Source of the DNA: Pseudomonadota bacterium
Lineage (GTDB): Bacteria > Desulfobacterota > Binatia > Binatales > Binataceae
Length of the DNA stretch: 64,000 bases
Assembly (NCBI GenBank): GCA_021324855.1
Contig: JAJPIG010000021.1
Span: 1 to 64,000 of the forward strand
Direction: 5' to 3'
This document shows positions 1 to 64,000 of this stretch, piece by piece; the stretch's first letter is position 1; each line of letters begins with the position of its first letter. The translations under genes were made by a program, and so were the position numbers. Under the pieces are notes generated by a model. That model was given only the letters and a program-made list of their open reading frames with translations. It ran no database searches and was not told where the DNA came from.

Positions 1-407
1 GGATCGCGCGGGTTGCCCGAGGCCGCCGGGGTCGCCATCCAGCGCTCGGTGTCGCCCATCGCCACGTCGGTGATCGTCTCGCCCGGCTGAAGCTGGATGT
101 CGGTGGTCCGAAGCGGCGCGCAATCGACAACCAGTTCTGATGGCCCGCCGTACGGGTAGAGTACGAATTGGGAGGTCTTGTAGACCGGCCACTTGCCGCC
201 GTCCTGATGCTCCCTGATCGCCTGCTGAACCTCGGGCGGCTGCTCGGCCAGAAGCTCGGCGCCGGTTGGCGGCGCGGGCGTCGCCGCCGCTTTCGGCGCG
301 GCCTCGGTCACAATCCTGAGCGGCGGTGGAGCAACCGGCTGCAGCGCAGCGCACGCCGTCAGCGAAACCGCAAGTCCAATCGCAAATGCCGATTTGATTC
401 GATTCAT
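1..407 (-). CDS. trbG: Conjugal transfer protein TrbG (VirB9 family), 5' part only; 3' end lies outside the window
   Basis: This is a component of the outer-membrane part of a P-type (Trb) type IV secretion system. The visible 135 residues begin at an ATG at 405-407 with GGGAGG 7 bases upstream. They carry a lipoprotein-type signal peptide (LTAC lipobox near residues 16-19), an Ala/Pro-rich linker, and then the VirB9/TrbG N-terminal domain. The recognisable segments are VLYPYG, CAPLRTTDIQLQPGE and the GDTERW turn. It lies 14 bp downstream of trbF on the same strand, the usual trbF-trbG order. The window edge removes the C-terminal half, so an intact gene cannot be confirmed. Confidence 0.88.
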   Translation of the reverse strand, partial: MNRIKSAFAIGLAVSLTACAALQPVAPPPLRIVTEAAPKAAATPAPPTGAELLAEQPPEVQQAIREHQDGGKWPVYKTSQFVLYPYGGPSELVVDCAPLRTTDIQLQPGETITDVAMGDTERWMATPAASGNPRD

Positions 408-421
408 CGCACGTCCTCCCT

Positions 422-1090
422 TCAGCCCTGCTGCCTGGTCAAGCTGATCTGGGTCACGTAGAAACCGAGCGGATTGCTCACGATCGCGTCGTCGGAGTTG
501 GGCGGGACGATTTCGGTCTTGAGAACCGCTTCCCAGTGCGCCGGCGCCCCCAGCGCCGCGCCGCCAAGATCGCGCTCCGTCTCGGTCCAGCGCACCTGGT
601 AGCTCTCGGCCGAGAGCTTCAGGATCGAATCGATCTGGACCGTGACCGTCTCCTTCTGCGCGCGCTTGAACGGGTTATGGGCGAAGCCGTCCGAGTGGTA
701 GTACTCGTCGAGGAACCGGTCCGCCGCGCCGCGCGCATGCGCGAGCAGCGCGTTGAGCATCTCCTGCTCGACCTGCGCGTCGCTGCTGACCGCGCGCGCG
801 TTGCGGATAAAGGCGGCGACCTCGTAGCGCTCGATCCGGTCAGTTACGTCAGGGACCGAAGTGGGAGTCAGCGGCTGCGGAACGGTGAGCGCGTAGCCGA
901 GCTTGTCGACCTCGACCACGTACGGGATGTAGCGGCTTCGCGTCGCGACCCAGACGATCCCGATCGCAAGAATCAGCGAGACGGCCAGCAGCCCGCCCGC
1001 GGCTATCTGCCAGTTGCGCTTGCCGAGCGCCAGATCGGCGTAGCGCTCATCCCATTCCCGTCGCGCTTCGAAGTATGGATTCGCACCCAC
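422..1090 (-). CDS. trbF: Conjugal transfer protein TrbF (VirB8 family)
   Basis: TrbF is an inner-membrane assembly factor of the conjugative type IV secretion channel. The protein has a short cytoplasmic N-terminus with the family signature NPYFEARREWDERY, one membrane segment at about residues 28-49, and a periplasmic VirB8-like NTF2 fold (YVVEVDKLG start; VRWTETERD and GFYVTQISLTRQ near the end). I prefer the GTG at 1088-1090, preceded by GAGG with 6-base spacing; an in-frame ATG at 1174 would add 28 residues without family similarity. It precedes trbG, and no other transfer gene lies between it and the tRNA scar at 1405, so the trb operon is truncated or rearranged here. Confidence 0.88.
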   Translation of the reverse strand: MGANPYFEARREWDERYADLALGKRNWQIAAGGLLAVSLILAIGIVWVATRSRYIPYVVEVDKLGYALTVPQPLTPTSVPDVTDRIERYEVAAFIRNARAVSSDAQVEQEMLNALLAHARGAADRFLDEYYHSDGFAHNPFKRAQKETVTVQIDSILKLSAESYQVRWTETERDLGGAALGAPAHWEAVLKTEIVPPNSDDAIVSNPLGFYVTQISLTRQQG

Positions 1091-1204
1091 GGTACACCTC
1101 GTTGGGGTTGGCTCTTTTGTAATGGACAGCGGAAAACTGCCAATCTGCCGCGCAGAGGATTTTGTAAGCAGCAAATCGCCGATTCGCGGGCGTTGGCGAA
1201 CGGT

Positions 1205-1296
1205 ACTTTGGCGGTGTTTTCTGGCCCCTGAGCAGAATCGGCTTCAAGGGCGAATCGGGATGGCTTTGACTTTGGCTAAACTTTGGCGGTTTTTTC
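1205..1296. repeat. Three copies of ACTTTGGC beside the att site
   Basis: The gap between trbF and the tRNA fragment (1091-1404) has no convincing gene. It contains ACTTTGGC at 1205-1212, 1269-1276 and 1280-1287. The outer two extend to a 17-base direct repeat with one mismatch (1205-1221 and 1280-1296). Direct repeats of this kind close to an attachment site are typical of integrase or excisionase arm-type binding sites; that role is inferred. Confidence 0.5.
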
Positions 1297-1404
1297 GGTC
1301 GCGACGGGTCTGAAGGGGTTTGTCGGCATGTGGATAAGATCAAAAAAGCCTTGAAAATGCTCGATTGTGATCGATCGCGACCGATGGCGACAGGGCCTCG
1401 AACC

Positions 1405-1460
1405 GACTTAAAATCCTCTGGAGCGAAAGCTCCGTGCGGGTTCGAATCCCGCCCCCGGCA
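1405..1460 (+). mobile_element. att site: 3' fragment of tRNA-Leu(TAA), right end of an integrated element
   Basis: The stretch holds half of the anticodon stem (GA..), the loop CTTAAAA with anticodon TAA at 1409-1411, the long variable arm with GGAGCGAAAGCTCC, a perfect T stem-loop around GGTTCGAAT and the 3' acceptor strand CCCCGGC plus discriminator A at 1460. The matching 5' acceptor GCCGGGG and D arm are absent upstream, and the left side of the anticodon stem (ACCGA) does not pair with TCCTC. This is therefore a tRNA 3' end duplicated by integration. With the tRNA on the plus strand, the inserted element lies to the left, where trbF and trbG are. Confidence 0.85.
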
Positions 1461-1823
1461 TGCACGACCGAGTTCACGAGCGAGGATCATCAGGAAGCAT
1501 GGTCATCGTTTCGTCATTATCAGGACGGCGCTGATTTTGCCGATTCATCCATCGCCGCCGTTAATCGCCGTCACGGCTGCGAGCGAACCGTGACGTTCGA
1601 TCGGAAAGCAGCCAAGCGCTCGGACTTCGTCGTTTTGTAAATGGATCGCCGCAACACTAACGATCTCATCACTGCCCGAGATTGCTTTTCATCTCCTCGA
1701 ACGTAGTCTAATTGCCGATTTCGGCGCGCGCTGATCGGAATTGCCGGTCCCCGTATCGTCTCTTTTCAATCCGAGACGACCGCAATGGCCGCGGAGTTTT
1801 GGTAAAGCGAAGCGTGGTGAAAA
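1461..1823. other. Intergenic region between att scar and first chromosomal gene
   Basis: I see no convincing gene, RNA or repeat in these 363 bases. Short frames here lack ribosome sites and family similarity. The last part probably carries the promoter of the downstream membrane protein gene, but no clear -35/-10 pair stands out. Confidence 0.5.
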
Positions 1824-2591
1824 ATGATCAATTTCGTTTTCGATATCGAGGGGTGGCTGCCGTCTGCGGCGCTGGCCCTGACGATGACTCTAACCTGGCT
1901 GATCGGCTGGAAGTTGGGACAGCGCCTGCTGACCCGCGGCGAGAGTTCTCCCGAATCGAAATGGGATGATGCGGCTCTGGCGCTCCTTGGCCTGCTGTTG
2001 GCCTTCTCGTTCGGGGTTTCAATCAGTAAGTACGACCAGCGCAGGCTGATGGTGGTGGCCGACAGCAACGCGATCGGCGACTTTTACACCTGTGCCAGCC
2101 TGCTTAACGATCCCTGGCGCATCAAACTGCAGACCGTCATTCGCGAGTATGCCCGGTTACGGTTCGAATTAACCCGTATGCCGCTGGACGAAGAGACGTT
2201 GCAGCGCGGTCTGGAAAAATCTGAGGCGCTACAGCAGAGAATGACGGATTTGGTCGCGCAAGCAGTGGCAGCCGGTACTCCGATCTCGGTGTCGCTGACC
2301 AACACGCTCAACGCGCTAATCAGTGCGCAGGCTGCTCGCCTGGCCGCCTATCGCGACCGCCTGCCGCCGGTGGTCGTGCTGCTCCTGTTTGCTTCCGGCA
2401 TCGTCACAGCATTGCTGGTCGGACGGGAGCAGGGCGCAGCAAACCAGGCCCAGGTCGTTGGGACGTTGAGTTTTATCGTGCTCGTGAGTCTGACGGTGTA
2501 CGTCATTATCGATCTGAACCAACCGGGGCGCGGTCTCATCAGGGCAAGCCAGGAATCGCTTGAACGGTTGCTGGTTTCGATTTCCAGGTAG
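1824..2591 (+). CDS. Bestrophin-like (DUF4239-type) membrane protein
   Basis: A 255-residue inner-membrane protein. There is a hydrophobic segment at about residues 12-32, a second at about 50-68 ending in the motif LLAFSFGVSISKYDQRR, a helical central domain that follows ADSNAIGDFY (residues about 78-88), and two C-terminal membrane segments at about 181-197 and 210-228. This layout and the LLxFSxG...DxRR...ANAIG pattern match the DUF4239 / bestrophin-like family, which is often annotated as possible ion channels without proof. It is the first intact chromosomal gene after the att scar and has no operon partner. Function beyond the family assignment is unknown. Confidence 0.7.
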   Translation: MINFVFDIEGWLPSAALALTMTLTWLIGWKLGQRLLTRGESSPESKWDDAALALLGLLLAFSFGVSISKYDQRRLMVVADSNAIGDFYTCASLLNDPWRIKLQTVIREYARLRFELTRMPLDEETLQRGLEKSEALQQRMTDLVAQAVAAGTPISVSLTNTLNALISAQAARLAAYRDRLPPVVVLLLFASGIVTALLVGREQGAANQAQVVGTLSFIVLVSLTVYVIIDLNQPGRGLIRASQESLERLLVSISR

Positions 2592-2625
2592 ACATCACAG
2601 GGCGTTTACCACGCGAAGAATGCAT

Positions 2626-3837
2626 TCATGCGGACGACGCAGGATGCCTGGGACTCTCGGCCAGCAACATCGGGCCGTAGACGATCTCAAACAAGCCGAA
2701 CGCCGCAATCCAGCACGCTGCCGACGAGACCAGCAGAATGATCATCGCGCGCGGCGCCCACGATGCGCCGACGCGCGCGATCGCGGCGAGGTTGATGAGG
2801 ACGAAGATCAGGACCGTCGCGCGATTCGCGGTCAGATCGCGTCCGGTGTGTCCAAGCGTGACGCGTGGCATCACGGCCAGGATCATGACGCCGATCGCGC
2901 CGGCCGTCAGCGCGTGGATCGCCGAAGGCATTGGGATGCGAGCGTTCAGGATCGAAAGCCCAAGCAGCGCGGTTCCGGCCACGACCCAGGCATAGCCGAC
3001 ATGCAAAATGAACAGCAGCGGTTCCGACCGTGTCGATGCTCCGCACCAGCGAGCCATCCGCCACGCGTTGAGCATGGCTGCGATGGCCAGAATCACACCC
3101 GCCAGACGAAAATCGGGAACGATGGCCCAGATAACCAGGCCCGCGCCAAGCAGGCCGACCGCCGCGCCGTCAACCGGGCCGGGCGCAGGCGGCAGACGCA
3201 CGCTCCCGCGTTTCACCAGCCAGTTGCGCGTGAAGTTCGGGACGATGCGGCCGCCGATTATCGAAATCAGCATGATCGGCACTGCCAGTCCGAGGCGCCA
3301 TCCCAGTCCGCCGAATACCGGCATATGCAGTATGGACTCGAGATCCATGAGCAGGTCGGCGACGACGAAAACCGAAAGCAGCGCGCTCATCACCAGGTTA
3401 CGCCAGTTACGGCTGGCGAGGATTTCGCGGGTGGCCACCGCGAGGAGCGCCGCTGGAAATGACAGATCGGCGACGACCACACTCGAGGCGGGGAGATAAG
3501 CGGAGATCAGGCAGGCGATGCGGCCCAGCAGCCATAGCCCTGTGAGCAGCGCCAACTGGCGGCCCTGCACAGGCATCCGCTTGGTCCAATTCGGAATCGC
3601 CGTCAACAGAAAGCCCCCGACCACCGCCATCACGAAGCCGAAAAACATTTCGTGGATATGCCACGCCATCGGCTCGAAGCGGGTCGGCAACTGCAAATCG
3701 CCGAAGAACATGGCGAGCCACAGAGCGATATCCACCACCGTCCAGCTTCCGGCGGCAAGAAACAACGGGCGAAAGGCGTACGTGAGGACCGCCAGCGGCC
3801 CCAGGCGGTGAGGATGTTCTTCGATCGTGGTCGTCAT
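2626..3837 (-). CDS. nnrS: NnrS family membrane protein
   Basis: NnrS is a polytopic heme/copper-associated membrane protein linked to nitric-oxide stress and denitrification in other bacteria. The 403-residue product starts at ATG 3835-3837 (MTTTIEEHP), just before the conserved AFRPLFLAAG segment. The family pattern WHxHEMxFGF appears as MAWHIHEMFFGFV, followed by about twelve membrane helices and the TAGAIGVMILAVMPRVTLGHTGR region. Upstream in-frame starts at 3861 and 3993 would add non-conserved sequence. No nitrite or NO reductase gene is nearby. Palindromes at 3981-4028 lie upstream of the gene and could bind its regulator. Confidence 0.85.
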   Translation of the reverse strand: MTTTIEEHPHRLGPLAVLTYAFRPLFLAAGSWTVVDIALWLAMFFGDLQLPTRFEPMAWHIHEMFFGFVMAVVGGFLLTAIPNWTKRMPVQGRQLALLTGLWLLGRIACLISAYLPASSVVVADLSFPAALLAVATREILASRNWRNLVMSALLSVFVVADLLMDLESILHMPVFGGLGWRLGLAVPIMLISIIGGRIVPNFTRNWLVKRGSVRLPPAPGPVDGAAVGLLGAGLVIWAIVPDFRLAGVILAIAAMLNAWRMARWCGASTRSEPLLFILHVGYAWVVAGTALLGLSILNARIPMPSAIHALTAGAIGVMILAVMPRVTLGHTGRDLTANRATVLIFVLINLAAIARVGASWAPRAMIILLVSSAACWIAAFGLFEIVYGPMLLAESPRHPASSA

Positions 3838-3980
3838 GTCATTATCCGGGCGCGCCAGCATTATTTTTCGGCGCTCCAGGTTCAGGTCAAGATCGCGGGC
3901 GTAGCAGTGCATAGGATGTAGCGCCGCCAACGCTCGGACTCCTTCGCCAACGATGCGCCGGCCACTATCTGGATGCTGCT

Positions 3981-4028
3981 GAGATTTGCTCATCTCGCTG
4001 AGTATCTTTACTCACGACGTTGAGCAAA
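3981..4028. promoter_or_regulatory. Nested palindromes upstream of nnrS
   Basis: The 332-bp gap between nnrS and the downstream end of the kinase gene has no gene but holds stacked inverted repeats: GAGAT-N6-ATCTC (3981-3996), TGAGTA-TCTT-TACTCA (3999-4014) and TTTGCTCA (3985-3992) paired with TGAGCAAA (4021-4028). The 16-bp central palindrome has the size of a CRP/FNR-family dimer site but not the exact FNR core. It could act on nnrS about 150 bases downstream; that role is inferred. Confidence 0.45.
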
Positions 4029-4169
4029 ATGTACGGTGCTGAAACCATCGCGCAGACGCTGGTTGCGCGCCTGTCATTCTCGCGTGGCGTCGCTTTGTCG
4101 ATGATTGCGCAGAGCCGGCAAACGCGGACAGGGCTCGGACCTTCTATCTGCGAACAAAGGCCGAAGAGG

Positions 4170-6920
4170 TCACGCCGCGCCGGAGGGCGCGGAAGTCGCC
4201 CCCGACGAGCCACCCAGGATGTCGCGGAGCTGGTAGAGATCGATTGGCTTCACCAGATAGTGATCGAAGCCGGCATTGAATGCGGCTTCGCGGCTCTCGC
4301 GATGGCCGTAGCCGGTGACGGCAATCAGCACGACATCGGAACCCCGCGCATCGGCGCGGATTCGGCGCGCGACTTCGTAGCCATCGAAGCCCGGCAGCCC
4401 GACGTCGACCAGGGCAAAGTTGGGCCGTACGGCAAGTGTCGCCCTGACGCCGTCCGGCCCGTCTTCGGCCACGTAGACCTCGTGGCCCAGGCTTTCGAGC
4501 AAATCGCGCAAGCCCACCCGAACATCAACATTGTCTTCGATTACCACGATGCGCCGACGTGAGTCGTTCGCCTCGATCGATGAGTTGCCGGCGCGCTCAG
4601 CCTTGACGCCGACCGGATCGATTCGCGGCAGAGTCACAGTAAAGGTGCTGCCTTGGCCCGGTCCGGCGCTGGATGCGGTCACGTTGCCGCCGTGCCGTTC
4701 GGTGAGCTTCTTGACCAGCGTCAAGCCAAGACCCAACCCGCCGTGTGCGCGCTCGAGCGTGCGCTCGCCCTGCGTGAAGAGGTCGAAGATGCGGGGCAGA
4801 AGCTCGGCCGAAATTCCGGCGCCGGTATCGATGACCCGGAGTTGGGCGTGACCGTCCTCGGGTCCGACCCAGATGCTGATCCGGCCGCCGGCGGGAGTGT
4901 ACTTGACGGCGTTGGCGAGCAGGTTAGTTGCGATCTGGGCCACCCGATCCGCATCGGCATTGACCCATACCGGCACGGCTTCGAACTGGATCTCATGGCG
5001 CACGAACTCCCCGTTCACGCGCATGTTGTTGACGCACTCGGTGACACATTGCGCGAGGTCCATCGGGCTCTGATTCAGGACGATTTTGCCGCTGGTTACA
5101 CGCGCCACGTCGAGCAGGTCGTCTACCAGCCGCCGGGTATGCTCGATCTGTCGGGCGATGATGTCCTGCGCCTTTGCGGCCAGGTCCGGCCGGCGGTCGG
5201 CGCGCTGCAGAAGATGAACGGCATTCGAGATGGCGCCGATGGGATTGCGCAACTCGTGCCCGAGCATCGCGAGAAACTCGTCCTTGGCGCGGTTCGCTTC
5301 CTCAGCCGCCTGGCGCGCGGCACGTTCGACTTCGTCCAACTGGGCGCGCTCGATACGGCCTGCGGCGCGAAACGCCGCGAGTTGGATCAAACCAAGGTCT
5401 TCATTATTGAACTCGTGCCGGTGGAAAGTACCGAGCTCGATAACGCCGATGACCTTGTTGTTGAGCCGCATCGGCGCGCCCACAACCGATTTAACATGAT
5501 TGGCAAAAAATGCAGAGAGGTGCTCATCGCGCGGCAGATCATTCATGATCAGACCGTTGACGCTGGCTGCGATCCTTCCCGCCACGCCCGTGCCGAGGGC
5601 GAGCCTGAAGTCGGAAGGAATCGGTTCTGAGATTCCAACCGAGCTTACCGCACGCAGTTCCCCGGCGCCGGGATCGAGCAGCAGAACGGCTCCGAAGTCC
5701 GCGTGGATCACCGACTTCAGGCGTATCAGCAGTTCGCGAAGGATTTCGTCGCGAGTGCTGCCGGGCAACTCCATCGAGACGGTCTGCAGCCGCCGGAGCA
5801 TAGCAAGCGATTTTTCGGCGTGAGAACGGGCGCGCCGCTCAGCATCGAGCAGCAGTTCGCGTTCCGCGGTGTGCTTGGTCCGCTCCTCATCGAGCCGGCG
5901 CCGCTGTGTGACCTCGGCGGCGACTGCGATAGTGGTAACGCCGATCGTGCCCAGGAACACCTGCAGGAATAGAAAAGCCTGGTTGCGCGATGCGCGCGCG
6001 AACGGTCCGAAGCCATGGAGCGTGCCGGCGATCGCAAAGGCGGCGAGAATCAAATTGGCGGTTGCGGTTTCACGCGCCCCGAAGCGAAACGCGATCCATA
6101 TAAGGATCGGGATGATCGCGAACTCCAGCGGATAAGGCTGGTCCGGATGCGGCAACCAGCTTCCGAATACGATTGAGCCCGCCGCCACGAGCGCCGTCAG
6201 AGTGACAATGGTCTCAAACTTCTGCTTCCAGACGTCATCGAGGCGGCGATCGTTGGCCCACAGCAACAGCGGCGGAAACACGATCAGGGCGCCGGCCGCA
6301 TCGCCAAGCCACCATGTAATCCAAACCGGCGCGAACTCCGGCCACTTGGCGCGCCCTGCGAAGCAGAGCGCCGTAACCCCGATTGTCGCGGCGATTAGCG
6401 TGCTGAACAGGACACCCAGCACTAGGAACTTAGCGGTATCTCGCGCCTGATCGAAGACTTTACGCCCATCGGCAAAGCGGCTGATCAGCCAGGCGCCCGA
6501 GAGGCTTTCGAGCGTATTGCCAGAGGCGATGGCGAGCGAGGCCGCGATCGAACCCGCGGCCATCAAGTTAACCAGAAAAGCGGCCACGAAAATCGCGGGC
6601 CAGAATCGATATCCGAACACCAGAAGCGCGGCTAGAGCAATTCCAGTGGGAGCCCAAACCGCCGAGGCGCACGGAGCTATAAAAGCGAAGCGCAAACAAA
6701 TCCTGGCTGAGAGAAAATAGGCCAGGAACAGAAGGGCGCCCGTGACAGTTTGGCCGACGAGGCCCGAACTGCGGCGCTCCGGCAGCTCCGCTGAGATCGG
6801 CATCGCTTGCGAAGGGAGAACTTCGGCCGGGTTCGTCACAGAGGCCATCGCGCAAGTGATCCTACCGGGCCCGGTCGTAAGACCAGGCAAACAATCGTTA
6901 CAATCGGTAGCATATGTCAT
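4170..6920 (-). CDS. MASE1-GAF hybrid sensor histidine kinase with C-terminal receiver
   Basis: This is a membrane-bound hybrid two-component sensor. The 916-residue protein has a MASE1-type membrane sensor with 8-9 helices (about 55-335), a short coiled linker, a GAF domain (about 390-525), HisKA with phospho-acceptor His555 in MLGHELRNP, an HATPase domain (N box Asn670, DTGAG near 699-702, HGGLGLGL near 726-733), and a receiver domain (about 789-905) with Asp839 and Lys891. There is no separate output regulator next door, so the phosphate must pass elsewhere or end in the receiver. The start is uncertain: the first ATG has a weak ribosome site, and Met25 (6848), preceded by AGGA, is a fair alternative. 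Confidence 0.88.
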   Translation of the reverse strand: MTYATDCNDCLPGLTTGPGRITCAMASVTNPAEVLPSQAMPISAELPERRSSGLVGQTVTGALLFLAYFLSARICLRFAFIAPCASAVWAPTGIALAALLVFGYRFWPAIFVAAFLVNLMAAGSIAASLAIASGNTLESLSGAWLISRFADGRKVFDQARDTAKFLVLGVLFSTLIAATIGVTALCFAGRAKWPEFAPVWITWWLGDAAGALIVFPPLLLWANDRRLDDVWKQKFETIVTLTALVAAGSIVFGSWLPHPDQPYPLEFAIIPILIWIAFRFGARETATANLILAAFAIAGTLHGFGPFARASRNQAFLFLQVFLGTIGVTTIAVAAEVTQRRRLDEERTKHTAERELLLDAERRARSHAEKSLAMLRRLQTVSMELPGSTRDEILRELLIRLKSVIHADFGAVLLLDPGAGELRAVSSVGISEPIPSDFRLALGTGVAGRIAASVNGLIMNDLPRDEHLSAFFANHVKSVVGAPMRLNNKVIGVIELGTFHRHEFNNEDLGLIQLAAFRAAGRIERAQLDEVERAARQAAEEANRAKDEFLAMLGHELRNPIGAISNAVHLLQRADRRPDLAAKAQDIIARQIEHTRRLVDDLLDVARVTSGKIVLNQSPMDLAQCVTECVNNMRVNGEFVRHEIQFEAVPVWVNADADRVAQIATNLLANAVKYTPAGGRISIWVGPEDGHAQLRVIDTGAGISAELLPRIFDLFTQGERTLERAHGGLGLGLTLVKKLTERHGGNVTASSAGPGQGSTFTVTLPRIDPVGVKAERAGNSSIEANDSRRRIVVIEDNVDVRVGLRDLLESLGHEVYVAEDGPDGVRATLAVRPNFALVDVGLPGFDGYEVARRIRADARGSDVVLIAVTGYGHRESREAAFNAGFDHYLVKPIDLYQLRDILGGSSGATSAPSGAA

Positions 6921-7136
6921 CGCCGGTTAGGAAATACAAGAACACGCAGATCAACGTCTGGACATGTTATTCAACGGATTTCATCGATTGGAAACGGTCT
7001 ATAGCACTTTCGCCAGCCGGCGCATCAAGTTTTCAAAGATTTCAACAACAGAAGACCACCAAAATCGTTTCGTCCGGGATGGTCGCGCGTCGCTCGCTTC
7101 GAGGGTAAGCTGCTTGCGGCCGATGGAGCATCATCG

Positions 7137-7832
7137 ATGAAGGGATTTCAGGTACGGGCGTGGATGCTCGCGATAGTCGCGATGGTCGCGAGCGCTGCCT
7201 GTTCAACGCAGCCGACTTACGATTTCTCGCGCGCGCGGCGCCCGTCGCTCGTGCTGGTCTATGATTTTCGTGCCTCTCCGGCGAGTCCCTTCGAAGATCA
7301 AAAGCTCATAGCGCAGGGTACGAAGAATTTCGGCTCGGCAAGTCCGCAGGCGCGCCAGGCTGCGTTAGGCGAGATCGTGCGCACGGAGATCCGCGACAAG
7401 CTCATCACCGGGATCAATGCGATGGGGATGACGGCGCAGGCCGGCGATCCATCAGAGCCGGCGCCCGCCGGCGCCGTTTTGATCCGAGGCGATTTCAGCA
7501 GCGGGAGCCCCGATAATCGGTTGGTCAGAAACATCATTCTTTTCAGTAAGAACAGATCGACCGTCGATACCGATGTCTACGTGCTCGGCGCCGTCACGCA
7601 GGACAATCTGCGCGCGCTGCTGCATGTGCTAACCAACGCCGAGACCAAACCGATGCCGGCGGTGACTAAGAAGGGCGAGACTTCCGCGACCCTCGATACC
7701 TATCGGCCGCAGATCGATGAGCTGGTGAATCAGACCACCAATCAGGCACTCGCGAGCATCTCGACTTACTTCGCCAATCAGGGCTGGATTAGCCGCTCCC
7801 AGGTGGTTTTCCCGAGTTTCGCCAGCCGGTGA
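7137..7832 (+). CDS. DUF4410-like lipoprotein
   Basis: A 231-residue predicted outer- or inner-membrane lipoprotein: N-terminal signal peptide with lipobox ending SAAC (Cys22), followed by VLVYDFRASP and the alternating beta pattern of the DUF4410 family, whose members carry a central xxIRGDFxxxxxGNR-type motif (here LIRGDFSSGSPDNR). The normal family core is followed by about 60 residues of less conserved tail. It has no operon partner; the channel-like gene downstream converges on it. Family function is unknown. Confidence 0.65.
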   Translation: MKGFQVRAWMLAIVAMVASAACSTQPTYDFSRARRPSLVLVYDFRASPASPFEDQKLIAQGTKNFGSASPQARQAALGEIVRTEIRDKLITGINAMGMTAQAGDPSEPAPAGAVLIRGDFSSGSPDNRLVRNIILFSKNRSTVDTDVYVLGAVTQDNLRALLHVLTNAETKPMPAVTKKGETSATLDTYRPQIDELVNQTTNQALASISTYFANQGWISRSQVVFPSFASR

Positions 7833-7873
7833 TTCCCGCCAGTGGGTGATTCCCGATCGAGGGACGCGCTTCG

Positions 7874-8599
7874 CTATTCGCCGCCCCAGCGCGAGGAGTG
7901 CAGGCTTACCAGCCGCGCGATCAGGACCGCGATATAGAACTGGCCGGCGATTCCCTCGACCGCGGCGACCGCGCGCGCAGGCGGGCTCGTGGGTATGATA
8001 TCGCCGAAGCCGACGCTCGCCAGCGTCACCAGGCTGAAGTAGATGAAAGTGATTATCTGCTGATGAATTTCCCCGGGATGCCCGGAAAATTTCAACGTGA
8101 TCGTGCTGGATTGATAGGAGCCCGGATAGAACATCTCGATCAGCACGAAAATGAACGAGCACATCAGGCCGAATAGAAGATAACCGCAAAGCGCGCCACT
8201 GATCGTGTCGTAGGTGATGCGCCGCGCAGTCAGCACCGAATGCACGATGAAAGTGACGGCCAGGGCAAGGAAAAGCACCCACGCGATCGAAAAGATAATC
8301 AACAGCGCGCGATTGCCGGTGATCATGATGGCCCAACGGCCGATGAGGGCGGGGAGCGCAAGCGCAAGGCCGATGGTCAATTCCCGGCGATTACGTGTGA
8401 AGACCTTCAGAGTTCCGAGCAGCACCAGCGACAACAGCAGGGGAATGATGATGCTGTTGTGTTCAGCGTTGGCCTCGAAGAAGGGCGGAATCAGGATGAA
8501 CGCGAGCATGAGGGCGAGCAGGATCGTGTAGTTGCCCGGGAACCGCTCTGCGAGCGACTCCCAGCTCGGACGCACTGGCGCGCGCGCTCTATCCGACAT
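7874..8599 (-). CDS. Two-pore-helix K+ channel-like membrane protein
   Basis: A 241-residue membrane protein with N-terminal hydrophobic helices (about 25-40, 50-65, 75-120), then the classical pore module: outer helix at about 136-157, pore loop with selectivity-filter-like VGFGD at 196-200, and an inner helix at about 212-230. This matches the Ion_trans_2 family. The filter has Phe where most K+ channels have Tyr, which is tolerated in some channels. No RCK/TrkA regulatory domain is attached. The stop is 4 bases from the upstream FAH gene on the same strand, so the two are probably cotranscribed. Confidence 0.75.
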   Translation of the reverse strand: MSDRARAPVRPSWESLAERFPGNYTILLALMLAFILIPPFFEANAEHNSIIIPLLLSLVLLGTLKVFTRNRRELTIGLALALPALIGRWAIMITGNRALLIIFSIAWVLFLALAVTFIVHSVLTARRITYDTISGALCGYLLFGLMCSFIFVLIEMFYPGSYQSSTITLKFSGHPGEIHQQIITFIYFSLVTLASVGFGDIIPTSPPARAVAAVEGIAGQFYIAVLIARLVSLHSSRWGGE

Positions 8600-8603
8600 G
8601 CGG

Positions 8604-9545
8604 CTAACGATGTTCGCGAACCAGCGGACCGGTCGGCTTATCCGCCGTGAAATTCGGCCACGGCTGCGAAGCCGCGATCACCGGGTTGCGGAGCACCCCG
8701 ATCTTTTCGATTTCGAGCTCGACCGTGTCGCCGGCCTTGAGCCGCTTGTCGCCCGCATAGGTGCCGGTCGAGATAATGTCGCCGGCTTCCATCAGCGTGT
8801 AATCGGAGCAATAAGCGAGGATTTCGTACGGATCGAAGATCATCCCCGAGGTGTTGCCGCTGCGCGTCACCTTGCCGTTGATGCGCACCTCCATCTTGAG
8901 ATTCCGCGGGTCGGGCAGTTCCTTCGCCGTCACGATCCACGGGCCCATCGGACAGAAGGTCGCAAAGTTCTTGGCGTACGAGTACGGCTGGCCCATCTTG
9001 AGCCGCTCGCGCTGGCGATCGCGCGCCGAGACGTCGTTGCAGATCGTATAGCCGAAGACATAATCGGGCGCCTGATGAGGCCTGATATGGCGGCAATTGC
9101 GGCCCACCACGACCGCCAGTTCGTGCTCCTCGTCGACTATCTGTGGGAAGGGCGGCAGCTCTATCGGCGCGCCGTGGGGAATCAGGTTGCATGAATACTT
9201 GGCGAAGATAATCGGCTCGTCGAAGAAGCTCAGGTTGGTTTCTTCGATATGCGTGCGATAGTTGAGCGCCAGCGCCAGAATCTTCGGCGGTCGAGCGATC
9301 GGCGGCAGCCACTTGGGGTCGGCGACGAGGTAATCGCCGAGCCTGCGATCGTTGCGTAGCCGATCGAGGCTCTGCGTACCGATGGTATCGACATCCATTC
9401 CCGACTCGATAATTGCAAGCATCGAATCGGTCCCGCGGATTTGCGGATGTGTGGTGGCGAGCGCGCGCGTGAGATCGACAATTCCTTCTGCAACCGCGAC
9501 GCCGACATGCACGGTGCCATTGGCGGAGAACGAGAGCAACTTCAT
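8604..9545 (-). CDS. Fumarylacetoacetate hydrolase-family protein
   Basis: A 313-residue member of the FAH superfamily, which cleaves C-C bonds of or decarboxylates/isomerises ring-cleavage products using a divalent metal. An N-terminal cap domain (MKLLSF...) leads to the catalytic fold with ILALALNYRTHIEE, the metal-binding EHELAVVVGR (two Glu) and GYTICNDVSARDRQ, and the C-terminal GDIISTGTYAG with VELEIEKIGVLRNPV. It starts at ATG 9543-9545 with AAGGACA upstream. The UbiD decarboxylase is divergent from it across a 162-bp promoter region, suggesting joint use in an aromatic acid pathway. Confidence 0.85.
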   Translation of the reverse strand: MKLLSFSANGTVHVGVAVAEGIVDLTRALATTHPQIRGTDSMLAIIESGMDVDTIGTQSLDRLRNDRRLGDYLVADPKWLPPIARPPKILALALNYRTHIEETNLSFFDEPIIFAKYSCNLIPHGAPIELPPFPQIVDEEHELAVVVGRNCRHIRPHQAPDYVFGYTICNDVSARDRQRERLKMGQPYSYAKNFATFCPMGPWIVTAKELPDPRNLKMEVRINGKVTRSGNTSGMIFDPYEILAYCSDYTLMEAGDIISTGTYAGDKRLKAGDTVELEIEKIGVLRNPVIAASQPWPNFTADKPTGPLVREHR

Positions 9546-9707
9546 AATGATTGTCCTTCAGTTTTCAGATGGCTTTGCCGCGAGGTTATCAAAGCAATCG
9601 GGAACCGAAAACCGGGCGGCGCCTTTATGAACCGCTGTGCCGTGGGATAAAGTCCGGCTCGACTGCGATGCGGCGCCGAAGGTCCCATCGCACTCGGGGA
9701 GCCAGCA

Positions 9708-11153
9708 ATGCCCTATGATCGGATGAAGGATTTTCTCGCCGAACTGGAACGTCGCGGCAAGCTGCGGCATATCACGGAGCCGGTCGATCGCACCTGGGAG
9801 CCGGCCTGCCTCGCCAAATGGATGTACCAGGCGATGCCGAACGACGAGCGTTTCGGGCTCTACTTCGATCACGTCAGGGGTTCAGAGATTCCGCTGGTGA
9901 CCGCCGCGCTCGGCGCGTCGACACACACTTACGCCGCCGCGCTCGAAGTCGAGCCGGAGCGGATCAACGAAAAGATCGTGCAGGCACTTTTGAATCCGAT
10001 TGCGCCGCGAACGGTCCCATCTGCGCCCTGCCAGGAAATTGTCCGACAGGGCGAGAATGCCCGCCTGAGCGACCTGCCGATTCCGACCTGGACGCCCGGC
10101 AAGGATGCGGGTCCGTACATCACGACCATCGTCGTGTCGCGTGACGCATACGGCGGGTTTCAGAATTTCGGCGTCTATCGAACCCAGGTACTCGATGACC
10201 ATAGCGTGGTCATCAACCTCTCGCCGGGTCGGCACGGCTTTCGATGCGTTCATTCGTACCTCGATCAGGGCAAGCCCGCGCCGATAGCGTGGGTGATCGC
10301 GGCCGAGCCCGCGGTCCATTTCGCGACCGTGGCCAACCTCGTCTATGGCGCGGAAGAGGTTGGTTTTGCGGGTGGACTCAAGGGCGCGCCCGTCGACCTG
10401 GTGAAAGCGACGACCGTCGATCTGATGGTTCCGGCGGCCGCCGAGATAATCATCGAGGGCGAGATTCTTCCTGACGAGACCGCCAACGAGGGACCGTTCG
10501 GCGAGTTCGCGGGCTTTATGGGGCCGGTGCTGGTGCGGCCGCGCGCGCATATCAAGGCGATCACGCATCGGCGCGATCCGATCTATTACGGCCTGACCAG
10601 CCAGATGCCGCCGAGCGAGAGCACCGTGATGCAGAGCCTAACCAACGCCGGCGTGATCCTGAAGACGCTCCGCCACGACCTCGGCGAGAGCACGGTTCGC
10701 GACGTTCATATCGATCTGACGTTCGGCGGATTGCTCGCGCACGGGATCGTCGCGATGAAGCCGCTCCATCCGCACCATGGCAAGCGTGTCGGAAGAATCC
10801 TGGCTGACCTGACGCCGCTCAAGCGCATCACGGTGGTCGATGCCGATGTCGACATCCGCGACGCGACCCATCTCGAATGGGCGCTCAACTCATGCTTCAA
10901 CCCGGAGCGCGATACGGTGATTCTCGATGATGTCTATTTTCCCCTGTACATGGATCCGTCGATCCGCACCGCCGACGGCCATGAAGCGCCGGGCAGCAAG
11001 ATCATCATCGATGCCACGCAGAAGATCGACGCGGGGTCGTTCTCGCTGCCGCCGCGCGAGACGATGATGCGCGCGCTCGAGCGATGGCGCGAGCTGGGAT
11101 TGCCCGAATTCAAGATTCCGCCGCGCGCCTGGTTCAGAATCCAACGATCCTGA
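9708..11153 (+). CDS. UbiD-family (de)carboxylase
   Basis: A 481-residue prenylated-FMN-dependent decarboxylase of the UbiD/Fdc/AroY type. The family catalytic triad can be placed: Arg158 in NFGVYRTQ, Glu261 and Glu266 in NEGPFGEFAG. Other family blocks include PAPIAWVIAAEP and QMPPSESTVMQS. Length is normal. It may act on an aromatic or alpha,beta-unsaturated acid rather than on 4-hydroxy-3-polyprenylbenzoate; substrate cannot be read from sequence. No ubiX (prenyl-FMN synthase) gene is seen in the window, so the cofactor must be made elsewhere in the genome. Confidence 0.87.
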   Translation: MPYDRMKDFLAELERRGKLRHITEPVDRTWEPACLAKWMYQAMPNDERFGLYFDHVRGSEIPLVTAALGASTHTYAAALEVEPERINEKIVQALLNPIAPRTVPSAPCQEIVRQGENARLSDLPIPTWTPGKDAGPYITTIVVSRDAYGGFQNFGVYRTQVLDDHSVVINLSPGRHGFRCVHSYLDQGKPAPIAWVIAAEPAVHFATVANLVYGAEEVGFAGGLKGAPVDLVKATTVDLMVPAAAEIIIEGEILPDETANEGPFGEFAGFMGPVLVRPRAHIKAITHRRDPIYYGLTSQMPPSESTVMQSLTNAGVILKTLRHDLGESTVRDVHIDLTFGGLLAHGIVAMKPLHPHHGKRVGRILADLTPLKRITVVDADVDIRDATHLEWALNSCFNPERDTVILDDVYFPLYMDPSIRTADGHEAPGSKIIIDATQKIDAGSFSLPPRETMMRALERWRELGLPEFKIPPRAWFRIQRS

Positions 11154-11392
11154 ACTGAACGATGCCGGCAGCTAGCAACCCGGCATTGCGCATTCGACGC
11201 TTCCGCTCGATGAATCGTTTTGATCAGCCTGCCAAGTGCAGTTGGCATCCCGGTAGGTTTTCGCAGCACCATCGAGCAGCGTAAATTCGGCTTAGTTTCT
11301 ACATCGTAGGCTATATTGCTCCAGTTTGGCCCGGCACGGACGATGCAGTAGCACCGCACCAGGAAGAGTAAGGAATTGAGAGGAGACGGACC

Positions 11393-11596
11393 GTGACTAA
11401 GGACATGCTTCGGCTTCGTGACTGGCCCATCATCAGCTTTTCGGTTTTCACGCTCGGCTTGTTTGCGGCACAGGAGTTCGGCCGTGGTTTTACGCAGGCA
11501 ACCGGGCTGACTTTTCTGGCCGTGGTGCTGATCTGGTTGCCTGCATCGCTGACCCGCCGAAAATCGAATGCCGAGGCGCGAGGCGCGACCGTCTGA
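11393..11596 (+). CDS. Small membrane protein of unknown function
   Basis: A 67-residue protein begun by GTG at 11393 with an excellent ribosome site (GAGGAGACGG, 2-10 bases upstream). It has two hydrophobic stretches at about residues 13-25 and 38-50, followed by a basic tail. I do not recognise it. It lies 36 bp before the Flp-pilin-like gene and may share its transcript. Confidence 0.55.
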   Translation: MTKDMLRLRDWPIISFSVFTLGLFAAQEFGRGFTQATGLTFLAVVLIWLPASLTRRKSNAEARGATV

Positions 11597-11632
11597 GGTT
11601 TTGCATCGCGGCGCAAGAGAGGGGGGATAGAG

Positions 11633-11878
11633 ATGAACCTGATCGTCATTTGGATAATGCGGCTATGCGAGCTGCGGGACGCGATTGCGAGAGGGCAAAT
11701 CGCTGGTTCGCAGCTCATCCCGAATTTCCTGTCGTCGCTGCGCGTAAGGCGCGAAGGTGACGACGAACTCGGCGATACGACCCGGGCCGAATACGCGCTG
11801 CTCGTGGTGATTCTGGCGATAGTATTATTTGTCGGCTATCACACGCTGAGCAGTGGCGGGTTGTTCTCGCCCATGTGA
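11633..11878 (+). CDS. Small Flp-pilin-like protein
   Basis: An 81-residue protein with GAGAGGGGGG just before the ATG. After a 46-residue hydrophilic leader comes GDTTRAEYALL followed by a 20-residue hydrophobic helix. This resembles the Flp/Tad pilin motif, Gly then four or five residues, Glu-Tyr, then a hydrophobic stem. In standard Flp pilins Glu is +5 from the cleavage Gly, whereas here it is +6, and the leader is unusually long. No tadA, tadV or cpa genes are in the window, so a role as a minor or orphan pilin is tentative. Confidence 0.5.
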   Translation: MNLIVIWIMRLCELRDAIARGQIAGSQLIPNFLSSLRVRREGDDELGDTTRAEYALLVVILAIVLFVGYHTLSSGGLFSPM

Positions 11879-11967
11879 TCAAAGCCATGACGCCTTCGGC
11901 CTGGTGCGCGCATCGGGGGAAGCGTGCACCGGCCGGAGGGCCCGTAAAGTTGTCGCTCGACCACTTA

Positions 11968-12012
11968 GAGAGGCCGGGATGATTGCTGCCGCCTGAAAAA
12001 TCCCGGCCTCTC
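11968..12012. terminator. Long inverted repeat, likely transcription end or attenuator
   Basis: GAGAGGCCGGGAT (11968-11980) pairs perfectly with ATCCCGGCCTCTC (12000-12012) across a 19-base loop. It follows the small pilin-like gene and precedes the Rieske oxygenase gene. There is no T-run, so it may be a factor-dependent terminator or an mRNA hairpin. Confidence 0.5.
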
Positions 12013-12132
12013 GCCTCCCCATTCATTTATCCTTGCCCGATACCGCTCGCGACGCTTGGCGCATCCGGCGTTCATCGGCTATAAGCATAGCTACTCCGCG
12101 CCCGCTCGCGCAGTTTCGGGAAGGTTAAGGAC

Positions 12133-13320
12133 ATGGGAGCCACTGCGAGAAAACTTCAGCCGAAATCGATCGCCGGCCGTCAGTACCAGCCGTACCTGGA
12201 GGCCTCCTGGGGCATCAAGAATCACTGGTACCCCGCGGCGTTCAGCAGCGAGCTGCCGGAACGCGGCACCAAGGGTGTGATGATCGCCGGTCACGAGATC
12301 GTGCTGCGTCGCTCCCGCGGCAAGGTCTATGCGTTGCAGGATCGATGTATCCATCGATGGGTCCGCATGTCCGACAAACCGCTGCGCGTCAGCGACGATC
12401 ATATGACCTGCTGGTATCATGGTTTCTGTTACGGGCTCGAAGATGGCGTGCTGAAGACGATTATCGGCGCGCCCGAAGATCCCATCATCAACCAAGTCAA
12501 GATTCGCACCTATCCGGTGCAGGAGATCAACGGGCTCATTTTCCTCTTCGTGGGTGACGAGGATTACAAGCCGATTCCGCCGCTCGCGGCCGATCTGCCG
12601 ATCCGCATTACGGACGTGCCCAATCCTCCCGGCCATCCCCTCGACAAGGAGGTCTACGTCCGCGGCATTCATCGCACGGCCAACTCAAACTGGCGGCTGG
12701 CCGTCGAGAACGGCTTCGACCCGGGGCACATCCTGATTCACTACGACAACATCCTGATGGCTGCGACGGAACGCAAGCTTTATCTCGGCGCCGAGCCGAT
12801 CACGCCTGCCGCCGTCAAAATGATCGACGAGCCCGATGGTCCCAAGGGCATCATGAATATGTACTACGATCAGTCGGCGTATCGGATGGTGCAGGAGAAT
12901 CCGATCGTCAAGATGAAAGTGCGCGGGCGGGTCGATTATCCGGTGCGCACCTCGATGTATCTGCCGGGCGTGCTGTTGGTCGAGAACTGGCCGCTGCAGG
13001 GATGGGCACAGTACGAGTGGTACGTGCCGACCGACGACCAGCATCACGAATACTGGGAAGTCGTGGTCCATCCCTGCCATAACGCGGACGAACGCGAAGA
13101 GGCGGACTATCTCTACGAGGGGGCATTCGAGAAAATCGCACTGCGTGATTTCAATGATCGCGACATCTTTGCCCGCGAAGCAATGCAGAAGGTGTACGGC
13201 AGCGGCAAGGGCTGGGACAAGGAAGTGCTTTGTTCGATGGACACGATAATCGTCGGCTGGCGCAAGCTGGTGTCGCAGTTCAATCGCGGAATCCAGGAGC
13301 CGCCAGACTTTCTTGAATAG
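12133..13320 (+). CDS. Rieske non-heme iron oxygenase, carbazole/2-oxoquinoline oxygenase type
   Basis: The catalytic subunit of an aromatic ring-hydroxylating oxygenase, 395 residues. The Rieske [2Fe-2S] ligands are Cys72-x-His74 and Cys93-x2-His96; the mononuclear iron ligands are probably Asp196, His199 and His203 (GFDPGHILIH). The block ENGFDPGHILIHYDNI and the overall length resemble CarAa and 2-oxo-1,2-dihydroquinoline 8-monooxygenase, which are homotrimers without a beta subunit. No ferredoxin or reductase gene lies nearby, so electron partners are elsewhere. The ATG is preceded by AAGGTTAAGGA. Confidence 0.85.
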   Translation: MGATARKLQPKSIAGRQYQPYLEASWGIKNHWYPAAFSSELPERGTKGVMIAGHEIVLRRSRGKVYALQDRCIHRWVRMSDKPLRVSDDHMTCWYHGFCYGLEDGVLKTIIGAPEDPIINQVKIRTYPVQEINGLIFLFVGDEDYKPIPPLAADLPIRITDVPNPPGHPLDKEVYVRGIHRTANSNWRLAVENGFDPGHILIHYDNILMAATERKLYLGAEPITPAAVKMIDEPDGPKGIMNMYYDQSAYRMVQENPIVKMKVRGRVDYPVRTSMYLPGVLLVENWPLQGWAQYEWYVPTDDQHHEYWEVVVHPCHNADEREEADYLYEGAFEKIALRDFNDRDIFAREAMQKVYGSGKGWDKEVLCSMDTIIVGWRKLVSQFNRGIQEPPDFLE

Positions 13321-13332
13321 CCGATGTCGCTC

Positions 13333-13375
13333 GATCAGTCCGGGTTAATCGTTCGAGGCGAACGATCAGTCCCGG
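13333..13375. repeat. Short direct repeat flanking a perfect hairpin
   Basis: GATCAGTCCGGG (13333-13344) is repeated with one change at 13364-13375. Between and overlapping the copies, ATCGTTCG-AGG-CGAACGAT (13348-13366) forms a perfect 8-bp hairpin. It lies in the gap between the Rieske oxygenase and DUF1329 genes and could be a terminator-like structure. Confidence 0.4.
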
Positions 13376-13468
13376 CGCTTTCGCCGAAACACAAAACGAG
13401 ATTGCGGCATGGCGGACGCATGTAACCGGCGCGCGCCGGCCGCAGTTTTTATGGAATCGAGGTGCCGA

Positions 13469-14767
13469 ATGTTTTCGAGGTGGTGGGCCGCGCTCGCGGC
13501 CGCGTGTCTGTCAATTGCAACGCCCGCGCTATGTGCTGAGTCCGCGCCCAATCCAATTCCAGTCGGCACAGTGATCACGCCGCAGAACTGGAAACAGTAC
13601 CGGCAGTACATGCCGGAGGGGATGCAGATGCTGTTCACCGGCAATTACTTCTGGAAAGTGCCGGCGGATTTCCGCATCGAGGTCGGATCGCAAAACAACT
13701 ATCCCGTGCCGCGGGTCTATCGCGATAACACGGAGAAATATAGTTCGCGGGTCCGAGTGATCGATACCGCCCGCGGCGGTCACGCGCTCGAAGGATATGT
13801 GGCGGGGTTGCCGTTTCCGAATCCCTCGGATCCGTTGAAGGGCTTCAAAATTCTGGCCGATCTCTGGTACCGCCCGATGCCTTACCTGTACTGCGGCAAT
13901 GAAGATCATGAATACCTCGTCAACAGCGGCGGACAGACCTCGGGCTTTCGCGTCGAGCAGGTCTTCAGGCGGCTCGATCATATCAGTCATGCCGGCATGC
14001 CGATCACCGATCCACAGGCCGAGGGGGTCGATTACAGCGAATACGCGATGTTCACCGAGCCGGAACAATACAAGTACACTCAAATACTCACTCTCTTTTA
14101 TGACAATCCGCAGCGCTCCGAAGATGATTTCCTGTACGTCCCGCAATTGCGCCGCGCTCTGCGCCAGACCGCAAATCAACGCTGTGCGCCGATGACCAAC
14201 GGCGACTTCACACCCGATGATCTCGAAGGTTTCAACGGCGGTATTCTGCGCTTCCAGGCCGAGTACCTTCGCGATCAGCAAATTCTGGCGCTGATTAACG
14301 CGGATCCGAGGCTCTACGGCGATCCCGCGAATTACTATCCGATCTATTTGCCCAAGCCGATAGTAGGCAAATGGGAAGTGCGGGATAATTATGTAATCGA
14401 CGTGCGGCGAATCCCCTCTCAGCGGGCCGGTTACTGCTACGGTAAACAGATCGTCTATGTTGACAAGGTTTCCTACAACACGTCGTGGAAGGACCTCTAC
14501 GACCCGGCGATGAAGCTGACCAAGTTCCAGTCATCGCAAAAAATCGCGACCGAGGTGCCGGGAGAGGGGAAACAGTTTTTTGCCGGCAATGCGATCGAAA
14601 CGATGTGGGACATCAGCAAAAATCATTTGAGCTTTTTCGTGACCGCCGGGCCCGACGGCAAAGGCGGACTGGTCGCGAACGAAGCCTGCCGCAACGTTGA
14701 CGGCGTTAACTACGACGACGTCAAGCGCTACAGCACGGTCGGCGGTTTGACGCAGGTGATGCGCTAG
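13469..14767 (+). CDS. DUF1329 outer-membrane/periplasmic protein
   Basis: A 432-residue exported protein of the DUF1329 family, often found beside hydrophobic-compound degradation genes and thought to be an outer-membrane or lipid-handling factor. I chose ATG 13469 (MFSRWW) because GAGG lies 6 bases before it and a clean signal peptide ending ALCAE follows; longer in-frame starts at 13409 and 13451 add a non-signal extension. Family blocks include GLPFPNP, DPxKGFKI and a C-terminal ALRQTANQRCAPM-like segment followed by RIPSQRAGYCYGK. It follows the Rieske gene by 148 bp and overlaps the convergent isochorismatase gene by 4 bases. Confidence 0.82.
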   Translation: MFSRWWAALAAACLSIATPALCAESAPNPIPVGTVITPQNWKQYRQYMPEGMQMLFTGNYFWKVPADFRIEVGSQNNYPVPRVYRDNTEKYSSRVRVIDTARGGHALEGYVAGLPFPNPSDPLKGFKILADLWYRPMPYLYCGNEDHEYLVNSGGQTSGFRVEQVFRRLDHISHAGMPITDPQAEGVDYSEYAMFTEPEQYKYTQILTLFYDNPQRSEDDFLYVPQLRRALRQTANQRCAPMTNGDFTPDDLEGFNGGILRFQAEYLRDQQILALINADPRLYGDPANYYPIYLPKPIVGKWEVRDNYVIDVRRIPSQRAGYCYGKQIVYVDKVSYNTSWKDLYDPAMKLTKFQSSQKIATEVPGEGKQFFAGNAIETMWDISKNHLSFFVTAGPDGKGGLVANEACRNVDGVNYDDVKRYSTVGGLTQVMR

Positions 14768-15378
14768 CGCGAGGCCTCGAGCAGCGCCGCGGCGTCGTGC
14801 GCGATTGCCGCAAAGCGATCCCCCAGCGCGGCAAGCTCGGCGCGATGCAGCGTGGCGGCATCGACCACGCCGCCCTGGCCATCGGGTAGATCGCGCGTGG
14901 CGCAGGCCGACGCCAGCACCGTCGCCGAGTACCCGAGATCGACTCCGGCGCGGACCGTCGAACTTACGCACATATGCGTCATGAATCCGGCGAAGACGAT
15001 CTCCTTGATGCCGCGGGCGCGCAGGCGAGCGTCAAGATCGGTACCCGCGAAGCTGTTCGGCATCCCTTTGTTGATGATCGGTTCGCCGCCGACCGGCGTC
15101 AGCGCAGGCGCGAGTCTGAACCCTGGAGTATCCGGACCGAACAGTCCTCCGGGTTGGCCCTTGTGCTGAACATGAAAAATCGGACGGCCGGCGCTCCGCG
15201 CCGCTTCGACGATCCGCACTGCCTCGCCTATCGCGAAAACCGCGCCGGGAAGCGGCAGCCGTCCGTCGATATACTCCATCTGGTAATCGATTAGCACCAC
15301 GGCGACGTTGCCCGCGGCAAGCTTTGGAAGCTTCGCTCCGACCCCGGCCATCTCGAGTAACGTTTTCGGTTGCGTCAT
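14764..15378 (-). CDS. Isochorismatase-like cysteine hydrolase
   Basis: A 204-residue hydrolase of the isochorismatase/nicotinamidase fold. The catalytic triad is visible: Asp31 (VVLIDYQ), Lys104 (IINKGMPNSF) and Cys137 (THMCVSS), with the usual cis-peptide position before Cys137. Members hydrolyse isochorismate, nicotinamide, carbamates or other amides; the substrate is not clear here. It is the last gene of a leftward group, 16 bp after the second chromate-transporter half. Confidence 0.85.
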   Translation of the reverse strand: MTQPKTLLEMAGVGAKLPKLAAGNVAVVLIDYQMEYIDGRLPLPGAVFAIGEAVRIVEAARSAGRPIFHVQHKGQPGGLFGPDTPGFRLAPALTPVGGEPIINKGMPNSFAGTDLDARLRARGIKEIVFAGFMTHMCVSSTVRAGVDLGYSATVLASACATRDLPDGQGGVVDAATLHRAELAALGDRFAAIAHDAAALLEASR

Positions 15379-15394
15379 TGGTTTCTCTCGCGAT

Positions 15395-15925
15395 CTACGC
15401 GAAATGGAAGCGGGTCGACAGCAGGTAGATCAGGCCGCCGACCATAATGACCAGCGCCGGATTGACGTGACGCCACAGCAGCATCGCGAACACGATGATC
15501 GCGATCGCCCCGCTGACCGCATCGATGACCGACAGCCGCGCGATCGCCATCGTACCCGCGAGCATCAGCCCGATCGCCACCGGCGCCATCCCGCGCTGGA
15601 TTGCCTTGCGCCACGGCGACGCGGCGAAATGGACCCAGAGACGATTGGCGAACAGCGTGAGCACGCAATCAGGGACGAAGAATGCGATGCCGACCACGAA
15701 GGCGCCCAGAAAGCCCGCGAGCTTGTACCCGATCAGCATGACCATCAGCATGTTCGGTCCCGGTGCGACCTGGCCGATGCTGTAAATCGAGCGGAACTGG
15801 TTGTCCGTGATCCAATGGTAGTCATGCACGGTCATCCGCTGCATCTCGGGCAGCACCGCCGTGCCGCCGCCGACCGCGCACAGCCCCAGCAAGGCAAAAA
15901 CCCAGAACAAGCTGAACAGCTTCAT
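15395..15925 (-). CDS. chrA: Chromate transporter, second half-domain
   Basis: One half of a short-chain CHR-family transporter pair that exports chromate. The 176 residues contain about six hydrophobic helices and the CHR signatures GGGTAVLPEM near residue 19 and QVAPGPNMLMVMLIGY near 52-67. Its start overlaps the end of the other half by 4 bases (15922-15925), as expected for translationally coupled antiparallel halves that form a heterodimer. Confidence 0.85.
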   Translation of the reverse strand: MKLFSLFWVFALLGLCAVGGGTAVLPEMQRMTVHDYHWITDNQFRSIYSIGQVAPGPNMLMVMLIGYKLAGFLGAFVVGIAFFVPDCVLTLFANRLWVHFAASPWRKAIQRGMAPVAIGLMLAGTMAIARLSVIDAVSGAIAIIVFAMLLWRHVNPALVIMVGGLIYLLSTRFHFA

Positions 15926-16563
15926 TGCCGCAACAACTCGTGACGCCGATGAAAATGTGGATGAGGCAGCTTCACTTCACGTTCGCCATGATGACTTCCC
16001 GGACGGTACATCCAGACCGCGAAGGGTCCGATTGTCAGCAACACGATGACCAACGACACATGAAAGAAAAATACCGCGACAAACGTTGCCGTCAGCAGGC
16101 TTAGATCGAGCCAGTGCGTGAACTGGCGATGCCCCAGTTGGACCGTGACGGTGGCGAGCAGTCCGACCGCGGCGGCCGCGACGCCGATCAGGAAACTCTT
16201 CACCAGGATGTTTTGATGCTGCTGCTCCCACAGCACGCCAAGCGTCATGACGATCAACGTCCCGGGCAACAGCATGCCCGCGACCGCCACTGCCGCGCCG
16301 ATCACGCCGCGCATCCGATCGCCGACCACCACGCTCAAGTTGACCGAGTTCAGTCCCGGCAACGTCTGGCTGATTTCGAGCGCGTCGAGAAATTCATCGT
16401 CGTTAAGCCATCCCTCGCTGCGCACCATGTATTCGCGCAGGTAGGCGACCACGCCGCCGCCGAAACTGATCGCGCCCGCCATCAGGAAGATCTTGAAGAT
16501 GTGGCCGAGGGTCGGGCGAGCCTCGGTTGTCGAAGTAACCGCCGCCGTTCCGGGTTCACTCAT
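15922..16563 (-). CDS. chrA: Chromate transporter, first half-domain
   Basis: The N-terminal type CHR half, 213 residues from ATG 16561-16563. It shows the family start SFGGGVVAYLREY, then QTLPGLNSVNLSVVVGDRMRG, and ends in a His-rich tail (HPHFHRRHE). The start overlaps the upstream CYTH-like gene by 8 bases; an earlier in-frame ATG at 16680 would lie inside that gene and adds no family sequence. With the 176-residue partner it makes a complete transporter. Confidence 0.85.
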   Translation of the reverse strand: MSEPGTAAVTSTTEARPTLGHIFKIFLMAGAISFGGGVVAYLREYMVRSEGWLNDDEFLDALEISQTLPGLNSVNLSVVVGDRMRGVIGAAVAVAGMLLPGTLIVMTLGVLWEQQHQNILVKSFLIGVAAAAVGLLATVTVQLGHRQFTHWLDLSLLTATFVAVFFFHVSLVIVLLTIGPFAVWMYRPGSHHGEREVKLPHPHFHRRHELLRQ

Positions 16564-17443
16564 GATTCGTGACTGGAATCTTGCCCAGGCTGTAGACCAG
16601 CGCTGTTTTGGTTGTGCCGGGCTGAATCCATTCCTCGATCCGGAGTTGCAATGTGCGGAAGAACTCTTCCGAGAGTTCACGCGGCTTGCGGCGCAACTCT
16701 TCGAGCCGCTCGAACTTCATCTGGAAACTGAACTCGCCGACCAAGTCGGCCTTCGTATGATGATTGCGCCAGATCGCGATGTTCGACTTGGCGAAGGTCT
16801 TGGAATCGAACTCCAGAATACCGAGATTCGCGAGCGTTTCATCGACCACCACGCCGTTGACCTCGCTGAGCCGGGTCTCGGCCTTGGCTCCGACCCTCAT
16901 CAGGGCCGGAAAGACCTGGCATATGGTTTCGAAGCGCTGGGTTAGGATCGTGTTCGGCGTGTCGAGCTCGCAGGCATGCGAGTAGATCGTGCGCAAGCCT
17001 CCGAGCTGGTTCGGCAGCGGCAGCAACTCCTCCTTGAACTTCACGGTGTTGACGCACGGCAGCAGCGGCCGAACGTCGACCGAGGCCGCGACCTCGCGAT
17101 GCGGGCTGCGCAGTTTGAGCGTAAGTTCGAAGTTCGGCTCGGGGCGGCCGTGGCGATAGAACGTCCGCTTCCGCAGGATGAAACTGTTATTGTAGAGGCG
17201 GAACTTGGGCGTATCGAGGAATACCACCTCGCGCAAATGCAGCGAGACCGGTTTCTCCGGCTTCGACATCGAGATGCCGAGGCTTTTGGCCGTGCGATGA
17301 ACGGCCTTCCAGAACTTGTGGAAGGACGACGGCTTGGTGAACAGCTCCGCCTTCAGCAGAATCTTGCACTCCCGATATTGAACGTCGTCGGCCCGCTCGA
17401 GCGGCACCGTGGCGATTTTGGAATGGGTCAGTGTTGCGCTCAT
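16556..17443 (-). CDS. CYTH/VTC-like domain protein
   Basis: A 295-residue soluble protein. The central part shows a tunnel-fold pattern: YRECKILLKAE, VFLDTPKFRLYNNSFILRKRTFY, FELTLKLRSP, and later KAETRLSEVNGVVVDET followed by LGILEFDSKTF and GEFSFQMKF. This is the E-x-K...LR-x-R...K arrangement of CYTH/VTC triphosphate-handling domains, though the match is distant. I use the ATG at 17443; the preceding 85 codons in frame are Arg/Ser-rich and non-conserved. It heads the leftward operon with the chromate transporter and isochorismatase genes. Function is uncertain. Confidence 0.55.
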   Translation of the reverse strand: MSATLTHSKIATVPLERADDVQYRECKILLKAELFTKPSSFHKFWKAVHRTAKSLGISMSKPEKPVSLHLREVVFLDTPKFRLYNNSFILRKRTFYRHGRPEPNFELTLKLRSPHREVAASVDVRPLLPCVNTVKFKEELLPLPNQLGGLRTIYSHACELDTPNTILTQRFETICQVFPALMRVGAKAETRLSEVNGVVVDETLANLGILEFDSKTFAKSNIAIWRNHHTKADLVGEFSFQMKFERLEELRRKPRELSEEFFRTLQLRIEEWIQPGTTKTALVYSLGKIPVTNHE

Positions 17444-17718
17444 CGGCCGGTCAGTCGTCCGCCTCTCCTCCCGCCTCCGTCCCCATGGGCGAGAATCATT
17501 GCAAAATGCGTTCGAGGAAACTTGTAACCTAGACGCAGACCGTTTGCTATCCCGCCTCCGTCGGATGGCATGAGATGAGCCCGAGTTGGCCGCTGAGGAT
17601 GATGAGGGTAAAAAGCTTTTTGGATGCGAAGCGCCTTGACAATCGAAATCCTGCTGGATACGCGATAAACTCGAAAGCTCGCGTAACTTGCGAGGCATGA
17701 AAGGAAGTCAGGAAGCAG

Positions 17719-18567
17719 ATGCGGGTGGGAGTAGGATTGCCCAGCGGCGTCCCGGGCGTTGACGGCCGCACAATTATCGATTGGGCCCGGCGCGCCGAGC
17801 AAGGCCCGTTCACGAGTCTCGCGGTGATCGACCGTTACGTTTATGACTCGTATGACTCGCTAACCTCGCTGGCGGCCGCGGCTGCGGTGACCAATCGGGT
17901 CAGGCTCGCGACGACGATCGTCATCGGGCCGCTTCGCAATACCGCGACCTTGGCGAAAATCGCCGCGAGTGTCGATGGACTCTCCGGCGGACGCCTGGTG
18001 CTCGGAATGGCGGTCGGCGCGCGCGAGGACGATTACCGCGCCGCCGGCGTCGACTACCGGCATCGCGGCCGCATCCTGACCGAGCAGCTCGCGTCGCTGC
18101 GCAAGCTCTGGGGAAGCGGGACGATCGGTCCGCGGCCGGTCCGGCGCGGCGGCCCCGAAATCCTGGTCGGTGGTCTCAGCGATCAGACGTATCTGCGCGC
18201 CGCGCGTTACGCCGACGGTTACGTGCATGGCGGCGGCCCGCCGCGAGCCTTCAGCCGCGCTGCCGACCGCGCGCGGGCAGCGTGGCGCGATGCCGGCCGT
18301 CCCGGTTTACCGCAGCTCTGGGGGCAGGGTTACTTCGCGTTGGGCGACGATGCGGCCGAGCGCGGCGCGGCCTATCTGAAAGAGTACTACGCGTTTACTG
18401 GACCGTTCGCCGAGAAGATCGCGGCCGGCTTGCTCGCGACCACTCAAAGCGTGATCCAGTACATCCGCGGATACGAAGAGGCCGGATGCGGCGAGCTGGT
18501 CCTCCTCCCGACCATCGCGGAGCCGAGCCAGCTCGACCGGTTGGCTGAGATATGCGCCTCGCTGTAA
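17719..18567 (+). CDS. LLM-class flavin-dependent oxidoreductase
   Basis: A luciferase-like TIM-barrel oxidoreductase using F420 or FMN, 282 residues. Signatures include VGVGLPSG at the N-terminus, VTNRVRLATTIVIGPLRN, SGGRLVLGMAVGAREDDY and a C-terminal VIQYIRGYEEAGCGELVLLP. AGGAAGCAG precedes the ATG. It is the first gene of a seven-gene operon in which the following intervals are 51, -11, 17, 16, 24 and 20 bases. Its reaction in the pathway is unclear; it could reduce or oxygenate an intermediate. Confidence 0.85.
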   Translation: MRVGVGLPSGVPGVDGRTIIDWARRAEQGPFTSLAVIDRYVYDSYDSLTSLAAAAAVTNRVRLATTIVIGPLRNTATLAKIAASVDGLSGGRLVLGMAVGAREDDYRAAGVDYRHRGRILTEQLASLRKLWGSGTIGPRPVRRGGPEILVGGLSDQTYLRAARYADGYVHGGGPPRAFSRAADRARAAWRDAGRPGLPQLWGQGYFALGDDAAERGAAYLKEYYAFTGPFAEKIAAGLLATTQSVIQYIRGYEEAGCGELVLLPTIAEPSQLDRLAEICASL

Positions 18568-18617
18568 CTCTGAATTGAAAAGCGGCATGCACACATGAAG
18601 GACGGTACATCTAGACG

Positions 18618-20807
18618 GTGAAGATCCTGGCTCTGGGCGGCGGCCCTGGCGGCCTCTACAGCGCCTCGCTCATCAAGAAAACCCATCCTGATTGGGATAT
18701 CAGCGTAATCGAGCGCAATCCGCACGATGCGACTTATGGCTGGGGCGTGGTCTTCTCGGATCGTACCCTGTCAACGTTTCGCGAGGCCGACTACCCGAGT
18801 TATCGCGATATAACGAACAAGTTCGTGGTCTGGGACACGATCGAGGTGCGCTACCGCGGCGAGACTATCCGTTGCGGCGGCAACGTCTTCGCCGGCATTT
18901 CGCGCAAGGTCCTGTTGATGCTGCTGCAGGAGCGATGCCGCGAGCTGGGCGTGAAGCTCAAGTTCCTGACTGAAGTGCGCGATGTTGCGGAACTCAAAGG
19001 CTACGATCTCGTGATCGCCGCCGATGGCGTCAACAGTATCGTGCGACGCACGTGGGCCGACGAGTTCCGGCCGTCGATCACGATGGGCAACAGCCGCTTC
19101 GCATGGCTCGGCACGCGCAAAGTCTTCGATGCCTTCACGTTCACCTTCCATCGCAACGAGCACGGCCTGTTTCAGTCGCATATCTATCCGAACGACGGTT
19201 TGGCGAGCACCTTCATCGTGCAGTGTGATCCTGAAACCTGGCGGCGCGCCGGACTAGATCGCGCGACCGAGGCGGAGACGGTCGCCTACTGCGAGCGCGT
19301 ATTCGCCGAGGATCTCAACGGCGAGCCGCTGCTGGCTAACAAATCTGACTGGCTCGCTTTCCCGACAGTGAGCAATCGCACGTGGCGCTACCAGAATATC
19401 GTGCTGCTCGGCGATGCGGCGCATACCGCGGACTTCACCGTCGGTTCGGGCACCAAGATGGCGATGGAGGACGCGATCGCGCTCGCGAACGCGTTCGAGC
19501 GCTACGGCGAGAACATCGACGCCGTCCTGAACGATTACGAACTCGAGCGCCGCCCGGCCATCGAGGGTATCCAGCGCGCCGCAGCCGAGAGCAGTCGCTA
19601 CTTCGAGACCACCACGCGCTACGAATCGTTCGAGCCGATGCAGTTCGTCTATTACCTGCTGACGCGCAGCGGACGCATCTCGTACGACGAACTCCGCCGC
19701 CGCGATTCGAGCTTCGTTGACGCGATGGATCGATGGTTTTACTCGACGACGGCGGGGACGCAGACCACGAACCTGCGGATGATCGCGCCGCCGCCGATGC
19801 TCGCGCCGCTCGCTTTGCGCGATCTTACGCTTGCCAACCGGGTCGTCGCGCCGGTGGTAACGGCCTACGCCGCTCGCGACGGTGTTCCGGACGAGGCCTA
19901 CACCGCCGATCTTCGCGATCTGACGCAGAGCGGCGCGGCGCTGGTGATTACCGACATTCTGGCGATCGCGCCCGACGCGCGCATCACGAGCGGATGTTCG
20001 GGACTTTATCGGCCCGAGCACGCCGCGATGTGGTCGCGGCTCACCAAAATGGTGCACGATAACGGCGCGCGCATCGCCGCCCGGCTGGGCCACGCCGGAC
20101 GCCGCGGCGCAACCCGCCCGCGAAGCGAGGGCCTCGATATTCCGCTGAGCAACGATGGATGGCCTCTGCTCGCACCTTCCGCGATTCCGTTTCTCCCCGA
20201 CGGCCCGGTGCCCAGGGAGATGGACCGCGCGGACATGGAGCGCGTCCGCGATCAATTTGTCCGCACGGCGCAGATGGCCAACGAGGCCGGATTTGATCTC
20301 CTCGAACTTTTCTTTGCGCATGGCTACCTGATTGCCGAATTTCTCTCGCCGCTTACCAACCATCGGCGCGACAGTTACGGCGGTTCGCTCGAAAATCGAA
20401 TGCGGTACGCGCTTGAAATCGTCGATGCGGTCCGCGGCGTATGGCCCGAAAGCAAGCCGCTTGGCGTCGCAATTCCGGCCTGCGACTGGGTGAAGGGCGG
20501 GCTGCAGCCGGAGGACGCCGTCGCGATCGTGCGTGCGATGAAGGAGCGCGGCGTCGATCTTTTCGACGTGCTCGCGGGCCAGACCACGCTCGACTCGCAG
20601 CCGGTCTACGGTCCGTACTTCCTGACCTCGTTCAGCGATCAGATTCGCAACGAGGCGCATGTCGCGACGCTGACGAGCGGCGGCATTACCAGCACCGACC
20701 AGGTCAACAATATTGTCGCGGCCGGGCGCGCCGACCTGTGCATTATGGAGCCGCCGCGTCTGAACGCGCACTATAGAATGATCGGGCTTGCGTCCCATGG
20801 ACGCTGA
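18618..20807 (+). CDS. Bifunctional FAD monooxygenase / old-yellow-enzyme reductase: anthraniloyl- or salicylyl-CoA 5-hydroxylase
   Basis: A 729-residue fusion. The N-terminal part (about 1-370) is a group A flavin monooxygenase with the FAD motif GGGPGG at 8-13 and GDAAHTADFTVGSGTKMAMEDA; the C-terminal part (about 395-729) is an OYE-type NADH:flavin reductase with LANRVVAPVVT, RLGHAGRRG and HGYLIAEFLSPLTNHRRDSYGGSLENR. Such fusions hydroxylate and reduce anthraniloyl-CoA (2-aminobenzoyl-CoA monooxygenase/reductase) or hydroxylate salicylyl-CoA. Translation starts at GTG 18618. It overlaps the SDR gene by 11 bases. The neighbouring ligase, crotonase and RidA favour an amino-substituted substrate. 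Confidence 0.88.
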   Translation: MKILALGGGPGGLYSASLIKKTHPDWDISVIERNPHDATYGWGVVFSDRTLSTFREADYPSYRDITNKFVVWDTIEVRYRGETIRCGGNVFAGISRKVLLMLLQERCRELGVKLKFLTEVRDVAELKGYDLVIAADGVNSIVRRTWADEFRPSITMGNSRFAWLGTRKVFDAFTFTFHRNEHGLFQSHIYPNDGLASTFIVQCDPETWRRAGLDRATEAETVAYCERVFAEDLNGEPLLANKSDWLAFPTVSNRTWRYQNIVLLGDAAHTADFTVGSGTKMAMEDAIALANAFERYGENIDAVLNDYELERRPAIEGIQRAAAESSRYFETTTRYESFEPMQFVYYLLTRSGRISYDELRRRDSSFVDAMDRWFYSTTAGTQTTNLRMIAPPPMLAPLALRDLTLANRVVAPVVTAYAARDGVPDEAYTADLRDLTQSGAALVITDILAIAPDARITSGCSGLYRPEHAAMWSRLTKMVHDNGARIAARLGHAGRRGATRPRSEGLDIPLSNDGWPLLAPSAIPFLPDGPVPREMDRADMERVRDQFVRTAQMANEAGFDLLELFFAHGYLIAEFLSPLTNHRRDSYGGSLENRMRYALEIVDAVRGVWPESKPLGVAIPACDWVKGGLQPEDAVAIVRAMKERGVDLFDVLAGQTTLDSQPVYGPYFLTSFSDQIRNEAHVATLTSGGITSTDQVNNIVAAGRADLCIMEPPRLNAHYRMIGLASHGR

Positions 20808-21585
20808 CGCCGTCCTTGCAGGCAAGCACGCGATCGTGACCGGCGCAGGCCGCGGAATCGGTCGTGCATGCGCGCTCGCGATCGCCCGCGCAGGCGCGAA
20901 CGTCGCAATCGCATCACGAAGCCGCCCCGACCTCGAACAGCTTGCCGCCGAGATCGAAAAGATCGGGGTGCGCGCGCTCGTCACCCCCTGCGACGTGACC
21001 GATCGCGAGCAGGTCGAGCGGATGGCGAAGGAAGCCCTCGATGCATTCGGCGCTCTCGACATTCTCGTGAACAACGCCGGTGCGGCAAAGAGCCAGCCGT
21101 TTCTGAATCATCCCGATGAAATCTGGGATGAGATGATCGCCGCGAACATGACCAGCGTCTACTACGTGACCAAGGCTATTGCGCCCGCGATGGTGAAGCG
21201 GGGGCGCGGCCGGATCATCAACATTGCTTCGACGGCTGCGCACGTCGGCGCGCGCTATGTCGCGGCGTACACGGCGTCCAAGCATGGCGTGCTGGGCTTC
21301 ACCCGTGCGCTTGCGCTCGAACTGGTCGCCCACGGAATCACAGTGAACGCGGTATGTCCCGGTTACGTCGACACCCCGCTCACGCAAATTGCGATCGATA
21401 ACATTGCGAAAGTGACTGGCCGATCACAGGCCGAAGCGCGTGCCGCGCTTGCGCATAAAAGCCCGCAGAATCGCCTGATAACGGCCGGGGAGGTGGCGGA
21501 CGTGGTGGTGTTTCTCGCCCGCGACGCGAGCTTCGGCATCAACGGCCAGGCGATCAATATCGACGGCGGCGCGGTGCAGACCTAG
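20797..21585 (+). CDS. Short-chain dehydrogenase/reductase
   Basis: An NAD(P)-dependent SDR of 262 residues from ATG 20797. The cofactor motif TGAGRGIG is at 15-22, NNAG at 92-95, and the catalytic Ser145, Tyr158 and Lys162 are all present (YTASK). The C-terminus has FGINGQAINIDGG. The start lies inside the last codons of the monooxygenase gene; an in-frame ATG 9 bases earlier is possible. It probably oxidises a hydroxyacyl-CoA formed after ring reduction and hydration. Confidence 0.85.
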   Translation: MDADAVLAGKHAIVTGAGRGIGRACALAIARAGANVAIASRSRPDLEQLAAEIEKIGVRALVTPCDVTDREQVERMAKEALDAFGALDILVNNAGAAKSQPFLNHPDEIWDEMIAANMTSVYYVTKAIAPAMVKRGRGRIINIASTAAHVGARYVAAYTASKHGVLGFTRALALELVAHGITVNAVCPGYVDTPLTQIAIDNIAKVTGRSQAEARAALAHKSPQNRLITAGEVADVVVFLARDASFGINGQAINIDGGAVQT

Positions 21586-21602
21586 GCCGCAAGGAATCAT
21601 CG

Positions 21603-22394
21603 ATGGCTTACGATTTTCTCTACGAAGTTGACGCCGGCGTCGCGTCCATCACGCTCAATCGTCCCGCGGTGCTCAACGCGCTCACATTCGAAATCTATGC
21701 GCAATTGCGCGACTTGTTCGCCGCCCTGCAGCACGACGACAGCGTCAAAGTGGTGTTGATCACCGGCAAGGAGCGCGCCTTCTGCTCGGGCGGCGACGTC
21801 GAGGAGATTATCGCGAAGCTGCTCAAATTCGACGCGCGAGGCCATCTCGATTTTACCCGCATGACCGGCGCGGTGGTGCGCAACATGCGGACGCTCGGCA
21901 AACCGATTATCGCGGCGGTCAACGGTATGGCGGCGGGAGCGGGCGCGGTCATCGCGCTCGGCGCCGACCTGCGAATCCTCTCGGAGAAGGCGCGCTTTGC
22001 ATTCCTTTTTACAAAGGTCGGATTGGCCGGTGCGGACATGGGCGCGGCATACCTGCTGCCGAAGATCGTCGGCCTCGGTCGTGCGCTGGAACTGCTCTTT
22101 TTCGGTGATACGATCGATGCAGCGACGGCCGAGCGTTATGGAATCGCGAACCGCGTGGTGCCGCCGGATCAACTGATGACGACCGCGAACGAATGGGCGC
22201 GCCGGCTCGCCGAGGGGCCCTCGATGGCGCTGGCGGTCACCAAGCATCTGGTGAACAACGAACTCAACATGGACCTCGCGTCGGCGATCGAGAACGAGGC
22301 GCAGGCGCAGGCGCTTTTGATGCGCGGCGAGGACTTCCGCATCTTTTACGAAGCGTTCACCAGCAAGCAGGCGCCGAAATTCAGAGGGCGCTGA
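21603..22394 (+). CDS. Crotonase-family enoyl-CoA hydratase/isomerase
   Basis: A 263-residue crotonase. The CoA/oxyanion segments AFCSGGDVEEI (60-70) and AAVNGMAAGAGAVIALGADLRI (104-125) are clear. The position of the first catalytic Glu of true enoyl-CoA hydratases (rat Glu144) is Phe136 by my alignment, while the second (Glu163) is kept and an Asp145 appears in the GADMGAAYLLP loop, as in PaaG-type isomerases/hydrolases. It might hydrate, isomerise or open a ring intermediate. AAGGAATC lies before the start. Confidence 0.82.
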   Translation: MAYDFLYEVDAGVASITLNRPAVLNALTFEIYAQLRDLFAALQHDDSVKVVLITGKERAFCSGGDVEEIIAKLLKFDARGHLDFTRMTGAVVRNMRTLGKPIIAAVNGMAAGAGAVIALGADLRILSEKARFAFLFTKVGLAGADMGAAYLLPKIVGLGRALELLFFGDTIDAATAERYGIANRVVPPDQLMTTANEWARRLAEGPSMALAVTKHLVNNELNMDLASAIENEAQAQALLMRGEDFRIFYEAFTSKQAPKFRGR

Positions 22395-22410
22395 GGTCGG
22401 CGAGACGAAG

Positions 22411-22818
22411 GTGGAAAAGCGCTTGATCAATCCCGCGAGCCTGCCGCCGCCGCGCGGCTACAACCACGGCATCCTGGTCGACGGCGGCCGCACGCTGTTC
22501 ATCGCGGGCCAGGATGCGAGCGGCGGCGACGGTAGAATCGTGGCGCCCGGCGATCTTATCGCGCAGTTCGAGCAGGTGATGCGCAACCTGAAGGCGGTCG
22601 CCGAAGAGGCGGGCGGTGCGGTAACGGATATTGTTAAGATGACGATCTTCGTCGCGAGCCGCAACGACTACACCTCCCGCCTCAAGGAGCTCGGCCGCGT
22701 TTTCCGGAAGTATTTTGGCGATTATTATCCCGCGATGGCGCTGTTCGAGGTGGGGGGATTTTTCCAGCCCGACGCGCTGGTCGAGATCGAAGCGATCGCA
22801 GTGATCGCGAAGTCTTGA
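22411..22818 (+). CDS. RidA (YjgF) family protein lacking the canonical arginine
   Basis: A 135-residue trimeric-type RidA fold protein begun by GTG 22411. It has the family core GRTLFIAGQDA, QFEQVMRNLKAVAEEAG, VTDIVKMTIFV and VEIEAIAV. The enamine/imine-deaminase Arg105 of RidA (in the segment P-A-R-S) is replaced by Met109 (P-A-M-A). Members of other Rid groups, including 2-aminomuconate deaminases, differ here too. In this operon it may release ammonia from an enamine formed during aminoaryl-CoA breakdown; that is inference. Confidence 0.82.
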   Translation: MEKRLINPASLPPPRGYNHGILVDGGRTLFIAGQDASGGDGRIVAPGDLIAQFEQVMRNLKAVAEEAGGAVTDIVKMTIFVASRNDYTSRLKELGRVFRKYFGDYYPAMALFEVGGFFQPDALVEIEAIAVIAKS

Positions 22819-22842
22819 AATCTTTCCATACAACGGAGCGTC

Positions 22843-24195
22843 ATGATCGATAGCCCATACTGGAACCCCAAAAACGAGACAATGCCGCGCGAGGAGTTGA
22901 AGCGGCTTCAATTATTCAAGCTCAAACGCCTTATCGAATGGGCTTACGAACGCGTGCCGTTCCATCGCCGGCGCTTCGATGCCGCCGGGTTCCAACCCGA
23001 CCAGCTCAAGTCGCTCGATGATTTGCGGCGTATCCCGACGATGACGCGCGATGATTGGGTCACCGCGCAGACCGAAAAGCCGCTCTGGGGCGACCTGATC
23101 GCAACCGAGCCGCGCAACGCGATTCGCTATCATTTGACATCCGGCTCGACCGGCCGCCAGCCGCTCCGCGCGCTCGACAGCACCAAGGACTGGGAGTGGA
23201 TCTCTGAGATGTGGAGCTACGGGTCATGGGGCTTCGGTGTGCGTCCCGATGACGTCGTCTACTTCGCCTTCGGCTATGGTTCGTTCATCGGTTTCTGGGG
23301 GGCGCATTATGCGTGCGAAAAGATCGGCGCGCTGGTAGTCCCTGGCGGCGCGCAGACCACGGAGCGACGAATTGAGCAGATCCTCGAACTTGGCGTAACG
23401 ACCGTCTACTCGACCCCGACCTATGCGCTGCGTCTATGGCAGGAGGCGGTCGAGATGGGCATCGATCTCGCCAAGAGCAAGGTCGAGCGCGTGATCGTGT
23501 CGGGCGAACCGGCCGGGTCGATCCCCGCGATGAAGCGCCAGCTTGAGCATGGCTGGGGCGCCAAATGCGGCGACACCGCCGGGATGACCGAAATCGGGAC
23601 CATCTTCACCTTCGAATGCTCCGAGCAGCCCGGCGGCACGCATATCATCGAAGATCACATGTACGAAGAGGTGATGAACCCAGCGTCGGGCGAGCCCGCG
23701 CCTTACGGCGAGCTTGGCGAGCGCGTAGTGACCTCTTTCGGACGCGGCTTTATTCCGCTGATCCGCTATCGCAGCGGGGACATCGTGATGCGTGTGCCGC
23801 ACAACACCTGCAAGTGCGGACGCACCAGCGACATTTACGACGGCGGCATCCGCGGCCGTTGGGACGACATGAAGCTGATTCGCGGCACCAACGTCTATCC
23901 GCGCGCGGTCGAATCGATTATCCGCGAGTACGATTCGATCGACGAGTTCCAGATCTATGTATGGCGCGACGAGAACAACATCCGCGACGAAATCACGGTG
24001 CGCATCGAGCTCAAGCCCGATCAGCAGGCCGAGTGGGAGGAGGTGCGCGAACGGCTGGGCAAGGACCTTGCCGCCGCGCACGAGGGGCTGCGCTTCAATC
24101 TCGAGCTGATGCCGCAGGGCAGCCTGCCGCGCTACGAACTCAAGGCCAAGCGGCTGGTCGATGCGCGTCCGCAGGCCGGCGGCTTACAGGGATGA
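22843..24195 (+). CDS. Phenylacetate-CoA ligase-type aryl-CoA ligase
   Basis: A 450-residue adenylating CoA ligase of the PaaK family, which activates an aromatic acid to its CoA thioester. Motifs: P-loop HLTSGSTGRQP near 103-113, TPTYALRLW, SGEPAG, GMTEIGTIFTFECSE and the hinge region IRYRSGDIVMR ... CKCGRTSDIYDGGIRGRWDDM, then the C-terminal domain with GTNVYPRAVESII. AACGGAGCGTC precedes the ATG. It is likely the entry enzyme for the pathway of the upstream genes. The exact acid (anthranilate, salicylate or other) cannot be read from sequence. Confidence 0.87.
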   Translation: MIDSPYWNPKNETMPREELKRLQLFKLKRLIEWAYERVPFHRRRFDAAGFQPDQLKSLDDLRRIPTMTRDDWVTAQTEKPLWGDLIATEPRNAIRYHLTSGSTGRQPLRALDSTKDWEWISEMWSYGSWGFGVRPDDVVYFAFGYGSFIGFWGAHYACEKIGALVVPGGAQTTERRIEQILELGVTTVYSTPTYALRLWQEAVEMGIDLAKSKVERVIVSGEPAGSIPAMKRQLEHGWGAKCGDTAGMTEIGTIFTFECSEQPGGTHIIEDHMYEEVMNPASGEPAPYGELGERVVTSFGRGFIPLIRYRSGDIVMRVPHNTCKCGRTSDIYDGGIRGRWDDMKLIRGTNVYPRAVESIIREYDSIDEFQIYVWRDENNIRDEITVRIELKPDQQAEWEEVRERLGKDLAAAHEGLRFNLELMPQGSLPRYELKAKRLVDARPQAGGLQG

Positions 24196-24215
24196 CATCG
24201 CAAAGGGAAAGCACC

Positions 24216-24428
24216 ATGCCCAGAAAGGAAACCGATTTGCTAGGGCACGATTTGAGCGATAACGAGGAGCAGCTTCGCGCCGTCTATCGCGAGCTCAAGC
24301 AGCTCGCTCAGCGGTCCGACCTGCCACCCTGTGCGGCGCGCGGCGTGCGCAAGGCGCTGGCCTGTATGTGGCAGGTGGTCAACGACCTCGACCTTGAGTT
24401 CGAGCAGCTTTACGATGTCGGAGTCTAA
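24216..24428 (+). CDS. Small protein of unknown function in the aryl-CoA operon
   Basis: A 70-residue hydrophilic, largely helical protein (starts MPRKETDLLGHDL, one CAARG motif near 39-43, C-terminus acidic). AAAGGGAAAG precedes the ATG and the start lies 20 bases after the ligase stop, so it is probably translated from the operon mRNA. I do not recognise it. Its 3' end adjoins the amidohydrolase remnant; the antisense reading of its last codons merges with that remnant's inverted piece. Confidence 0.6.
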   Translation: MPRKETDLLGHDLSDNEEQLRAVYRELKQLAQRSDLPPCAARGVRKALACMWQVVNDLDLEFEQLYDVGV

Positions 24429-24431
24429 AAA

Positions 24432-24530
24432 CCGCCCGACCATCCCGACTTGGCTGTCGCCGAGCGCACTGGCGCCTTCGACAGTCGCCATCCGGAGCAG
24501 GTCATCGACAGTGAGGCAGTCGGCGGAGAC
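24432..24530 (-). pseudogene. Inverted fragment of an amidohydrolase gene
   Basis: Read on the minus strand from 24530 downward this segment encodes VSADCLTVDDLLRMATVEGASALG, the block that precedes the C-terminal beta domain in chlorohydrolase/TrzA-type amidohydrolases. The rest of that protein's C-terminus is on the plus strand immediately to the right (24535-24747). No start or stop serves this fragment alone. Confidence 0.7.
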
Positions 24531-24534
24531 GCTC

Positions 24535-24747
24535 AATTTCACGCCGCTTAACGAGTTCGTTGCGCAACTGGTCTTTTGCGGCCAGCCGCGCAATGTCGAT
24601 ACGGTGATCGTCGATGGTCGCGTGCTCAAGCGCGGCGGCGAACTGGTAGGAGTGGATCGCCAGGTGATTATGGCGAAATGCCGCGGCGCGGCACGCCGGC
24701 TGCTCGAAATCGGGCAGGTCAGCCATCGTCCGCTGCTCGCCTGCTAA
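24535..24747 (+). pseudogene. C-terminal remnant of an amidohydrolase
   Basis: This plus-strand frame encodes TPLNEFVAQLVFCG, then NVDTVIVDGRVLKRGGELV and a helical tail ending at TAA 24747, the usual C-terminus of metal-dependent amidohydrolases (chlorohydrolase/deaminase group). The catalytic N-terminal two-thirds, with all metal ligands, are absent, so it cannot be a functional enzyme. The preceding piece of the same protein is inverted at 24432-24530. Confidence 0.75.
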
Positions 24748-24765
24748 CCAATGGAGGAATCCATC

Positions 24766-25587
24766 ATGGCATCGCTACATTACATGAAAGGGTCGCCGAA
24801 GATCGCCTACGAGCGCGAGGGCAGCGGTCCGCTGGTAGTTTTCATGCACGGAATCGGTGGAAATCGCGGTAACTGGACCGATCAGCTTGCATACTTCGGT
24901 CGCCGCTACTGCGCGGTCGCGTGGGATGCGCGCGGCTACGGGGCGAGCGACGACTCGCCCACGACGCTCAAGTTTACGGACTATGCCGACGATCTGCGCC
25001 GCTTGCTCGACCATCTCGGCGCGCGCAAGGCGCACGTGGTCGGGCTTTCGATGGGCGGGATGATCGCGCAGGATTTCCATGCGCGCTACGCCGACCGGAT
25101 CGCGACTTTGGCGCTGGTCGATACAAACCTCGGGATGGGGATGCAGCCCGAGGAATTCAAGCGCGAATTCCTCGCGCGCCGTCTGACGCCGCTCGAGCAG
25201 GGAATGACGCCCAAGGATACCGCCGCACAGAATGCGAAGGCGCTGGTTTCGCCGCGGACGCCGGACGAGTTGGTCGCGAAGCTCCGCGCCTCGCTCTCGG
25301 CTTTGCGAACGGAGCCTTATAAGCAGGCGGTGCGCGCGATTCTTTCGACCGATTTCCGTGCCAGCAACAAATCCATCAAGGTTCCGACCATCGTGATCGT
25401 CGGTGAGGACGATCCGCTGACCACACCGGCGCAGGCCGACGCCTTGGCGGCGACGATTTCCGGCGCCGAGAAGGCGGTCATCGAGCACGCGGGTCATCTG
25501 AGCAACCTCGAGCAGGCCGACCGTTTTAACGCTGTGCTCGGCGCGTTCCTCGATCGCCATGCCGATGCGGCGTCGCGCGTGAACTAG
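24766..25587 (+). CDS. Alpha/beta hydrolase
   Basis: A 273-residue alpha/beta-hydrolase, similar to 3-oxoadipate enol-lactonases and ring-cleavage-product hydrolases. The nucleophile elbow is GLSMGG with Ser95, the oxyanion region is FMHGIGGNRGNW, the acid is probably in VGEDDPLTTPAQ and the base His in EHAGHLSNLEQ. I use the ATG at 24766, since the earlier ATG at 24751 sits in the ribosome site TGGAGGAAT. It converges with the Rieske gene, overlapping by 4 bases. Confidence 0.85.
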   Translation: MASLHYMKGSPKIAYEREGSGPLVVFMHGIGGNRGNWTDQLAYFGRRYCAVAWDARGYGASDDSPTTLKFTDYADDLRRLLDHLGARKAHVVGLSMGGMIAQDFHARYADRIATLALVDTNLGMGMQPEEFKREFLARRLTPLEQGMTPKDTAAQNAKALVSPRTPDELVAKLRASLSALRTEPYKQAVRAILSTDFRASNKSIKVPTIVIVGEDDPLTTPAQADALAATISGAEKAVIEHAGHLSNLEQADRFNAVLGAFLDRHADAASRVN

Positions 25588-26933
25588 CGCGTCTGATGAG
25601 ACGCGTGCGTATGACTGTTTGCCGGCGCGCGCGCAGCGTCACCGGCGGGTGAGGCCATCAGCTCGCGCCAGCGTGCGTAAAATGCGCGCTGCGGAACCTC
25701 GTCGGTGATGTGGCCGACACGCTCGCCGTTGATGACCCGCTCGCGCTCGAGTCCGCGATCGAACGTGATCCACTCGCGTTCCCGCACACGCATCCCGCGC
25801 GAGCATCGTGCGAACATCTCAAGGTCGTCCGGCGCGCCGAGAGCCGCCGGTCCGTAGAACGCTTCGTGCGCGCGCAATCGCGCGATGTTCATCTCGTCAG
25901 AAACACCTTTGAGCGTCGTCGGCTGCTGATAGACCTCGGTCGTTGTTACATCGACCGGCGTAATCGTCCTGAGCTGGACACCGATGATAAGAAGATTGGG
26001 GAAAATGAGCAGGTTGACGTTGGATTGCTCCAGCACCTCGACGGCGCGCTCGTAGCCCCATGCGCTCACCAGCTTGTCGAAGTAGTCGCCCATCGGCTTG
26101 GGCTTGAGGCCGTCCGACGGCAGCGATCTGACGGGCGCGCCGTCCTGCTTGGCACTCCCGTTGCCGGCCCGCGGCTTCACGAGCGGCGACATATCGAGAA
26201 TCGAATGGCCGTTGCCGAGCGCGCGCGTCAGCCCGGGCGATGTACCGCTGAACATGTCCATCGCGCCTTCCGGCTGCATCTCCCAGAACGAGCGATGCAC
26301 GAAATTGGGATGGTATCCGTCGACACCGTTTTCAAGCTGGAACTTCCAGTTGCCCTCGTAAGTAAACTTGTGGCCGCCGGACCGCGCGATAATCTCGCCG
26401 ACCGGCGAGAGATCCATGAAAACGTCCAGGTAGCGCTTCGCGCCGGCGAGATAGCTCACGAGTTCGTCGCATTCGGCGGCGAGGCTCGCGAACACCATCC
26501 CGCGATAGGTTGCGACGCGCGCTGCCTTAAAGAGATTCTTCACGCTCCTGTCGAAGGCCCGCCCGTATGCGTCGGCATACGGGATGCCGATCAGCTCGCC
26601 GCGAAGATTATAGGTCCAGCCGTGATACCAGCATCGAAAATTCTTCACCTGTCCGCGGCTCTGCTGGCATACGGTGGCCCCCCGATGCATGCAGTGGTTC
26701 ATCAGGACCTGGATATCGCCGTGCTCGTCGCGCGTGACGATCGCCGGCTGATTGCCGATCTGGATGGTGCGGAATTCGCCCGGCTCGCCGACTTCGCTGT
26801 CATGGCAGAGGAAAACCCAGGAGCGTCCGAAGATCCGATCCATCTCGAGCGCGAAGAGCTCGCGATCGACGTAGAGCCGGCGATTGACGCGGCATCCGTC
26901 GACCAGTGATTCAACGCCAATCTCGTTGGTCAT
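25584..26933 (-). CDS. Aromatic ring-hydroxylating dioxygenase, alpha subunit
   Basis: A 449-residue Rieske oxygenase large subunit. The Rieske cluster ligands are Cys81-x-His83 and Cys101-x2-His104; the mononuclear iron ligands are probably Asp204, His207 and His212 (NGVDGYHPNFVH). This layout is that of benzoate/anthranilate/naphthalene-type alpha subunits. No beta subunit, ferredoxin or reductase gene is adjacent; a beta subunit is present at 55431, next to a different alpha. Its convergence with the aryl-CoA operon suggests a related substrate. Confidence 0.86.
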   Translation of the reverse strand: MTNEIGVESLVDGCRVNRRLYVDRELFALEMDRIFGRSWVFLCHDSEVGEPGEFRTIQIGNQPAIVTRDEHGDIQVLMNHCMHRGATVCQQSRGQVKNFRCWYHGWTYNLRGELIGIPYADAYGRAFDRSVKNLFKAARVATYRGMVFASLAAECDELVSYLAGAKRYLDVFMDLSPVGEIIARSGGHKFTYEGNWKFQLENGVDGYHPNFVHRSFWEMQPEGAMDMFSGTSPGLTRALGNGHSILDMSPLVKPRAGNGSAKQDGAPVRSLPSDGLKPKPMGDYFDKLVSAWGYERAVEVLEQSNVNLLIFPNLLIIGVQLRTITPVDVTTTEVYQQPTTLKGVSDEMNIARLRAHEAFYGPAALGAPDDLEMFARCSRGMRVREREWITFDRGLERERVINGERVGHITDEVPQRAFYARWRELMASPAGDAARAPANSHTHASHQTR

Positions 26934-27138
26934 CCTGCTCCACCTCCGTCGATTCAGGCCGGATCGCGAGGAGAATCTTAGCCCGGCCCAATGTCAGTGG
27001 ATAGCCGGATGGCGACCCCTTCCTGCAGTCGCTTGACTGGGACGGCCGCGGAGCCGACTTTATAGTTACACCGGAGGGGCGGGGGTAATGCGACGGTGCG
27101 CCGGGAATCGGCGTGGCCGGCGCCGATTGGAGTAATGC

Positions 27139-29613
27139 ATGGGTCGCCCGAGTGGGTCCGGCGGCAAGCAAAAATCCGCGCGCAAACCATCACGATCGGA
27201 CTGGCGTGATTGGAACTGGCGGCGTATCGGTCTCGCAGCCTTTTTGTGCTTTTCATTCGGCGTCGGCTTCTACCTAGCGCAGCTCTATGCCGAAATATCC
27301 CTGCTGATCGAGCAGCGGAGCGCCGGCCTGACCTCGGCGATCTACTCCGCGCCGTTGGTGATCGCCGCCGGCAACGATATCGCGCGGATGCGGCTGCTCG
27401 ATCGCCTGCGGCATCTGAGCTACACGGAAACGGCTCAGCCAAACCGTCCCGGGCAATACAGCGAGCAGCCCGGCGCGATGATGATCTACTTCCGCGGCTT
27501 CTCGACTGGCGCGCGCTCGGTTCCCGCAACGCTCGTGCGGCTCAATCTTGCGGGCAGCACCGTGACCGGCGTCCACGATTACTTCGGAATGCCGATGGAG
27601 ACGGCGAGCCTCGAGCCGGAGGTGATAGGGCGGCTCTATCCCGATGCGCCTGCCGAGCGCGTCGAGGTGCGAATCGACGATCTCAAGCCCTATCTCACGC
27701 GCGGACTCATCGCGACCGAGGATCGCTTCTTTTACTACCATCCGGGATTCGACCCGATTCGTATCATCGAGGCGGCCGTCCGCGACTGGCATTCGCATCG
27801 TCTGGCGCAGGGCGCGAGCACGATCACGCAGCAGCTTGCCCGTACCTTCATGGGGCAGCATACGCGGAGCTTCCGCCGCAAATTCAGGGAGCTTGCGGTT
27901 GCGCTGGTGATCGAGATGAAGCTCTCGAAGCGCGAGATCCTCGAGCGCTACGTCAACGACGTGCCGATGGGCGAGTACGATGGCACGCCGATCTACGGAC
28001 TGCCGCTCGCCGCGCGCTATTTCTTCAATACCGACCTGAGCGAGGTGACGCCTGACCAGGCCGCGATCCTGATTGGGATGATCCGGGCGCCGAGCCTCTA
28101 TGATCCGCGACGGCATCCCGACGCCTGCCGGGCGCGCCGCGATGTGGTGCTCGGCGTGATGCGCCGCGCGGGCGTAATCGATCAGCCGACGTATGCCGCG
28201 GCGGTCGCCGCGCCGATCACGGTCACTCAGGCGCCCGGATTGCGTCGCGCGCCGTACTTCGCCGATTACGTCACGGCCATCGTCGAGAAGACCGCCGGCG
28301 GATCGCTGCGCGGGCTGCGCGTCTACACCACGATCGATCCGGAAATGCAGGCGGAGGCGCAGGAAGCGGTGGTCGATAATCTTGCGCATCTCGAGAAGCT
28401 GCATAAGCACCTGCGGCGCGCGAACCTGAAAGAGCGCCTCGAAGGCTCGCTGGTTGCGCTCGATGCGCGCAGCGGCGCGATTCGCGCGATGGTCGGCGGA
28501 CGCGACTATCGCGTGAGCCAGTTCAATCGCGCCGCGATGGCCGAGCGGCAGACCGGTTCGGCATTCAAACCAATCGTCTACCTGCTGGCGCTTGATCCGG
28601 CGCGCTCGCCGCTTTCACAAACGGTCACGCTCGCCTCGTTGTTGCCCGACCGTCCGATGTCATTCAACGGATGGATGCCCGTGAACTACGAGCATACTTA
28701 CCTGGGCAGCGTGACGGTCGCCGATGCGCTTGCGAAATCGCTCAACGTTCCGACCGCGTATCTCGGCAGCCTGCTCGGCGCGCGGCGAATCGTCGATGAA
28801 GCGCACGAGATGGGGATTACGGAGCATATGCCGGCCGTGCTGCCGATCTCGATCGGCGCAGGCGCGACCACGCTGCTCAGCCTGACCGGCGTCTACCAGG
28901 TCTTTGCGAGCGAAGGCGTCGCACATCCGCCATACGCAATCGAATCGATCGTCGACGGCTCGGGTCATATAATCTATCAGCACGCTGCGCAGGCCCGGCG
29001 CATGATCGCGTCCGACGTCGCCTACGTGATGACCGGCGCGCTGGAAAATGTGCTCCGCTACGGCACCGGCGCGGGCGCGGGCCGGATGGGCGTCGATTTC
29101 CCGGCGGCGGGCAAAACCGGCACGACCGAGGATTTTCACGATGCCTATTTCGTCGGCTACACGCCGGCGCTCGTATGCGGCGTGTGGGTGGGCTTCGATG
29201 AGCCGCAATCGCTCGGAGTTCCGGGCGCCGATGCAGCGCTGCCGGCGTGGGCGCATTTTATGGTTGAAGCTGCGCCGCGCGGGGTCGATTTCCCGGTGCC
29301 TCCGGGAATCACGTTTGCGAACATCGATCCGACCACCGGCGGCCTCGCCACCCCGGCCTGTCCGCGCAACGTCCGAATGCCTTTTCTCTACGGCACCGCG
29401 CCGACGGCGTACTGCTGGCTGCATAGCGGCGCGGCGCCGGGAACCGGCACGGTGACTGCCAAAGCGTCAACTGCTGCGCCGGCCGTTGCGCCTGACAATT
29501 CTGCGATCGCCGGCGCCGCAGCGGCGAATCCCGGCGCATCGCCGGCTGCCACACCGACTCCCGGCGGCGGTCTCTTCGCTGGCATCGGACGTCTGTTCGG
29601 GATCGGGCACTGA
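27139..29613 (+). CDS. mrcB: Penicillin-binding protein 1B-type bifunctional transglycosylase/transpeptidase
   Basis: A class A PBP that polymerises lipid II and cross-links peptidoglycan. The 824-residue protein has a membrane helix at about 29-49, a UB2H-like region (about 60-150), glycosyltransferase 51 domain with Glu194 in TEDRFFYYHPGF and GASTITQQLARTF (225-237), and a transpeptidase with Ser474-x-x-Lys477, Ser534-Leu-Asn536 and Lys659-Thr-Gly. The tail from about 770 is Ala/Pro/Gly-rich and variable. It stands alone. Confidence 0.9.
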   Translation: MGRPSGSGGKQKSARKPSRSDWRDWNWRRIGLAAFLCFSFGVGFYLAQLYAEISLLIEQRSAGLTSAIYSAPLVIAAGNDIARMRLLDRLRHLSYTETAQPNRPGQYSEQPGAMMIYFRGFSTGARSVPATLVRLNLAGSTVTGVHDYFGMPMETASLEPEVIGRLYPDAPAERVEVRIDDLKPYLTRGLIATEDRFFYYHPGFDPIRIIEAAVRDWHSHRLAQGASTITQQLARTFMGQHTRSFRRKFRELAVALVIEMKLSKREILERYVNDVPMGEYDGTPIYGLPLAARYFFNTDLSEVTPDQAAILIGMIRAPSLYDPRRHPDACRARRDVVLGVMRRAGVIDQPTYAAAVAAPITVTQAPGLRRAPYFADYVTAIVEKTAGGSLRGLRVYTTIDPEMQAEAQEAVVDNLAHLEKLHKHLRRANLKERLEGSLVALDARSGAIRAMVGGRDYRVSQFNRAAMAERQTGSAFKPIVYLLALDPARSPLSQTVTLASLLPDRPMSFNGWMPVNYEHTYLGSVTVADALAKSLNVPTAYLGSLLGARRIVDEAHEMGITEHMPAVLPISIGAGATTLLSLTGVYQVFASEGVAHPPYAIESIVDGSGHIIYQHAAQARRMIASDVAYVMTGALENVLRYGTGAGAGRMGVDFPAAGKTGTTEDFHDAYFVGYTPALVCGVWVGFDEPQSLGVPGADAALPAWAHFMVEAAPRGVDFPVPPGITFANIDPTTGGLATPACPRNVRMPFLYGTAPTAYCWLHSGAAPGTGTVTAKASTAAPAVAPDNSAIAGAAAANPGASPAATPTPGGGLFAGIGRLFGIGH

Positions 29614-29682
29614 CCGACACATCGATTCTGGTCGAATCGGCTCGATTGGCTTGATTCGACGGTATGCGATAAGAACGCGGAA

Positions 29683-30333
29683 GTGTTGAAGAGGGGATCA
29701 ACGATCTCGCGGCTGTTCCCGGTCTTCGTTTTTCTTGCATCATCGATATTCGCTGTGTCCGCGTTAGCGGGCGGCGCGAATCGTCAGGTGCCTGTGCGCG
29801 GCTACGCTGGGACGCCGGCGCACTACATCGGCAGCCTCTATTGCGAGGTCTGTCACGAAGAGCAGACGCTCACTTTCGCCGACACGAAGATGGGCGAGCT
29901 GTTCCTTCGCAAACCGATCGATCCGATCTCGAAGCTCGGATGCGAAGGATGTCACGGGCCGGGAAGTAACCACGCGGCCTCCGGCGGCGGCGTCGGGATG
30001 GGCGGGTTGGTTGCATTCAGGACCGGATCCGACCAGCCGATCGATCGCGCCAACCAGGCGTGTATAGTGTGCCACGACGAAGCCTTCTGGCACGGCAAAA
30101 CTCACGGCGCGCGTCCGATGGCCTGCTTCGATTGCCACACAATCATGGTGCGCGAGAGTCCGCAATTTCAGCTTTCATCGCCGATGGCGGTCGATCCGAT
30201 TCATCCGAGCGCGTGGCGCGCGGCGATCGGCGGCGGAGTCATCGTCGGAATTTTCGCGGCGTTAAGCGCCATCATTTTTCGCCGTCGACGCCTGCGACCT
30301 TCGCGAACCGACGGAGGCGGCGCCGCGCGATGA
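29683..30333 (+). CDS. Membrane-anchored tetraheme cytochrome c
   Basis: A 216-residue exported cytochrome with an N-terminal signal sequence (about 10-30), four CxxCH heme sites (Cys54, Cys87, Cys127, Cys148 start them) and a C-terminal membrane helix (about 179-199). It begins at GTG 29683. Its stop shares an ATGA with the NarI-like gene, so the two are translationally coupled and likely form one quinol-linked electron-transfer complex. The family resembles small DmsE/NrfB-like multiheme cytochromes. Confidence 0.82.
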   Translation: MLKRGSTISRLFPVFVFLASSIFAVSALAGGANRQVPVRGYAGTPAHYIGSLYCEVCHEEQTLTFADTKMGELFLRKPIDPISKLGCEGCHGPGSNHAASGGGVGMGGLVAFRTGSDQPIDRANQACIVCHDEAFWHGKTHGARPMACFDCHTIMVRESPQFQLSSPMAVDPIHPSAWRAAIGGGVIVGIFAALSAIIFRRRRLRPSRTDGGGAAR

Positions 30334-30971
30334 CTCTGCTCGAATTCACCGAAGGCCCGGGGCTGCGGTGGGCGGTCCTCATCATGACCGCCGGGTTCTG
30401 TGCGCGGCTGGTGTTTTCGATCATGGTGCGTCGCGAGCAAGACCTTTACTGGGCCCGCAAGGAGTTCGCCCTGCCCGGCGAGCGCTGGAAATTCGACAGC
30501 TTCCTGATGCACGCCGGGTTGCTGGTGGCGATTTTCGGGTTCGCGCCGCATATCCTGCTGATCCGCGATCTCACGGGACTGCAATGGCCGTCATTGCCGA
30601 TCAGCATCGTATGGTTCGCGGCGGCGGCGACCGTGATCGCGATGCTCTGGCTGCTCGGCTATCGCCTGTCGGATCGCACCCGCCGCGAGCTTACCACCGT
30701 CGATGACTACCTTTCGTGGATCCTGGTTTTCGCGCCGGTCGTTACCGGGATGCTCGCCTTTCCGCACCTGGGCGGTGGATCGCTCTTCGGACCCGATGCG
30801 ATGCTGCTCACGGCGCATCTGGTGAGCGTCGAGTTGCTGATGGTTTACTTGCCGTTCGGCAAGTTGATGCACCTCATCCTGATGCCGCTGTTCCGCGCCT
30901 CGCTGTTCATAGCTGGGCCGCTACGCCATCGCTCGACAGTCACGTCCGCGCCGGATCCGGATCGTCAATAA
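30330..30971 (+). CDS. NarI/DsrM-like b-type cytochrome membrane subunit
   Basis: A 213-residue integral membrane protein with five predicted helices, similar to the nitrate-reductase gamma subunit family (NarI, DsrM, TmcC). Likely heme b ligands are histidines in FLMHAG, FAPHILL, TAHLVS and KLMHLIL. Such subunits pass quinol electrons to a partner; here that partner is the tetraheme cytochrome encoded just upstream, rather than a molybdoenzyme. The ATG overlaps the upstream stop. Confidence 0.82.
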   Translation: MTLLEFTEGPGLRWAVLIMTAGFCARLVFSIMVRREQDLYWARKEFALPGERWKFDSFLMHAGLLVAIFGFAPHILLIRDLTGLQWPSLPISIVWFAAAATVIAMLWLLGYRLSDRTRRELTTVDDYLSWILVFAPVVTGMLAFPHLGGGSLFGPDAMLLTAHLVSVELLMVYLPFGKLMHLILMPLFRASLFIAGPLRHRSTVTSAPDPDRQ

Positions 30972-31244
30972 AGAGCGAGTTTTGCAGAATCGATACAGCG
31001 CATGGGTTGAGTGCGCCGGCTTAAGATTTTCTTTTTGGGCGAATAAAAATTCTTGACAGTATGACGAGATAATGCTCTGTTCGCCGATGAAAACCGTGCA
31101 TAAATAAAGATGTAACAGATTGGTTATATATAGCGATATTAAGATACTGTAGCGTTATTTTCAGAATAAAAAGTTTAAAGCACCAATAAGCCAAGTGTGG
31201 TTGCGATGGATTGGAACACGACATAATTCGGGGGAGGTAAAAAG
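30972..31244. promoter_or_regulatory. AT-rich intergenic region before two secreted-protein genes
   Basis: This 273-bp stretch is clearly more AT-rich than its surroundings, especially 31020-31200. It contains TTGACA at 31053, TTATATATAG near 31126, and GGGGAGGTAAAAAG just before the ATG at 31245. No exact promoter spacing can be assigned. No credible gene lies inside it. Confidence 0.45.
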
Positions 31245-31805
31245 ATGGCGATCACGAAGAACGGACGAGTACTACTCGGAATCGGGATCGTCGCGCTAAT
31301 CATCTCGACCGCGCCGGCTGCGTTGGCAAAGAAGCCCAAAACGGTGAAGGGCACTTCGGCAGGCAGCTTTTCCACCGTCAATTTCAGTTTTGATGGGGCG
31401 GAGCCTGGGACTTTAAGCAACGTCACCGGCAAGGACAACCTTAACGGGCCATTTAGCTCGCAAACCTATGCCGAGTACGGTTCCGCCGGTCCCACTTGCA
31501 CGGCACCCGACGGCACTACCGGCAATACCTACACCCTGGTGGGATCCTGGACGATCATTACCTACAAAAGCGGCGAGTTGCTCGTCGCTGGTTCCCAAAA
31601 TGGCAGTGAATGCGTGAGCAATTCGACCGGGTTCTTTGGCGGAACGAGCACCTACACGATCACCGGCGGAACCGGCAAGTTTACGGGAGCCAGCGGTACC
31701 GGAACTGCCAAATTCTCAGGAGTAGTATTATTCGCCGGAACCGGCCCAGCCTACGGGCTGTTGGGCACGGTCGTAACCAGTTCCACGACGATGTTAACGC
31801 CCTGA
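31245..31805 (+). CDS. Secreted Gly/Thr/Ser-rich protein of unknown function
   Basis: A 186-residue exported protein with a signal peptide ending in APAALA (about residue 28). The mature part is rich in Gly, Ser and Thr with alternating short strands, e.g. NTYTLVGSW, TYTITGGTGKFTGASGTGTAKFSG. This pattern suggests a small beta-barrel such as an allene-oxide-cyclase-like fold, but the match is weak. GGGGAGG precedes the ATG. It lies 55 bases before the large repeat protein and may be cotranscribed. Confidence 0.65.
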   Translation: MAITKNGRVLLGIGIVALIISTAPAALAKKPKTVKGTSAGSFSTVNFSFDGAEPGTLSNVTGKDNLNGPFSSQTYAEYGSAGPTCTAPDGTTGNTYTLVGSWTIITYKSGELLVAGSQNGSECVSNSTGFFGGTSTYTITGGTGKFTGASGTGTAKFSGVVLFAGTGPAYGLLGTVVTSSTTMLTP

Positions 31806-31860
31806 GCATTCCCGCCTATCGATCGGCAGCGGCGGTAACAGGTTTCCCGGGGGAGATCCT

Positions 31861-34800
31861 ATGCCAGGCGGCCGTTTTGCGTATGGTCTGTCGATAGCGG
31901 GTGCGGTGGTTCTGTTGATCGGCGCCGCGCTCGCGCCCGAGCCGGGAGCAACGCCGCCCGTCGCTGGGCCGCGTAGTGCGCTCGGAACTCGCTTCGCCCA
32001 TCTGCCGCTCGCCTTCGAGCCCAACGTCGGGCAGTCCCGACCAGAAGTCAAATATTTCTCGCGTGGCCGCGGCTATACGCTGTCGCTTGCCGCTACCAGT
32101 GCGACGCTGAGGCTAAGTCACAGCCTGACGATGCCGCCTCTAATCGCAGCGCGGCCCGGTCAGAAATTACACGCCGCACGGGAGCGGGCGCGTACTGTAT
32201 CGATCCGGTTCATCGGCGCCAACGAGGGCGCGAGAGCCGAAGGCGTCGCGCCGCTGCGCGGTGTCAGCAATTACCTGATCGGCCGCGACCCGTCGAAATG
32301 GCATACGCACGTACCGATCTATGCGCGGGTGCGCTATCGCGCGCTCTATCCGGGCATCGATCTGGTCTACTACGGGCATCAGGGCGAGCTTGAATTCGAT
32401 GTGGTGGTGGCGCCGGATGCTGATCCGGACCGTATCCGCTTCGCGATCGAGAGTGACACACCGACGACATTGAACCGCGCGGGCGATCTCGTGGTCGACC
32501 GCGATGACCGTGTGATCTTGCGCAAGCCGCAGGTCTACCAAGAGACGCCGGCGGGCCGTCGTATTATCGACGGACATTTTCGCCTGCTCGGGCATTCGAC
32601 GATTGGATTCGAGATCGCCTCCTACGACCATCGCCGGCCGCTCGTGATCGATCCGACGGTTCTGACCTACTCCAGTTACCTGGGCGGCTTGAGTGCCTAT
32701 GGCCGGGGAATCGCAGTTGATTCGAGCGGCGCCGTCTACGTCACCGGATGGACCGACCTGAAGGACGATCTACCGACCCGCAGCCCGAATACAGGCGGCC
32801 CCTACCAGGCTCATCTCAAACCCGGCTCAATCAATGGCTTCGCGATCAACGCCTTCGTCGCGAAGTTCGATACCACGATGTCTGGGGACAGCTCGCTGGT
32901 TTATTCTACCTATCTAGGCGGTAGCGGCGTCGACGAAGCATTCGGGATCGCGGTCGATAGTTCGGGCGACGCCTACGTCACCGGCTTCACCACCTCGGCT
33001 GACTTTCCACAGCAGAATTCGTCGGTGCAGGTTTCCGGCTACGCTGGGGGACCGGCCGACGCCTTCGTGACCGAGTTGCTGCCCGATGGCTCGGGCTTGG
33101 TCTATTCTACCTATCTGGGCGGAGAAGGATTCGATATTGGTGAAGGCGTCGCTGTCGATCCATCCGGCAGCGTCTACGTTGGCGGACAGACCTACTCGCT
33201 TCACTTTCCGACAACGGGCAATGCGCTCCAGCAGTCCGACCCGGTTTCGTCTCAGACCCCCGAAGGCTTTCTCACCAAACTGACGCCGGCCTCGGCCGGA
33301 TCGATTGCGCTCGCATACTCAACCTACCTGGCGTCGACGAATATCCCTCCCAGCGAGTTCAGCGGTGTGAATGTCGCCTCGGTAGCGGCGGACTCGGCGG
33401 GCATCGCTTATGTCGCGGGCGAGGCCGACCCCAATTTCCTCAGCGGAATAATCGGCGCGCCGACGAATTATGCCGGCGCTGAAGACGCGATCATCGCGGC
33501 GATCGACACCACCAAAAGTGGCGCGAGCTCGCTGGTCTATGCGACCTATCTGGGCGGCAGCGCCACCGACGGCGCGAGCGGAATCGCTATTGCGCCCAGC
33601 TGCACTTCGCCGTGCGCCGCCTACGTGACCGGCTCGACCATCTCGGCCGACTTCCCGGTGACCGTTGGAGCGGCTGATACCACGTTCAACAATACAGCCG
33701 AAGATTTCGCCGCCGAGATCTTGCCGAGCGGCAAGCCGATGTGGGTCACGTTCTTGGGTGGCTCGCTGATCGCGAACGCGACGGCGATTGCGGTCGACAC
33801 GTCGGGGCGGCCATTCATAGCGGGCGCGACCTGGTCCCCGGATTTCCCGGTTCTAAATCAGATCCAATCGTTCGGCGGCCTGAGCGGCCAGCTCCTGGAG
33901 AGCCCGGACGACGGCGCCACGGTTACGGACCTCAACTGGCCGGGTTCGACCGCCGGCAGCATAATGGTAGGTACGCTTGCGCTGGATACCTCGCCCAGCC
34001 CGGCCAATCCCTCGGTCATCTATGCCGGAACGGTCGCCAATGGCGTCTGGATGAGTACTGACGGCGGGATGAACTTCAATCAGATTACGAACGCCGGCTT
34101 TCCGGAACTCTCGGCCGTCGGATGCTGGGGGCTCGCCTATACGAATCTCACCACGCCCCCGATGCTCTATGCGGGCTGCAACAATGGCCTCTACCTGATC
34201 ACCAACGACGGCGCCAATGTCACTAAGGCTGCGGCTACGAACTTTCCTTCCACACCTACGATTCATTCACTGACCACGGGCGGAGCCTCAGCACCCAACC
34301 AGGTCTATATCGGTACCAACGAAGGCTTTTACGTGAGCCCGGATAACGGCGCAACTTTCAACAAGACGAGCGGACTACCGGCAAACACCCAGGTTTGGCG
34401 CTCGGTAATAGACAAGCAGGGTAACCTGGTTCTCGGCACCAACAAGGGCGTCTTCGTGAGTACCGACGGTACAGCCGGTAAGAAGTTTACCGCAACCAAT
34501 TTGAATTGGGTTCAGGTGAATGCGCTCGCTGCCGACACCGTCTCGGGAATTGTCTATGCCGGGACAGAGAACGGCGTGGTAGCAAGCAACGATGAGTTCA
34601 ATACGAATTTTACCTTCGGTTTCGGTCTTGCGACCTTTCCGTCCGTCAGTGGACTGGCGGTCGATTACTCGACTACGCCGCCATCGGTGTTCGCCGCGGT
34701 CGATGACTTCACCAACCGCGCCGGCTGGATCGTGAAAAGCACCGACCAGGGCCAGACCTTCCAGCTCGTTTTCGGTAATAACATCTTCCCCGGGTTTACC

Positions 34801-35868
34801 GACTCGCTGGTGATCGATCCGACCACGGCTTCACCAACGATCTATGCGGGCGTCGCCGAGGACGCCGATGCCACCGTCACGGGTCTCTCGGCCGATGGCT
34901 CCCAGATTCTCTTCTCGACTTTCCTCGGCGGTCCCAACTTCGACTACGCCGAAGCCATCGCGCTGGACGCCAACGACGACGCCTACGTCACCGGAGAGAC
35001 CTACTTCCCCGCTTTTCCCACCACCAGCAACGCTTTCGAGCAGGCGCCGGTCACGACGCCGGCCTTCGCCGATGCGTTCCTGGCCGAAATGCCGAATTCG
35101 ATGCCAGGCAACGGCTCTGTAACTAAGCTCGCCGCCGGAGCGCAGCTCACCTTTTCCAAAGTGACCACGGCCGGCCAGACCACGGTGACGCAATCGAATA
35201 CCGGACCTGCGTTGCCGCCCGGTTATACGCCGCTCGGGACCACGGTAATGTCGTCGCATATCGGACCTGCGCCCGGCCGGACTCTCGCCGAAACCATGTC
35301 GACGTATGACAACTTCACCACTTCGGCGATCTTCTCGGGCACGGTGCTGATCTGCATCGATTACAATCTCTTGCAGGTCGGTAATCCAGCCGAGGTCGCG
35401 CTTTTGCATTACGACGGCGGCATTTGGCAGAACGTTACCACGTCGAACAACTCGACCAAGGGCGTGGTCTGCGGCGAGACCACGAGTCTTTCCTCGTTCG
35501 CGGTGGCAACCGTCCAGAGCCCGCTGACTATCAAGATCGATCCGCCGGCCAAAGCACCAGTGCATATCAGGCTGCGGAAGAAGGGGACCATTTCGATGAT
35601 GGTGATCTCGACGCCGAGCTTCGATGCCACCCAGCTCGATCCGGTGACCATCAGGCTCTCGGGCGCATCGGTGGAGCTGATCAAGAAAGGTACGAAGTAC
35701 AACTGCCATGCGGTGACGGCGGCGAAGCATCTGAAAAACCTCGCTTGCACGGTGAATTTGGGCGAGCTGGCGCTTGATCCCGAAGACAATTTCGCGGTGA
35801 TGACCGGGATCACCAACACGGGCGCGATAGTGCAGGGAGCAGAGGCGGTCAAAATTGTAAGGAAGTGA
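31861..35868 (+). CDS. Large exported SBBP beta-propeller repeat protein with BNR-like insert
   Basis: A 1335-residue surface or secreted protein. A hydrophobic N-terminus (about 8-24) is followed by an N-terminal domain (about 45-265) with FEPNVGQSRPEVKYFSRG typical of SBBP-repeat proteins, then six SBBP units of the form YSTYLGG...GIAVDSSGxAYVTG (32661-33870). Residues about 680-1000 instead hold BNR/sialidase-like units with YAGTxxGVWMSTDGG-type motifs, and a last SBBP unit follows (FLGGPNFDYAEAIALD, about 1016-1066). The C-terminal 260 residues are Ig-like. Function unknown; a binding or adhesion role is inferred. Confidence 0.82.
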   Translation: MPGGRFAYGLSIAGAVVLLIGAALAPEPGATPPVAGPRSALGTRFAHLPLAFEPNVGQSRPEVKYFSRGRGYTLSLAATSATLRLSHSLTMPPLIAARPGQKLHAARERARTVSIRFIGANEGARAEGVAPLRGVSNYLIGRDPSKWHTHVPIYARVRYRALYPGIDLVYYGHQGELEFDVVVAPDADPDRIRFAIESDTPTTLNRAGDLVVDRDDRVILRKPQVYQETPAGRRIIDGHFRLLGHSTIGFEIASYDHRRPLVIDPTVLTYSSYLGGLSAYGRGIAVDSSGAVYVTGWTDLKDDLPTRSPNTGGPYQAHLKPGSINGFAINAFVAKFDTTMSGDSSLVYSTYLGGSGVDEAFGIAVDSSGDAYVTGFTTSADFPQQNSSVQVSGYAGGPADAFVTELLPDGSGLVYSTYLGGEGFDIGEGVAVDPSGSVYVGGQTYSLHFPTTGNALQQSDPVSSQTPEGFLTKLTPASAGSIALAYSTYLASTNIPPSEFSGVNVASVAADSAGIAYVAGEADPNFLSGIIGAPTNYAGAEDAIIAAIDTTKSGASSLVYATYLGGSATDGASGIAIAPSCTSPCAAYVTGSTISADFPVTVGAADTTFNNTAEDFAAEILPSGKPMWVTFLGGSLIANATAIAVDTSGRPFIAGATWSPDFPVLNQIQSFGGLSGQLLESPDDGATVTDLNWPGSTAGSIMVGTLALDTSPSPANPSVIYAGTVANGVWMSTDGGMNFNQITNAGFPELSAVGCWGLAYTNLTTPPMLYAGCNNGLYLITNDGANVTKAAATNFPSTPTIHSLTTGGASAPNQVYIGTNEGFYVSPDNGATFNKTSGLPANTQVWRSVIDKQGNLVLGTNKGVFVSTDGTAGKKFTATNLNWVQVNALAADTVSGIVYAGTENGVVASNDEFNTNFTFGFGLATFPSVSGLAVDYSTTPPSVFAAVDDFTNRAGWIVKSTDQGQTFQLVFGNNIFPGFTDSLVIDPTTASPTIYAGVAEDADATVTGLSADGSQILFSTFLGGPNFDYAEAIALDANDDAYVTGETYFPAFPTTSNAFEQAPVTTPAFADAFLAEMPNSMPGNGSVTKLAAGAQLTFSKVTTAGQTTVTQSNTGPALPPGYTPLGTTVMSSHIGPAPGRTLAETMSTYDNFTTSAIFSGTVLICIDYNLLQVGNPAEVALLHYDGGIWQNVTTSNNSTKGVVCGETTSLSSFAVATVQSPLTIKIDPPAKAPVHIRLRKKGTISMMVISTPSFDATQLDPVTIRLSGASVELIKKGTKYNCHAVTAAKHLKNLACTVNLGELALDPEDNFAVMTGITNTGAIVQGAEAVKIVRK

Positions 35869-35873
35869 GCTGA

Positions 35874-35889
35874 CCGGGCGTCAGCCCGG
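35874..35889. terminator. Short GC hairpin between convergent genes
   Basis: CCGGGC-GTCA-GCCCGG at 35874-35889 lies between the ends of the repeat-protein gene and the molybdoenzyme gene, overlapping the last codons of the latter. No T-run follows, so this is only a possible bidirectional terminator. Confidence 0.35.
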
Positions 35890-36903
35890 CGAAACTTCGA
35901 GGTCTATCCGCGGCTGGCCGCTCATCCCAGAGCCCTGCTGAGGATCGACCACGGGTTGCGTCCGGCCATCGCCGGCGGTTGCGCGAGCCCGCACGTGATA
36001 CGTTCCCGGCTCGCGCGGCGCGAAGTGATATTTCCAGACGGTCCATTCGTAGCGTTGGCGATTTTTGACCAGTTCCGCCTCGCGCCAATCGGTTCCGCCG
36101 TCGGTCGAGACGTCGACTCTGCGGATTCCCGACGGGCCGGCGAGCGCCCATCCCCAGATGTCGACCGGCGCCGCGACGCGCGTCGGCACGGCGAGGTCCG
36201 CCGAGACCATCGGGATCGGACGCGGCGAGAAAAAGCCTGAGTTGACCTTGCGCCACGCCGAGTTGCTCCATCCGCGCATCTCCCAATAGCCGATGAACTT
36301 GTGATCGACGAATTCAATACGGGTGATCCACTTTGGCTGCTTCATTCCGTACTTGCCGGGAATGAACAGCCGCAGAGGAAAGCCATGCGCGGGCGGCAGT
36401 GGCGCGCCGTTCATCAGGTAGGGCATGAAATTTTCGCGACGCATAAGCTCGTCGATTGGGATGCCGGTGAAGTAGCCGTCGGCACCGTAAAGCGCGGCAT
36501 AAACCGCGTTGCGCTTGATTCGCACCCGCTCCAGTAACGGACGCAGGGCCGGCCCGACCCAGCGCGCATTGCCGATCAGATTGCCGTCGGGCGGGTTCGA
36601 GATGCATTCGAGCGTGAGCGTTTCATCGATCGTGGGGAGCTTCCTGATATCTTCCCATCGCAGTTCGAACGGATTCTCAACCAGGCCGCCGATCCGGAGC
36701 CGCCACGCCGCGTGATCGATATGCGGGGTTGCGCCGTAGGTCGTGACATAGAAGCGATTGGCAGGCGTGAGTCCGCCGAAGGGCGAAGCGGGGCGCTCAG
36801 CGGCGGCGATCTTGAGCACCATCGGCAACCTCGCGGCAACGATCGCCGAGCCTACGACCTGTACGAATTTTCTGCGCGTCATCGCGATGCCCGCCGATTT
36901 CAT
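35881..36903 (-). CDS. Sulfite-oxidase-like molybdopterin oxidoreductase, TAT-exported
   Basis: A 340-residue periplasmic molybdoenzyme of the sulfite oxidase/MsrP group. A twin-arginine signal (MTRRKFVQVVG, Arg10-Arg11) is followed by the Moco domain; the molybdenum ligand is probably Cys100 in LECISNPPDG. The C-terminal dimerisation domain has VSTDGGTDWREAEL. The ATG at Met8 (MTRRKF) is a possible alternative start. No heme partner gene adjoins. Confidence 0.85.
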   Translation of the reverse strand: MKSAGIAMTRRKFVQVVGSAIVAARLPMVLKIAAAERPASPFGGLTPANRFYVTTYGATPHIDHAAWRLRIGGLVENPFELRWEDIRKLPTIDETLTLECISNPPDGNLIGNARWVGPALRPLLERVRIKRNAVYAALYGADGYFTGIPIDELMRRENFMPYLMNGAPLPPAHGFPLRLFIPGKYGMKQPKWITRIEFVDHKFIGYWEMRGWSNSAWRKVNSGFFSPRPIPMVSADLAVPTRVAAPVDIWGWALAGPSGIRRVDVSTDGGTDWREAELVKNRQRYEWTVWKYHFAPREPGTYHVRARATAGDGRTQPVVDPQQGSGMSGQPRIDLEVSPG

Positions 36904-36965
36904 CTAAGCGAAAATTCATAGCCGCGGCCATCGGGTTTCAATCCCCGCTGGTCATCGCCGGCATT

Positions 36966-36980
36966 ATGACATAACGTCAT
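36966..36980. promoter_or_regulatory. Short palindrome before a TTG-started gene
   Basis: ATGAC-ATAAC-GTCAT (36966-36980) is a 5-bp inverted repeat in the 109-bp gap between two divergent genes. It could be a dimer binding site. The gap holds nothing else clear. Confidence 0.3.
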
Positions 36981-37012
36981 CTCTGGATGCTCCGACGATA
37001 AGGAGAGGGTCG

Positions 37013-37666
37013 TTGCCGAGCACGCCGCGCAAAGAGGACAAGCCGATTCGGCCGCCGTCGCGGACCGCCGACAGCGCGGGCCGCGGCATCGGCCCGCCAG
37101 CCGAGGAGAGCACCGCGCCGCGGCTTACTCCGGAGTGGCTCGCCTCGATGCTGCTCGATGTCACCGCTCATCTGATGAATGCCGTCGATCGCGCGGCGCG
37201 CCTGCGGGATCCGCTCGAGCGGATCGCGCAGGCGGCCGAAGCCGGCGCCGATGTGGCCGAAGCCGAAGCGGAGCGTCGCGGGGCGGCGCTCCGAATCAGG
37301 CGGCGGCGGGTCGCGATTGCGATCGCGGCCATACTTGCCGCGATCGCAATCGCGGTTCCTGCATGGCGCTTCGGCGTGTTCCACCGCTTTGACGAGGTAT
37401 CTTCGTCCGAATCCGCCGCAGGCGCGCATCGCTTCGTTCTCGGCGGCGTCAGTTACGAAGTGACGCGCGCCGAGTTCGAAGCGCGCCTCAAACCGATCGA
37501 TCCCGAACCGATTCGCAAGTATTGGGTGCGGATCGACGGACGCCGATATCCGGTCAAGCAGGCAGTCGGCGTGGGGCTCGGCGCTGAGCGCGCGAGCTTC
37601 AGCAGCGGCCAGGCGATCAGCATCCTGCACAAGCTCGGCTACCAGACCGAGGACTCGCCGCAGTAG
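37013..37666 (+). CDS. Single-span membrane protein of unknown function
   Basis: A 217-residue protein started by TTG 37013, supported by AAGGAGAGGG 3 bases upstream. Residues 1-35 are Pro/Arg-rich; a helical region with LLDVTAHLMNAVDRAA (about 48-62) and an Ala/Glu-rich stretch lead to one membrane helix at about 100-117. The C-terminal 70 residues (GRRYPVKQAVGV...FSSGQAISILHKLGY) resemble a small module seen in other bacterial proteins with the pattern YPxK...F..G....L..LG[FY], but I cannot assign a function. Confidence 0.6.
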   Translation: MPSTPRKEDKPIRPPSRTADSAGRGIGPPAEESTAPRLTPEWLASMLLDVTAHLMNAVDRAARLRDPLERIAQAAEAGADVAEAEAERRGAALRIRRRRVAIAIAAILAAIAIAVPAWRFGVFHRFDEVSSSESAAGAHRFVLGGVSYEVTRAEFEARLKPIDPEPIRKYWVRIDGRRYPVKQAVGVGLGAERASFSSGQAISILHKLGYQTEDSPQ

Positions 37667-37670
37667 TGAA

Positions 37671-38393
37671 TTACCATCCGCGCAGGATTCGCGTGGTTAC
37701 GTAGATCGCCAGCATCCCGATGGCCGTCGTGACGCCGACCATCGGGGAGTCGTGCTCCTTCGCTTCCGGCAGCAGATCCGATGCGCCGATATATAGAAAC
37801 GAGCCGGCGAAGAAAGCCAGAATCCACGGCAGCGCGCGATTGAGATCGATCAGCAGTGTCGAGACCGCCCCGAGCAGCGGCGCAATCATGTCGAGCGCGA
37901 GCCAGAATGTCGCGCGCCGAAGCGGGTTGCCATGCGCGAGTACGACCGTGACGGTGTTGAGACCGTCGCTCAGATCATGCGCGATGATTCCGAAGGCGAT
38001 CAGCAATCCGATCTGCGTGCTCGTCTGAAAGCCAACGCCGATAGCGACGCCGTCCAAGAAGCTGTGGAACGTCAGGCCCGCCGCCGAAAGCGTGCCGAGT
38101 TCCTGCTCATGCGGCGCAGCGGCATGAACGTGCTCGCGCGCGCGATGCATCGCGGTGTAGCGCTCGAGCGCAAAGAAGGCGAGAAAACCGAGCGCGGCAA
38201 GCGGGATATAGTCGGCCCCGCCGCTGAGCTTAAGGATCTCCGGGATGATGTCGAACAGCGCGACGCCAATCACGGCTCCGGAACTGAAGCCAAGCAGCAG
38301 ATGGAGGCGATCGTGAAAGCGCACCGCAGCAACCCCACCCACGCCGGTCGAAACGAAGGTGAACGCGGCGAAAACAATCGGCATCAGGCGCAT
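37671..38393 (-). CDS. ZIP-family metal transporter
   Basis: A 240-residue permease of the ZIP family, importing or exporting Zn2+ or related metals. Seven to eight membrane helices, with metal-site residues in HSFLDGVAIG (helix IV) and HDLSDGLNTV (helix V), and a His-rich loop (HVHAAAPHE) after helix III. Its start overlaps the stop of the upstream cyclase gene by one base (TGATG), so the two are coupled. Confidence 0.83.
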   Translation of the reverse strand: MRLMPIVFAAFTFVSTGVGGVAAVRFHDRLHLLLGFSSGAVIGVALFDIIPEILKLSGGADYIPLAALGFLAFFALERYTAMHRAREHVHAAAPHEQELGTLSAAGLTFHSFLDGVAIGVGFQTSTQIGLLIAFGIIAHDLSDGLNTVTVVLAHGNPLRRATFWLALDMIAPLLGAVSTLLIDLNRALPWILAFFAGSFLYIGASDLLPEAKEHDSPMVGVTTAIGMLAIYVTTRILRGW

Positions 38394-39310
38394 CAGAAAA
38401 TCGCGATCGGATTCACCGGCGACGCCGTGCCATGCTCCAGCACCAGCGGCGCAAGCACAAACATGAACTCATACCGCCCGATGCGCGCGCAATGCCCGGC
38501 GAGCGCTTCGAAGTCGGCATTGTCGAGCAAATAGACGCCCATCCAGACCAGCGTCGAGGTATGCACCGGCAGATTGAGGCCATGGCCGTAGCCGGACGGC
38601 ATCACGTCGCTGACGCCGTCGGAGCCGAGCAGCGCGATGCGCCGCTCGAAGATCCACGGCATCGTGCTGACGTCGAGCCCGGGCAGACCTTCGGTGAAAA
38701 CGCTCCATCCGCCCCGCTCGCGCCGGCGGCGCGCGCGCCCCGTGCGGACCATCAGGAGGTCGCCCTCGCCGACGCGCACATGATGCTCGCTTTCGGCGCG
38801 TTCGAGATCTTCCACGAAAATCGCTTCGCCCGGCTCGAGCCAATCGACGCCGCGGATCTTCGGAATGTCGAGCAGCACGCCGCGCCCGATAATTCCGTTG
38901 CGCGCCACCTCAACGCCGCATCGATGAGCCCCCTGGAAATTCACCTCGGCGGACGGGAAGCCGTTGTACATCTTGTCGTCCCAAAAATAATGGCAGAGCG
39001 CGTCGAGATGGGTCTCCGAAAAGCCATGCGCCGCAATCGCAAAGTAATCAGCCGAGCCCTGGATTCCCAACGGATGGCCGAGGCGGCCCGCGCGGATCAT
39101 CAGATGCGTTGTCGGACGTGGATTATCCGGCGCCGGTTCGGTCGCGACCGGCCGCGACAGCGAAACCGTCACGCCCGATTGCGCGAGCCGAGCGGCGGCG
39201 GCGCGCCGTTCGTCGGTGATGAAGTTGAGCGCGCCGTGCTGATCGTCCGCGCCCCATCGTCCCCAGTTGCTGATCTTCGGGAACATCGCGACGATCTCTT
39301 TTTCTGTCAT
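38393..39310 (-). CDS. Cyclase family protein (kynurenine-formamidase-like)
   Basis: A 305-residue metal-dependent hydrolase of the cyclase/KynB family. The metal motif is in ETHLDALCHYFWDDKMYNG, with the family's following Asn/Gly-rich blocks (IIGRGVLLDIP, GDLLMVRTGR, GLDVSTMPWI, GSDGVSDVMPS). AGGAGAAAG precedes the ATG at 39310, which I choose over earlier in-frame ATGs at 39325 and 39349. It lies 62 bases downstream of trmI. Confidence 0.82.
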   Translation of the reverse strand: MTEKEIVAMFPKISNWGRWGADDQHGALNFITDERRAAAARLAQSGVTVSLSRPVATEPAPDNPRPTTHLMIRAGRLGHPLGIQGSADYFAIAAHGFSETHLDALCHYFWDDKMYNGFPSAEVNFQGAHRCGVEVARNGIIGRGVLLDIPKIRGVDWLEPGEAIFVEDLERAESEHHVRVGEGDLLMVRTGRARRRRERGGWSVFTEGLPGLDVSTMPWIFERRIALLGSDGVSDVMPSGYGHGLNLPVHTSTLVWMGVYLLDNADFEALAGHCARIGRYEFMFVLAPLVLEHGTASPVNPIAIF

Positions 39311-39372
39311 CTTTCTCCTGCTCATGCTGCTCGTGCCCTCATTTCTCATCGCCGGCCTTGTTTTTATCCGCT

Positions 39373-40239
39373 TCAGTCGCGCGCCAAGTCGGTGTCGTCG
39401 ATCGTATCGGGTACATTCTCATCGGATTCGTTCTCGATCGGCGTGGGTGCGGGTGCTTTGGCGCCCTCCGCCAGCCGGCGCGCCACGATAATGAACCCCG
39501 AATGGGCGACCATTCGATGCACCGGGCGCACGCTCATCCCCTTCACGTGCCAGTTGCGCAGGAGCGTCTCGAAGCTCTCGGTTTCGGCGAACCATGGGCT
39601 TCGATTGAGCGCATCGACGGTCGCTTTCAACTGGATCGCGGTCGGCACGTAGCAGACGATCACGCCGCCGGGGCGGAGCGCGCGCGCCGCATGCTCGAGC
39701 GCGCCGGATGGTTCGGCGAGATCGAGAAACATCCGATCGACGCCGGTCTCGTCAAAGCCCTGATAGAGATCGCGCACGTGAAGCGTCCAGTTGGGCGCCG
39801 CGCCGAAGAAGGCCGCGACGTTGCGTCTAGCGATGGCCGCGAAATCCTCGCGCAGTTCATAGGAGATGACGCGTCCGTGCGGTCCAACGGCGCGCAGCAG
39901 CGCGATCGTCAGCGCGCCCGCGCCGACGCCGCCCTCGATCACGGTTGCGCCCGGGAAGACGTCGCCCCAGATGAGCAGCGGGCCGGTGTCCTTTGGATAG
40001 ATCACCTGCGCCCGGCGCGGCATCAGCGGGACCAGGTCGGCGTACGTCGGGCGCATCACGAGAAACGGCTCACCGCTCGAGAGCTTGATGCGCGAGCCTT
40101 CGGGCAGGCCGATCAGGTCGCCGCCGTCGATGTCTCCGCGAATCGCGATCCGATGGCCGCGCCGAAGGATCTTCAGGTAACGGCGGCCCTTGCGATCGAT
40201 CAGGATGACCGCGTCGTTTTCGTTCAATAGCGCGTCCAA
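39373..40239 (-). CDS. trmI: tRNA (adenine-N1)-methyltransferase TrmI
   Basis: TrmI makes m1A58 in the T-loop of tRNAs. The 288-residue protein has an N-terminal beta domain (IDRKGRRYLKIL), the conserved linker QVIYPKDTGPLLIWGDVFPGATVIEGGVGAGALT and a Rossmann SAM domain with GRVISYELREDFAAIARRN. The last 35 residues are a non-conserved tail. It precedes the cyclase and ZIP genes on the minus strand. Confidence 0.88.
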   Translation of the reverse strand: MDALLNENDAVILIDRKGRRYLKILRRGHRIAIRGDIDGGDLIGLPEGSRIKLSSGEPFLVMRPTYADLVPLMPRRAQVIYPKDTGPLLIWGDVFPGATVIEGGVGAGALTIALLRAVGPHGRVISYELREDFAAIARRNVAAFFGAAPNWTLHVRDLYQGFDETGVDRMFLDLAEPSGALEHAARALRPGGVIVCYVPTAIQLKATVDALNRSPWFAETESFETLLRNWHVKGMSVRPVHRMVAHSGFIIVARRLAEGAKAPAPTPIENESDENVPDTIDDTDLARD

Positions 40240-40540
40240 GACTGATTAGGCTTAGACGCTTCCCCGCCTCTGCGCAACGCGTGATGGATGTGGCCGCTGA
40301 GACTATCGTTACTTCGCCCGAGTTGCCGGCAACGGTAGCTCCGTGTCATTTCGAGCGCATTGAGGAATCTCGAATCACGCGAAAATTGACATTATTCGGG
40401 ACCCTTCGCCTCCCGGACTCTGTTCACAACGACAAAGCGCCTGATTCTTCAGGTGCAGATATTCGCGCGCCGCTACAGTAAGATTCGCCGGGAAAATCCA
40501 CGCTTGATTCGGGAAAAATTTCAAGCGGAGGGGAACGCAC
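40240..40540. repeat. Intergenic region with a half of a REP-like element
   Basis: No gene. The segment 40345-40405 (with CATTTCGAGCGCATTGAGG, AATCTCGAATC, then GGGACCCTTCG) looks like one arm of the widespread GTCATTTCGAG...GAGGAATCTC family of bacterial intergenic repeats, often paired into hairpins; only one arm is evident here, and no second copy was found in the window. Confidence 0.35.
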
Positions 40541-40951
40541 ATGTCGAGGCTCACGATCTTCATCGGGCGGCTGATGGGGTTGTTCTTCGTGCTTTTCGCA
40601 CTCGCGATGCTGATGAATCGCCATTCGACGGTCGAGGCGGCGATCGATTTTATGCACGACCCGCCGGCTTTGATGATCGCCGGCATCATGGCCTTGCTCG
40701 CCGGACTCGCGATCGTTCTGGGTCACAATGTCTGGTCGGGCGGAGCGCTGCCTATCGTCGTCACGCTGCTTGGATGGATTTTCGTGATCCGCGGGGTCGT
40801 GATCCTGGCGGTGGCGCGCGAGACGCTGGTGACGATCTTCGAGAAGATGAACTTCGACGGGCACTATTATCTGTTCGTCGGGATCGTGCTGGTGATCGGA
40901 CTTTACCTCACGATCGCGAGCTTCATGGCGTCGGCGCCGGCGGAGGGTTAA
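40541..40951 (+). CDS. Hypothetical four-helix membrane protein
   Basis: A 136-residue integral membrane protein with four hydrophobic segments (about 7-24, 42-61, 69-89, 109-128). GGAGGGGAAC precedes the ATG. The layout (short loop with DFMHDPP between helices 1 and 2) is like small DUF-type membrane proteins; I cannot name it. It is isolated between intergenic regions. Confidence 0.7.
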   Translation: MSRLTIFIGRLMGLFFVLFALAMLMNRHSTVEAAIDFMHDPPALMIAGIMALLAGLAIVLGHNVWSGGALPIVVTLLGWIFVIRGVVILAVARETLVTIFEKMNFDGHYYLFVGIVLVIGLYLTIASFMASAPAEG

Positions 40952-40980
40952 TCCCGCATCGGCGACTCAGAAAGGCGTGA

Positions 40981-41009
40981 TTCGGCGCTGGCGCGACGCG
41001 TGCTACAAT
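40981..41009 (+). promoter_or_regulatory. Candidate sigma-70 promoter for the zinc-ribbon genes
   Basis: TTCGGC (40981-40986) and TACAAT (41004-41009) are 17 bases apart, about 175 bases upstream of the small zinc-ribbon gene at 41184. A short hairpin AATGGC-N5-GCCATT follows at 41023-41039 in the leader. The -35 match is weak. Confidence 0.4.
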
Positions 41010-41183
41010 ACCTGCTTGACTGAATGGCAAGCCGCCATTTAGGCTGGAGGATCGTTCGGGTGCGAGTTTTTTAAGCAATTGGAGGCGGTTTGGCTGGGGG
41101 AGCAGCCCGGTTTGACCACAGATGGCGCTGCATGCGAGCGAATCGGGCTCCGGCGTCGAAATTCGATAAGAGAGTAATCCAAC

Positions 41184-41354
41184 ATGGCTGAAAAAAAGGC
41201 ACGCACCGCTGAGAAGAGCGGTGAGGCGCAACACAAGCATCTCTGCAAAAGCTGCGGCGCAGAGGCCAAAGTGACGCTGTTCACCGGCTTCGGCCGCAAG
41301 GGCTTCTTCGCCGTCTGCGAGAAGCAGTGCGGCTACGTCGGACGGCTGCGCTGA
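41184..41354 (+). CDS. Small zinc-ribbon protein, 56 residues
   Basis: A Lys-rich N-terminus (MAEKKARTAEKSG) leads to one zinc ribbon: CKSC at 21-24 and CEKQC at 45-49, with Phe/Gly-rich linking residues. The frame ends at TGA 41352-41354. I do not recognise the family, though the fold type (two cysteine pairs about 20 apart) is that of small RNA- or DNA-binding zinc ribbons. It lies 22 bases before a second Cys-rich gene and may form an operon with it and secF. Confidence 0.6.
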   Translation: MAEKKARTAEKSGEAQHKHLCKSCGAEAKVTLFTGFGRKGFFAVCEKQCGYVGRLR

Positions 41355-41376
41355 GGCTGCGGGGAGTAGCGGAACG

Positions 41377-41718
41377 ATGGCGAGGACCCGCAAGAGCAAG
41401 TCGAGCAAGCGCGACCTTTACGCAAGTTTTTCAGACACCACCGAAGAAGCCAGCGAAGACGCCGACCTTCCCAAGGACGAAGCCGGGCGCCGCAAAATCA
41501 AGCGCCAATATCAGGAGTTGCTCGGGATCCGGATTGAGAAGCTCCGCGGACGCATCCTGAACCGTGAGCGTAGCAACAAGACCATCGAGGGCATCTACTT
41601 TATCTGCGCCAAATGCCTCAAGGTCTGCCACTCGCTCGATGACGGTCTGGCCGAGGATCCCGCCAATCAGAACAATCAGTGCGGCAAGTGCTCGAAGGGT
41701 CGCACCGCGGCCGCCTAG
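41377..41718 (+). CDS. Cys-rich (CxxCxxxC...CxxC) protein of unknown function
   Basis: A 113-residue protein with a basic N-terminus (MARTRKSKSSKRD), an acidic region (18-36), a helical stretch (38-70) and a C-terminal zinc-ribbon-like set: Cys77, Cys80, Cys84, Cys102 and Cys105. GGGGAG precedes the ATG. No family could be assigned. Gene order zinc-ribbon, Cys-rich, secF suggests a role near translation or export, but this is guesswork. Confidence 0.6.
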   Translation: MARTRKSKSSKRDLYASFSDTTEEASEDADLPKDEAGRRKIKRQYQELLGIRIEKLRGRILNRERSNKTIEGIYFICAKCLKVCHSLDDGLAEDPANQNNQCGKCSKGRTAAA

Positions 41719-41838
41719 CTGCACGTTCTGAACGGTTCCGGCGCAAAGAACGGGACGCACGCTTTCAATTGGAAGCGCGACCCATTAATTGTCTTGCGTC
41801 GCGGCCTCGTTAGGCGACCCTGAGGGGATGAAGACCCG

Positions 41839-42765
41839 ATGTCACTGCAACTCATCAAGCCCGATGTAAATATTGACTTCGTCGGTAAGCGCTACTTCTT
41901 CGTGGCGCTTTCAACCGCGATCAATCTGGCGGCAATCCTACTGCTGATCTTCGTTGGGCTTAACTACGGCGTCGATTTTGCCGGCGGCACGCTCGTGCAG
42001 GTGCGCTTCACCGAAGCTGTCAGCGGCAGCCAGATCCGCGCTGCGCTAGCGCCGCTTCATCTCGGCGATCTCACGGTCCAGGATTTCGGCAAGGTCGGCC
42101 ACGAGTACCTGATTCGCTTCGCTGAGGGGCACAATGTCCGCAACCTGGGCCGCACGATCGGTGACGCGCTGAACAAGGCCGGCAATCACGCCGAAGTGGA
42201 ACGGGTCGAGACAGTCGGCGCGAAGGTCGGCCACGACTTGCGCACCGATGCGATCGAGGCGCTGGTCTTCGCGACTATCCTGATGGGCGTCTACATCGCG
42301 ATCCAGTTCCGGCACGTGAGCTGGAGCTTCGGAGCGGGAGCCGTGATCGCGCTCATACATGACGTGCTGGTCGTCACCGGTGCGCTGGTGATCAGCCAGC
42401 TTCAGTTCGATCTGACCACCCTCGCCGCGCTGCTCACAGTCATCGGCTACTCGGTGCACGACACGATCATCGTCTCAGACCGGATTCGCGAAGATGCGGC
42501 GAAGCGCCGACGCGAGGACCTCGCGACCGTGATGAACCGCGCGATCAATGAGACGCTCTCACGGACGTTGCTGACCTCGGGGACAGCGATCACGGTGCTG
42601 ATCGCACTCCTCGCGTTCGGCGGACCCATCCTGCGTCCGCCCGCCTTCACGCTGCTGGTGGGCTTCATCACCGGGACCTATTCGTCTATCTACATCGCCG
42701 GGCCAGTGGTTCTGTTCTGGGAAGGCGCGGGGCGCCGCCGCAAAACGCTTTCCCGCGCGGCCTGA
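41839..42765 (+). CDS. secF: Protein translocase subunit SecF
   Basis: SecF works with SecD to drive protein export using the proton-motive force. The 308-residue product shows the N-terminal helix, GVDFAGGTLVQVRF, and the six-helix C-terminal unit with YIAIQFRHVSWSFGAGAVIALIHDVLVV and YSVHDTIIVSDRIRE, NRAINETLSRTLLTSGTAI. Length is normal. No secD or yajC lies in the window: an unusual separation, since the genes normally adjoin. Confidence 0.9.
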   Translation: MSLQLIKPDVNIDFVGKRYFFVALSTAINLAAILLLIFVGLNYGVDFAGGTLVQVRFTEAVSGSQIRAALAPLHLGDLTVQDFGKVGHEYLIRFAEGHNVRNLGRTIGDALNKAGNHAEVERVETVGAKVGHDLRTDAIEALVFATILMGVYIAIQFRHVSWSFGAGAVIALIHDVLVVTGALVISQLQFDLTTLAALLTVIGYSVHDTIIVSDRIREDAAKRRREDLATVMNRAINETLSRTLLTSGTAITVLIALLAFGGPILRPPAFTLLVGFITGTYSSIYIAGPVVLFWEGAGRRRKTLSRAA

Positions 42766-42801
42766 TCGGCCGCAATCCTGTCCGACGACTCGGCTCGTCC
42801 G

Positions 42802-43125
42802 ATGCGGCGTATTAATACGGCTCGCGGGGTTTACAACTTGCGGCTCGGCTCCGGGCTGGAGCCGGTGGGAGAGGCTGTCGGCGTTACGATCGTGCTGGAG
42901 CGGGCCGACGGCATCGAGCGGGTCTCGATGCGCTGCATCATTCCGGTTAAGCAGATATCGCAGGAAGATCGCGCTGACCCTGAAAAGATCGAGGCGCGGC
43001 TGGAGGAATGGCTGATGCCCGCGTTCGAGCAGATTCGCGAGACGGCGCTAAAATCAATTCGGAGCGAACGGCGCCTTTGGGAAGCGCGATTCATCGATGC
43101 TCCGGGTCCGTGGCGGACGACGTAG
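42802..43125 (+). CDS. Hypothetical protein, 107 residues
   Basis: A soluble alpha/beta protein (ARGVYNLRL..., then acidic helix EKIEARLEEWLMPAFEQI). Its codon use matches the neighbouring genes, but there is no clear ribosome site and no known family. It lies 36 bases after secF on the same strand. Confidence 0.5.
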   Translation: MRRINTARGVYNLRLGSGLEPVGEAVGVTIVLERADGIERVSMRCIIPVKQISQEDRADPEKIEARLEEWLMPAFEQIRETALKSIRSERRLWEARFIDAPGPWRTT

Positions 43126-43480
43126 CAGGCGTACGATAGAATCGGCATAAGCGGCGCTTCAGTCTACGCGGGCGCTAACGCATCGCGCTTATAGAATCGC
43201 GAATGGAGGCGGTTTTGGACAGATTTCGTTGTGATCGACCAGCATCGGGGATTGCTTCTCTTAATTCCCCGCGCATCGCTCTGACCGCTCGGTAAATCCC
43301 GTTTCAAACATTTGACAAATTCGTCGTTTCAGATTACTAGACTGTGTAAGTCCAACATGTCTGGCAAAAGACCATTTACCCTTTGACAGCATTCAGCGAG
43401 GGGCTATATTATACCTGTTAGGTCGACTACTGAGAGAAACGCTTCTTGCGGACAATATCCTAAAGGCTAGAGAAGTTTCG
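43126..43480 (+). promoter_or_regulatory. Regulatory region of the isc operon, two candidate promoters
   Basis: The 355-bp gap before iscS has no gene. Two sigma-70-like promoters are visible: TTGACA 43312-43317 with TACTAG 43335-43340 (spacing 17), and the better TTGACA 43383-43388 with TATATT 43405-43410 (spacing 16) or TATTAT 43407-43412 (spacing 18). No clear IscR palindrome was recognised. Confidence 0.6.
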
Positions 43481-44701
43481 ATGCTCAAGCTGCCGATTTA
43501 CATGGACAACCATGCGACGACCCGGGTTGATCCGCGCGTGGTCGATGCGATGCTGCCGTACTTCAGCGAGAAGTTCGGCAACGCCGCCAGTCGTAATCAT
43601 AGCTTCGGATGGGAAGCGGAAGAGGCGGTCGAAAAGGCGCGCGGCCAGATCGCGGCGATTATCGGTGCGAAGTCCAAAGAGATCATCTTCACCAGCGGCG
43701 CGACCGAATCGGACAATCTCGCGATCAAGGGCGTCGTCGACTTCTACAAGGACAAGGGTAACCACATTGTAACCTGCGTCACCGAGCACAAGGCCGTGCT
43801 CGATAGCTGCCGCGCCCTGGAGCGGGCGGGACGCGCGACCGTGACGTACCTGCCGGTCGACAAGTACGGGATGGTCGATCCCGACGAAGTCCGCAAGGCG
43901 ATTACCGACAAGACCGTGCTGGTCACAATCATGTTCGCGAACAATGAGATTGGCACGATCCATCCGATAGCCGAGATCGGCAAAATCACCCGCGAGAAGG
44001 GCGTGGTGTTCCATTGCGACGCAGTCCAGGCGATCGGCAAGGTGCCGGTCGATGTGGATCGCTGCGGAATCGACCTGATGTCGCTGACCGCCCATAAGCT
44101 CTACGGACCCAAAGGCGTCGGCGCGCTCTATGTCCGCTCCAAAGGGCCGCGCGTGCGATTGACGCCGATCATTGACGGCGGCGGCCATGAGCGTGGAATG
44201 CGGTCCGGAACGCTGAACGTCCCCGGGATAGTCGGCTTCGGTGCAGCATGCGAGATTGCACAGCGTGAGATGACCGATGAAGCTGCGCGCCTCGTCGAGC
44301 TGCGTACCCGGCTGCAGGCGGGACTCTTTGAGCGGCTCGAGGATGTCTACCTCAATGGTCACCCGACCGAGCGGTTGCCTGGTAATCTCAACCTGAGCTT
44401 CGCCTACGTCGAGGGCGAGTCGCTGCTGATGGGCATCAACGATGTCGCGGTGAGCTCGGGCTCCGCCTGCACCTCGGCGACATTGGAACCGTCTTACGTG
44501 ATACGGGCGCTCGGGATCGACGAAGAACTCGCGCACAGCTCGATCCGCTTCGGGCTCGGACGTTTCAACACCGCCGAAGAGATCGATTTCGTGACTGAGC
44601 GGGTCTCCGGCGAGGTTAAGCGACTGCGAGATATGTCGCCGCTCTATGAGATGGCGAAGGAAGGAATCGACCTGAAGTCAGTCAATTGGAAGGCAGACTA
44701 G
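43481..44701 (+). CDS. iscS: Cysteine desulfurase IscS
   Basis: IscS is a PLP-dependent enzyme that takes sulfur from cysteine for iron-sulfur cluster assembly on IscU. The 406-residue protein has [10 protein letters not shown] at the N-terminus, the PLP lysine Lys206 in [10 protein letters not shown] and the active Cys330 in SSGSACTSA. It is the first gene of the iscS-iscU-iscA-hscB-hscA-iscX operon. No iscR precedes it and no ferredoxin gene follows hscA, unlike the E. coli operon. Confidence 0.93.
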
Positions 44702-44722
44702 GGGGGAGAGGCTCGGAAGGTT

Positions 44723-45139
44723 ATGGCTTATTCAACCAAGGTGCTCGACCATTACAACCATCCTCGCAACGTTGGCAGCTTCGCGAAAGACGAAGAGAAT
44801 ATTGGCACGGGAGTGGTTGGCGCGCCCGAATGTGGCGACGTGATGAAGCTGCAGCTCAAGATCACCGACCAGGGCGTAATCGAGGATGCGCGCTTCAAGA
44901 CCTTCGGATGCGGCAGCGCGATCGCGAGTTCGAGCTATGTGACCGAGCTGGTAAAGGGCAAGCGCATCGATGAGGCGCTTGCGATCCGCAACACCAGCAT
45001 CGTGCAGGAGCTGAACCTGCCGCCGGTCAAGATCCATTGTTCGGTGCTGGCCGAGGACGCGATTAAGGCCGCGATCAGCGACTGGAAGAAGCGCAAGGGG
45101 ATGGCCCCGGCCGAGGAGAAAAAGAGCGCAGAGGGTTAG
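44723..45139 (+). CDS. iscU: Iron-sulfur cluster scaffold IscU
   Basis: The scaffold on which clusters are built, 138 residues. The three cluster cysteines are Cys37, Cys63 and Cys106, and the HscA-recognition motif LPPVK is at 99-103. A short tail (GMAPAEEKKSAEG) follows the usual end. AGGTT precedes the start, 21 bases after iscS. Confidence 0.93.
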   Translation: MAYSTKVLDHYNHPRNVGSFAKDEENIGTGVVGAPECGDVMKLQLKITDQGVIEDARFKTFGCGSAIASSSYVTELVKGKRIDEALAIRNTSIVQELNLPPVKIHCSVLAEDAIKAAISDWKKRKGMAPAEEKKSAEG

Positions 45140-45154
45140 ACTCGCTGGTTAACT

Positions 45155-45469
45155 ATGGTTACGCTGTCTGAAAACGCTGCGATTAAGATTAAGCAGTTGG
45201 TGGGCGACAAGCCTGCGGCAGGCCTGCGGGTGAAGGTGGTTGGCGGCGGATGCTCCGGCCTGCAGTACCGCATGGAGATCGACGCCCAAGGTGAACGCGA
45301 CAAGGTGTTCGAGCGCGACGGCGCCCGATTAATCGTTGACAAGAAGAGTTTTTTGTATTTAAACGGCGCGCAACTGGACTACGCCGAAGAACTGATGTCC
45401 TCGGGTTTCAAACTCGTCAATCCCAACGCCAAGCGCACATGCGGATGCGGGGAATCGTTCATCGTATGA
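45155..45469 (+). CDS. iscA: Iron-sulfur cluster carrier IscA
   Basis: An A-type carrier, 104 residues, with Cys33 (GGCSG) and the C-terminal CGCG pair Cys96 and Cys98. It transfers clusters, especially [4Fe-4S], to target proteins. It starts 15 bases after iscU and is followed closely by hscB. Confidence 0.92.
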   Translation: MVTLSENAAIKIKQLVGDKPAAGLRVKVVGGGCSGLQYRMEIDAQGERDKVFERDGARLIVDKKSFLYLNGAQLDYAEELMSSGFKLVNPNAKRTCGCGESFIV

Positions 45470-45472
45470 ACG

Positions 45473-46153
45473 GTGAGCAGCGGGGTCACTGGCGCAAAGA
45501 TGGTGCAATGCCCGTCATGCGCGCGGCTCTCAGAGCCGCGCCTGGTCTGTCCGCAATGCGGCGGACCACTGCCGGCTGAAATAGACAGTTTCGCCGCGCT
45601 GGGATTAACCCGAAAGCTCGTCATCGCTCCGGCTGCACTTGAGCGAGCGTATCACGACCTAAGCCGTAGAATTCATCCGGATCGCTTTGCTTCGAGTCCG
45701 CCCAAGGTTCGCGACGCGAGCCTCCGGGCTACGGCGCTGCTAACGCGCAGTTATCGGATCCTTAGCGATCCCGTGAGCCGCGGAAATTATTGGCTGGAGC
45801 TGAACGGCGAGAAACTCAACCAGAACAATAATCGCGTTCCACCGGATTTGGCGGAGCTGGTCTTCGAGATCCAGGAACAACTTGCCGAGTTCCGCGCCGC
45901 CCGAGGCGGAGACGCCTCGGAAACAGGCGACATCGCCGATGCGATCGCCGGGCGGAGACGTGAATTGGCGGCTGCGATCGAACAGGCGATTGGCGATTTG
46001 AATCGGAATTTCGAGCGATGGGACGCGCGCGGCGAACATGACGACCTTGCGCCGCTTATCTCGGAGCTAAAAGCGCTGCTCTCGCGGATCGCATACTTGC
46101 GCACGCTTATTCGCGATGTAGATCGGGAACTGGACAGCGTGAAGGCCGCTTAA
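45473..46153 (+). CDS. hscB: Co-chaperone HscB with N-terminal zinc ribbon
   Basis: A J-protein that delivers IscU to HscA. The N-terminus has a zinc ribbon (Cys13, Cys16, Cys26, Cys29), as in HscB of mitochondria and many delta-type bacteria rather than E. coli HscB. The J-domain follows with HPD at 68-70, and the C-terminal three-helix domain binds IscU. The start may be GTG 45473 or ATG 45500; both keep the zinc ribbon. Confidence 0.87.
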   Translation: MSSGVTGAKMVQCPSCARLSEPRLVCPQCGGPLPAEIDSFAALGLTRKLVIAPAALERAYHDLSRRIHPDRFASSPPKVRDASLRATALLTRSYRILSDPVSRGNYWLELNGEKLNQNNNRVPPDLAELVFEIQEQLAEFRAARGGDASETGDIADAIAGRRRELAAAIEQAIGDLNRNFERWDARGEHDDLAPLISELKALLSRIAYLRTLIRDVDRELDSVKAA

Positions 46154-46193
46154 CAATTCAGCAAAACTGGCGCGGCATAGTTAGATTCAATAA

Positions 46194-48056
46194 ATGGCTC
46201 GTATACTTGGCATAGACTTGGGCACCACCAACAGCCTGATCGCGACGATGCACGGAGGACAGCCGCGCGTTATCCCCGACCCGCGCACTCGGCAGACGCT
46301 GCTGCCGTCGGTTGTCGCGATCACACCCGATGGCGAGATGGCCGTCGGCGAAGACGCCATAAGAATGGAGCCGCATCTGACGGTCGAGCGCGATGGGCAT
46401 GTCGCCACGATCGACTTTCCAGGTGGCGGTAAAGGTGCAGTCATCCGGTCGGTCAAGCGCTACATGGGACTTGGCGGCGCCGACCTAGCCCCCGAAGACC
46501 GCCGACGTTACGACTTCGCTGATTTGAGCGGCCCCGTGGTCCGCTTCAAAGTTGGAAATCGTGAGTACACTCCGCCGCAAATTTCGGCTGAGATTCTGAA
46601 GGCGCTTAAGCGCCGTGCCGAGGAGGTTCTCAACGACAAAGTCGAGCAGGTCGTGATCACGGTACCGGCTTACTTCAACGACGGTCAGCGTCAGGCGACG
46701 AAAGACGCCGGCCTGCTCGCCGGCCTCAAGGTTGAACGGCTGGTCAACGAGCCGACCGCGGCGTCCCTGGCCTACGGTCTGCAAAAGATGGCGGGCGGTC
46801 GGGTGGCAGTCTACGATTTCGGCGGCGGCACGTTCGACATCTCGATCCTGAGTGTCAAGGACGGCGTTTTCGAGGTGCTATCGACCAACGGCGATACGCA
46901 TCTCGGCGGCGACGATATCGATCGCGCGCTGGTCGATTTCATCCTCGCCGGATTGCCCGAAACCATGCGCTCAGACCGCCATGTCTGGAATACGGTTCGG
47001 CACGTCGCCGAGGATGCGAAGAAGATCCTGAGCTTTCAGGAAGGCGTCGCGATCGAGCTCAAGCTGCCGCAGGGTCCGCTCGATCGCACGATCGACCGTG
47101 CCGAGCTCGAAAAGCTCGCCGAGCCATTCATTCGGCGCACGCTGGAATGCTGCGCACGCGCGCTCAAGGATGCAGGGCTTGCCCCGGCCGATGTCAATGA
47201 AGTGGTGCTGGTCGGCGGCTCCACGCGGATGCCGCTGGTGAGGCGCCGTGTGCGCGAGTTCTTCCGGCGCGACCCGCTCTGCTCGATCGATCCCGACCAG
47301 GTGGTGGCGCTCGGCGCGGCTGTGCAGGCGGGAATCCTGATGGGCACGCAGCCGGACATGCTGCTGCTCGACGTGGTGCCGCTCTCGCTCGGTATCGAGA
47401 CCGTCGGCGGCGTGGTCGAGCGCCTGGTGTTCCGCAACACCACCATCCCGACCAGCGTGACTGAGATGTTCACGACCGCAGTCGACAACCAGACCCATGT
47501 TGATATCCATGTTGTTCAGGGCGAGCGCGAGCTGGCAAAGGATTGCCGCAGTCTGGCACGCTTCAAGCTCGGCCCGCTCGATCCGAAGCCGGCCGGTGTG
47601 CCGCGAATCGCGGTGACGTTCCTGATCGACGCGAACGGGATTTTGAACGTGATGGCGGCCGACGAGGAGACCGGCCGCGGCCATATGGTCGACGTCAAGC
47701 CGAGCTATGGTCTTACCGATGAGGAGATCGAGCGGATGCTCGAAGAGGCGATCGATCACGGTGATGAGGACATCGCGGAGCGCCTGTTGATCACTGCGCG
47801 CAACTCTGCCGACGAAATTCTCGCAGCGGTGCGTAAACAGCTTCGCGAGTATGCACGTCTGATCGACGATAGCGAGCGGGCCGAGATCGAGGCGCTTGCC
47901 GCCCGGGTAGAGGCCGCGCGCGCGACCACCGACCGCGACGCGATCGAGCGCCTGGTCGAGCAATTGAACCAGCTCACCACGCCGTTCGCCGAGCGCATCA
48001 TGGATGAGGCGATCAAGCAGGCGCTCGAAAAGAAAACTGTCGAGGATCTGTCGTAA
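46194..48056 (+). CDS. hscA: Hsp70-type chaperone HscA
   Basis: The specialised Hsp70 that acts on IscU. The 620-residue protein has the ATPase domain with GIDLGTTNSL, YFNDGQRQATKDAG, VYDFGGGTFDIS and VVLVGGSTRMP, then the substrate domain with VVPLSLGIETVGG. The gene position between hscB and iscX identifies it as HscA rather than DnaK. Confidence 0.92.
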   Translation: MARILGIDLGTTNSLIATMHGGQPRVIPDPRTRQTLLPSVVAITPDGEMAVGEDAIRMEPHLTVERDGHVATIDFPGGGKGAVIRSVKRYMGLGGADLAPEDRRRYDFADLSGPVVRFKVGNREYTPPQISAEILKALKRRAEEVLNDKVEQVVITVPAYFNDGQRQATKDAGLLAGLKVERLVNEPTAASLAYGLQKMAGGRVAVYDFGGGTFDISILSVKDGVFEVLSTNGDTHLGGDDIDRALVDFILAGLPETMRSDRHVWNTVRHVAEDAKKILSFQEGVAIELKLPQGPLDRTIDRAELEKLAEPFIRRTLECCARALKDAGLAPADVNEVVLVGGSTRMPLVRRRVREFFRRDPLCSIDPDQVVALGAAVQAGILMGTQPDMLLLDVVPLSLGIETVGGVVERLVFRNTTIPTSVTEMFTTAVDNQTHVDIHVVQGERELAKDCRSLARFKLGPLDPKPAGVPRIAVTFLIDANGILNVMAADEETGRGHMVDVKPSYGLTDEEIERMLEEAIDHGDEDIAERLLITARNSADEILAAVRKQLREYARLIDDSERAEIEALAARVEAARATTDRDAIERLVEQLNQLTTPFAERIMDEAIKQALEKKTVEDLS

Positions 48057-48075
48057 GCGACAAGGTGGGAAAAGT

Positions 48076-48294
48076 ATGGGACTCAAATGGGATCAGGCGG
48101 AGGATATCGCCGAGGTGTTGGCGGAAAATCACCCGGGACTCAATCCGCTCGATGTGAGATTTACCGACCTGCGCCAGTGGGTGATCGATCTCGACGAATT
48201 CGATGATAATCCGGACGGCTCGAATGAGTCGGTTCTGGAGGCCATCCAGATGGCCTGGAACGAAATTTACCAGCAGCAGAGCGACGAAGATTAA
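48076..48294 (+). CDS. iscX: Iron-sulfur assembly protein IscX
   Basis: A small acidic iron-binding modulator of IscS, 72 residues from ATG 48076. Signatures WDQAEDIAEVLAENHPGLNPLDVRFTDL and EFDDNPDGSNESVLEAIQMAWN are typical. GGTGGGAAA precedes the start. It closes the isc operon, 19 bases after hscA. Confidence 0.92.
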   Translation: MGLKWDQAEDIAEVLAENHPGLNPLDVRFTDLRQWVIDLDEFDDNPDGSNESVLEAIQMAWNEIYQQQSDED

Positions 48295-48343
48295 CGCTTT
48301 TGAGGGTTAAAGTTTGTAATCACGTGGATTCTGAATAGTCGGC

Positions 48344-48961
48344 ATGAGGATGCCGTCTAAGAAGGAGGATGGGGCGGTGGAGGCAAGTACGGCAAAGTCT
48401 GATTCTGGAGGCAAGATGCAGGAAAAGGAAACCTTGGACGAGAAGCTGCCGGGACTATTTGAACCCGACACGCTTTTGCCGATCCAGTACTTCGAGGCGA
48501 TGCGCCGCAAGCATCTCCTGGAGGGTGAAAAGCGTCTTATTCTGAGCGTGCTCGAAGACGCGGTCGAATGCTTCATGAAGTGTATCGACGCCACCACGAA
48601 CAAGGGCCAGCGCCTGTTTCGTGACGCCGAAGACTGGATCAACCTGGAAGATAAACAGTGGGTCTTCTCCTTCGACAACGTCTGCGAGATGCTAGATATC
48701 GAACCCGAGTATTTACGCCGCGGACTGCAGCTCTGGAAGGCGCGCCGGCTAGAGCAGATCGCGGAGCGCAAGGCGATGGCCGCGCAGGCGGCGATCGCTC
48801 CGGTCGAGCAAATCGACGAAAGCGAGCCCGCGCAATCGGCGGAGGCAGCCGCGCAGGCGCCCGTCAGCAAGACCTTCCGCGTCGAGCGGATAGCGAATCG
48901 TAAGCACGTGAAAGCGGCGCCGGCGCGCAAGGTTGCGAAGCTGAGAAAGGCGCGCGCCTGA
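48344..48961 (+). CDS. Conserved hypothetical protein
   Basis: A 205-residue soluble protein. The middle part (PDTLLPIQYFEAMRRKH...EKRLILSVLEDAVECF...WVFSFDNVCEMLDIEPEYLRRGL, about 40-130) recalls proteins of unknown function seen in deltaproteobacteria. The C-terminal third is Ala/Glu-rich and then basic. It starts 49 bases after iscX and could share the operon. Confidence 0.6.
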   Translation: MRMPSKKEDGAVEASTAKSDSGGKMQEKETLDEKLPGLFEPDTLLPIQYFEAMRRKHLLEGEKRLILSVLEDAVECFMKCIDATTNKGQRLFRDAEDWINLEDKQWVFSFDNVCEMLDIEPEYLRRGLQLWKARRLEQIAERKAMAAQAAIAPVEQIDESEPAQSAEAAAQAPVSKTFRVERIANRKHVKAAPARKVAKLRKARA

Positions 48962-49128
48962 AATAGTCCAATCAAGCCAGGCGAAGGCGGTCGCGGGCCG
49001 TCTTCGCTCTGCCGGCCGGACCGCCGCCGCTCCGGCCGAATGCGCGGTGGCTTCGCGCACGCCGACGGCCCAAGATAGAAGGAATGGAAGGAGAGCATCG
49101 CTCGCGATCCTGGAGGGGGCCATCGGAA

Positions 49129-49548
49129 ATGAAACCTGATCTCGCCCGGTTCCTGGCGCTGTTCGGATTATTGATTTTCACGCTTCCCATGTTTGCATGG
49201 GCCGGCGACCCCTATTCGATCGATTGGACCAAGCCCGACTGGGCCTACAAGCATCCGGAGTGGTGGCAGGCGTACGAGTCGAAGCAATCAGAGCTGTCGC
49301 CGTATGCGAACCCGGATCGCGCGGACGAGGCCCATTTTCGCTACTGGCAGGAGCACCATCGCGGCGCCGCCGGCCACGGCGATTACACATGGCGGCGGAA
49401 CTGCGCGCAGGAACCAAGCAACTGCAAGCCCAGCCCGTATTCCTACGGCAACAACTTCACGCCGCCCGACTCAGCTTACTATCGGCAGTACAATCCGTCT
49501 TACGGCTACATGATGCCGTGGAGCTACTACGTACCGCCGTATCGATAG
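49129..49548 (+). CDS. Secreted Tyr/Pro/Trp-rich protein of unknown function
   Basis: A 139-residue exported protein from ATG 49129, preceded by GGAGGGGG. A signal peptide (about 1-23, ending AWAG) is followed by a Trp-, Tyr- and His-rich mature part (DWTKPDWAYKHPEWWQ, YWQEHHRG) and a C-terminal Tyr/Pro-rich tail. No family recognised. Confidence 0.6.
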   Translation: MKPDLARFLALFGLLIFTLPMFAWAGDPYSIDWTKPDWAYKHPEWWQAYESKQSELSPYANPDRADEAHFRYWQEHHRGAAGHGDYTWRRNCAQEPSNCKPSPYSYGNNFTPPDSAYYRQYNPSYGYMMPWSYYVPPYR

Positions 49549-49623
49549 TTAAGACCGCGCGGCTCTGAACGATTGCCCAGGTTCAGTCCCGTTCCTCTCA
49601 CGGACGAGTGAGCGAAGCGTGGG

Positions 49624-52488
49624 TTAGGTTGCCGGGTTTTCGAGGTTCAGCACCTGCGCGAGATGGAGCGGCGCTCGGCTAGGGCAGAACTGTCGGATCT
49701 GAGTGCGGCAGGCGAAGCCGTCCGCTACAACGATTGTATCGGCTGCGCTTTTGTTGATCGCCGGGATCAGCACACGCTCGCCGATCGCGCGCGAGACTTC
49801 GTAGTGCTCGATGTCGTAGCCGAACGCCCCCGCCATCCCGCAGCATCCCGCATCCGGCACGTCGATTTTGAGGTCCGGACGGCGTTCCAGGACCGTGATT
49901 TCCGAATCAAGCCCAGTGAGCGCCTTCTGATGACAATGACCATGCAGCAGCACCCGACCGAGCGCAGTTGGGGGCGCGATCGACGGCGCACGGCGCGCGA
50001 TGAATTCGCCGAACGTCAGGACGCTGGCAGATAGCGCGCGCGCATCGTCGTCATGCGGAAAGTGGGCGGGAAGTTCGTCGCGAAACGTCAGGATACAACT
50101 CGGCTCCAGCCCTATGAGCGGCACGCCGCGCCGCGCGTACGGCGCCAACGCCGCGACGATTCGCTTCAGGTTGCGCCCGGCGCGCGTGAGCATCCCCTGG
50201 TCGTAGAGCGGCCGGCCGCAACACAGGTCTTCATTCGGCACAATCACGCTAAAGCCTGCGCGCTCGATCACGGCGACTGCGGCGATCGCGACTTCGGGCT
50301 CGAACAGATTGTTGAAAGTGTCGGCGAACATGACAACTTCCGGTCCTGAGGCCAGCTGCGCGCGACGCCTTCGGAACCAGTTTCGGAACGTCGGCTTCGC
50401 GATCCGAGGCAAACTGCGCGCGGGATGAACTCCAAGCCAGCGCCGTGCGATTCCACGCATCGCGCGTGACGCGAGCATTGCATTGCTTGCGCGCGGCATA
50501 ATCGTGGCGAGGCGCGCGAAATCGTGAATCCGGCCAAAAAAATGCGAGCTGAGAGGCCGGCGATGGGCCGCGAACCAGGCATCGAAAAACTCCGCCTTGT
50601 ATGCCGCCATGTCCACCCCCGACGGACATTCGGTCTTGCATGCCTTGCACGAGAGGCAGAGTTCGAGCGCCGACTTGAGCGCTGGATCAGTGAAGCCGCC
50701 GGGGAGCGCATCGCCGGTCAGCGACTCGAACAGGAGACGGGCGCGCCCGCGCGTCGAGTGGACTTCGTCGCGCGTCGCCATATACGACGGGCACATCGTG
50801 CCGCCATCGAGCTTGCGGCACTTGCCGATCCCCACGCATCGCATCGCAGCGCCCGCCATCCCGCCTTCAGCGCTGAAATCGAAATGGGTCGAAACTTCGC
50901 GCGCGTGATACGAAGGTCCGAGGCGCAAATGCGAATCGAGCGGGGCCGGGTCGACTATCACGCCGGGATTCATCCGCCCGTCGGGATCGAAGGCGCGCTT
51001 GAACTCACGAAATGCTTCGCTCATCTCCGCGCCGAAAATCTTCGGCAGCAGCTCGCTGCGCGCGATTCCGTCGCCGTGCTCGCCGGAAATCGAACCGCCG
51101 AACTCCGCGACCAATTCGGCGAGCGCTTCCATCGTGGCGCGGAACACGGCGACGCCGCGCGCGCTCGCGAGATCGAAATTGATCCGGCAATGAACGCATC
51201 CCTCGCCAAAGTGGCCGTAGAAAGATGCGGCAGTGAGCTGATGACGCTCGAGCAGCGCGGCGAGCCGGCGGAGATAAGCGCCCAATCGCGCCGGCGGCAC
51301 CGCGGTGTCCTCCGCGCCGGGCCATGTGCGGGGATAACCGGGAATGAATGCACTCGCGCCGAGTCCTGAACTGCGGAGACCCCACACGCCCTGCTGCTCT
51401 CGCGGATCGACGAGCACCACCGCGCCCGAGCATGCCGCGCTTTTCAGCGCTTCAGCGGCGATCGCTTCAGCGCGGCCGCGCGCATCGTCGCCGCCGGTTT
51501 CAATCGCGAGAAACGCGCGCCCTTCGGGCAGGAACTTCACGGCCGCGATCCCCCTGGCCCGCGCGAAATCCGGTAATCGATGGTCGAAGCCTTCGAGGGC
51601 TTCGGGCCGATGCTCAAGAATCCACGGTACCTGGTCGGCGGCGATGAAGACATCGTCAAAGCCGAGCACGGCCAGCGCGATTTTGCTCGGACGGGGAGTG
51701 ACCTCAAGTGTCGCTTTAAGTATGACCGCCAGCGTGCCCTCCGATCCGGCCAGCGCCCGCCCCGGATGGAATCCGTTTTCAGGCAGCAACCAGTCGAGGT
51801 TGTAGCCCGAAACGCGGCGCGGAATTTTCGGATAGCGGCGGCGGACGGGATCGCCGAACCGATCCCGAATCGCGATCAGCCGCGCATAAAGCTCGCCCTC
51901 GCGCCCGCTTGAGGACGCCGCGGCGGTCAACGAGGGTTCGCTCATCGCGCCGAGCTCGAGCCGCGTGCCATCATAAAGCATCACTTGAAGTGCATGCAGA
52001 TTATCGACGGTCTTGCCGTATGCGGCAGAGTGCGCGCCGCAAGCGTTGTTGCCGATCATCCCGCCGATCGTGCAGCGGTCGGCTGTGGTCGGATCGGGCG
52101 GAAAAAAGAGGCCGTGAGGGGCCAGGGCGCGATTGAGGTCCGCCTGAACAACACCGGGCTCTACAGTTACAAGACGCCGCTCGACGTCAATCTCGCCGAT
52201 TGCGCAAAGGTACTTCGAGAAGTCGAGCACCAGCGCAGCATTGCAGGTCTGGCCGCCGAGGCTGGTGCCGCCGCCGCGCGCCAGCACGGGGATTGAATTT
52301 TCCCGCGCGAGCTCAAGCGCCCGCGCGACGTCGCCCTCGTGGCGTGGGATGACCACGCCCAGCGGGATCTGCCGGTAATTTGAAGCGTCGGTCGAATAGA
52401 CCACCAACGCGCCGCGATCGAAGCGGACCTCGCCGTCGATCGAACGGCGCAACTCCGCTTCGAGCGGCCCGAGCGAGAAGCTCACCAA
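49624..52488 (-). CDS. FAD-linked oxidase fused to Fe-S protein (GlcD-GlcF / D-lactate dehydrogenase-like)
   Basis: A 954-residue fusion. Residues about 35-220 form the FAD-binding PCMH domain (VLARGGGTSLGGQTCN), about 225-530 the FAD-oxidase C-terminal domain (GSEGTLAVI, GEGCVHCRI, HGDGIARSELLPK), then two 4Fe-4S motifs (CVGIGKCRK... and CLSCKACKTECP) and a C-terminal CCG domain (CCGRPLYDQG; GCCGMAGAFG). Such proteins oxidise 2-hydroxy acids (glycolate, D-lactate, D-2-hydroxyglutarate). It lies directly after the FAH gene on the same strand. Confidence 0.86.
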   Translation of the reverse strand: MVSFSLGPLEAELRRSIDGEVRFDRGALVVYSTDASNYRQIPLGVVIPRHEGDVARALELARENSIPVLARGGGTSLGGQTCNAALVLDFSKYLCAIGEIDVERRLVTVEPGVVQADLNRALAPHGLFFPPDPTTADRCTIGGMIGNNACGAHSAAYGKTVDNLHALQVMLYDGTRLELGAMSEPSLTAAASSSGREGELYARLIAIRDRFGDPVRRRYPKIPRRVSGYNLDWLLPENGFHPGRALAGSEGTLAVILKATLEVTPRPSKIALAVLGFDDVFIAADQVPWILEHRPEALEGFDHRLPDFARARGIAAVKFLPEGRAFLAIETGGDDARGRAEAIAAEALKSAACSGAVVLVDPREQQGVWGLRSSGLGASAFIPGYPRTWPGAEDTAVPPARLGAYLRRLAALLERHQLTAASFYGHFGEGCVHCRINFDLASARGVAVFRATMEALAELVAEFGGSISGEHGDGIARSELLPKIFGAEMSEAFREFKRAFDPDGRMNPGVIVDPAPLDSHLRLGPSYHAREVSTHFDFSAEGGMAGAAMRCVGIGKCRKLDGGTMCPSYMATRDEVHSTRGRARLLFESLTGDALPGGFTDPALKSALELCLSCKACKTECPSGVDMAAYKAEFFDAWFAAHRRPLSSHFFGRIHDFARLATIMPRASNAMLASRAMRGIARRWLGVHPARSLPRIAKPTFRNWFRRRRAQLASGPEVVMFADTFNNLFEPEVAIAAVAVIERAGFSVIVPNEDLCCGRPLYDQGMLTRAGRNLKRIVAALAPYARRGVPLIGLEPSCILTFRDELPAHFPHDDDARALSASVLTFGEFIARRAPSIAPPTALGRVLLHGHCHQKALTGLDSEITVLERRPDLKIDVPDAGCCGMAGAFGYDIEHYEVSRAIGERVLIPAINKSAADTIVVADGFACRTQIRQFCPSRAPLHLAQVLNLENPAT

Positions 52489-52500
52489 TGCGGGACGGCG

Positions 52501-53451
52501 CTAGCGATGCGTCGCGCCGCTCTCGCGCGGGCGCAGAATCGCCGGCACCGGCGTCGAAGGATCGGTGCGCCGGTTGCGCGTGAAGTCGGCCATCGCGCGG
52601 TCGATTTCCTTGGGCCATTTGCGCTTCTGCTGGTCATGAATCTTCACACTGAAGCGTCCGATGCGCTCGATTTCGATCGTCACGGTTTCGCCATCCTGCA
52701 CCGGTCCGATCTGCTGATGATTCGTGCCGCATGAAATCAGGTCACCCGGCTCCAACGTGCTAATCGACGATGCGTAGGCGACCAGCTCGGCCGGCGGATG
52801 TTCCATGTCCGAGGTGTTGTAGTCATGACGCGGCTGATCGTCGTCCCACATCCGGATGCTGAGCTGGTTCGGATTCGGGATTTCATCGCGGGTCACAATC
52901 CAGGGACCGTGAGGAGCGAAGGTATCGAATGATTTGCCGATGAAGCCCACGTTATCGCCGAGGCCGCGCGCCGAAATATCCATAAAGCAGGTGAAGCCGA
53001 AAACATAATTCATCGCGTCAGCCTGGCTGACATTGCTGGCGCGCCGGCCGATCACGATCGCGAGCTCGGCCTCATGATGAAAGACATTGGCCTGTTGTTT
53101 CGGCAGCTCGACCGTGCCGCCCGGATCGAGCACCGCGGCGGGCGACTTGAGAAACAACGCCAGCGGGCGCACCGGCGTTTTCGTGCCCTCGAAGAAGTTG
53201 CCGATCGCGCAGAGAATCTTCGAGGGGCGCGGGAGCGGGGCCCGCAGGCGCGCGCCTGAGACCGGCACGCCGCCGGCCTGTGCAGCTTTCTCCAGGGCAG
53301 GACGCAATCGATCGAAGTTCGCGATTATCTCGGGCATCCGCTCGTGCGGTTTGAGCTTCATTATGTCGTCCCCGACCGCTTTGCTTACATCGATCAGTTT
53401 GTCGCCGACCACGACGGCCGGGATGTAGTCATTGAAGAGCGCGAGCTTCAT
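52501..53451 (-). CDS. Fumarylacetoacetate hydrolase-family protein
   Basis: A 316-residue FAH-fold hydrolase from ATG 53451, preceded by GGAGGTCTC. Signatures are EAELAIVIGRRASNVS, YVFGFTCFMDISARG and GDLISCGTNHQ. It resembles the other FAH protein of the window (8604) but is not a recent copy. The 3' neighbour, a large FAD oxidase, starts 12 bases later, suggesting an operon. Confidence 0.83.
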   Translation of the reverse strand: MKLALFNDYIPAVVVGDKLIDVSKAVGDDIMKLKPHERMPEIIANFDRLRPALEKAAQAGGVPVSGARLRAPLPRPSKILCAIGNFFEGTKTPVRPLALFLKSPAAVLDPGGTVELPKQQANVFHHEAELAIVIGRRASNVSQADAMNYVFGFTCFMDISARGLGDNVGFIGKSFDTFAPHGPWIVTRDEIPNPNQLSIRMWDDDQPRHDYNTSDMEHPPAELVAYASSISTLEPGDLISCGTNHQQIGPVQDGETVTIEIERIGRFSVKIHDQQKRKWPKEIDRAMADFTRNRRTDPSTPVPAILRPRESGATHR

Positions 53452-53566
53452 GAGACCTCCTTTGCGATTGTGCGAGTTCGGCCACCAAGGGCCGCCGCTC
53501 GCGAGAGTCGTCAGGCCAGTTATAGAGCGAGTCGATGCGGCTTTGCCACCAGGCTGCGCTACGTGA

Positions 53567-54286
53567 TCATTGCCGATCGACGGCGTGATAACGCGCGTCC
53601 ACCTCGTTCCAATCGATCCGACCGAGGAATGCATCGACGTACGTGTCCCGGTCGCGATAGTCGATCGACCAGGCGTAGTCGGCGATGGCGCAGACCACCA
53701 GCGGATTAGCGCCGACCCATCCCCCGGCGTCGGACGCTCCCAGCGCTGCGTTATGCCATCGATCATCGTAAGGGTCGTAGACCAGCACCGCCCAAGTCTC
53801 GGCGATCCGCGCGCAGGCGGCGAAATCCTCGCGCCAACTCCCGAACGATCCCATATGCTCGTTGAAATTCGCCGTCACGTACTGCGGCGGCTGGACCCGC
53901 GTGGAAGCAAGGTTGCGAAAATAGAATTCGTGCAGCAGCACCGAGTTGGCGGCCTCGATCTGATCGCGTCTAAGCCGGGCGTACGCAACGCGATCGGCCG
54001 GCGCGCGCGATGCCGTCGCGAGCGAATGCTCGGCGGCGAGCAGATTCGCGAATGCATCGCGATAGACGGCGTAGGTCCGAGCGAGCTGGCGGCGCGAAAG
54101 AAAGCCGGGCAGCTCCCGCGGTTCAGGAGCAGGACGGCGCGGCTGAAATCCCGGTTGATGCTTGAGTAAGCCCTCGAACGAGAGTCCGGTCTCCTTAGGC
54201 GGCGTGGCGGCGAGCGCGCGGCCGGCGAAAGCGGCGCCCGCAAACACCATGGTTCCAAGCATCCGCCGGCGGCTGACCGGCTTCAT
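53567..54286 (-). CDS. Superoxide dismutase-fold protein with lost metal ligands, TAT-exported
   Basis: A 239-residue protein with a twin-arginine type signal (SRRRMLG) and a C-terminal Fe/Mn-SOD fold (VLLHEFYFRNLAS, GSFGSWREDFAACA, WAVLVYDP, LVVCAIADYAWSIDYRDRDTYVDAFLGRIDW). Of the four expected metal ligands only His119 is kept: the first-helix His is Thr71, and the DxWEH motif is AIADY, with Ala200 for Asp and Tyr204 for His. It is likely non-catalytic. It follows argC by 7 bases. Confidence 0.75.
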   Translation of the reverse strand: MKPVSRRRMLGTMVFAGAAFAGRALAATPPKETGLSFEGLLKHQPGFQPRRPAPEPRELPGFLSRRQLARTYAVYRDAFANLLAAEHSLATASRAPADRVAYARLRRDQIEAANSVLLHEFYFRNLASTRVQPPQYVTANFNEHMGSFGSWREDFAACARIAETWAVLVYDPYDDRWHNAALGASDAGGWVGANPLVVCAIADYAWSIDYRDRDTYVDAFLGRIDWNEVDARYHAVDRQ

Positions 54287-54293
54287 GATCGAA

Positions 54294-55349
54294 TCAGGGG
54301 ACCGGTGCGGTGGTCAGCAGCCCGGCAGTTTCGTCGAGCCCGAGCATCAGGTTGAGATTCTGCACAGCTTGGCCGGCGGCGCCCTTGCCGAGATTGTCGA
54401 TCGCAGTCAGCACGCAGAGCGTCTGGGTGCGACGGTCGAGCACGAACGAGAGTTCGCAGAGGTTGGTCGCGCGCACGTTCTTGAGTTCAGGCAGTTCCCC
54501 GGCCTTAAGCAGTCGGACGAAGCGCGATTTCGCGAAACTTGCCTCGTATGCGGCTCGGACATCGGCTTCGGTGGTGCCCGAGCGCGGCCGCGTGAAGATC
54601 GAGGTGAGGATTCCGCGCGTGACGGGAAGCAGATGCGGTACAAACAGCACCGCGACGTCGCGTCCGAGCGCCGCGCCGATCTCCTGCTCGATTTCCGGTG
54701 TATGGCGGTGGTTGCCGACCTTGTACGGCCGGAAATTCTCGTTGACCTCGGCGAACAACTGTTCGATTTGGGCGGCGCGCCGCGCACCGGTCGTGCCGGA
54801 CTTCGAATCAATCACGATCCACGATGGGTCAATCAGGTCGCGCTTGATCAGCGGAAGCAGACCGAGCAGCGCGCCGGTCGGGTAGCATCCGGGATTCGCC
54901 ACGAGCCGCGCCTCGCGGATCTCATAACGATGGAATTCCGTCAGCCCGTAAACTGCTTCGCGGAGCAGGGCAGGCGCCGGATGTTCCGCGCCATAAGTCG
55001 CCCGATAGACGGCCGGCTCGCGCAGGCGAAAATCGGCCGAAAGATCGATCACCTTCAGACCGTCGGCTGCGAATTGCGCCACCAGCGGCGCGCCGACGCG
55101 CTCCGGCAGGCACGAGAGCACCGCTTCCGCGCGTCCCTTGAGCAGGTCGGGCCGCAGTTCCTCGAACGGCGGCAGGTCGAGGCCCGCAAGATGCCGATAG
55201 ACGTGAGCGACCTCGCGCCCGGCGTAATGCTCGGACGTGAGCACGCTCAACTCGGCCATCGGATGACCGGCGAGGATCCGCACCGCCTCGATTCCCGAAT
55301 AGCCCGAAGCCCCGAGAATCGCAACTTTGACGCGCCCCGTCGCCGCCAT
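54294..55349 (-). CDS. argC: N-acetyl-gamma-glutamyl-phosphate reductase ArgC
   Basis: The third step of arginine biosynthesis, 351 residues. The nucleotide motif is GASGYSGIEAVRIL at about 13-26 and the catalytic Cys is in VANPGCYPTGALL; HRHTPEIEQE follows. It starts at ATG 55347-55349. In several deltaproteobacteria argC directly follows rpsI; here Rieske oxygenase genes and vanZ separate them. Confidence 0.9.
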   Translation of the reverse strand: MAATGRVKVAILGASGYSGIEAVRILAGHPMAELSVLTSEHYAGREVAHVYRHLAGLDLPPFEELRPDLLKGRAEAVLSCLPERVGAPLVAQFAADGLKVIDLSADFRLREPAVYRATYGAEHPAPALLREAVYGLTEFHRYEIREARLVANPGCYPTGALLGLLPLIKRDLIDPSWIVIDSKSGTTGARRAAQIEQLFAEVNENFRPYKVGNHRHTPEIEQEIGAALGRDVAVLFVPHLLPVTRGILTSIFTRPRSGTTEADVRAAYEASFAKSRFVRLLKAGELPELKNVRATNLCELSFVLDRRTQTLCVLTAIDNLGKGAAGQAVQNLNLMLGLDETAGLLTTAPVP

Positions 55350-55430
55350 CAGGGGGTTGATACTCCGTGTAACACTTCCTTAATCGAGTAGCATGATTTG
55401 GCCAGCCGAACCAGTTGGGCCCGAACGAAC

Positions 55431-55949
55431 TTATGGCGGCACGACGATCGCTTCATTCGGCAGGAAGCTCTCAAGGATCGCGAGCCGATCCTTGATGCGC
55501 CAGCGCCCGTCGCTCGCGATGAGTTTGTCCTCGAGCACACAGGCCATGTGCAGGTTGGTCCGGCCCTCGGCGTCGGTTTGATAGACGATCAGGTTCGACT
55601 TGGCGAGGGCAGTCTGGGGGTTCGGAAAATCGACCATCACGTTGGAAAGCATTCGCATTTCGCGGAAGCGCTCGTAATGCCAATGCTCTGTGATGAGCTT
55701 GGTGCGATAGAGCAGGCGGCGCTTGTCGTCATCGATCACGTGGACCGGCAGATGGCGCTCGTAATTGTCACGCGGTATAAGCCGATAGCTGCCATCGTCG
55801 GTGAACTCGTCGACGAAGCCTTGGACATCGAAGTCATCGAGCATCCGGCAGAGTCGATGCAGATAGGCGACGACCGCTTCTTTTTTGAGTGCGAACTCGG
55901 GATCGACGCGCAATAACGCCGCGGCGCTAATAGTCGTTTCTGAACCCAT
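55431..55949 (-). CDS. Aromatic ring-hydroxylating dioxygenase, beta subunit
   Basis: The small structural subunit (172 residues, NTF2-like fold) of a Rieske dioxygenase. Family blocks include EAVVAYLHRLCRMLDDFDVQGF, and LYRTKLITEHWHYERF, then SNLIVYQTDAEGRTNLH. It lies 15 bases after the alpha subunit gene and forms an alpha3beta3 enzyme with it. Confidence 0.87.
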   Translation of the reverse strand: MGSETTISAAALLRVDPEFALKKEAVVAYLHRLCRMLDDFDVQGFVDEFTDDGSYRLIPRDNYERHLPVHVIDDDKRRLLYRTKLITEHWHYERFREMRMLSNVMVDFPNPQTALAKSNLIVYQTDAEGRTNLHMACVLEDKLIASDGRWRIKDRLAILESFLPNEAIVVPP

Positions 55950-55964
55950 CGCCGGACTCCGCGC

Positions 55965-57155
55965 TCAGGCGGTCATCGCCTCGAACCAGCCCTCGTAGAA
56001 ACCGCGCAACGAAACTTCCTCGGTCAGGTCGCCTTCGCTCGCATGGAGATCGCCGCGCAGCAGGATGGTCTTGGTGTAATGGGCGGGTGCGCCAGCCTGC
56101 GCCGCCTCCATCACCAGCTTGTCATCGAGCGAGGCGGCGCCCGCGATACCGAACTGCGCGCTGACGACGAGCGCGCGATGGCGCTGAAGCTCCTCGGACT
56201 CGCCCTGGACCGCGAGGTTGTACGTGATCACGTCGACTGCCGTGGGACCCCGCGGAATCACCTGGCGCACAGTCAGGATGTCCTCGATTTGCAGCAGCAT
56301 CGTATTCGGAAAGACGTCCGTGACGTAGTTCCAGCCCTCGTTGCGGCTGCGGCACGCGGTGAGCGGCAAATCCTGCGCGGGATCATAGGCTGCCGCGCGT
56401 GTTACGGGCCATTGCAAAAAACCGTGGCCATGCGCGAATTTCCCGCTCTTTCCCACGCCCGGACGATACGCGTAGCTGTTGCGATCGAGCATGATCGGCA
56501 TGTGCAGCAGGCCCGGATGATAGCCGTCGATGGTGTTCTCGACAAACAACTTCCAGTTCGATTTAACGTGATAGCGCTGGAACCCGAGGAAGACGACCTT
56601 GCCCTCGTGCATGACCTCGCGGGCATAGGGCGCGAATCCGCCGAGATAATTTTCGAGCGGCATGATTTCCGGATCATACGAGGCGTAAATCAGCCCGGCG
56701 AAGCATTCGACGCGCGGCAGTTCCGGGATGGAGTAATTTTCCTTGTTGAACGAAGAACTGTAGCCCTGCGCGAGCGGCACGCCGAGCAGGCGTCCATCGA
56801 GCGCGTAGGTCCATTGGTGGTACATGCACTTGAAGGCCTGTGCGTTACCGCTGCTTTTGCGCACGAGCTTCGTTCCGCGATGGACGCATACGTTCTCGAA
56901 TACGCGGATACGACCCTGGAGATCGCGCACCACGACGACCGGAACCTCTCCGATGTAAGTGGTTTTGAAGTCGCCCGGATTAGGCAGCTCAACTTCGAGT
57001 CCGACAAGCACCCAGAGCCGGCCGAAGATTTTCTCGAGTTCGAGGCGGTAAATATCAGGATCGGCGTGAATGCGATGGTTCACCGCGATGACGCTACCTT
57101 GGAGATCGCGCGTTATGTACCCAGCTGGATCGGTTCCGTTCTCCCCGTTTTGCAT
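55965..57155 (-). CDS. Aromatic ring-hydroxylating dioxygenase, alpha subunit
   Basis: A 396-residue Rieske oxygenase large subunit. Rieske ligands: Cys90-x-His92 and Cys110-x2-His113; mononuclear iron ligands Asp210, His213 and His218 ([12 protein letters not shown]). It pairs with the beta subunit immediately downstream. No reductase or ferredoxin gene is near. It resembles benzoate/anthranilate-type dioxygenases, substrate unknown. Confidence 0.87.
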
Positions 57156-57336
57156 CGTCAGGTTCTCCCTGGCGTCGAGATGGTTGCGAATCTACCGCGA
57201 AGTGAGCATCCGCGCCAATCACCCGGGATGGCGCAGGCCTTGCTTAGCTGGAATGAACATTGAGTATGGTTCAGGAAACTGTTGATAACTTCGAACAGAG
57301 CCTGTCTTTCTGAGGGCTTTGCAGCAAGGGGGAAGA

Positions 57337-57813
57337 ATGGAGAACGGTCAATTGGCTGAAAACGTTAACGTGATACCCGATTTCGTTGAGAGCCATCGCG
57401 ACTTCATAGTGACCTGGGTGCCGACGATTTTGTGGGTGGCGATGCTCTGCATATTCTCAACCACCTATTTTACCTCTGCGAATACGTTGAGCGTGCTTTC
57501 TACTCTTCTGCAGTGGTTTTCGCCCGGTGGCACACCCCTTATCGACCCCCAGTTAGCCAACATGCTGGCCCGGAAAATGGCTCATTTCAGTCTTTACGTT
57601 GGATTTTTTCTAATCCTGATTCACGGACCGCTCGAAGGGCGGCCTTGGGTCGCGCTGCTGATCTGCGTCGTCGCGGGCTCGCTCGATGAGACCCATCAGA
57701 TCTTCCTGCCGGGCCGGACTCCGACGGTGTTCGATGTCGCAATCGATTCGTCCGGCGCCGTCTTCGGTTGTTTCATGAACGCGGCTGTCAACGAAGTGCA
57801 GAGCGTGAGCTGA
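57337..57813 (+). CDS. VanZ family membrane protein
   Basis: A 158-residue membrane protein with AAGGGGGAAG before the ATG. VanZ signatures: the Phe-Ser pattern near helix 1 (LCIFSTTYFTS), KMAHFSLYVGFFLILIHG, and DETHQIFLPGRTPTVFDVAIDSSGAVFG. Four membrane helices. VanZ proteins have been linked to glycopeptide tolerance and cell-envelope functions. It lies between rpsI (convergent) and the Rieske genes. Confidence 0.83.
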   Translation: MENGQLAENVNVIPDFVESHRDFIVTWVPTILWVAMLCIFSTTYFTSANTLSVLSTLLQWFSPGGTPLIDPQLANMLARKMAHFSLYVGFFLILIHGPLEGRPWVALLICVVAGSLDETHQIFLPGRTPTVFDVAIDSSGAVFGCFMNAAVNEVQSVS

Positions 57814-57836
57814 CCCGATTGTTCAGCTCTTAATGT

Positions 57837-57872
57837 GCAACGCCCGGGGAGCGACGGCTCTCCGGGCGTTGC
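57837..57872 (+). terminator. Strong hairpin terminator after vanZ
   Basis: GCAACGCCCGGGGAGC (57837-57852), loop GACG, and GCTCTCCGGGCGTTGC (57857-57872) form a 16-bp stem with one G-T pair, followed by ATTTTGAT. It sits between convergent vanZ and rpsI and may work in both directions. Confidence 0.75.
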
Positions 57873-57909
57873 ATTTTGATAGTAGCTGGTAGGGTCGATG
57901 AGGCGGCGG

Positions 57910-58308
57910 TTAGCGCTTGCTGTACTGCGGGCGTTTGCGGGCCTTGTGCCGGCCGTATTTCTTGCGTTCGACCTCCCGCGGGTCGCGCGTCAGCATGCCG
58001 CCCTTGCGTAGCGCAGGTCGAAGCGTTTCGGCAGCCTCGATTAGGGCGCGCGAGATGCCATGGCGCACCGCATCAGCCTGAGCGGACACGCCGCCGCCGC
58101 TTACGGTGACTATCGCATCGTACTGGTCGCGCGTCTCGGTGAGCTCGAACGGCTCCATGATCCGCATGCGCGAGGTCGGACGCGGAAAGTAATCATCGAG
58201 CTGGCGACGATTTACCGTGATCGTGCCGTTGCCGGGCACCAGGCGAATCCTCGCGATAGCCGTTTTGCGCTTGCCAACGGCCCAAATGGTCTGTTTCCTG
58301 TCGGCCAT
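57910..58308 (-). CDS. rpsI: 30S ribosomal protein S9
   Basis: Ribosomal protein S9, 132 residues, with [17 protein letters not shown] at the start, [19 protein letters not shown] and the basic C-terminus ending [11 protein letters not shown]. Start ATG 58306-58308, 16 bases after rplM, the usual rplM-rpsI pair. Confidence 0.95.
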
Positions 58309-58324
58309 TTTTCGAAGACCCCGA

Positions 58325-58771
58325 TTAGAACTCGATCGCTTTCGGCTGCTGGGCTGCATGAGGATGCTCAGCGCCGCGATAGATCTTGAGCTTGGTGAAG
58401 AGTTGACGACCGAGCCGGTTTTTCGGCAGCATCCCGCGCACAGCCATCTCGATAAGACGCTCGGGCCGGTTCTCGAGCAGCTTGCCGGCGGTGGTAGAAC
58501 GCACGCCGCCCGGATACCCGGTATGTCGGTGATAGACCTTGTTGTCCTTCTTTGCGCCGGTGAGCCGAACCTTGGCGGCATTAACGACGACCACGAAATC
58601 GCCGGTGTCCTGGTTCGGCGTGAACTCGGGGCGATGCTTCCCGCGCAGGATACTCGCGACGCGCGAGGCGACGCGGCCGAGCGGCCGCCCCTCGGCATCC
58701 ACCAGCACCCAATGCCGCGCGCGCAGCCCCTGTTCGCGTGATACGCTGACTGTTTGTTCGCTAAGCTTCAA
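58325..58771 (-). CDS. rplM: 50S ribosomal protein L13
   Basis: Ribosomal protein L13, 148 residues. Family blocks: [34 protein letters not shown] trimmed here to [13 protein letters not shown], then [22 protein letters not shown] and [13 protein letters not shown]. The N-terminus has a 12-residue extension. A tRNA-Asp gene lies 52 bases upstream on the same strand. Confidence 0.95.
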
Positions 58772-58823
58772 TTTAATACACCGCCGCGCGATCGCGAAGT
58801 CATCCGCTCGCGCACAATTTTTT

Positions 58824-58901
58824 TGGCGGGGCCGATGGGATTTGAACCCACGACTTCCGACGTGACAGGCCGGCGTTCTAACCGGGCTGAACTACGACCC
58901 C
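58824..58901 (-). tRNA. tRNA-Asp(GTC)
   Basis: Read on the minus strand, it starts GGGGTCG, with the D arm GTTC...GAAC, the anticodon arm GCCGG-CCTGTCACG with anticodon GTC, the T arm GTGGGTTCAAATCCCAT and acceptor CGGCCCC; discriminator G73 and an encoded CCA end it at 58824. All stems pair, and G73 fits Asp. Confidence 0.9.
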
Positions 58902-59061
58902 GCTCGAATCACTCTTTATGCCACGTTTGCCGCTCGCTGGGCAACCGCGCGCCGGATACGAACTTGCGCGTGACCCAGCGCTGCCTTATTCTCACAACGC
59001 AATATGATCATCGACTTCATCAATTAAGTCGTCGACGCAAACCTGAAGAATTTCTCGCGCG

Positions 59062-62000
59062 ATGTGGATTGTCAGTTTCGCTCTGCGCCGGCCTCTAACG
59101 ATTGCCGTGATAGCACTCCTGATGGTGGTGCTCGGGGCGCTGGCCTTCACGCGGATGAATGCCGACATCTTTCCGGCCATCGATCTGCCGGTCGTCAACG
59201 TGATCTGGAGTTATCCTGGCCTTTCCCCGATCGGGATGGAACGGCGGATGGTCATCATCAGCGAGCGGAGCTACTCGACCACGGTCAACGGCATCGAGCA
59301 CATGGAGTCCGAGTCGCTGCCCGGTATCGGGCTCATCCGCATCTATTTCCATCCGGGCGAGTCGCTCGGGGCCGCTATCTCGCAAATCACCGCGGTGTCG
59401 ACCGGGCTGGTGAGAATCCTGCCGCCGGGCACGCAGCCGCCACAGGTAATCGATTACAACGCTGCCAACGTGCCGGTCGCGCAGCTCAATGTTTCGAGCG
59501 ACACGCTCTCTGAGCAGGAGTTGTTCGACTACGGGCTCAATTTCATCCGGGTTCAGCTCTTCACTATCGAAGGGCTTTCATCGCCCGCGCCGTTCGGCGG
59601 CCGTAGCCGCGCCGTGATGGTGAACCTCAATCCGACCGCTCTCTACTCGACCGGCATCTCGCCATCCGACATTGTGACAGCGCTCGGCAACACAAACGTC
59701 GCGGTACCCGCGGGCACGATGAAGATCGGCAACCGCGAGTACAACATCGAGGTCAATGGCCAGCCGAACAAGGTCGCTGAATTCAACGAGCTTCCCGTCA
59801 AGGTGGTTAACAACACGCCGATCTATTTAAGGGATGTAGCCCCGGCGACCTACACTCACTCCGTGCAGACCAACGTGGTGCGAGTCGACGGCAAACGCGC
59901 TACCTTCCTGATGATCCTTAAACATGCCTCGGCCTCAACCTTGAGCGTGGTCGATCAGGTCCGCGCCCGAATTCCGGAAATTCTCGCCACCGCGCCCAAG
60001 GGCATGAAGCTCACGCTCGGCTTCGATCAGTCGCGCTTCGTGCGCGCCGCACTGTGGGAGGTCGTTCTTGAGGCCGGTATCGCCGCCGGGCTGGTCTCGT
60101 TGATGGTGCTGATTTTCCTCGGCTCGCCGCGCTCGATGCTGATCGTCATCATTTCGATTCCGCTTTCGATCCTGACCGGTGTGCTCGGGCTCAAACTGTC
60201 GGGGCAAACCATAAACATTATGACGCTGGGCGGGCTCGCGCTCGCGGTCGGGATGCTGGTGGACGATGCGACGGTCGCGATCGAGAACATCCATCGGCAT
60301 CACTCGATGCATAAGCCGCTGCTCGCCGCGATCATCGACGGCTCGAACGAGATCGCCACGCCGGCATTCATCGGCACGCTGTCGATCTGCATCGTGTTTT
60401 TTCCGGTGGTGCTGCTGTACGGTGTCGCGCGTTTCCTCTTCACGCCGCTCGCGCTGGCGGTGGTCTACTCGATGCTCACGTCGTACCTGCTGTCGCGCAC
60501 ACTGGTCCCCGTGATGTCGCGCTATCTCCTGCCTGAAGCGCCCGAGGAGCAGGTCGCGCGCGGATTGTTTGGCCGCTTCAATCATCATTTCAATCGCGGC
60601 TTCGAGCGCTTTCGCGAAGCCTACCGGCATGCGCTCGGCAAGTTCGTCGCACAACGCGGTTTTTGCCTGACCTGCGTCGCGATTCTGATCGTCGTGTCGT
60701 TTTTCCTGCTTCGTATCGTGGGCGAGGATTTTTTCCCGCCCGTCGATGCCGGCATGATGCGGATTCACGTGCGCGGCCCGATCGGCACGCGCATCGAGCA
60801 GACCGAGCGGATCGTCGACGACATCGAGCGCGACATCAGGAAGGTGGTTCCGGCGAACGAAATCGATTCGGTCAGCGACAACATCGGCGTTCCCCTCTTC
60901 TACAATCTCGGCTTTTACCAGACGGACAGCATCGGACCGCAGGACGCCGATTTGTTGGTGGCTCTCAAGCCGGAGCACCATCCGACCGCCGGCTATCAGG
61001 CTAAAATTCGCGAGCGGCTCGCCGCCGACTTCCCGAATGTTAAAGTTTATTTTCAGGCCGCCGACATCGTGAGCCAGGTTCTGAACTTCGGATTGCCCGC
61101 GGCAATCGACGCGCAGGTCTCGGGCAACGATCTGAATTCCGACCAGGAATACGCCGAGCGATTGGTGGAAAAGCTTGCTGTCATACCGGGCATCAAAGAC
61201 CTCAGGATCGCCGAGCCGCTGGACTATCCAACCTACTTCGTCGATGTCGATCGCGCTAAAGCGCTGCAGCTTGGCGTGAGCGAATCGGATGTCGCAACCG
61301 CCCTCCTGACCTCACTTTCGTCGAACTCGCTGCTGGGCAGTAACTACTGGCTCGACCCCGAAAATGGCGTACAGTACAGCGTGCTCGCCCAGACACCGCA
61401 GCAGATCCTGAGTTCGCTAAATGAGTTGGTCAATACGCCGCTGACTTCGCCGCGAGTCGACGGCGCCCAGGCGACGACGCAGTTTCTCGGCAATCTGGTC
61501 CACGTGCGCCAAGGCATTGAGCCGGCCGTGGTCGATCACTACACGATCCAGCGCGTGATCGATGTAAACGCCGGGGTTGAGGGGCGCGACCTCGGTGGCG
61601 CCACCGCGGCCGTGCAGGATGCGATCGCGAGCCTCGGCAAGCTGCCCAGGGGAATGCGCATCACGATCCGCGGCCAGAGCGACGCGATGCAACAGTCGTT
61701 CACCAGCCTTGGATCGGGGCTGATCCTCGCCGTCATTCTCGTGTATCTGCTGATGGTCGCGAACTTCCAGTCGTGGGCCGAACCGTTCATCATCATGCTC
61801 GCCGTGCCCGGCGCGCTCGCCGGCGTGGTCTGGATTCTGGTGCTGACGGGCTCGACTATCAACGTGGAGTCCCTGATGGGCGCGATTATGGCGGTGGGTG
61901 TCGGCGTCGCCAACGGCAACCTGGTTGTGATCTTCGCCAACGAGCTGCGCGAGAAAGGCTATAGTGCCTCTGCCGCCGCGATCGAAGCGGCGCGCATCCG

Positions 62001-62244
62001 GCTCCGGCCGGTGCTGATGACTGCGCTGGCGATGATCCTCGGGATGCTACCGATGGCGTTTGCGCTCGGTACCGGGGCCGAGCAGAACGAACCGCTCGGC
62101 CGGGCCGTGATCGGCGGGTTGATTGTCGCCACGCTGATGACGCTGTTCGTGGTGCCTGCGGCCTATTCAATCCTGAGCCGCGATGTGATCGGGAAGCATC
62201 AACGCGATGCGGAGATTGAGGCGATTACGCTCCCCGGAGCGTAG
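59062..62244 (+). CDS. RND efflux permease (AcrB/MdtB-type)
   Basis: A 1060-residue inner-membrane efflux permease. It has 12 membrane helices in the usual two repeats, the DD pair in VGMLVDDATVAIENIHRH, and two large periplasmic loops. The lysine of the proton relay in helix X (GxxxKNAIL in AcrB) is replaced here by Asn in VGVANGNLVVIF, so coupling may differ. Its adaptor gene follows by 11 bases; no outer-membrane TolC-type gene is seen. Confidence 0.9.
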   Translation: MWIVSFALRRPLTIAVIALLMVVLGALAFTRMNADIFPAIDLPVVNVIWSYPGLSPIGMERRMVIISERSYSTTVNGIEHMESESLPGIGLIRIYFHPGESLGAAISQITAVSTGLVRILPPGTQPPQVIDYNAANVPVAQLNVSSDTLSEQELFDYGLNFIRVQLFTIEGLSSPAPFGGRSRAVMVNLNPTALYSTGISPSDIVTALGNTNVAVPAGTMKIGNREYNIEVNGQPNKVAEFNELPVKVVNNTPIYLRDVAPATYTHSVQTNVVRVDGKRATFLMILKHASASTLSVVDQVRARIPEILATAPKGMKLTLGFDQSRFVRAALWEVVLEAGIAAGLVSLMVLIFLGSPRSMLIVIISIPLSILTGVLGLKLSGQTINIMTLGGLALAVGMLVDDATVAIENIHRHHSMHKPLLAAIIDGSNEIATPAFIGTLSICIVFFPVVLLYGVARFLFTPLALAVVYSMLTSYLLSRTLVPVMSRYLLPEAPEEQVARGLFGRFNHHFNRGFERFREAYRHALGKFVAQRGFCLTCVAILIVVSFFLLRIVGEDFFPPVDAGMMRIHVRGPIGTRIEQTERIVDDIERDIRKVVPANEIDSVSDNIGVPLFYNLGFYQTDSIGPQDADLLVALKPEHHPTAGYQAKIRERLAADFPNVKVYFQAADIVSQVLNFGLPAAIDAQVSGNDLNSDQEYAERLVEKLAVIPGIKDLRIAEPLDYPTYFVDVDRAKALQLGVSESDVATALLTSLSSNSLLGSNYWLDPENGVQYSVLAQTPQQILSSLNELVNTPLTSPRVDGAQATTQFLGNLVHVRQGIEPAVVDHYTIQRVIDVNAGVEGRDLGGATAAVQDAIASLGKLPRGMRITIRGQSDAMQQSFTSLGSGLILAVILVYLLMVANFQSWAEPFIIMLAVPGALAGVVWILVLTGSTINVESLMGAIMAVGVGVANGNLVVIFANELREKGYSASAAAIEAARIRLRPVLMTALAMILGMLPMAFALGTGAEQNEPLGRAVIGGLIVATLMTLFVVPAAYSILSRDVIGKHQRDAEIEAITLPGA

Positions 62245-62255
62245 CGAGTTCAGCA

Positions 62256-63404
62256 TTGAACGAGCATCAAGAAGAAACTGGAGTGTCTGTGGGCAAGCCG
62301 CCGGGTCGGCTGTTCTTCGCCGGCTGGGTGTTGGCGATCTTGGTGGTGGTGGCGCTTACGGCGGGCCTCGTGATGGCGCGCGAGCTTTGGATCGGCCGTC
62401 AGACCAATGAGCTCAAACAGGCGCTGGCGCGCGGGCGGCGCGTGCTCGTGATCAAGGCGATGGAAGCGCCGCCGCTCCGCACGATCGAGCTGCCGGGCAA
62501 CACTCGCGGCTTTATCGAGACCCCGGTCTACGCGAAAATCTCGGGTTATCTCACATCGATCTCGGTCGACAAGGGCGATCGAGTCAAGCGCGGGCAGGTG
62601 ATCGCGCGGCTGGAGTCGCGCGAGCTTGACCAGGAGGTCGCCGACACGCGCGCCAAGTACCAGATCGCGCAACTGACGGATCATCGAAATCAACTCCTCA
62701 GACGCGAGAACGTGGTCGCCCAACAGACGGCCGACGAAGCCCACGCCGCGATGCTTTCGGCGCAGGCTGCGCTCCGGCAGTTGATCGCCATGCAGCAGTA
62801 CAAGCTGATCGTCGCGCCGTTCGACGGCATGATTACGGCGCGCTACGCCGATCCCGGCACGCTCATCCCGCAAACCACGACGCCCGCCAGCGGCGCTACG
62901 CCGATCGTCTCGATGGCGACGCTGAAGCCGATGCGGGTTTACGCCGACGTGCCGCAAAGCGATGCGCCGTTCATTCATGACGGCGACCCGGCGGTCGTCA
63001 CCGTCCGCGAGTTTCCGCAGCACGATTTCAGCGGCAAGGTCACGCGGCATCCCGATGCCCTCAATCCTGCGTCGCGCACGATGCTGGTCGAAGTCGATCT
63101 GCCGAATGACGATCTGCTGCTCTATCCAGGGATGTATGCGCGGGTGAAATTTACGATCGGAATGCCGGCCGGCGTGCCGCGTGTGCCCGACGATGCGCTC
63201 GTTTTCCGCGACGGTAAGGTTTTCGTACCGGTCATTCGCAACAATCTGCTGAAGTTGGCCGAGGTGACGCTCGGTTACGATGACGGCCAGACGGTGGAGA
63301 TTCGCCGCGGGGTCAACACCGGCGACTTGGTCGCGATCGACGTCGGACAGGCGGCGCGCGACGGCGAAGCCGTCCAGCCGGTCCTGCGCCAGCCGGGCAG
63401 TTAG
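62256..63404 (+). CDS. RND efflux periplasmic adaptor (HlyD/MFP family)
   Basis: A 382-residue adaptor with an N-terminal membrane anchor (about 20-43), barrel-sandwich/lipoyl segments (AKISGYLTSISVDKGDRVKRGQVIARLESRELDQEV and later FDGMITARYADPGTLI) flanking a helical hairpin, and the C-terminal beta-barrel. TTG 62256 starts the frame. It follows the permease closely. Confidence 0.85.
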   Translation: MNEHQEETGVSVGKPPGRLFFAGWVLAILVVVALTAGLVMARELWIGRQTNELKQALARGRRVLVIKAMEAPPLRTIELPGNTRGFIETPVYAKISGYLTSISVDKGDRVKRGQVIARLESRELDQEVADTRAKYQIAQLTDHRNQLLRRENVVAQQTADEAHAAMLSAQAALRQLIAMQQYKLIVAPFDGMITARYADPGTLIPQTTTPASGATPIVSMATLKPMRVYADVPQSDAPFIHDGDPAVVTVREFPQHDFSGKVTRHPDALNPASRTMLVEVDLPNDDLLLYPGMYARVKFTIGMPAGVPRVPDDALVFRDGKVFVPVIRNNLLKLAEVTLGYDDGQTVEIRRGVNTGDLVAIDVGQAARDGEAVQPVLRQPGS

Positions 63405-63489
63405 CGCTGCCGAGGAGGCTCGAAGCATAAATTTGCTTGCCGGGCAGTGAAGACCTCGCTTATAACGGGGTCGGAGTCCCGGGCGAGCC

Positions 63490-64000
63490 ATGGCGTACCG
63501 TAATCCGCTCTACGATCTTGACCTCGCACGCAACGCCGCGAATTTCGAACCACTCACACCGACCAGCTTTCTGACCCGAACCGCAGCGGTCTTTCCCGAT
63601 CGCGTCGCCGTAGTCTACGAGGATCAGCGCTTCACCTGGCGCGAGTTCGAGCGCCGATGCCGCCGGCTGGCGAGCGCGCTCAAACGCCGCGGTATCGGGA
63701 CAGGCGACACCGTCGCGATGATCGCCTCGAACACGCCGCACATCCTGGAGGGTCATTTCGGACCAGCGATGATCGGCGCAGTGCTCAACGCGATCAATGT
63801 CCGTCTCGACGCCGACACGATCGCCTACATCCTGGAGCACGGCGAAGCGAAACTGCTGATCACTGATCGCCAGTATTCACCCGAGGTGAAGAAAGCCCTG
63901 GGCGCGATGAAATCACCGCCGCCCGTCGTCGATATCGATGATCCGCATGCGACCGGCGGTGAAGCACTCGGCCAATGCGATTACGAGGCATTGCTCGAAG
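63490..64000 (+). CDS. AMP-dependent acyl-CoA synthetase, N-terminal part (runs off window)
   Basis: The first 170 residues of an acyl-adenylating enzyme: LTPTSFLTRTAAVFPDRVAVVYEDQRFTWREFERR, the ATP-binding start of the domain (GIGTGDTVAMIASNTPHILEGHFGPAMIGAVLNAINVRLDADTIAYILEH). The motif SSGTTG lies beyond the window. GGAGTC precedes ATG 63490. Confidence 0.87.
   Translation, partial: MAYRNPLYDLDLARNAANFEPLTPTSFLTRTAAVFPDRVAVVYEDQRFTWREFERRCRRLASALKRRGIGTGDTVAMIASNTPHILEGHFGPAMIGAVLNAINVRLDADTIAYILEHGEAKLLITDRQYSPEVKKALGAMKSPPPVVDIDDPHATGGEALGQCDYEALLE

Follow-up and report, generated by a model that had tools for sequence, protein, structure and literature searches.

SODL, the name used here for a gene in the window (the whole 64,000-nucleotide stretch of DNA that was analysed) and for its product, is best read as a pseudoenzyme branch of the Fe/Mn superoxide dismutase (SOD) family, which is related to ChrC and displays an unusually clear series of intermediates. 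The leading explanation, to which a probability of about 0.6 is given, is that SODL is an exported non-catalytic pseudo-SOD that descended from a four-ligand ChrC-like SOD and now works through binding surfaces. The original prediction had described the protein as a non-catalytic SOD homolog, and this description is well supported by sequence, as the metal ligands vary within the window's family and 49 other residues are invariant. On these grounds SODL probably lacks SOD activity, and a binding or scaffold role would be the most likely one. Because intermediates stand side by side in one bacterial family, the timing and cause of the loss of SOD function, and the reuse of the fold, become testable.

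Fold, export signal and metal ligands

The SOD fold that had been proposed for the C-terminal part of the protein was confirmed. Sod_Fe_C was the only Pfam match of SODL (E 2.8e-10, above its cut-off), and Sod_Fe_N gave no Pfam match at E<=1. The NCBIfam SOD models stayed far under their cut-offs, with the best one reaching 75 bits where 300 are required. By sequence, the Aquifex pyrophilus Fe-SOD 1coj is the closest relative with a solved structure (E 2.6e-13). Structure prediction had been suggested as a check on the original prediction, and an AlphaFold2 model based on 12 aligned sequences reached a pLDDT of 81.1 and a pTM of 0.75, with residues 15-42 below a pLDDT of 50. The model matched Fe/Mn SODs in Foldseek at E 1.4e-11 and aligned with solved SODs at Z up to 23.0 and an rmsd of 2.0 over 188 residues. 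Since this alignment covers residues 45-238 and with them both SOD domains, SODL does contain the helical hairpin domain that Pfam fails to recognise, and it has the two-domain fold of Fe/Mn SODs. Automatic annotation as 'superoxide dismutase' based on the C-terminal domain alone is unsafe.

The N-terminus, MKPVSRRRMLGTMVFAGAAFAGRALA followed by A, resembles a Tat signal with an A-x-A cleavage site, in which the twin-arginine sequence SRRRML precedes a hydrophobic stretch and then ALA, with the putative cut before the next A. The twin-arginine signal claimed for this protein was upheld by the alignment, where the arginine pair occupies the same position of the signal in all 14 distinct orthologs, and by the presence of TatC in the host genome. 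As judged from its signal, SODL is probably destined for the cell envelope. The segment that follows contains the invariant residues P30, E32, G34, L35, E38, G39, L40, L41, G46, F47, P49 and R50.

Ordinary Fe/Mn SODs bind their metal through four ligands (His, His, Asp and His), and at these positions SODL has T71, H119, A200 and Y204. The claims that three of the four ligands were lost and that His119 is the last one in the window protein were both borne out by the alignment. The D-x-W-E-H motif reads A200-I-A202-D203-Y204 in SODL, so that the Trp of the motif is replaced too. The position of the first ligand was taken from the ungapped LSxxQL segment, which gives His there in four members; this reading was used in place of one MAFFT alignment that put a gap in the first helix. 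The second-shell Gln or His that stands next to the metal-bound solvent is missing, with Ser at the aligned column in SODL. The host genome encodes a separate four-ligand SOD that carries no signal and can cover the ordinary enzyme function. The features are collected in Table 1.

Table 1. Features of the SODL locus, in window coordinates
Feature	Position	Strand	Basis and remarks
argC, N-acetyl-gamma-glutamyl-phosphate reductase	54294..55349	(-)	TIGR01850, E 1.2e-119; order same in L001, L004 and L019
SODL, SOD-fold pseudoenzyme gene, 239 aa	53567..54286	(-)	Intact ORF; Pfam Sod_Fe_C; orthologs at 51-68% identity
Tat-type signal peptide, residues 1-26	54209..54286	(-)	RR invariant in 14/14 distinct members; TatC in genome; putative cleavage site
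Conserved N-terminal segment, residues 28-50 (TPPKETGLSFEGLLKHQPGFQPR)	54137..54205	(-)	Mostly low confidence in model
T71, first-ligand position (His in ordinary SODs)	54074..54076	(-)	Alignment; T/S/I/A/N in window's family, H in 4/5 other members
H119, sole ligand left (context LLHEFYF)	53930..53932	(-)	Alignment; Tyr in ortholog L019
EHMG, residues 143-146, invariant	53849..53860	(-)	Alignment; DNA checked
YDPYDDRWHN, residues 170-179, subfamily motif	53750..53779	(-)	First two strands of C-terminal sheet
A200, Asp-ligand position	53687..53689	(-)	Alignment
Y204, last-His-ligand position	53675..53677	(-)	Alignment

The subfamily and its metal site

Searches of species genomes placed SODL in a subfamily of 14 distinct proteins from one class of uncultured bacteria, whose metagenome-assembled genomes (MAGs) are labelled Deltaproteobacteria or Proteobacteria. 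In the tree, these proteins form one clade of their own (support 100/100), separate from ChrC and from ordinary SODs. A scan of six SODL peptides, including YDPYDDRW, over 84,980 species found 11 relatives, all of them in MAGs with these two labels. For a view beyond the class, 395 genomes of the phylum were sampled. A score at subfamily level (about 400 bits) was obtained only in G000 and G004; the matches in the remaining genomes are SOD homologs of other kinds and scored 123 bits at most. Within the window's family, 7 of 35 genomes have an ortholog. This presence is patchy, and the role of the gene is therefore dispensable. A viral or phage origin was considered and rejected, as no phage record and no PHROGs entry matched SODL; the only matches from the viral structure library were two phage SODs.

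From residue 44 on, 49 columns are invariant in all 14 members. The sequence YDPYDDRWH is identical in every member, and the motif is absent from the other SODs that were aligned. In the model, it coincides with strands at residues 165-171 and 176-182. A search for orthologs with the same replacements had also been suggested; it revealed identical or equivalent replacements in further members, as well as relatives in which all four ligands are intact.

The five members that belong to other families of the class (L006, L007, L008, L010 and L011) retain the Asp/His pair, and four of them also retain the first His, with Asn in L008. Across the nine members of the window's family, the residues are TSIANNANS at position 71, AAAADDADA at position 200 and YYAEHHEHS at position 204. 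The pair is kept in L004, L005 and L017 and is gone in the other six. All four ligands are lost in L019, and H119 is kept in 13 of the 14 members, a persistence that would fit some metal binding. These changes are read as losses because outgroup SODs carry four ligands. When columns 71, 200 and 204 were left out of the tree, it implied at least two independent losses of the Asp/His pair and at least two of the helix-1 His. The grouping of L019, which has lost the pair, with its sister L004, which has kept it, is supported at 100/99.

A further difference lies in the second-shell column, which has His in ChrC, in halophilic archaeal SODs and in related SODs. The alignment shows no His at this column in any of the 14 members; the five members from other families all have Asp there, and the residue varies within the window's family, with Gln in L017 only. 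The Trp position of DxWEH is A, G, S or Y across members. The state of the second-shell column suggests that the members with four ligands, too, probably differ from ordinary SODs.

Gene neighbourhood

Seven bases separate the stop codon of the upstream argC from the ATG of SODL, as the original prediction had stated; the gap was verified in the DNA, and the TIGR01850 match identifies argC. The two genes are probably co-transcribed. In L004, the likely GTG start of the SODL gene overlaps the argC stop, which suggests that SODL is translated from the argC transcript. The same prediction had called such a protein just after argC unusual, but the argC neighbourhood is not specific. Adjacency of argC and SODL was found in only two genera (4 genomes), where the order is rplM-rpsI-(dioxygenase)-argC and then SODL. 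In the other members, the gene upstream is rnhB or the neighbours are unrelated, ligand-keeping relatives often lie beside chromate-resistance genes, and no gene is common to all SODL loci examined. A functional link between SODL and argC as a general feature was therefore rejected. Two other observations concern this region. A Rieske-type ring-hydroxylating oxygenase alpha/beta pair lies between rpsI and argC (window 55431-57155); it is also found in L001 and is absent from this place in L004. In addition, a 954-aa ORF (window 49624-52488) looks like a fusion of an FAD-linked oxidase with an Fe-S (GlcF-like) domain and has a homolog near the SOD-fold gene in L004.

The relatives outside the window's family are placed differently. 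In L010, the order is DUF1259, chrA and SODL, with about 30 bases between chrA and SODL. In L007, chrA and DUF1259 lie upstream of SODL, and L006 has chrA, a ChrB gene and a second, ChrC-like SOD next to its SODL gene. In genome coordinates, chrA is within 3 kb of SODL in G046, G078 and G087, and these genomes have one or two full-length chrA genes per 4-6 Mb. Such proximity in three of five cases is very unlikely to arise by chance (rough estimate below 1e-6). The chrA or chrB adjacency typical of ChrC is thus found at L006, L007 and L010 and is absent from the SODL locus of the window, and the chromate link is gone in the window's family, which has argC or other neighbours instead. The window does contain a pair of short-chain CHR (chromate-transporter) genes, encoded on the minus strand (window 15395-16680), but this pair lies 37 kb from SODL and is unlinked to it. 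Genes for DUF1259 and PepSY proteins repeatedly accompany chrA and SOD-like genes, at L010:3782-6726, L007:3035-6699 and L006:1709-6708. Plasmid ChrC clusters contain DUF1259, PepSY, ChrB and chrA genes in varying sets. On proteobacterial plasmids, as in the loci studied here, the DUF1259 and PepSY genes thus seem to belong regularly to chromate clusters. In the ChrC-like SOD by chrA in L006 (1709-2281), the helix bearing the second ligand His is missing in frame, and the sequence at this place reads FVYADLGGDG; the protein may be another degenerate SOD, or the assembly may contain an error.

Competing readings and comparison with known systems

The preferred reading of SODL as a non-catalytic pseudo-SOD can be put as a sequence of steps. 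The ancestor would have been an SOD of the Fe/Mn type with four ligands, similar to the ChrC-type SODs that chromate operons encode and that are exported through Tat. Second-shell residues required for ordinary SOD chemistry would have been lost first, in the subfamily, and the window's family would then have lost ligands, the helix-1 His first and the Asp/His pair later and more than once. The present protein is predicted to be exported in folded form through Tat, to hold no catalytic Fe or Mn and to act through its invariant surfaces, namely the N-terminal PxExGLxxEGLL...GFxPR, EHMG, the YDPYDDRWHN hairpin and the C-terminal RYxxVDR. Its most likely action would be the binding of a partner protein or a small ligand in the envelope, with the N-terminal segment, which the monomer model leaves unplaced, and the YDPYDDRWHN hairpin as likely contact surfaces. 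Somewhat less than an even chance is given to the broader statement that this Tat-exported subfamily still displays the stages between an intact four-ligand site and its full loss and that a new conserved surface (YDPYDDRWHN with the N-terminal segment) took over a different function, perhaps the binding of a metal oxyanion or an envelope partner.

The main rival is that SODL is still a metalloprotein, with a new site made from E143, H144, D171, D174, D175 and H178 that perhaps holds a metal other than Fe or Mn, or an oxyanion. These six residues are invariant in 14 of 14 members and four-ligand relatives adjoin chrA in three genomes, yet such residues may equally be conserved for the structure of the hairpin, and several other invariant residues (P172, W177, W190 and G192) cannot be ligands. 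This reading of the conserved residues is considered unlikely, though it deserves more weight than the other two. It would be far less probable that SODL has kept SOD activity because other residues, such as T71, Y204 and D203 together with H119, serve as ligands in the old pocket. The fold and H119 are indeed retained, but the replacements differ freely among close relatives (Y, A, E or S at position 204), members whose ligands are intact lack the second-shell Gln or His as well, and none of the four ligands is left in L019.

The third possibility is that the gene is in decay, as a chromate-linked SOD whose use was lost in this lineage and which is drifting to loss. Patchy presence and several independent ligand losses would agree with decay, as would the fact that, in the window's family, neighbours are conserved in two genera only. 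However, no reading frame is broken in any of the 14 members, and the Tat-type signal and YDPYDDRWH are unchanged. In all pairs compared, pN/pS is 0.27-0.37, with synonymous sites partly saturated, and it is about 0.3 even between relatives without the site (0.30 for the window and L001, 0.27 for L003 and L009). Purifying selection of this kind, together with intact frames and 49 invariant columns, points to a maintained protein and argues against a pseudogene; decay is thus improbable.

Fe/Mn SOD-fold pseudoenzymes seem rare. None was found in one search of the open-access literature, and to our knowledge the only precedents are parts of mitochondrial ribosomes. The mitoribosomal proteins mS42 and mS43 (Rsm26 and Mrp1 in yeast) are non-catalytic SOD-fold proteins that serve as structural parts of the ribosome. 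They are eukaryotic and ribosomal and offer a precedent only; they were not among the structure matches listed for SODL, which is no evidence against a similarity. The archaeal and Aquifex-type Fe/Mn SODs (1coj and 1ma1) align with SODL over the whole fold at Z of about 22. In contrast to SODL, they are catalytic and have four ligands, and nothing in the aligned part corresponds to the Tat signal and N-terminal segment of SODL.

The nearest named plasmid relative of SODL is ChrC, with 32.5% identity over 161 aa. The ChrC of Ochrobactrum tritici (TnOtchr) is a proven Fe-SOD that is predicted to be periplasmic (PMC4779226). ChrC proteins, including that of Cupriavidus metallidurans pMOL28, share the SOD fold with SODL, and several, not all, of the plasmid ChrC proteins carry a Tat-type signal as SODL does. 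Unlike SODL, ChrC retains the four ligands and the second-shell His, whereas the YDPYDDRWHN motif and the N-terminal extension distinguish the SODL subfamily from ChrC.
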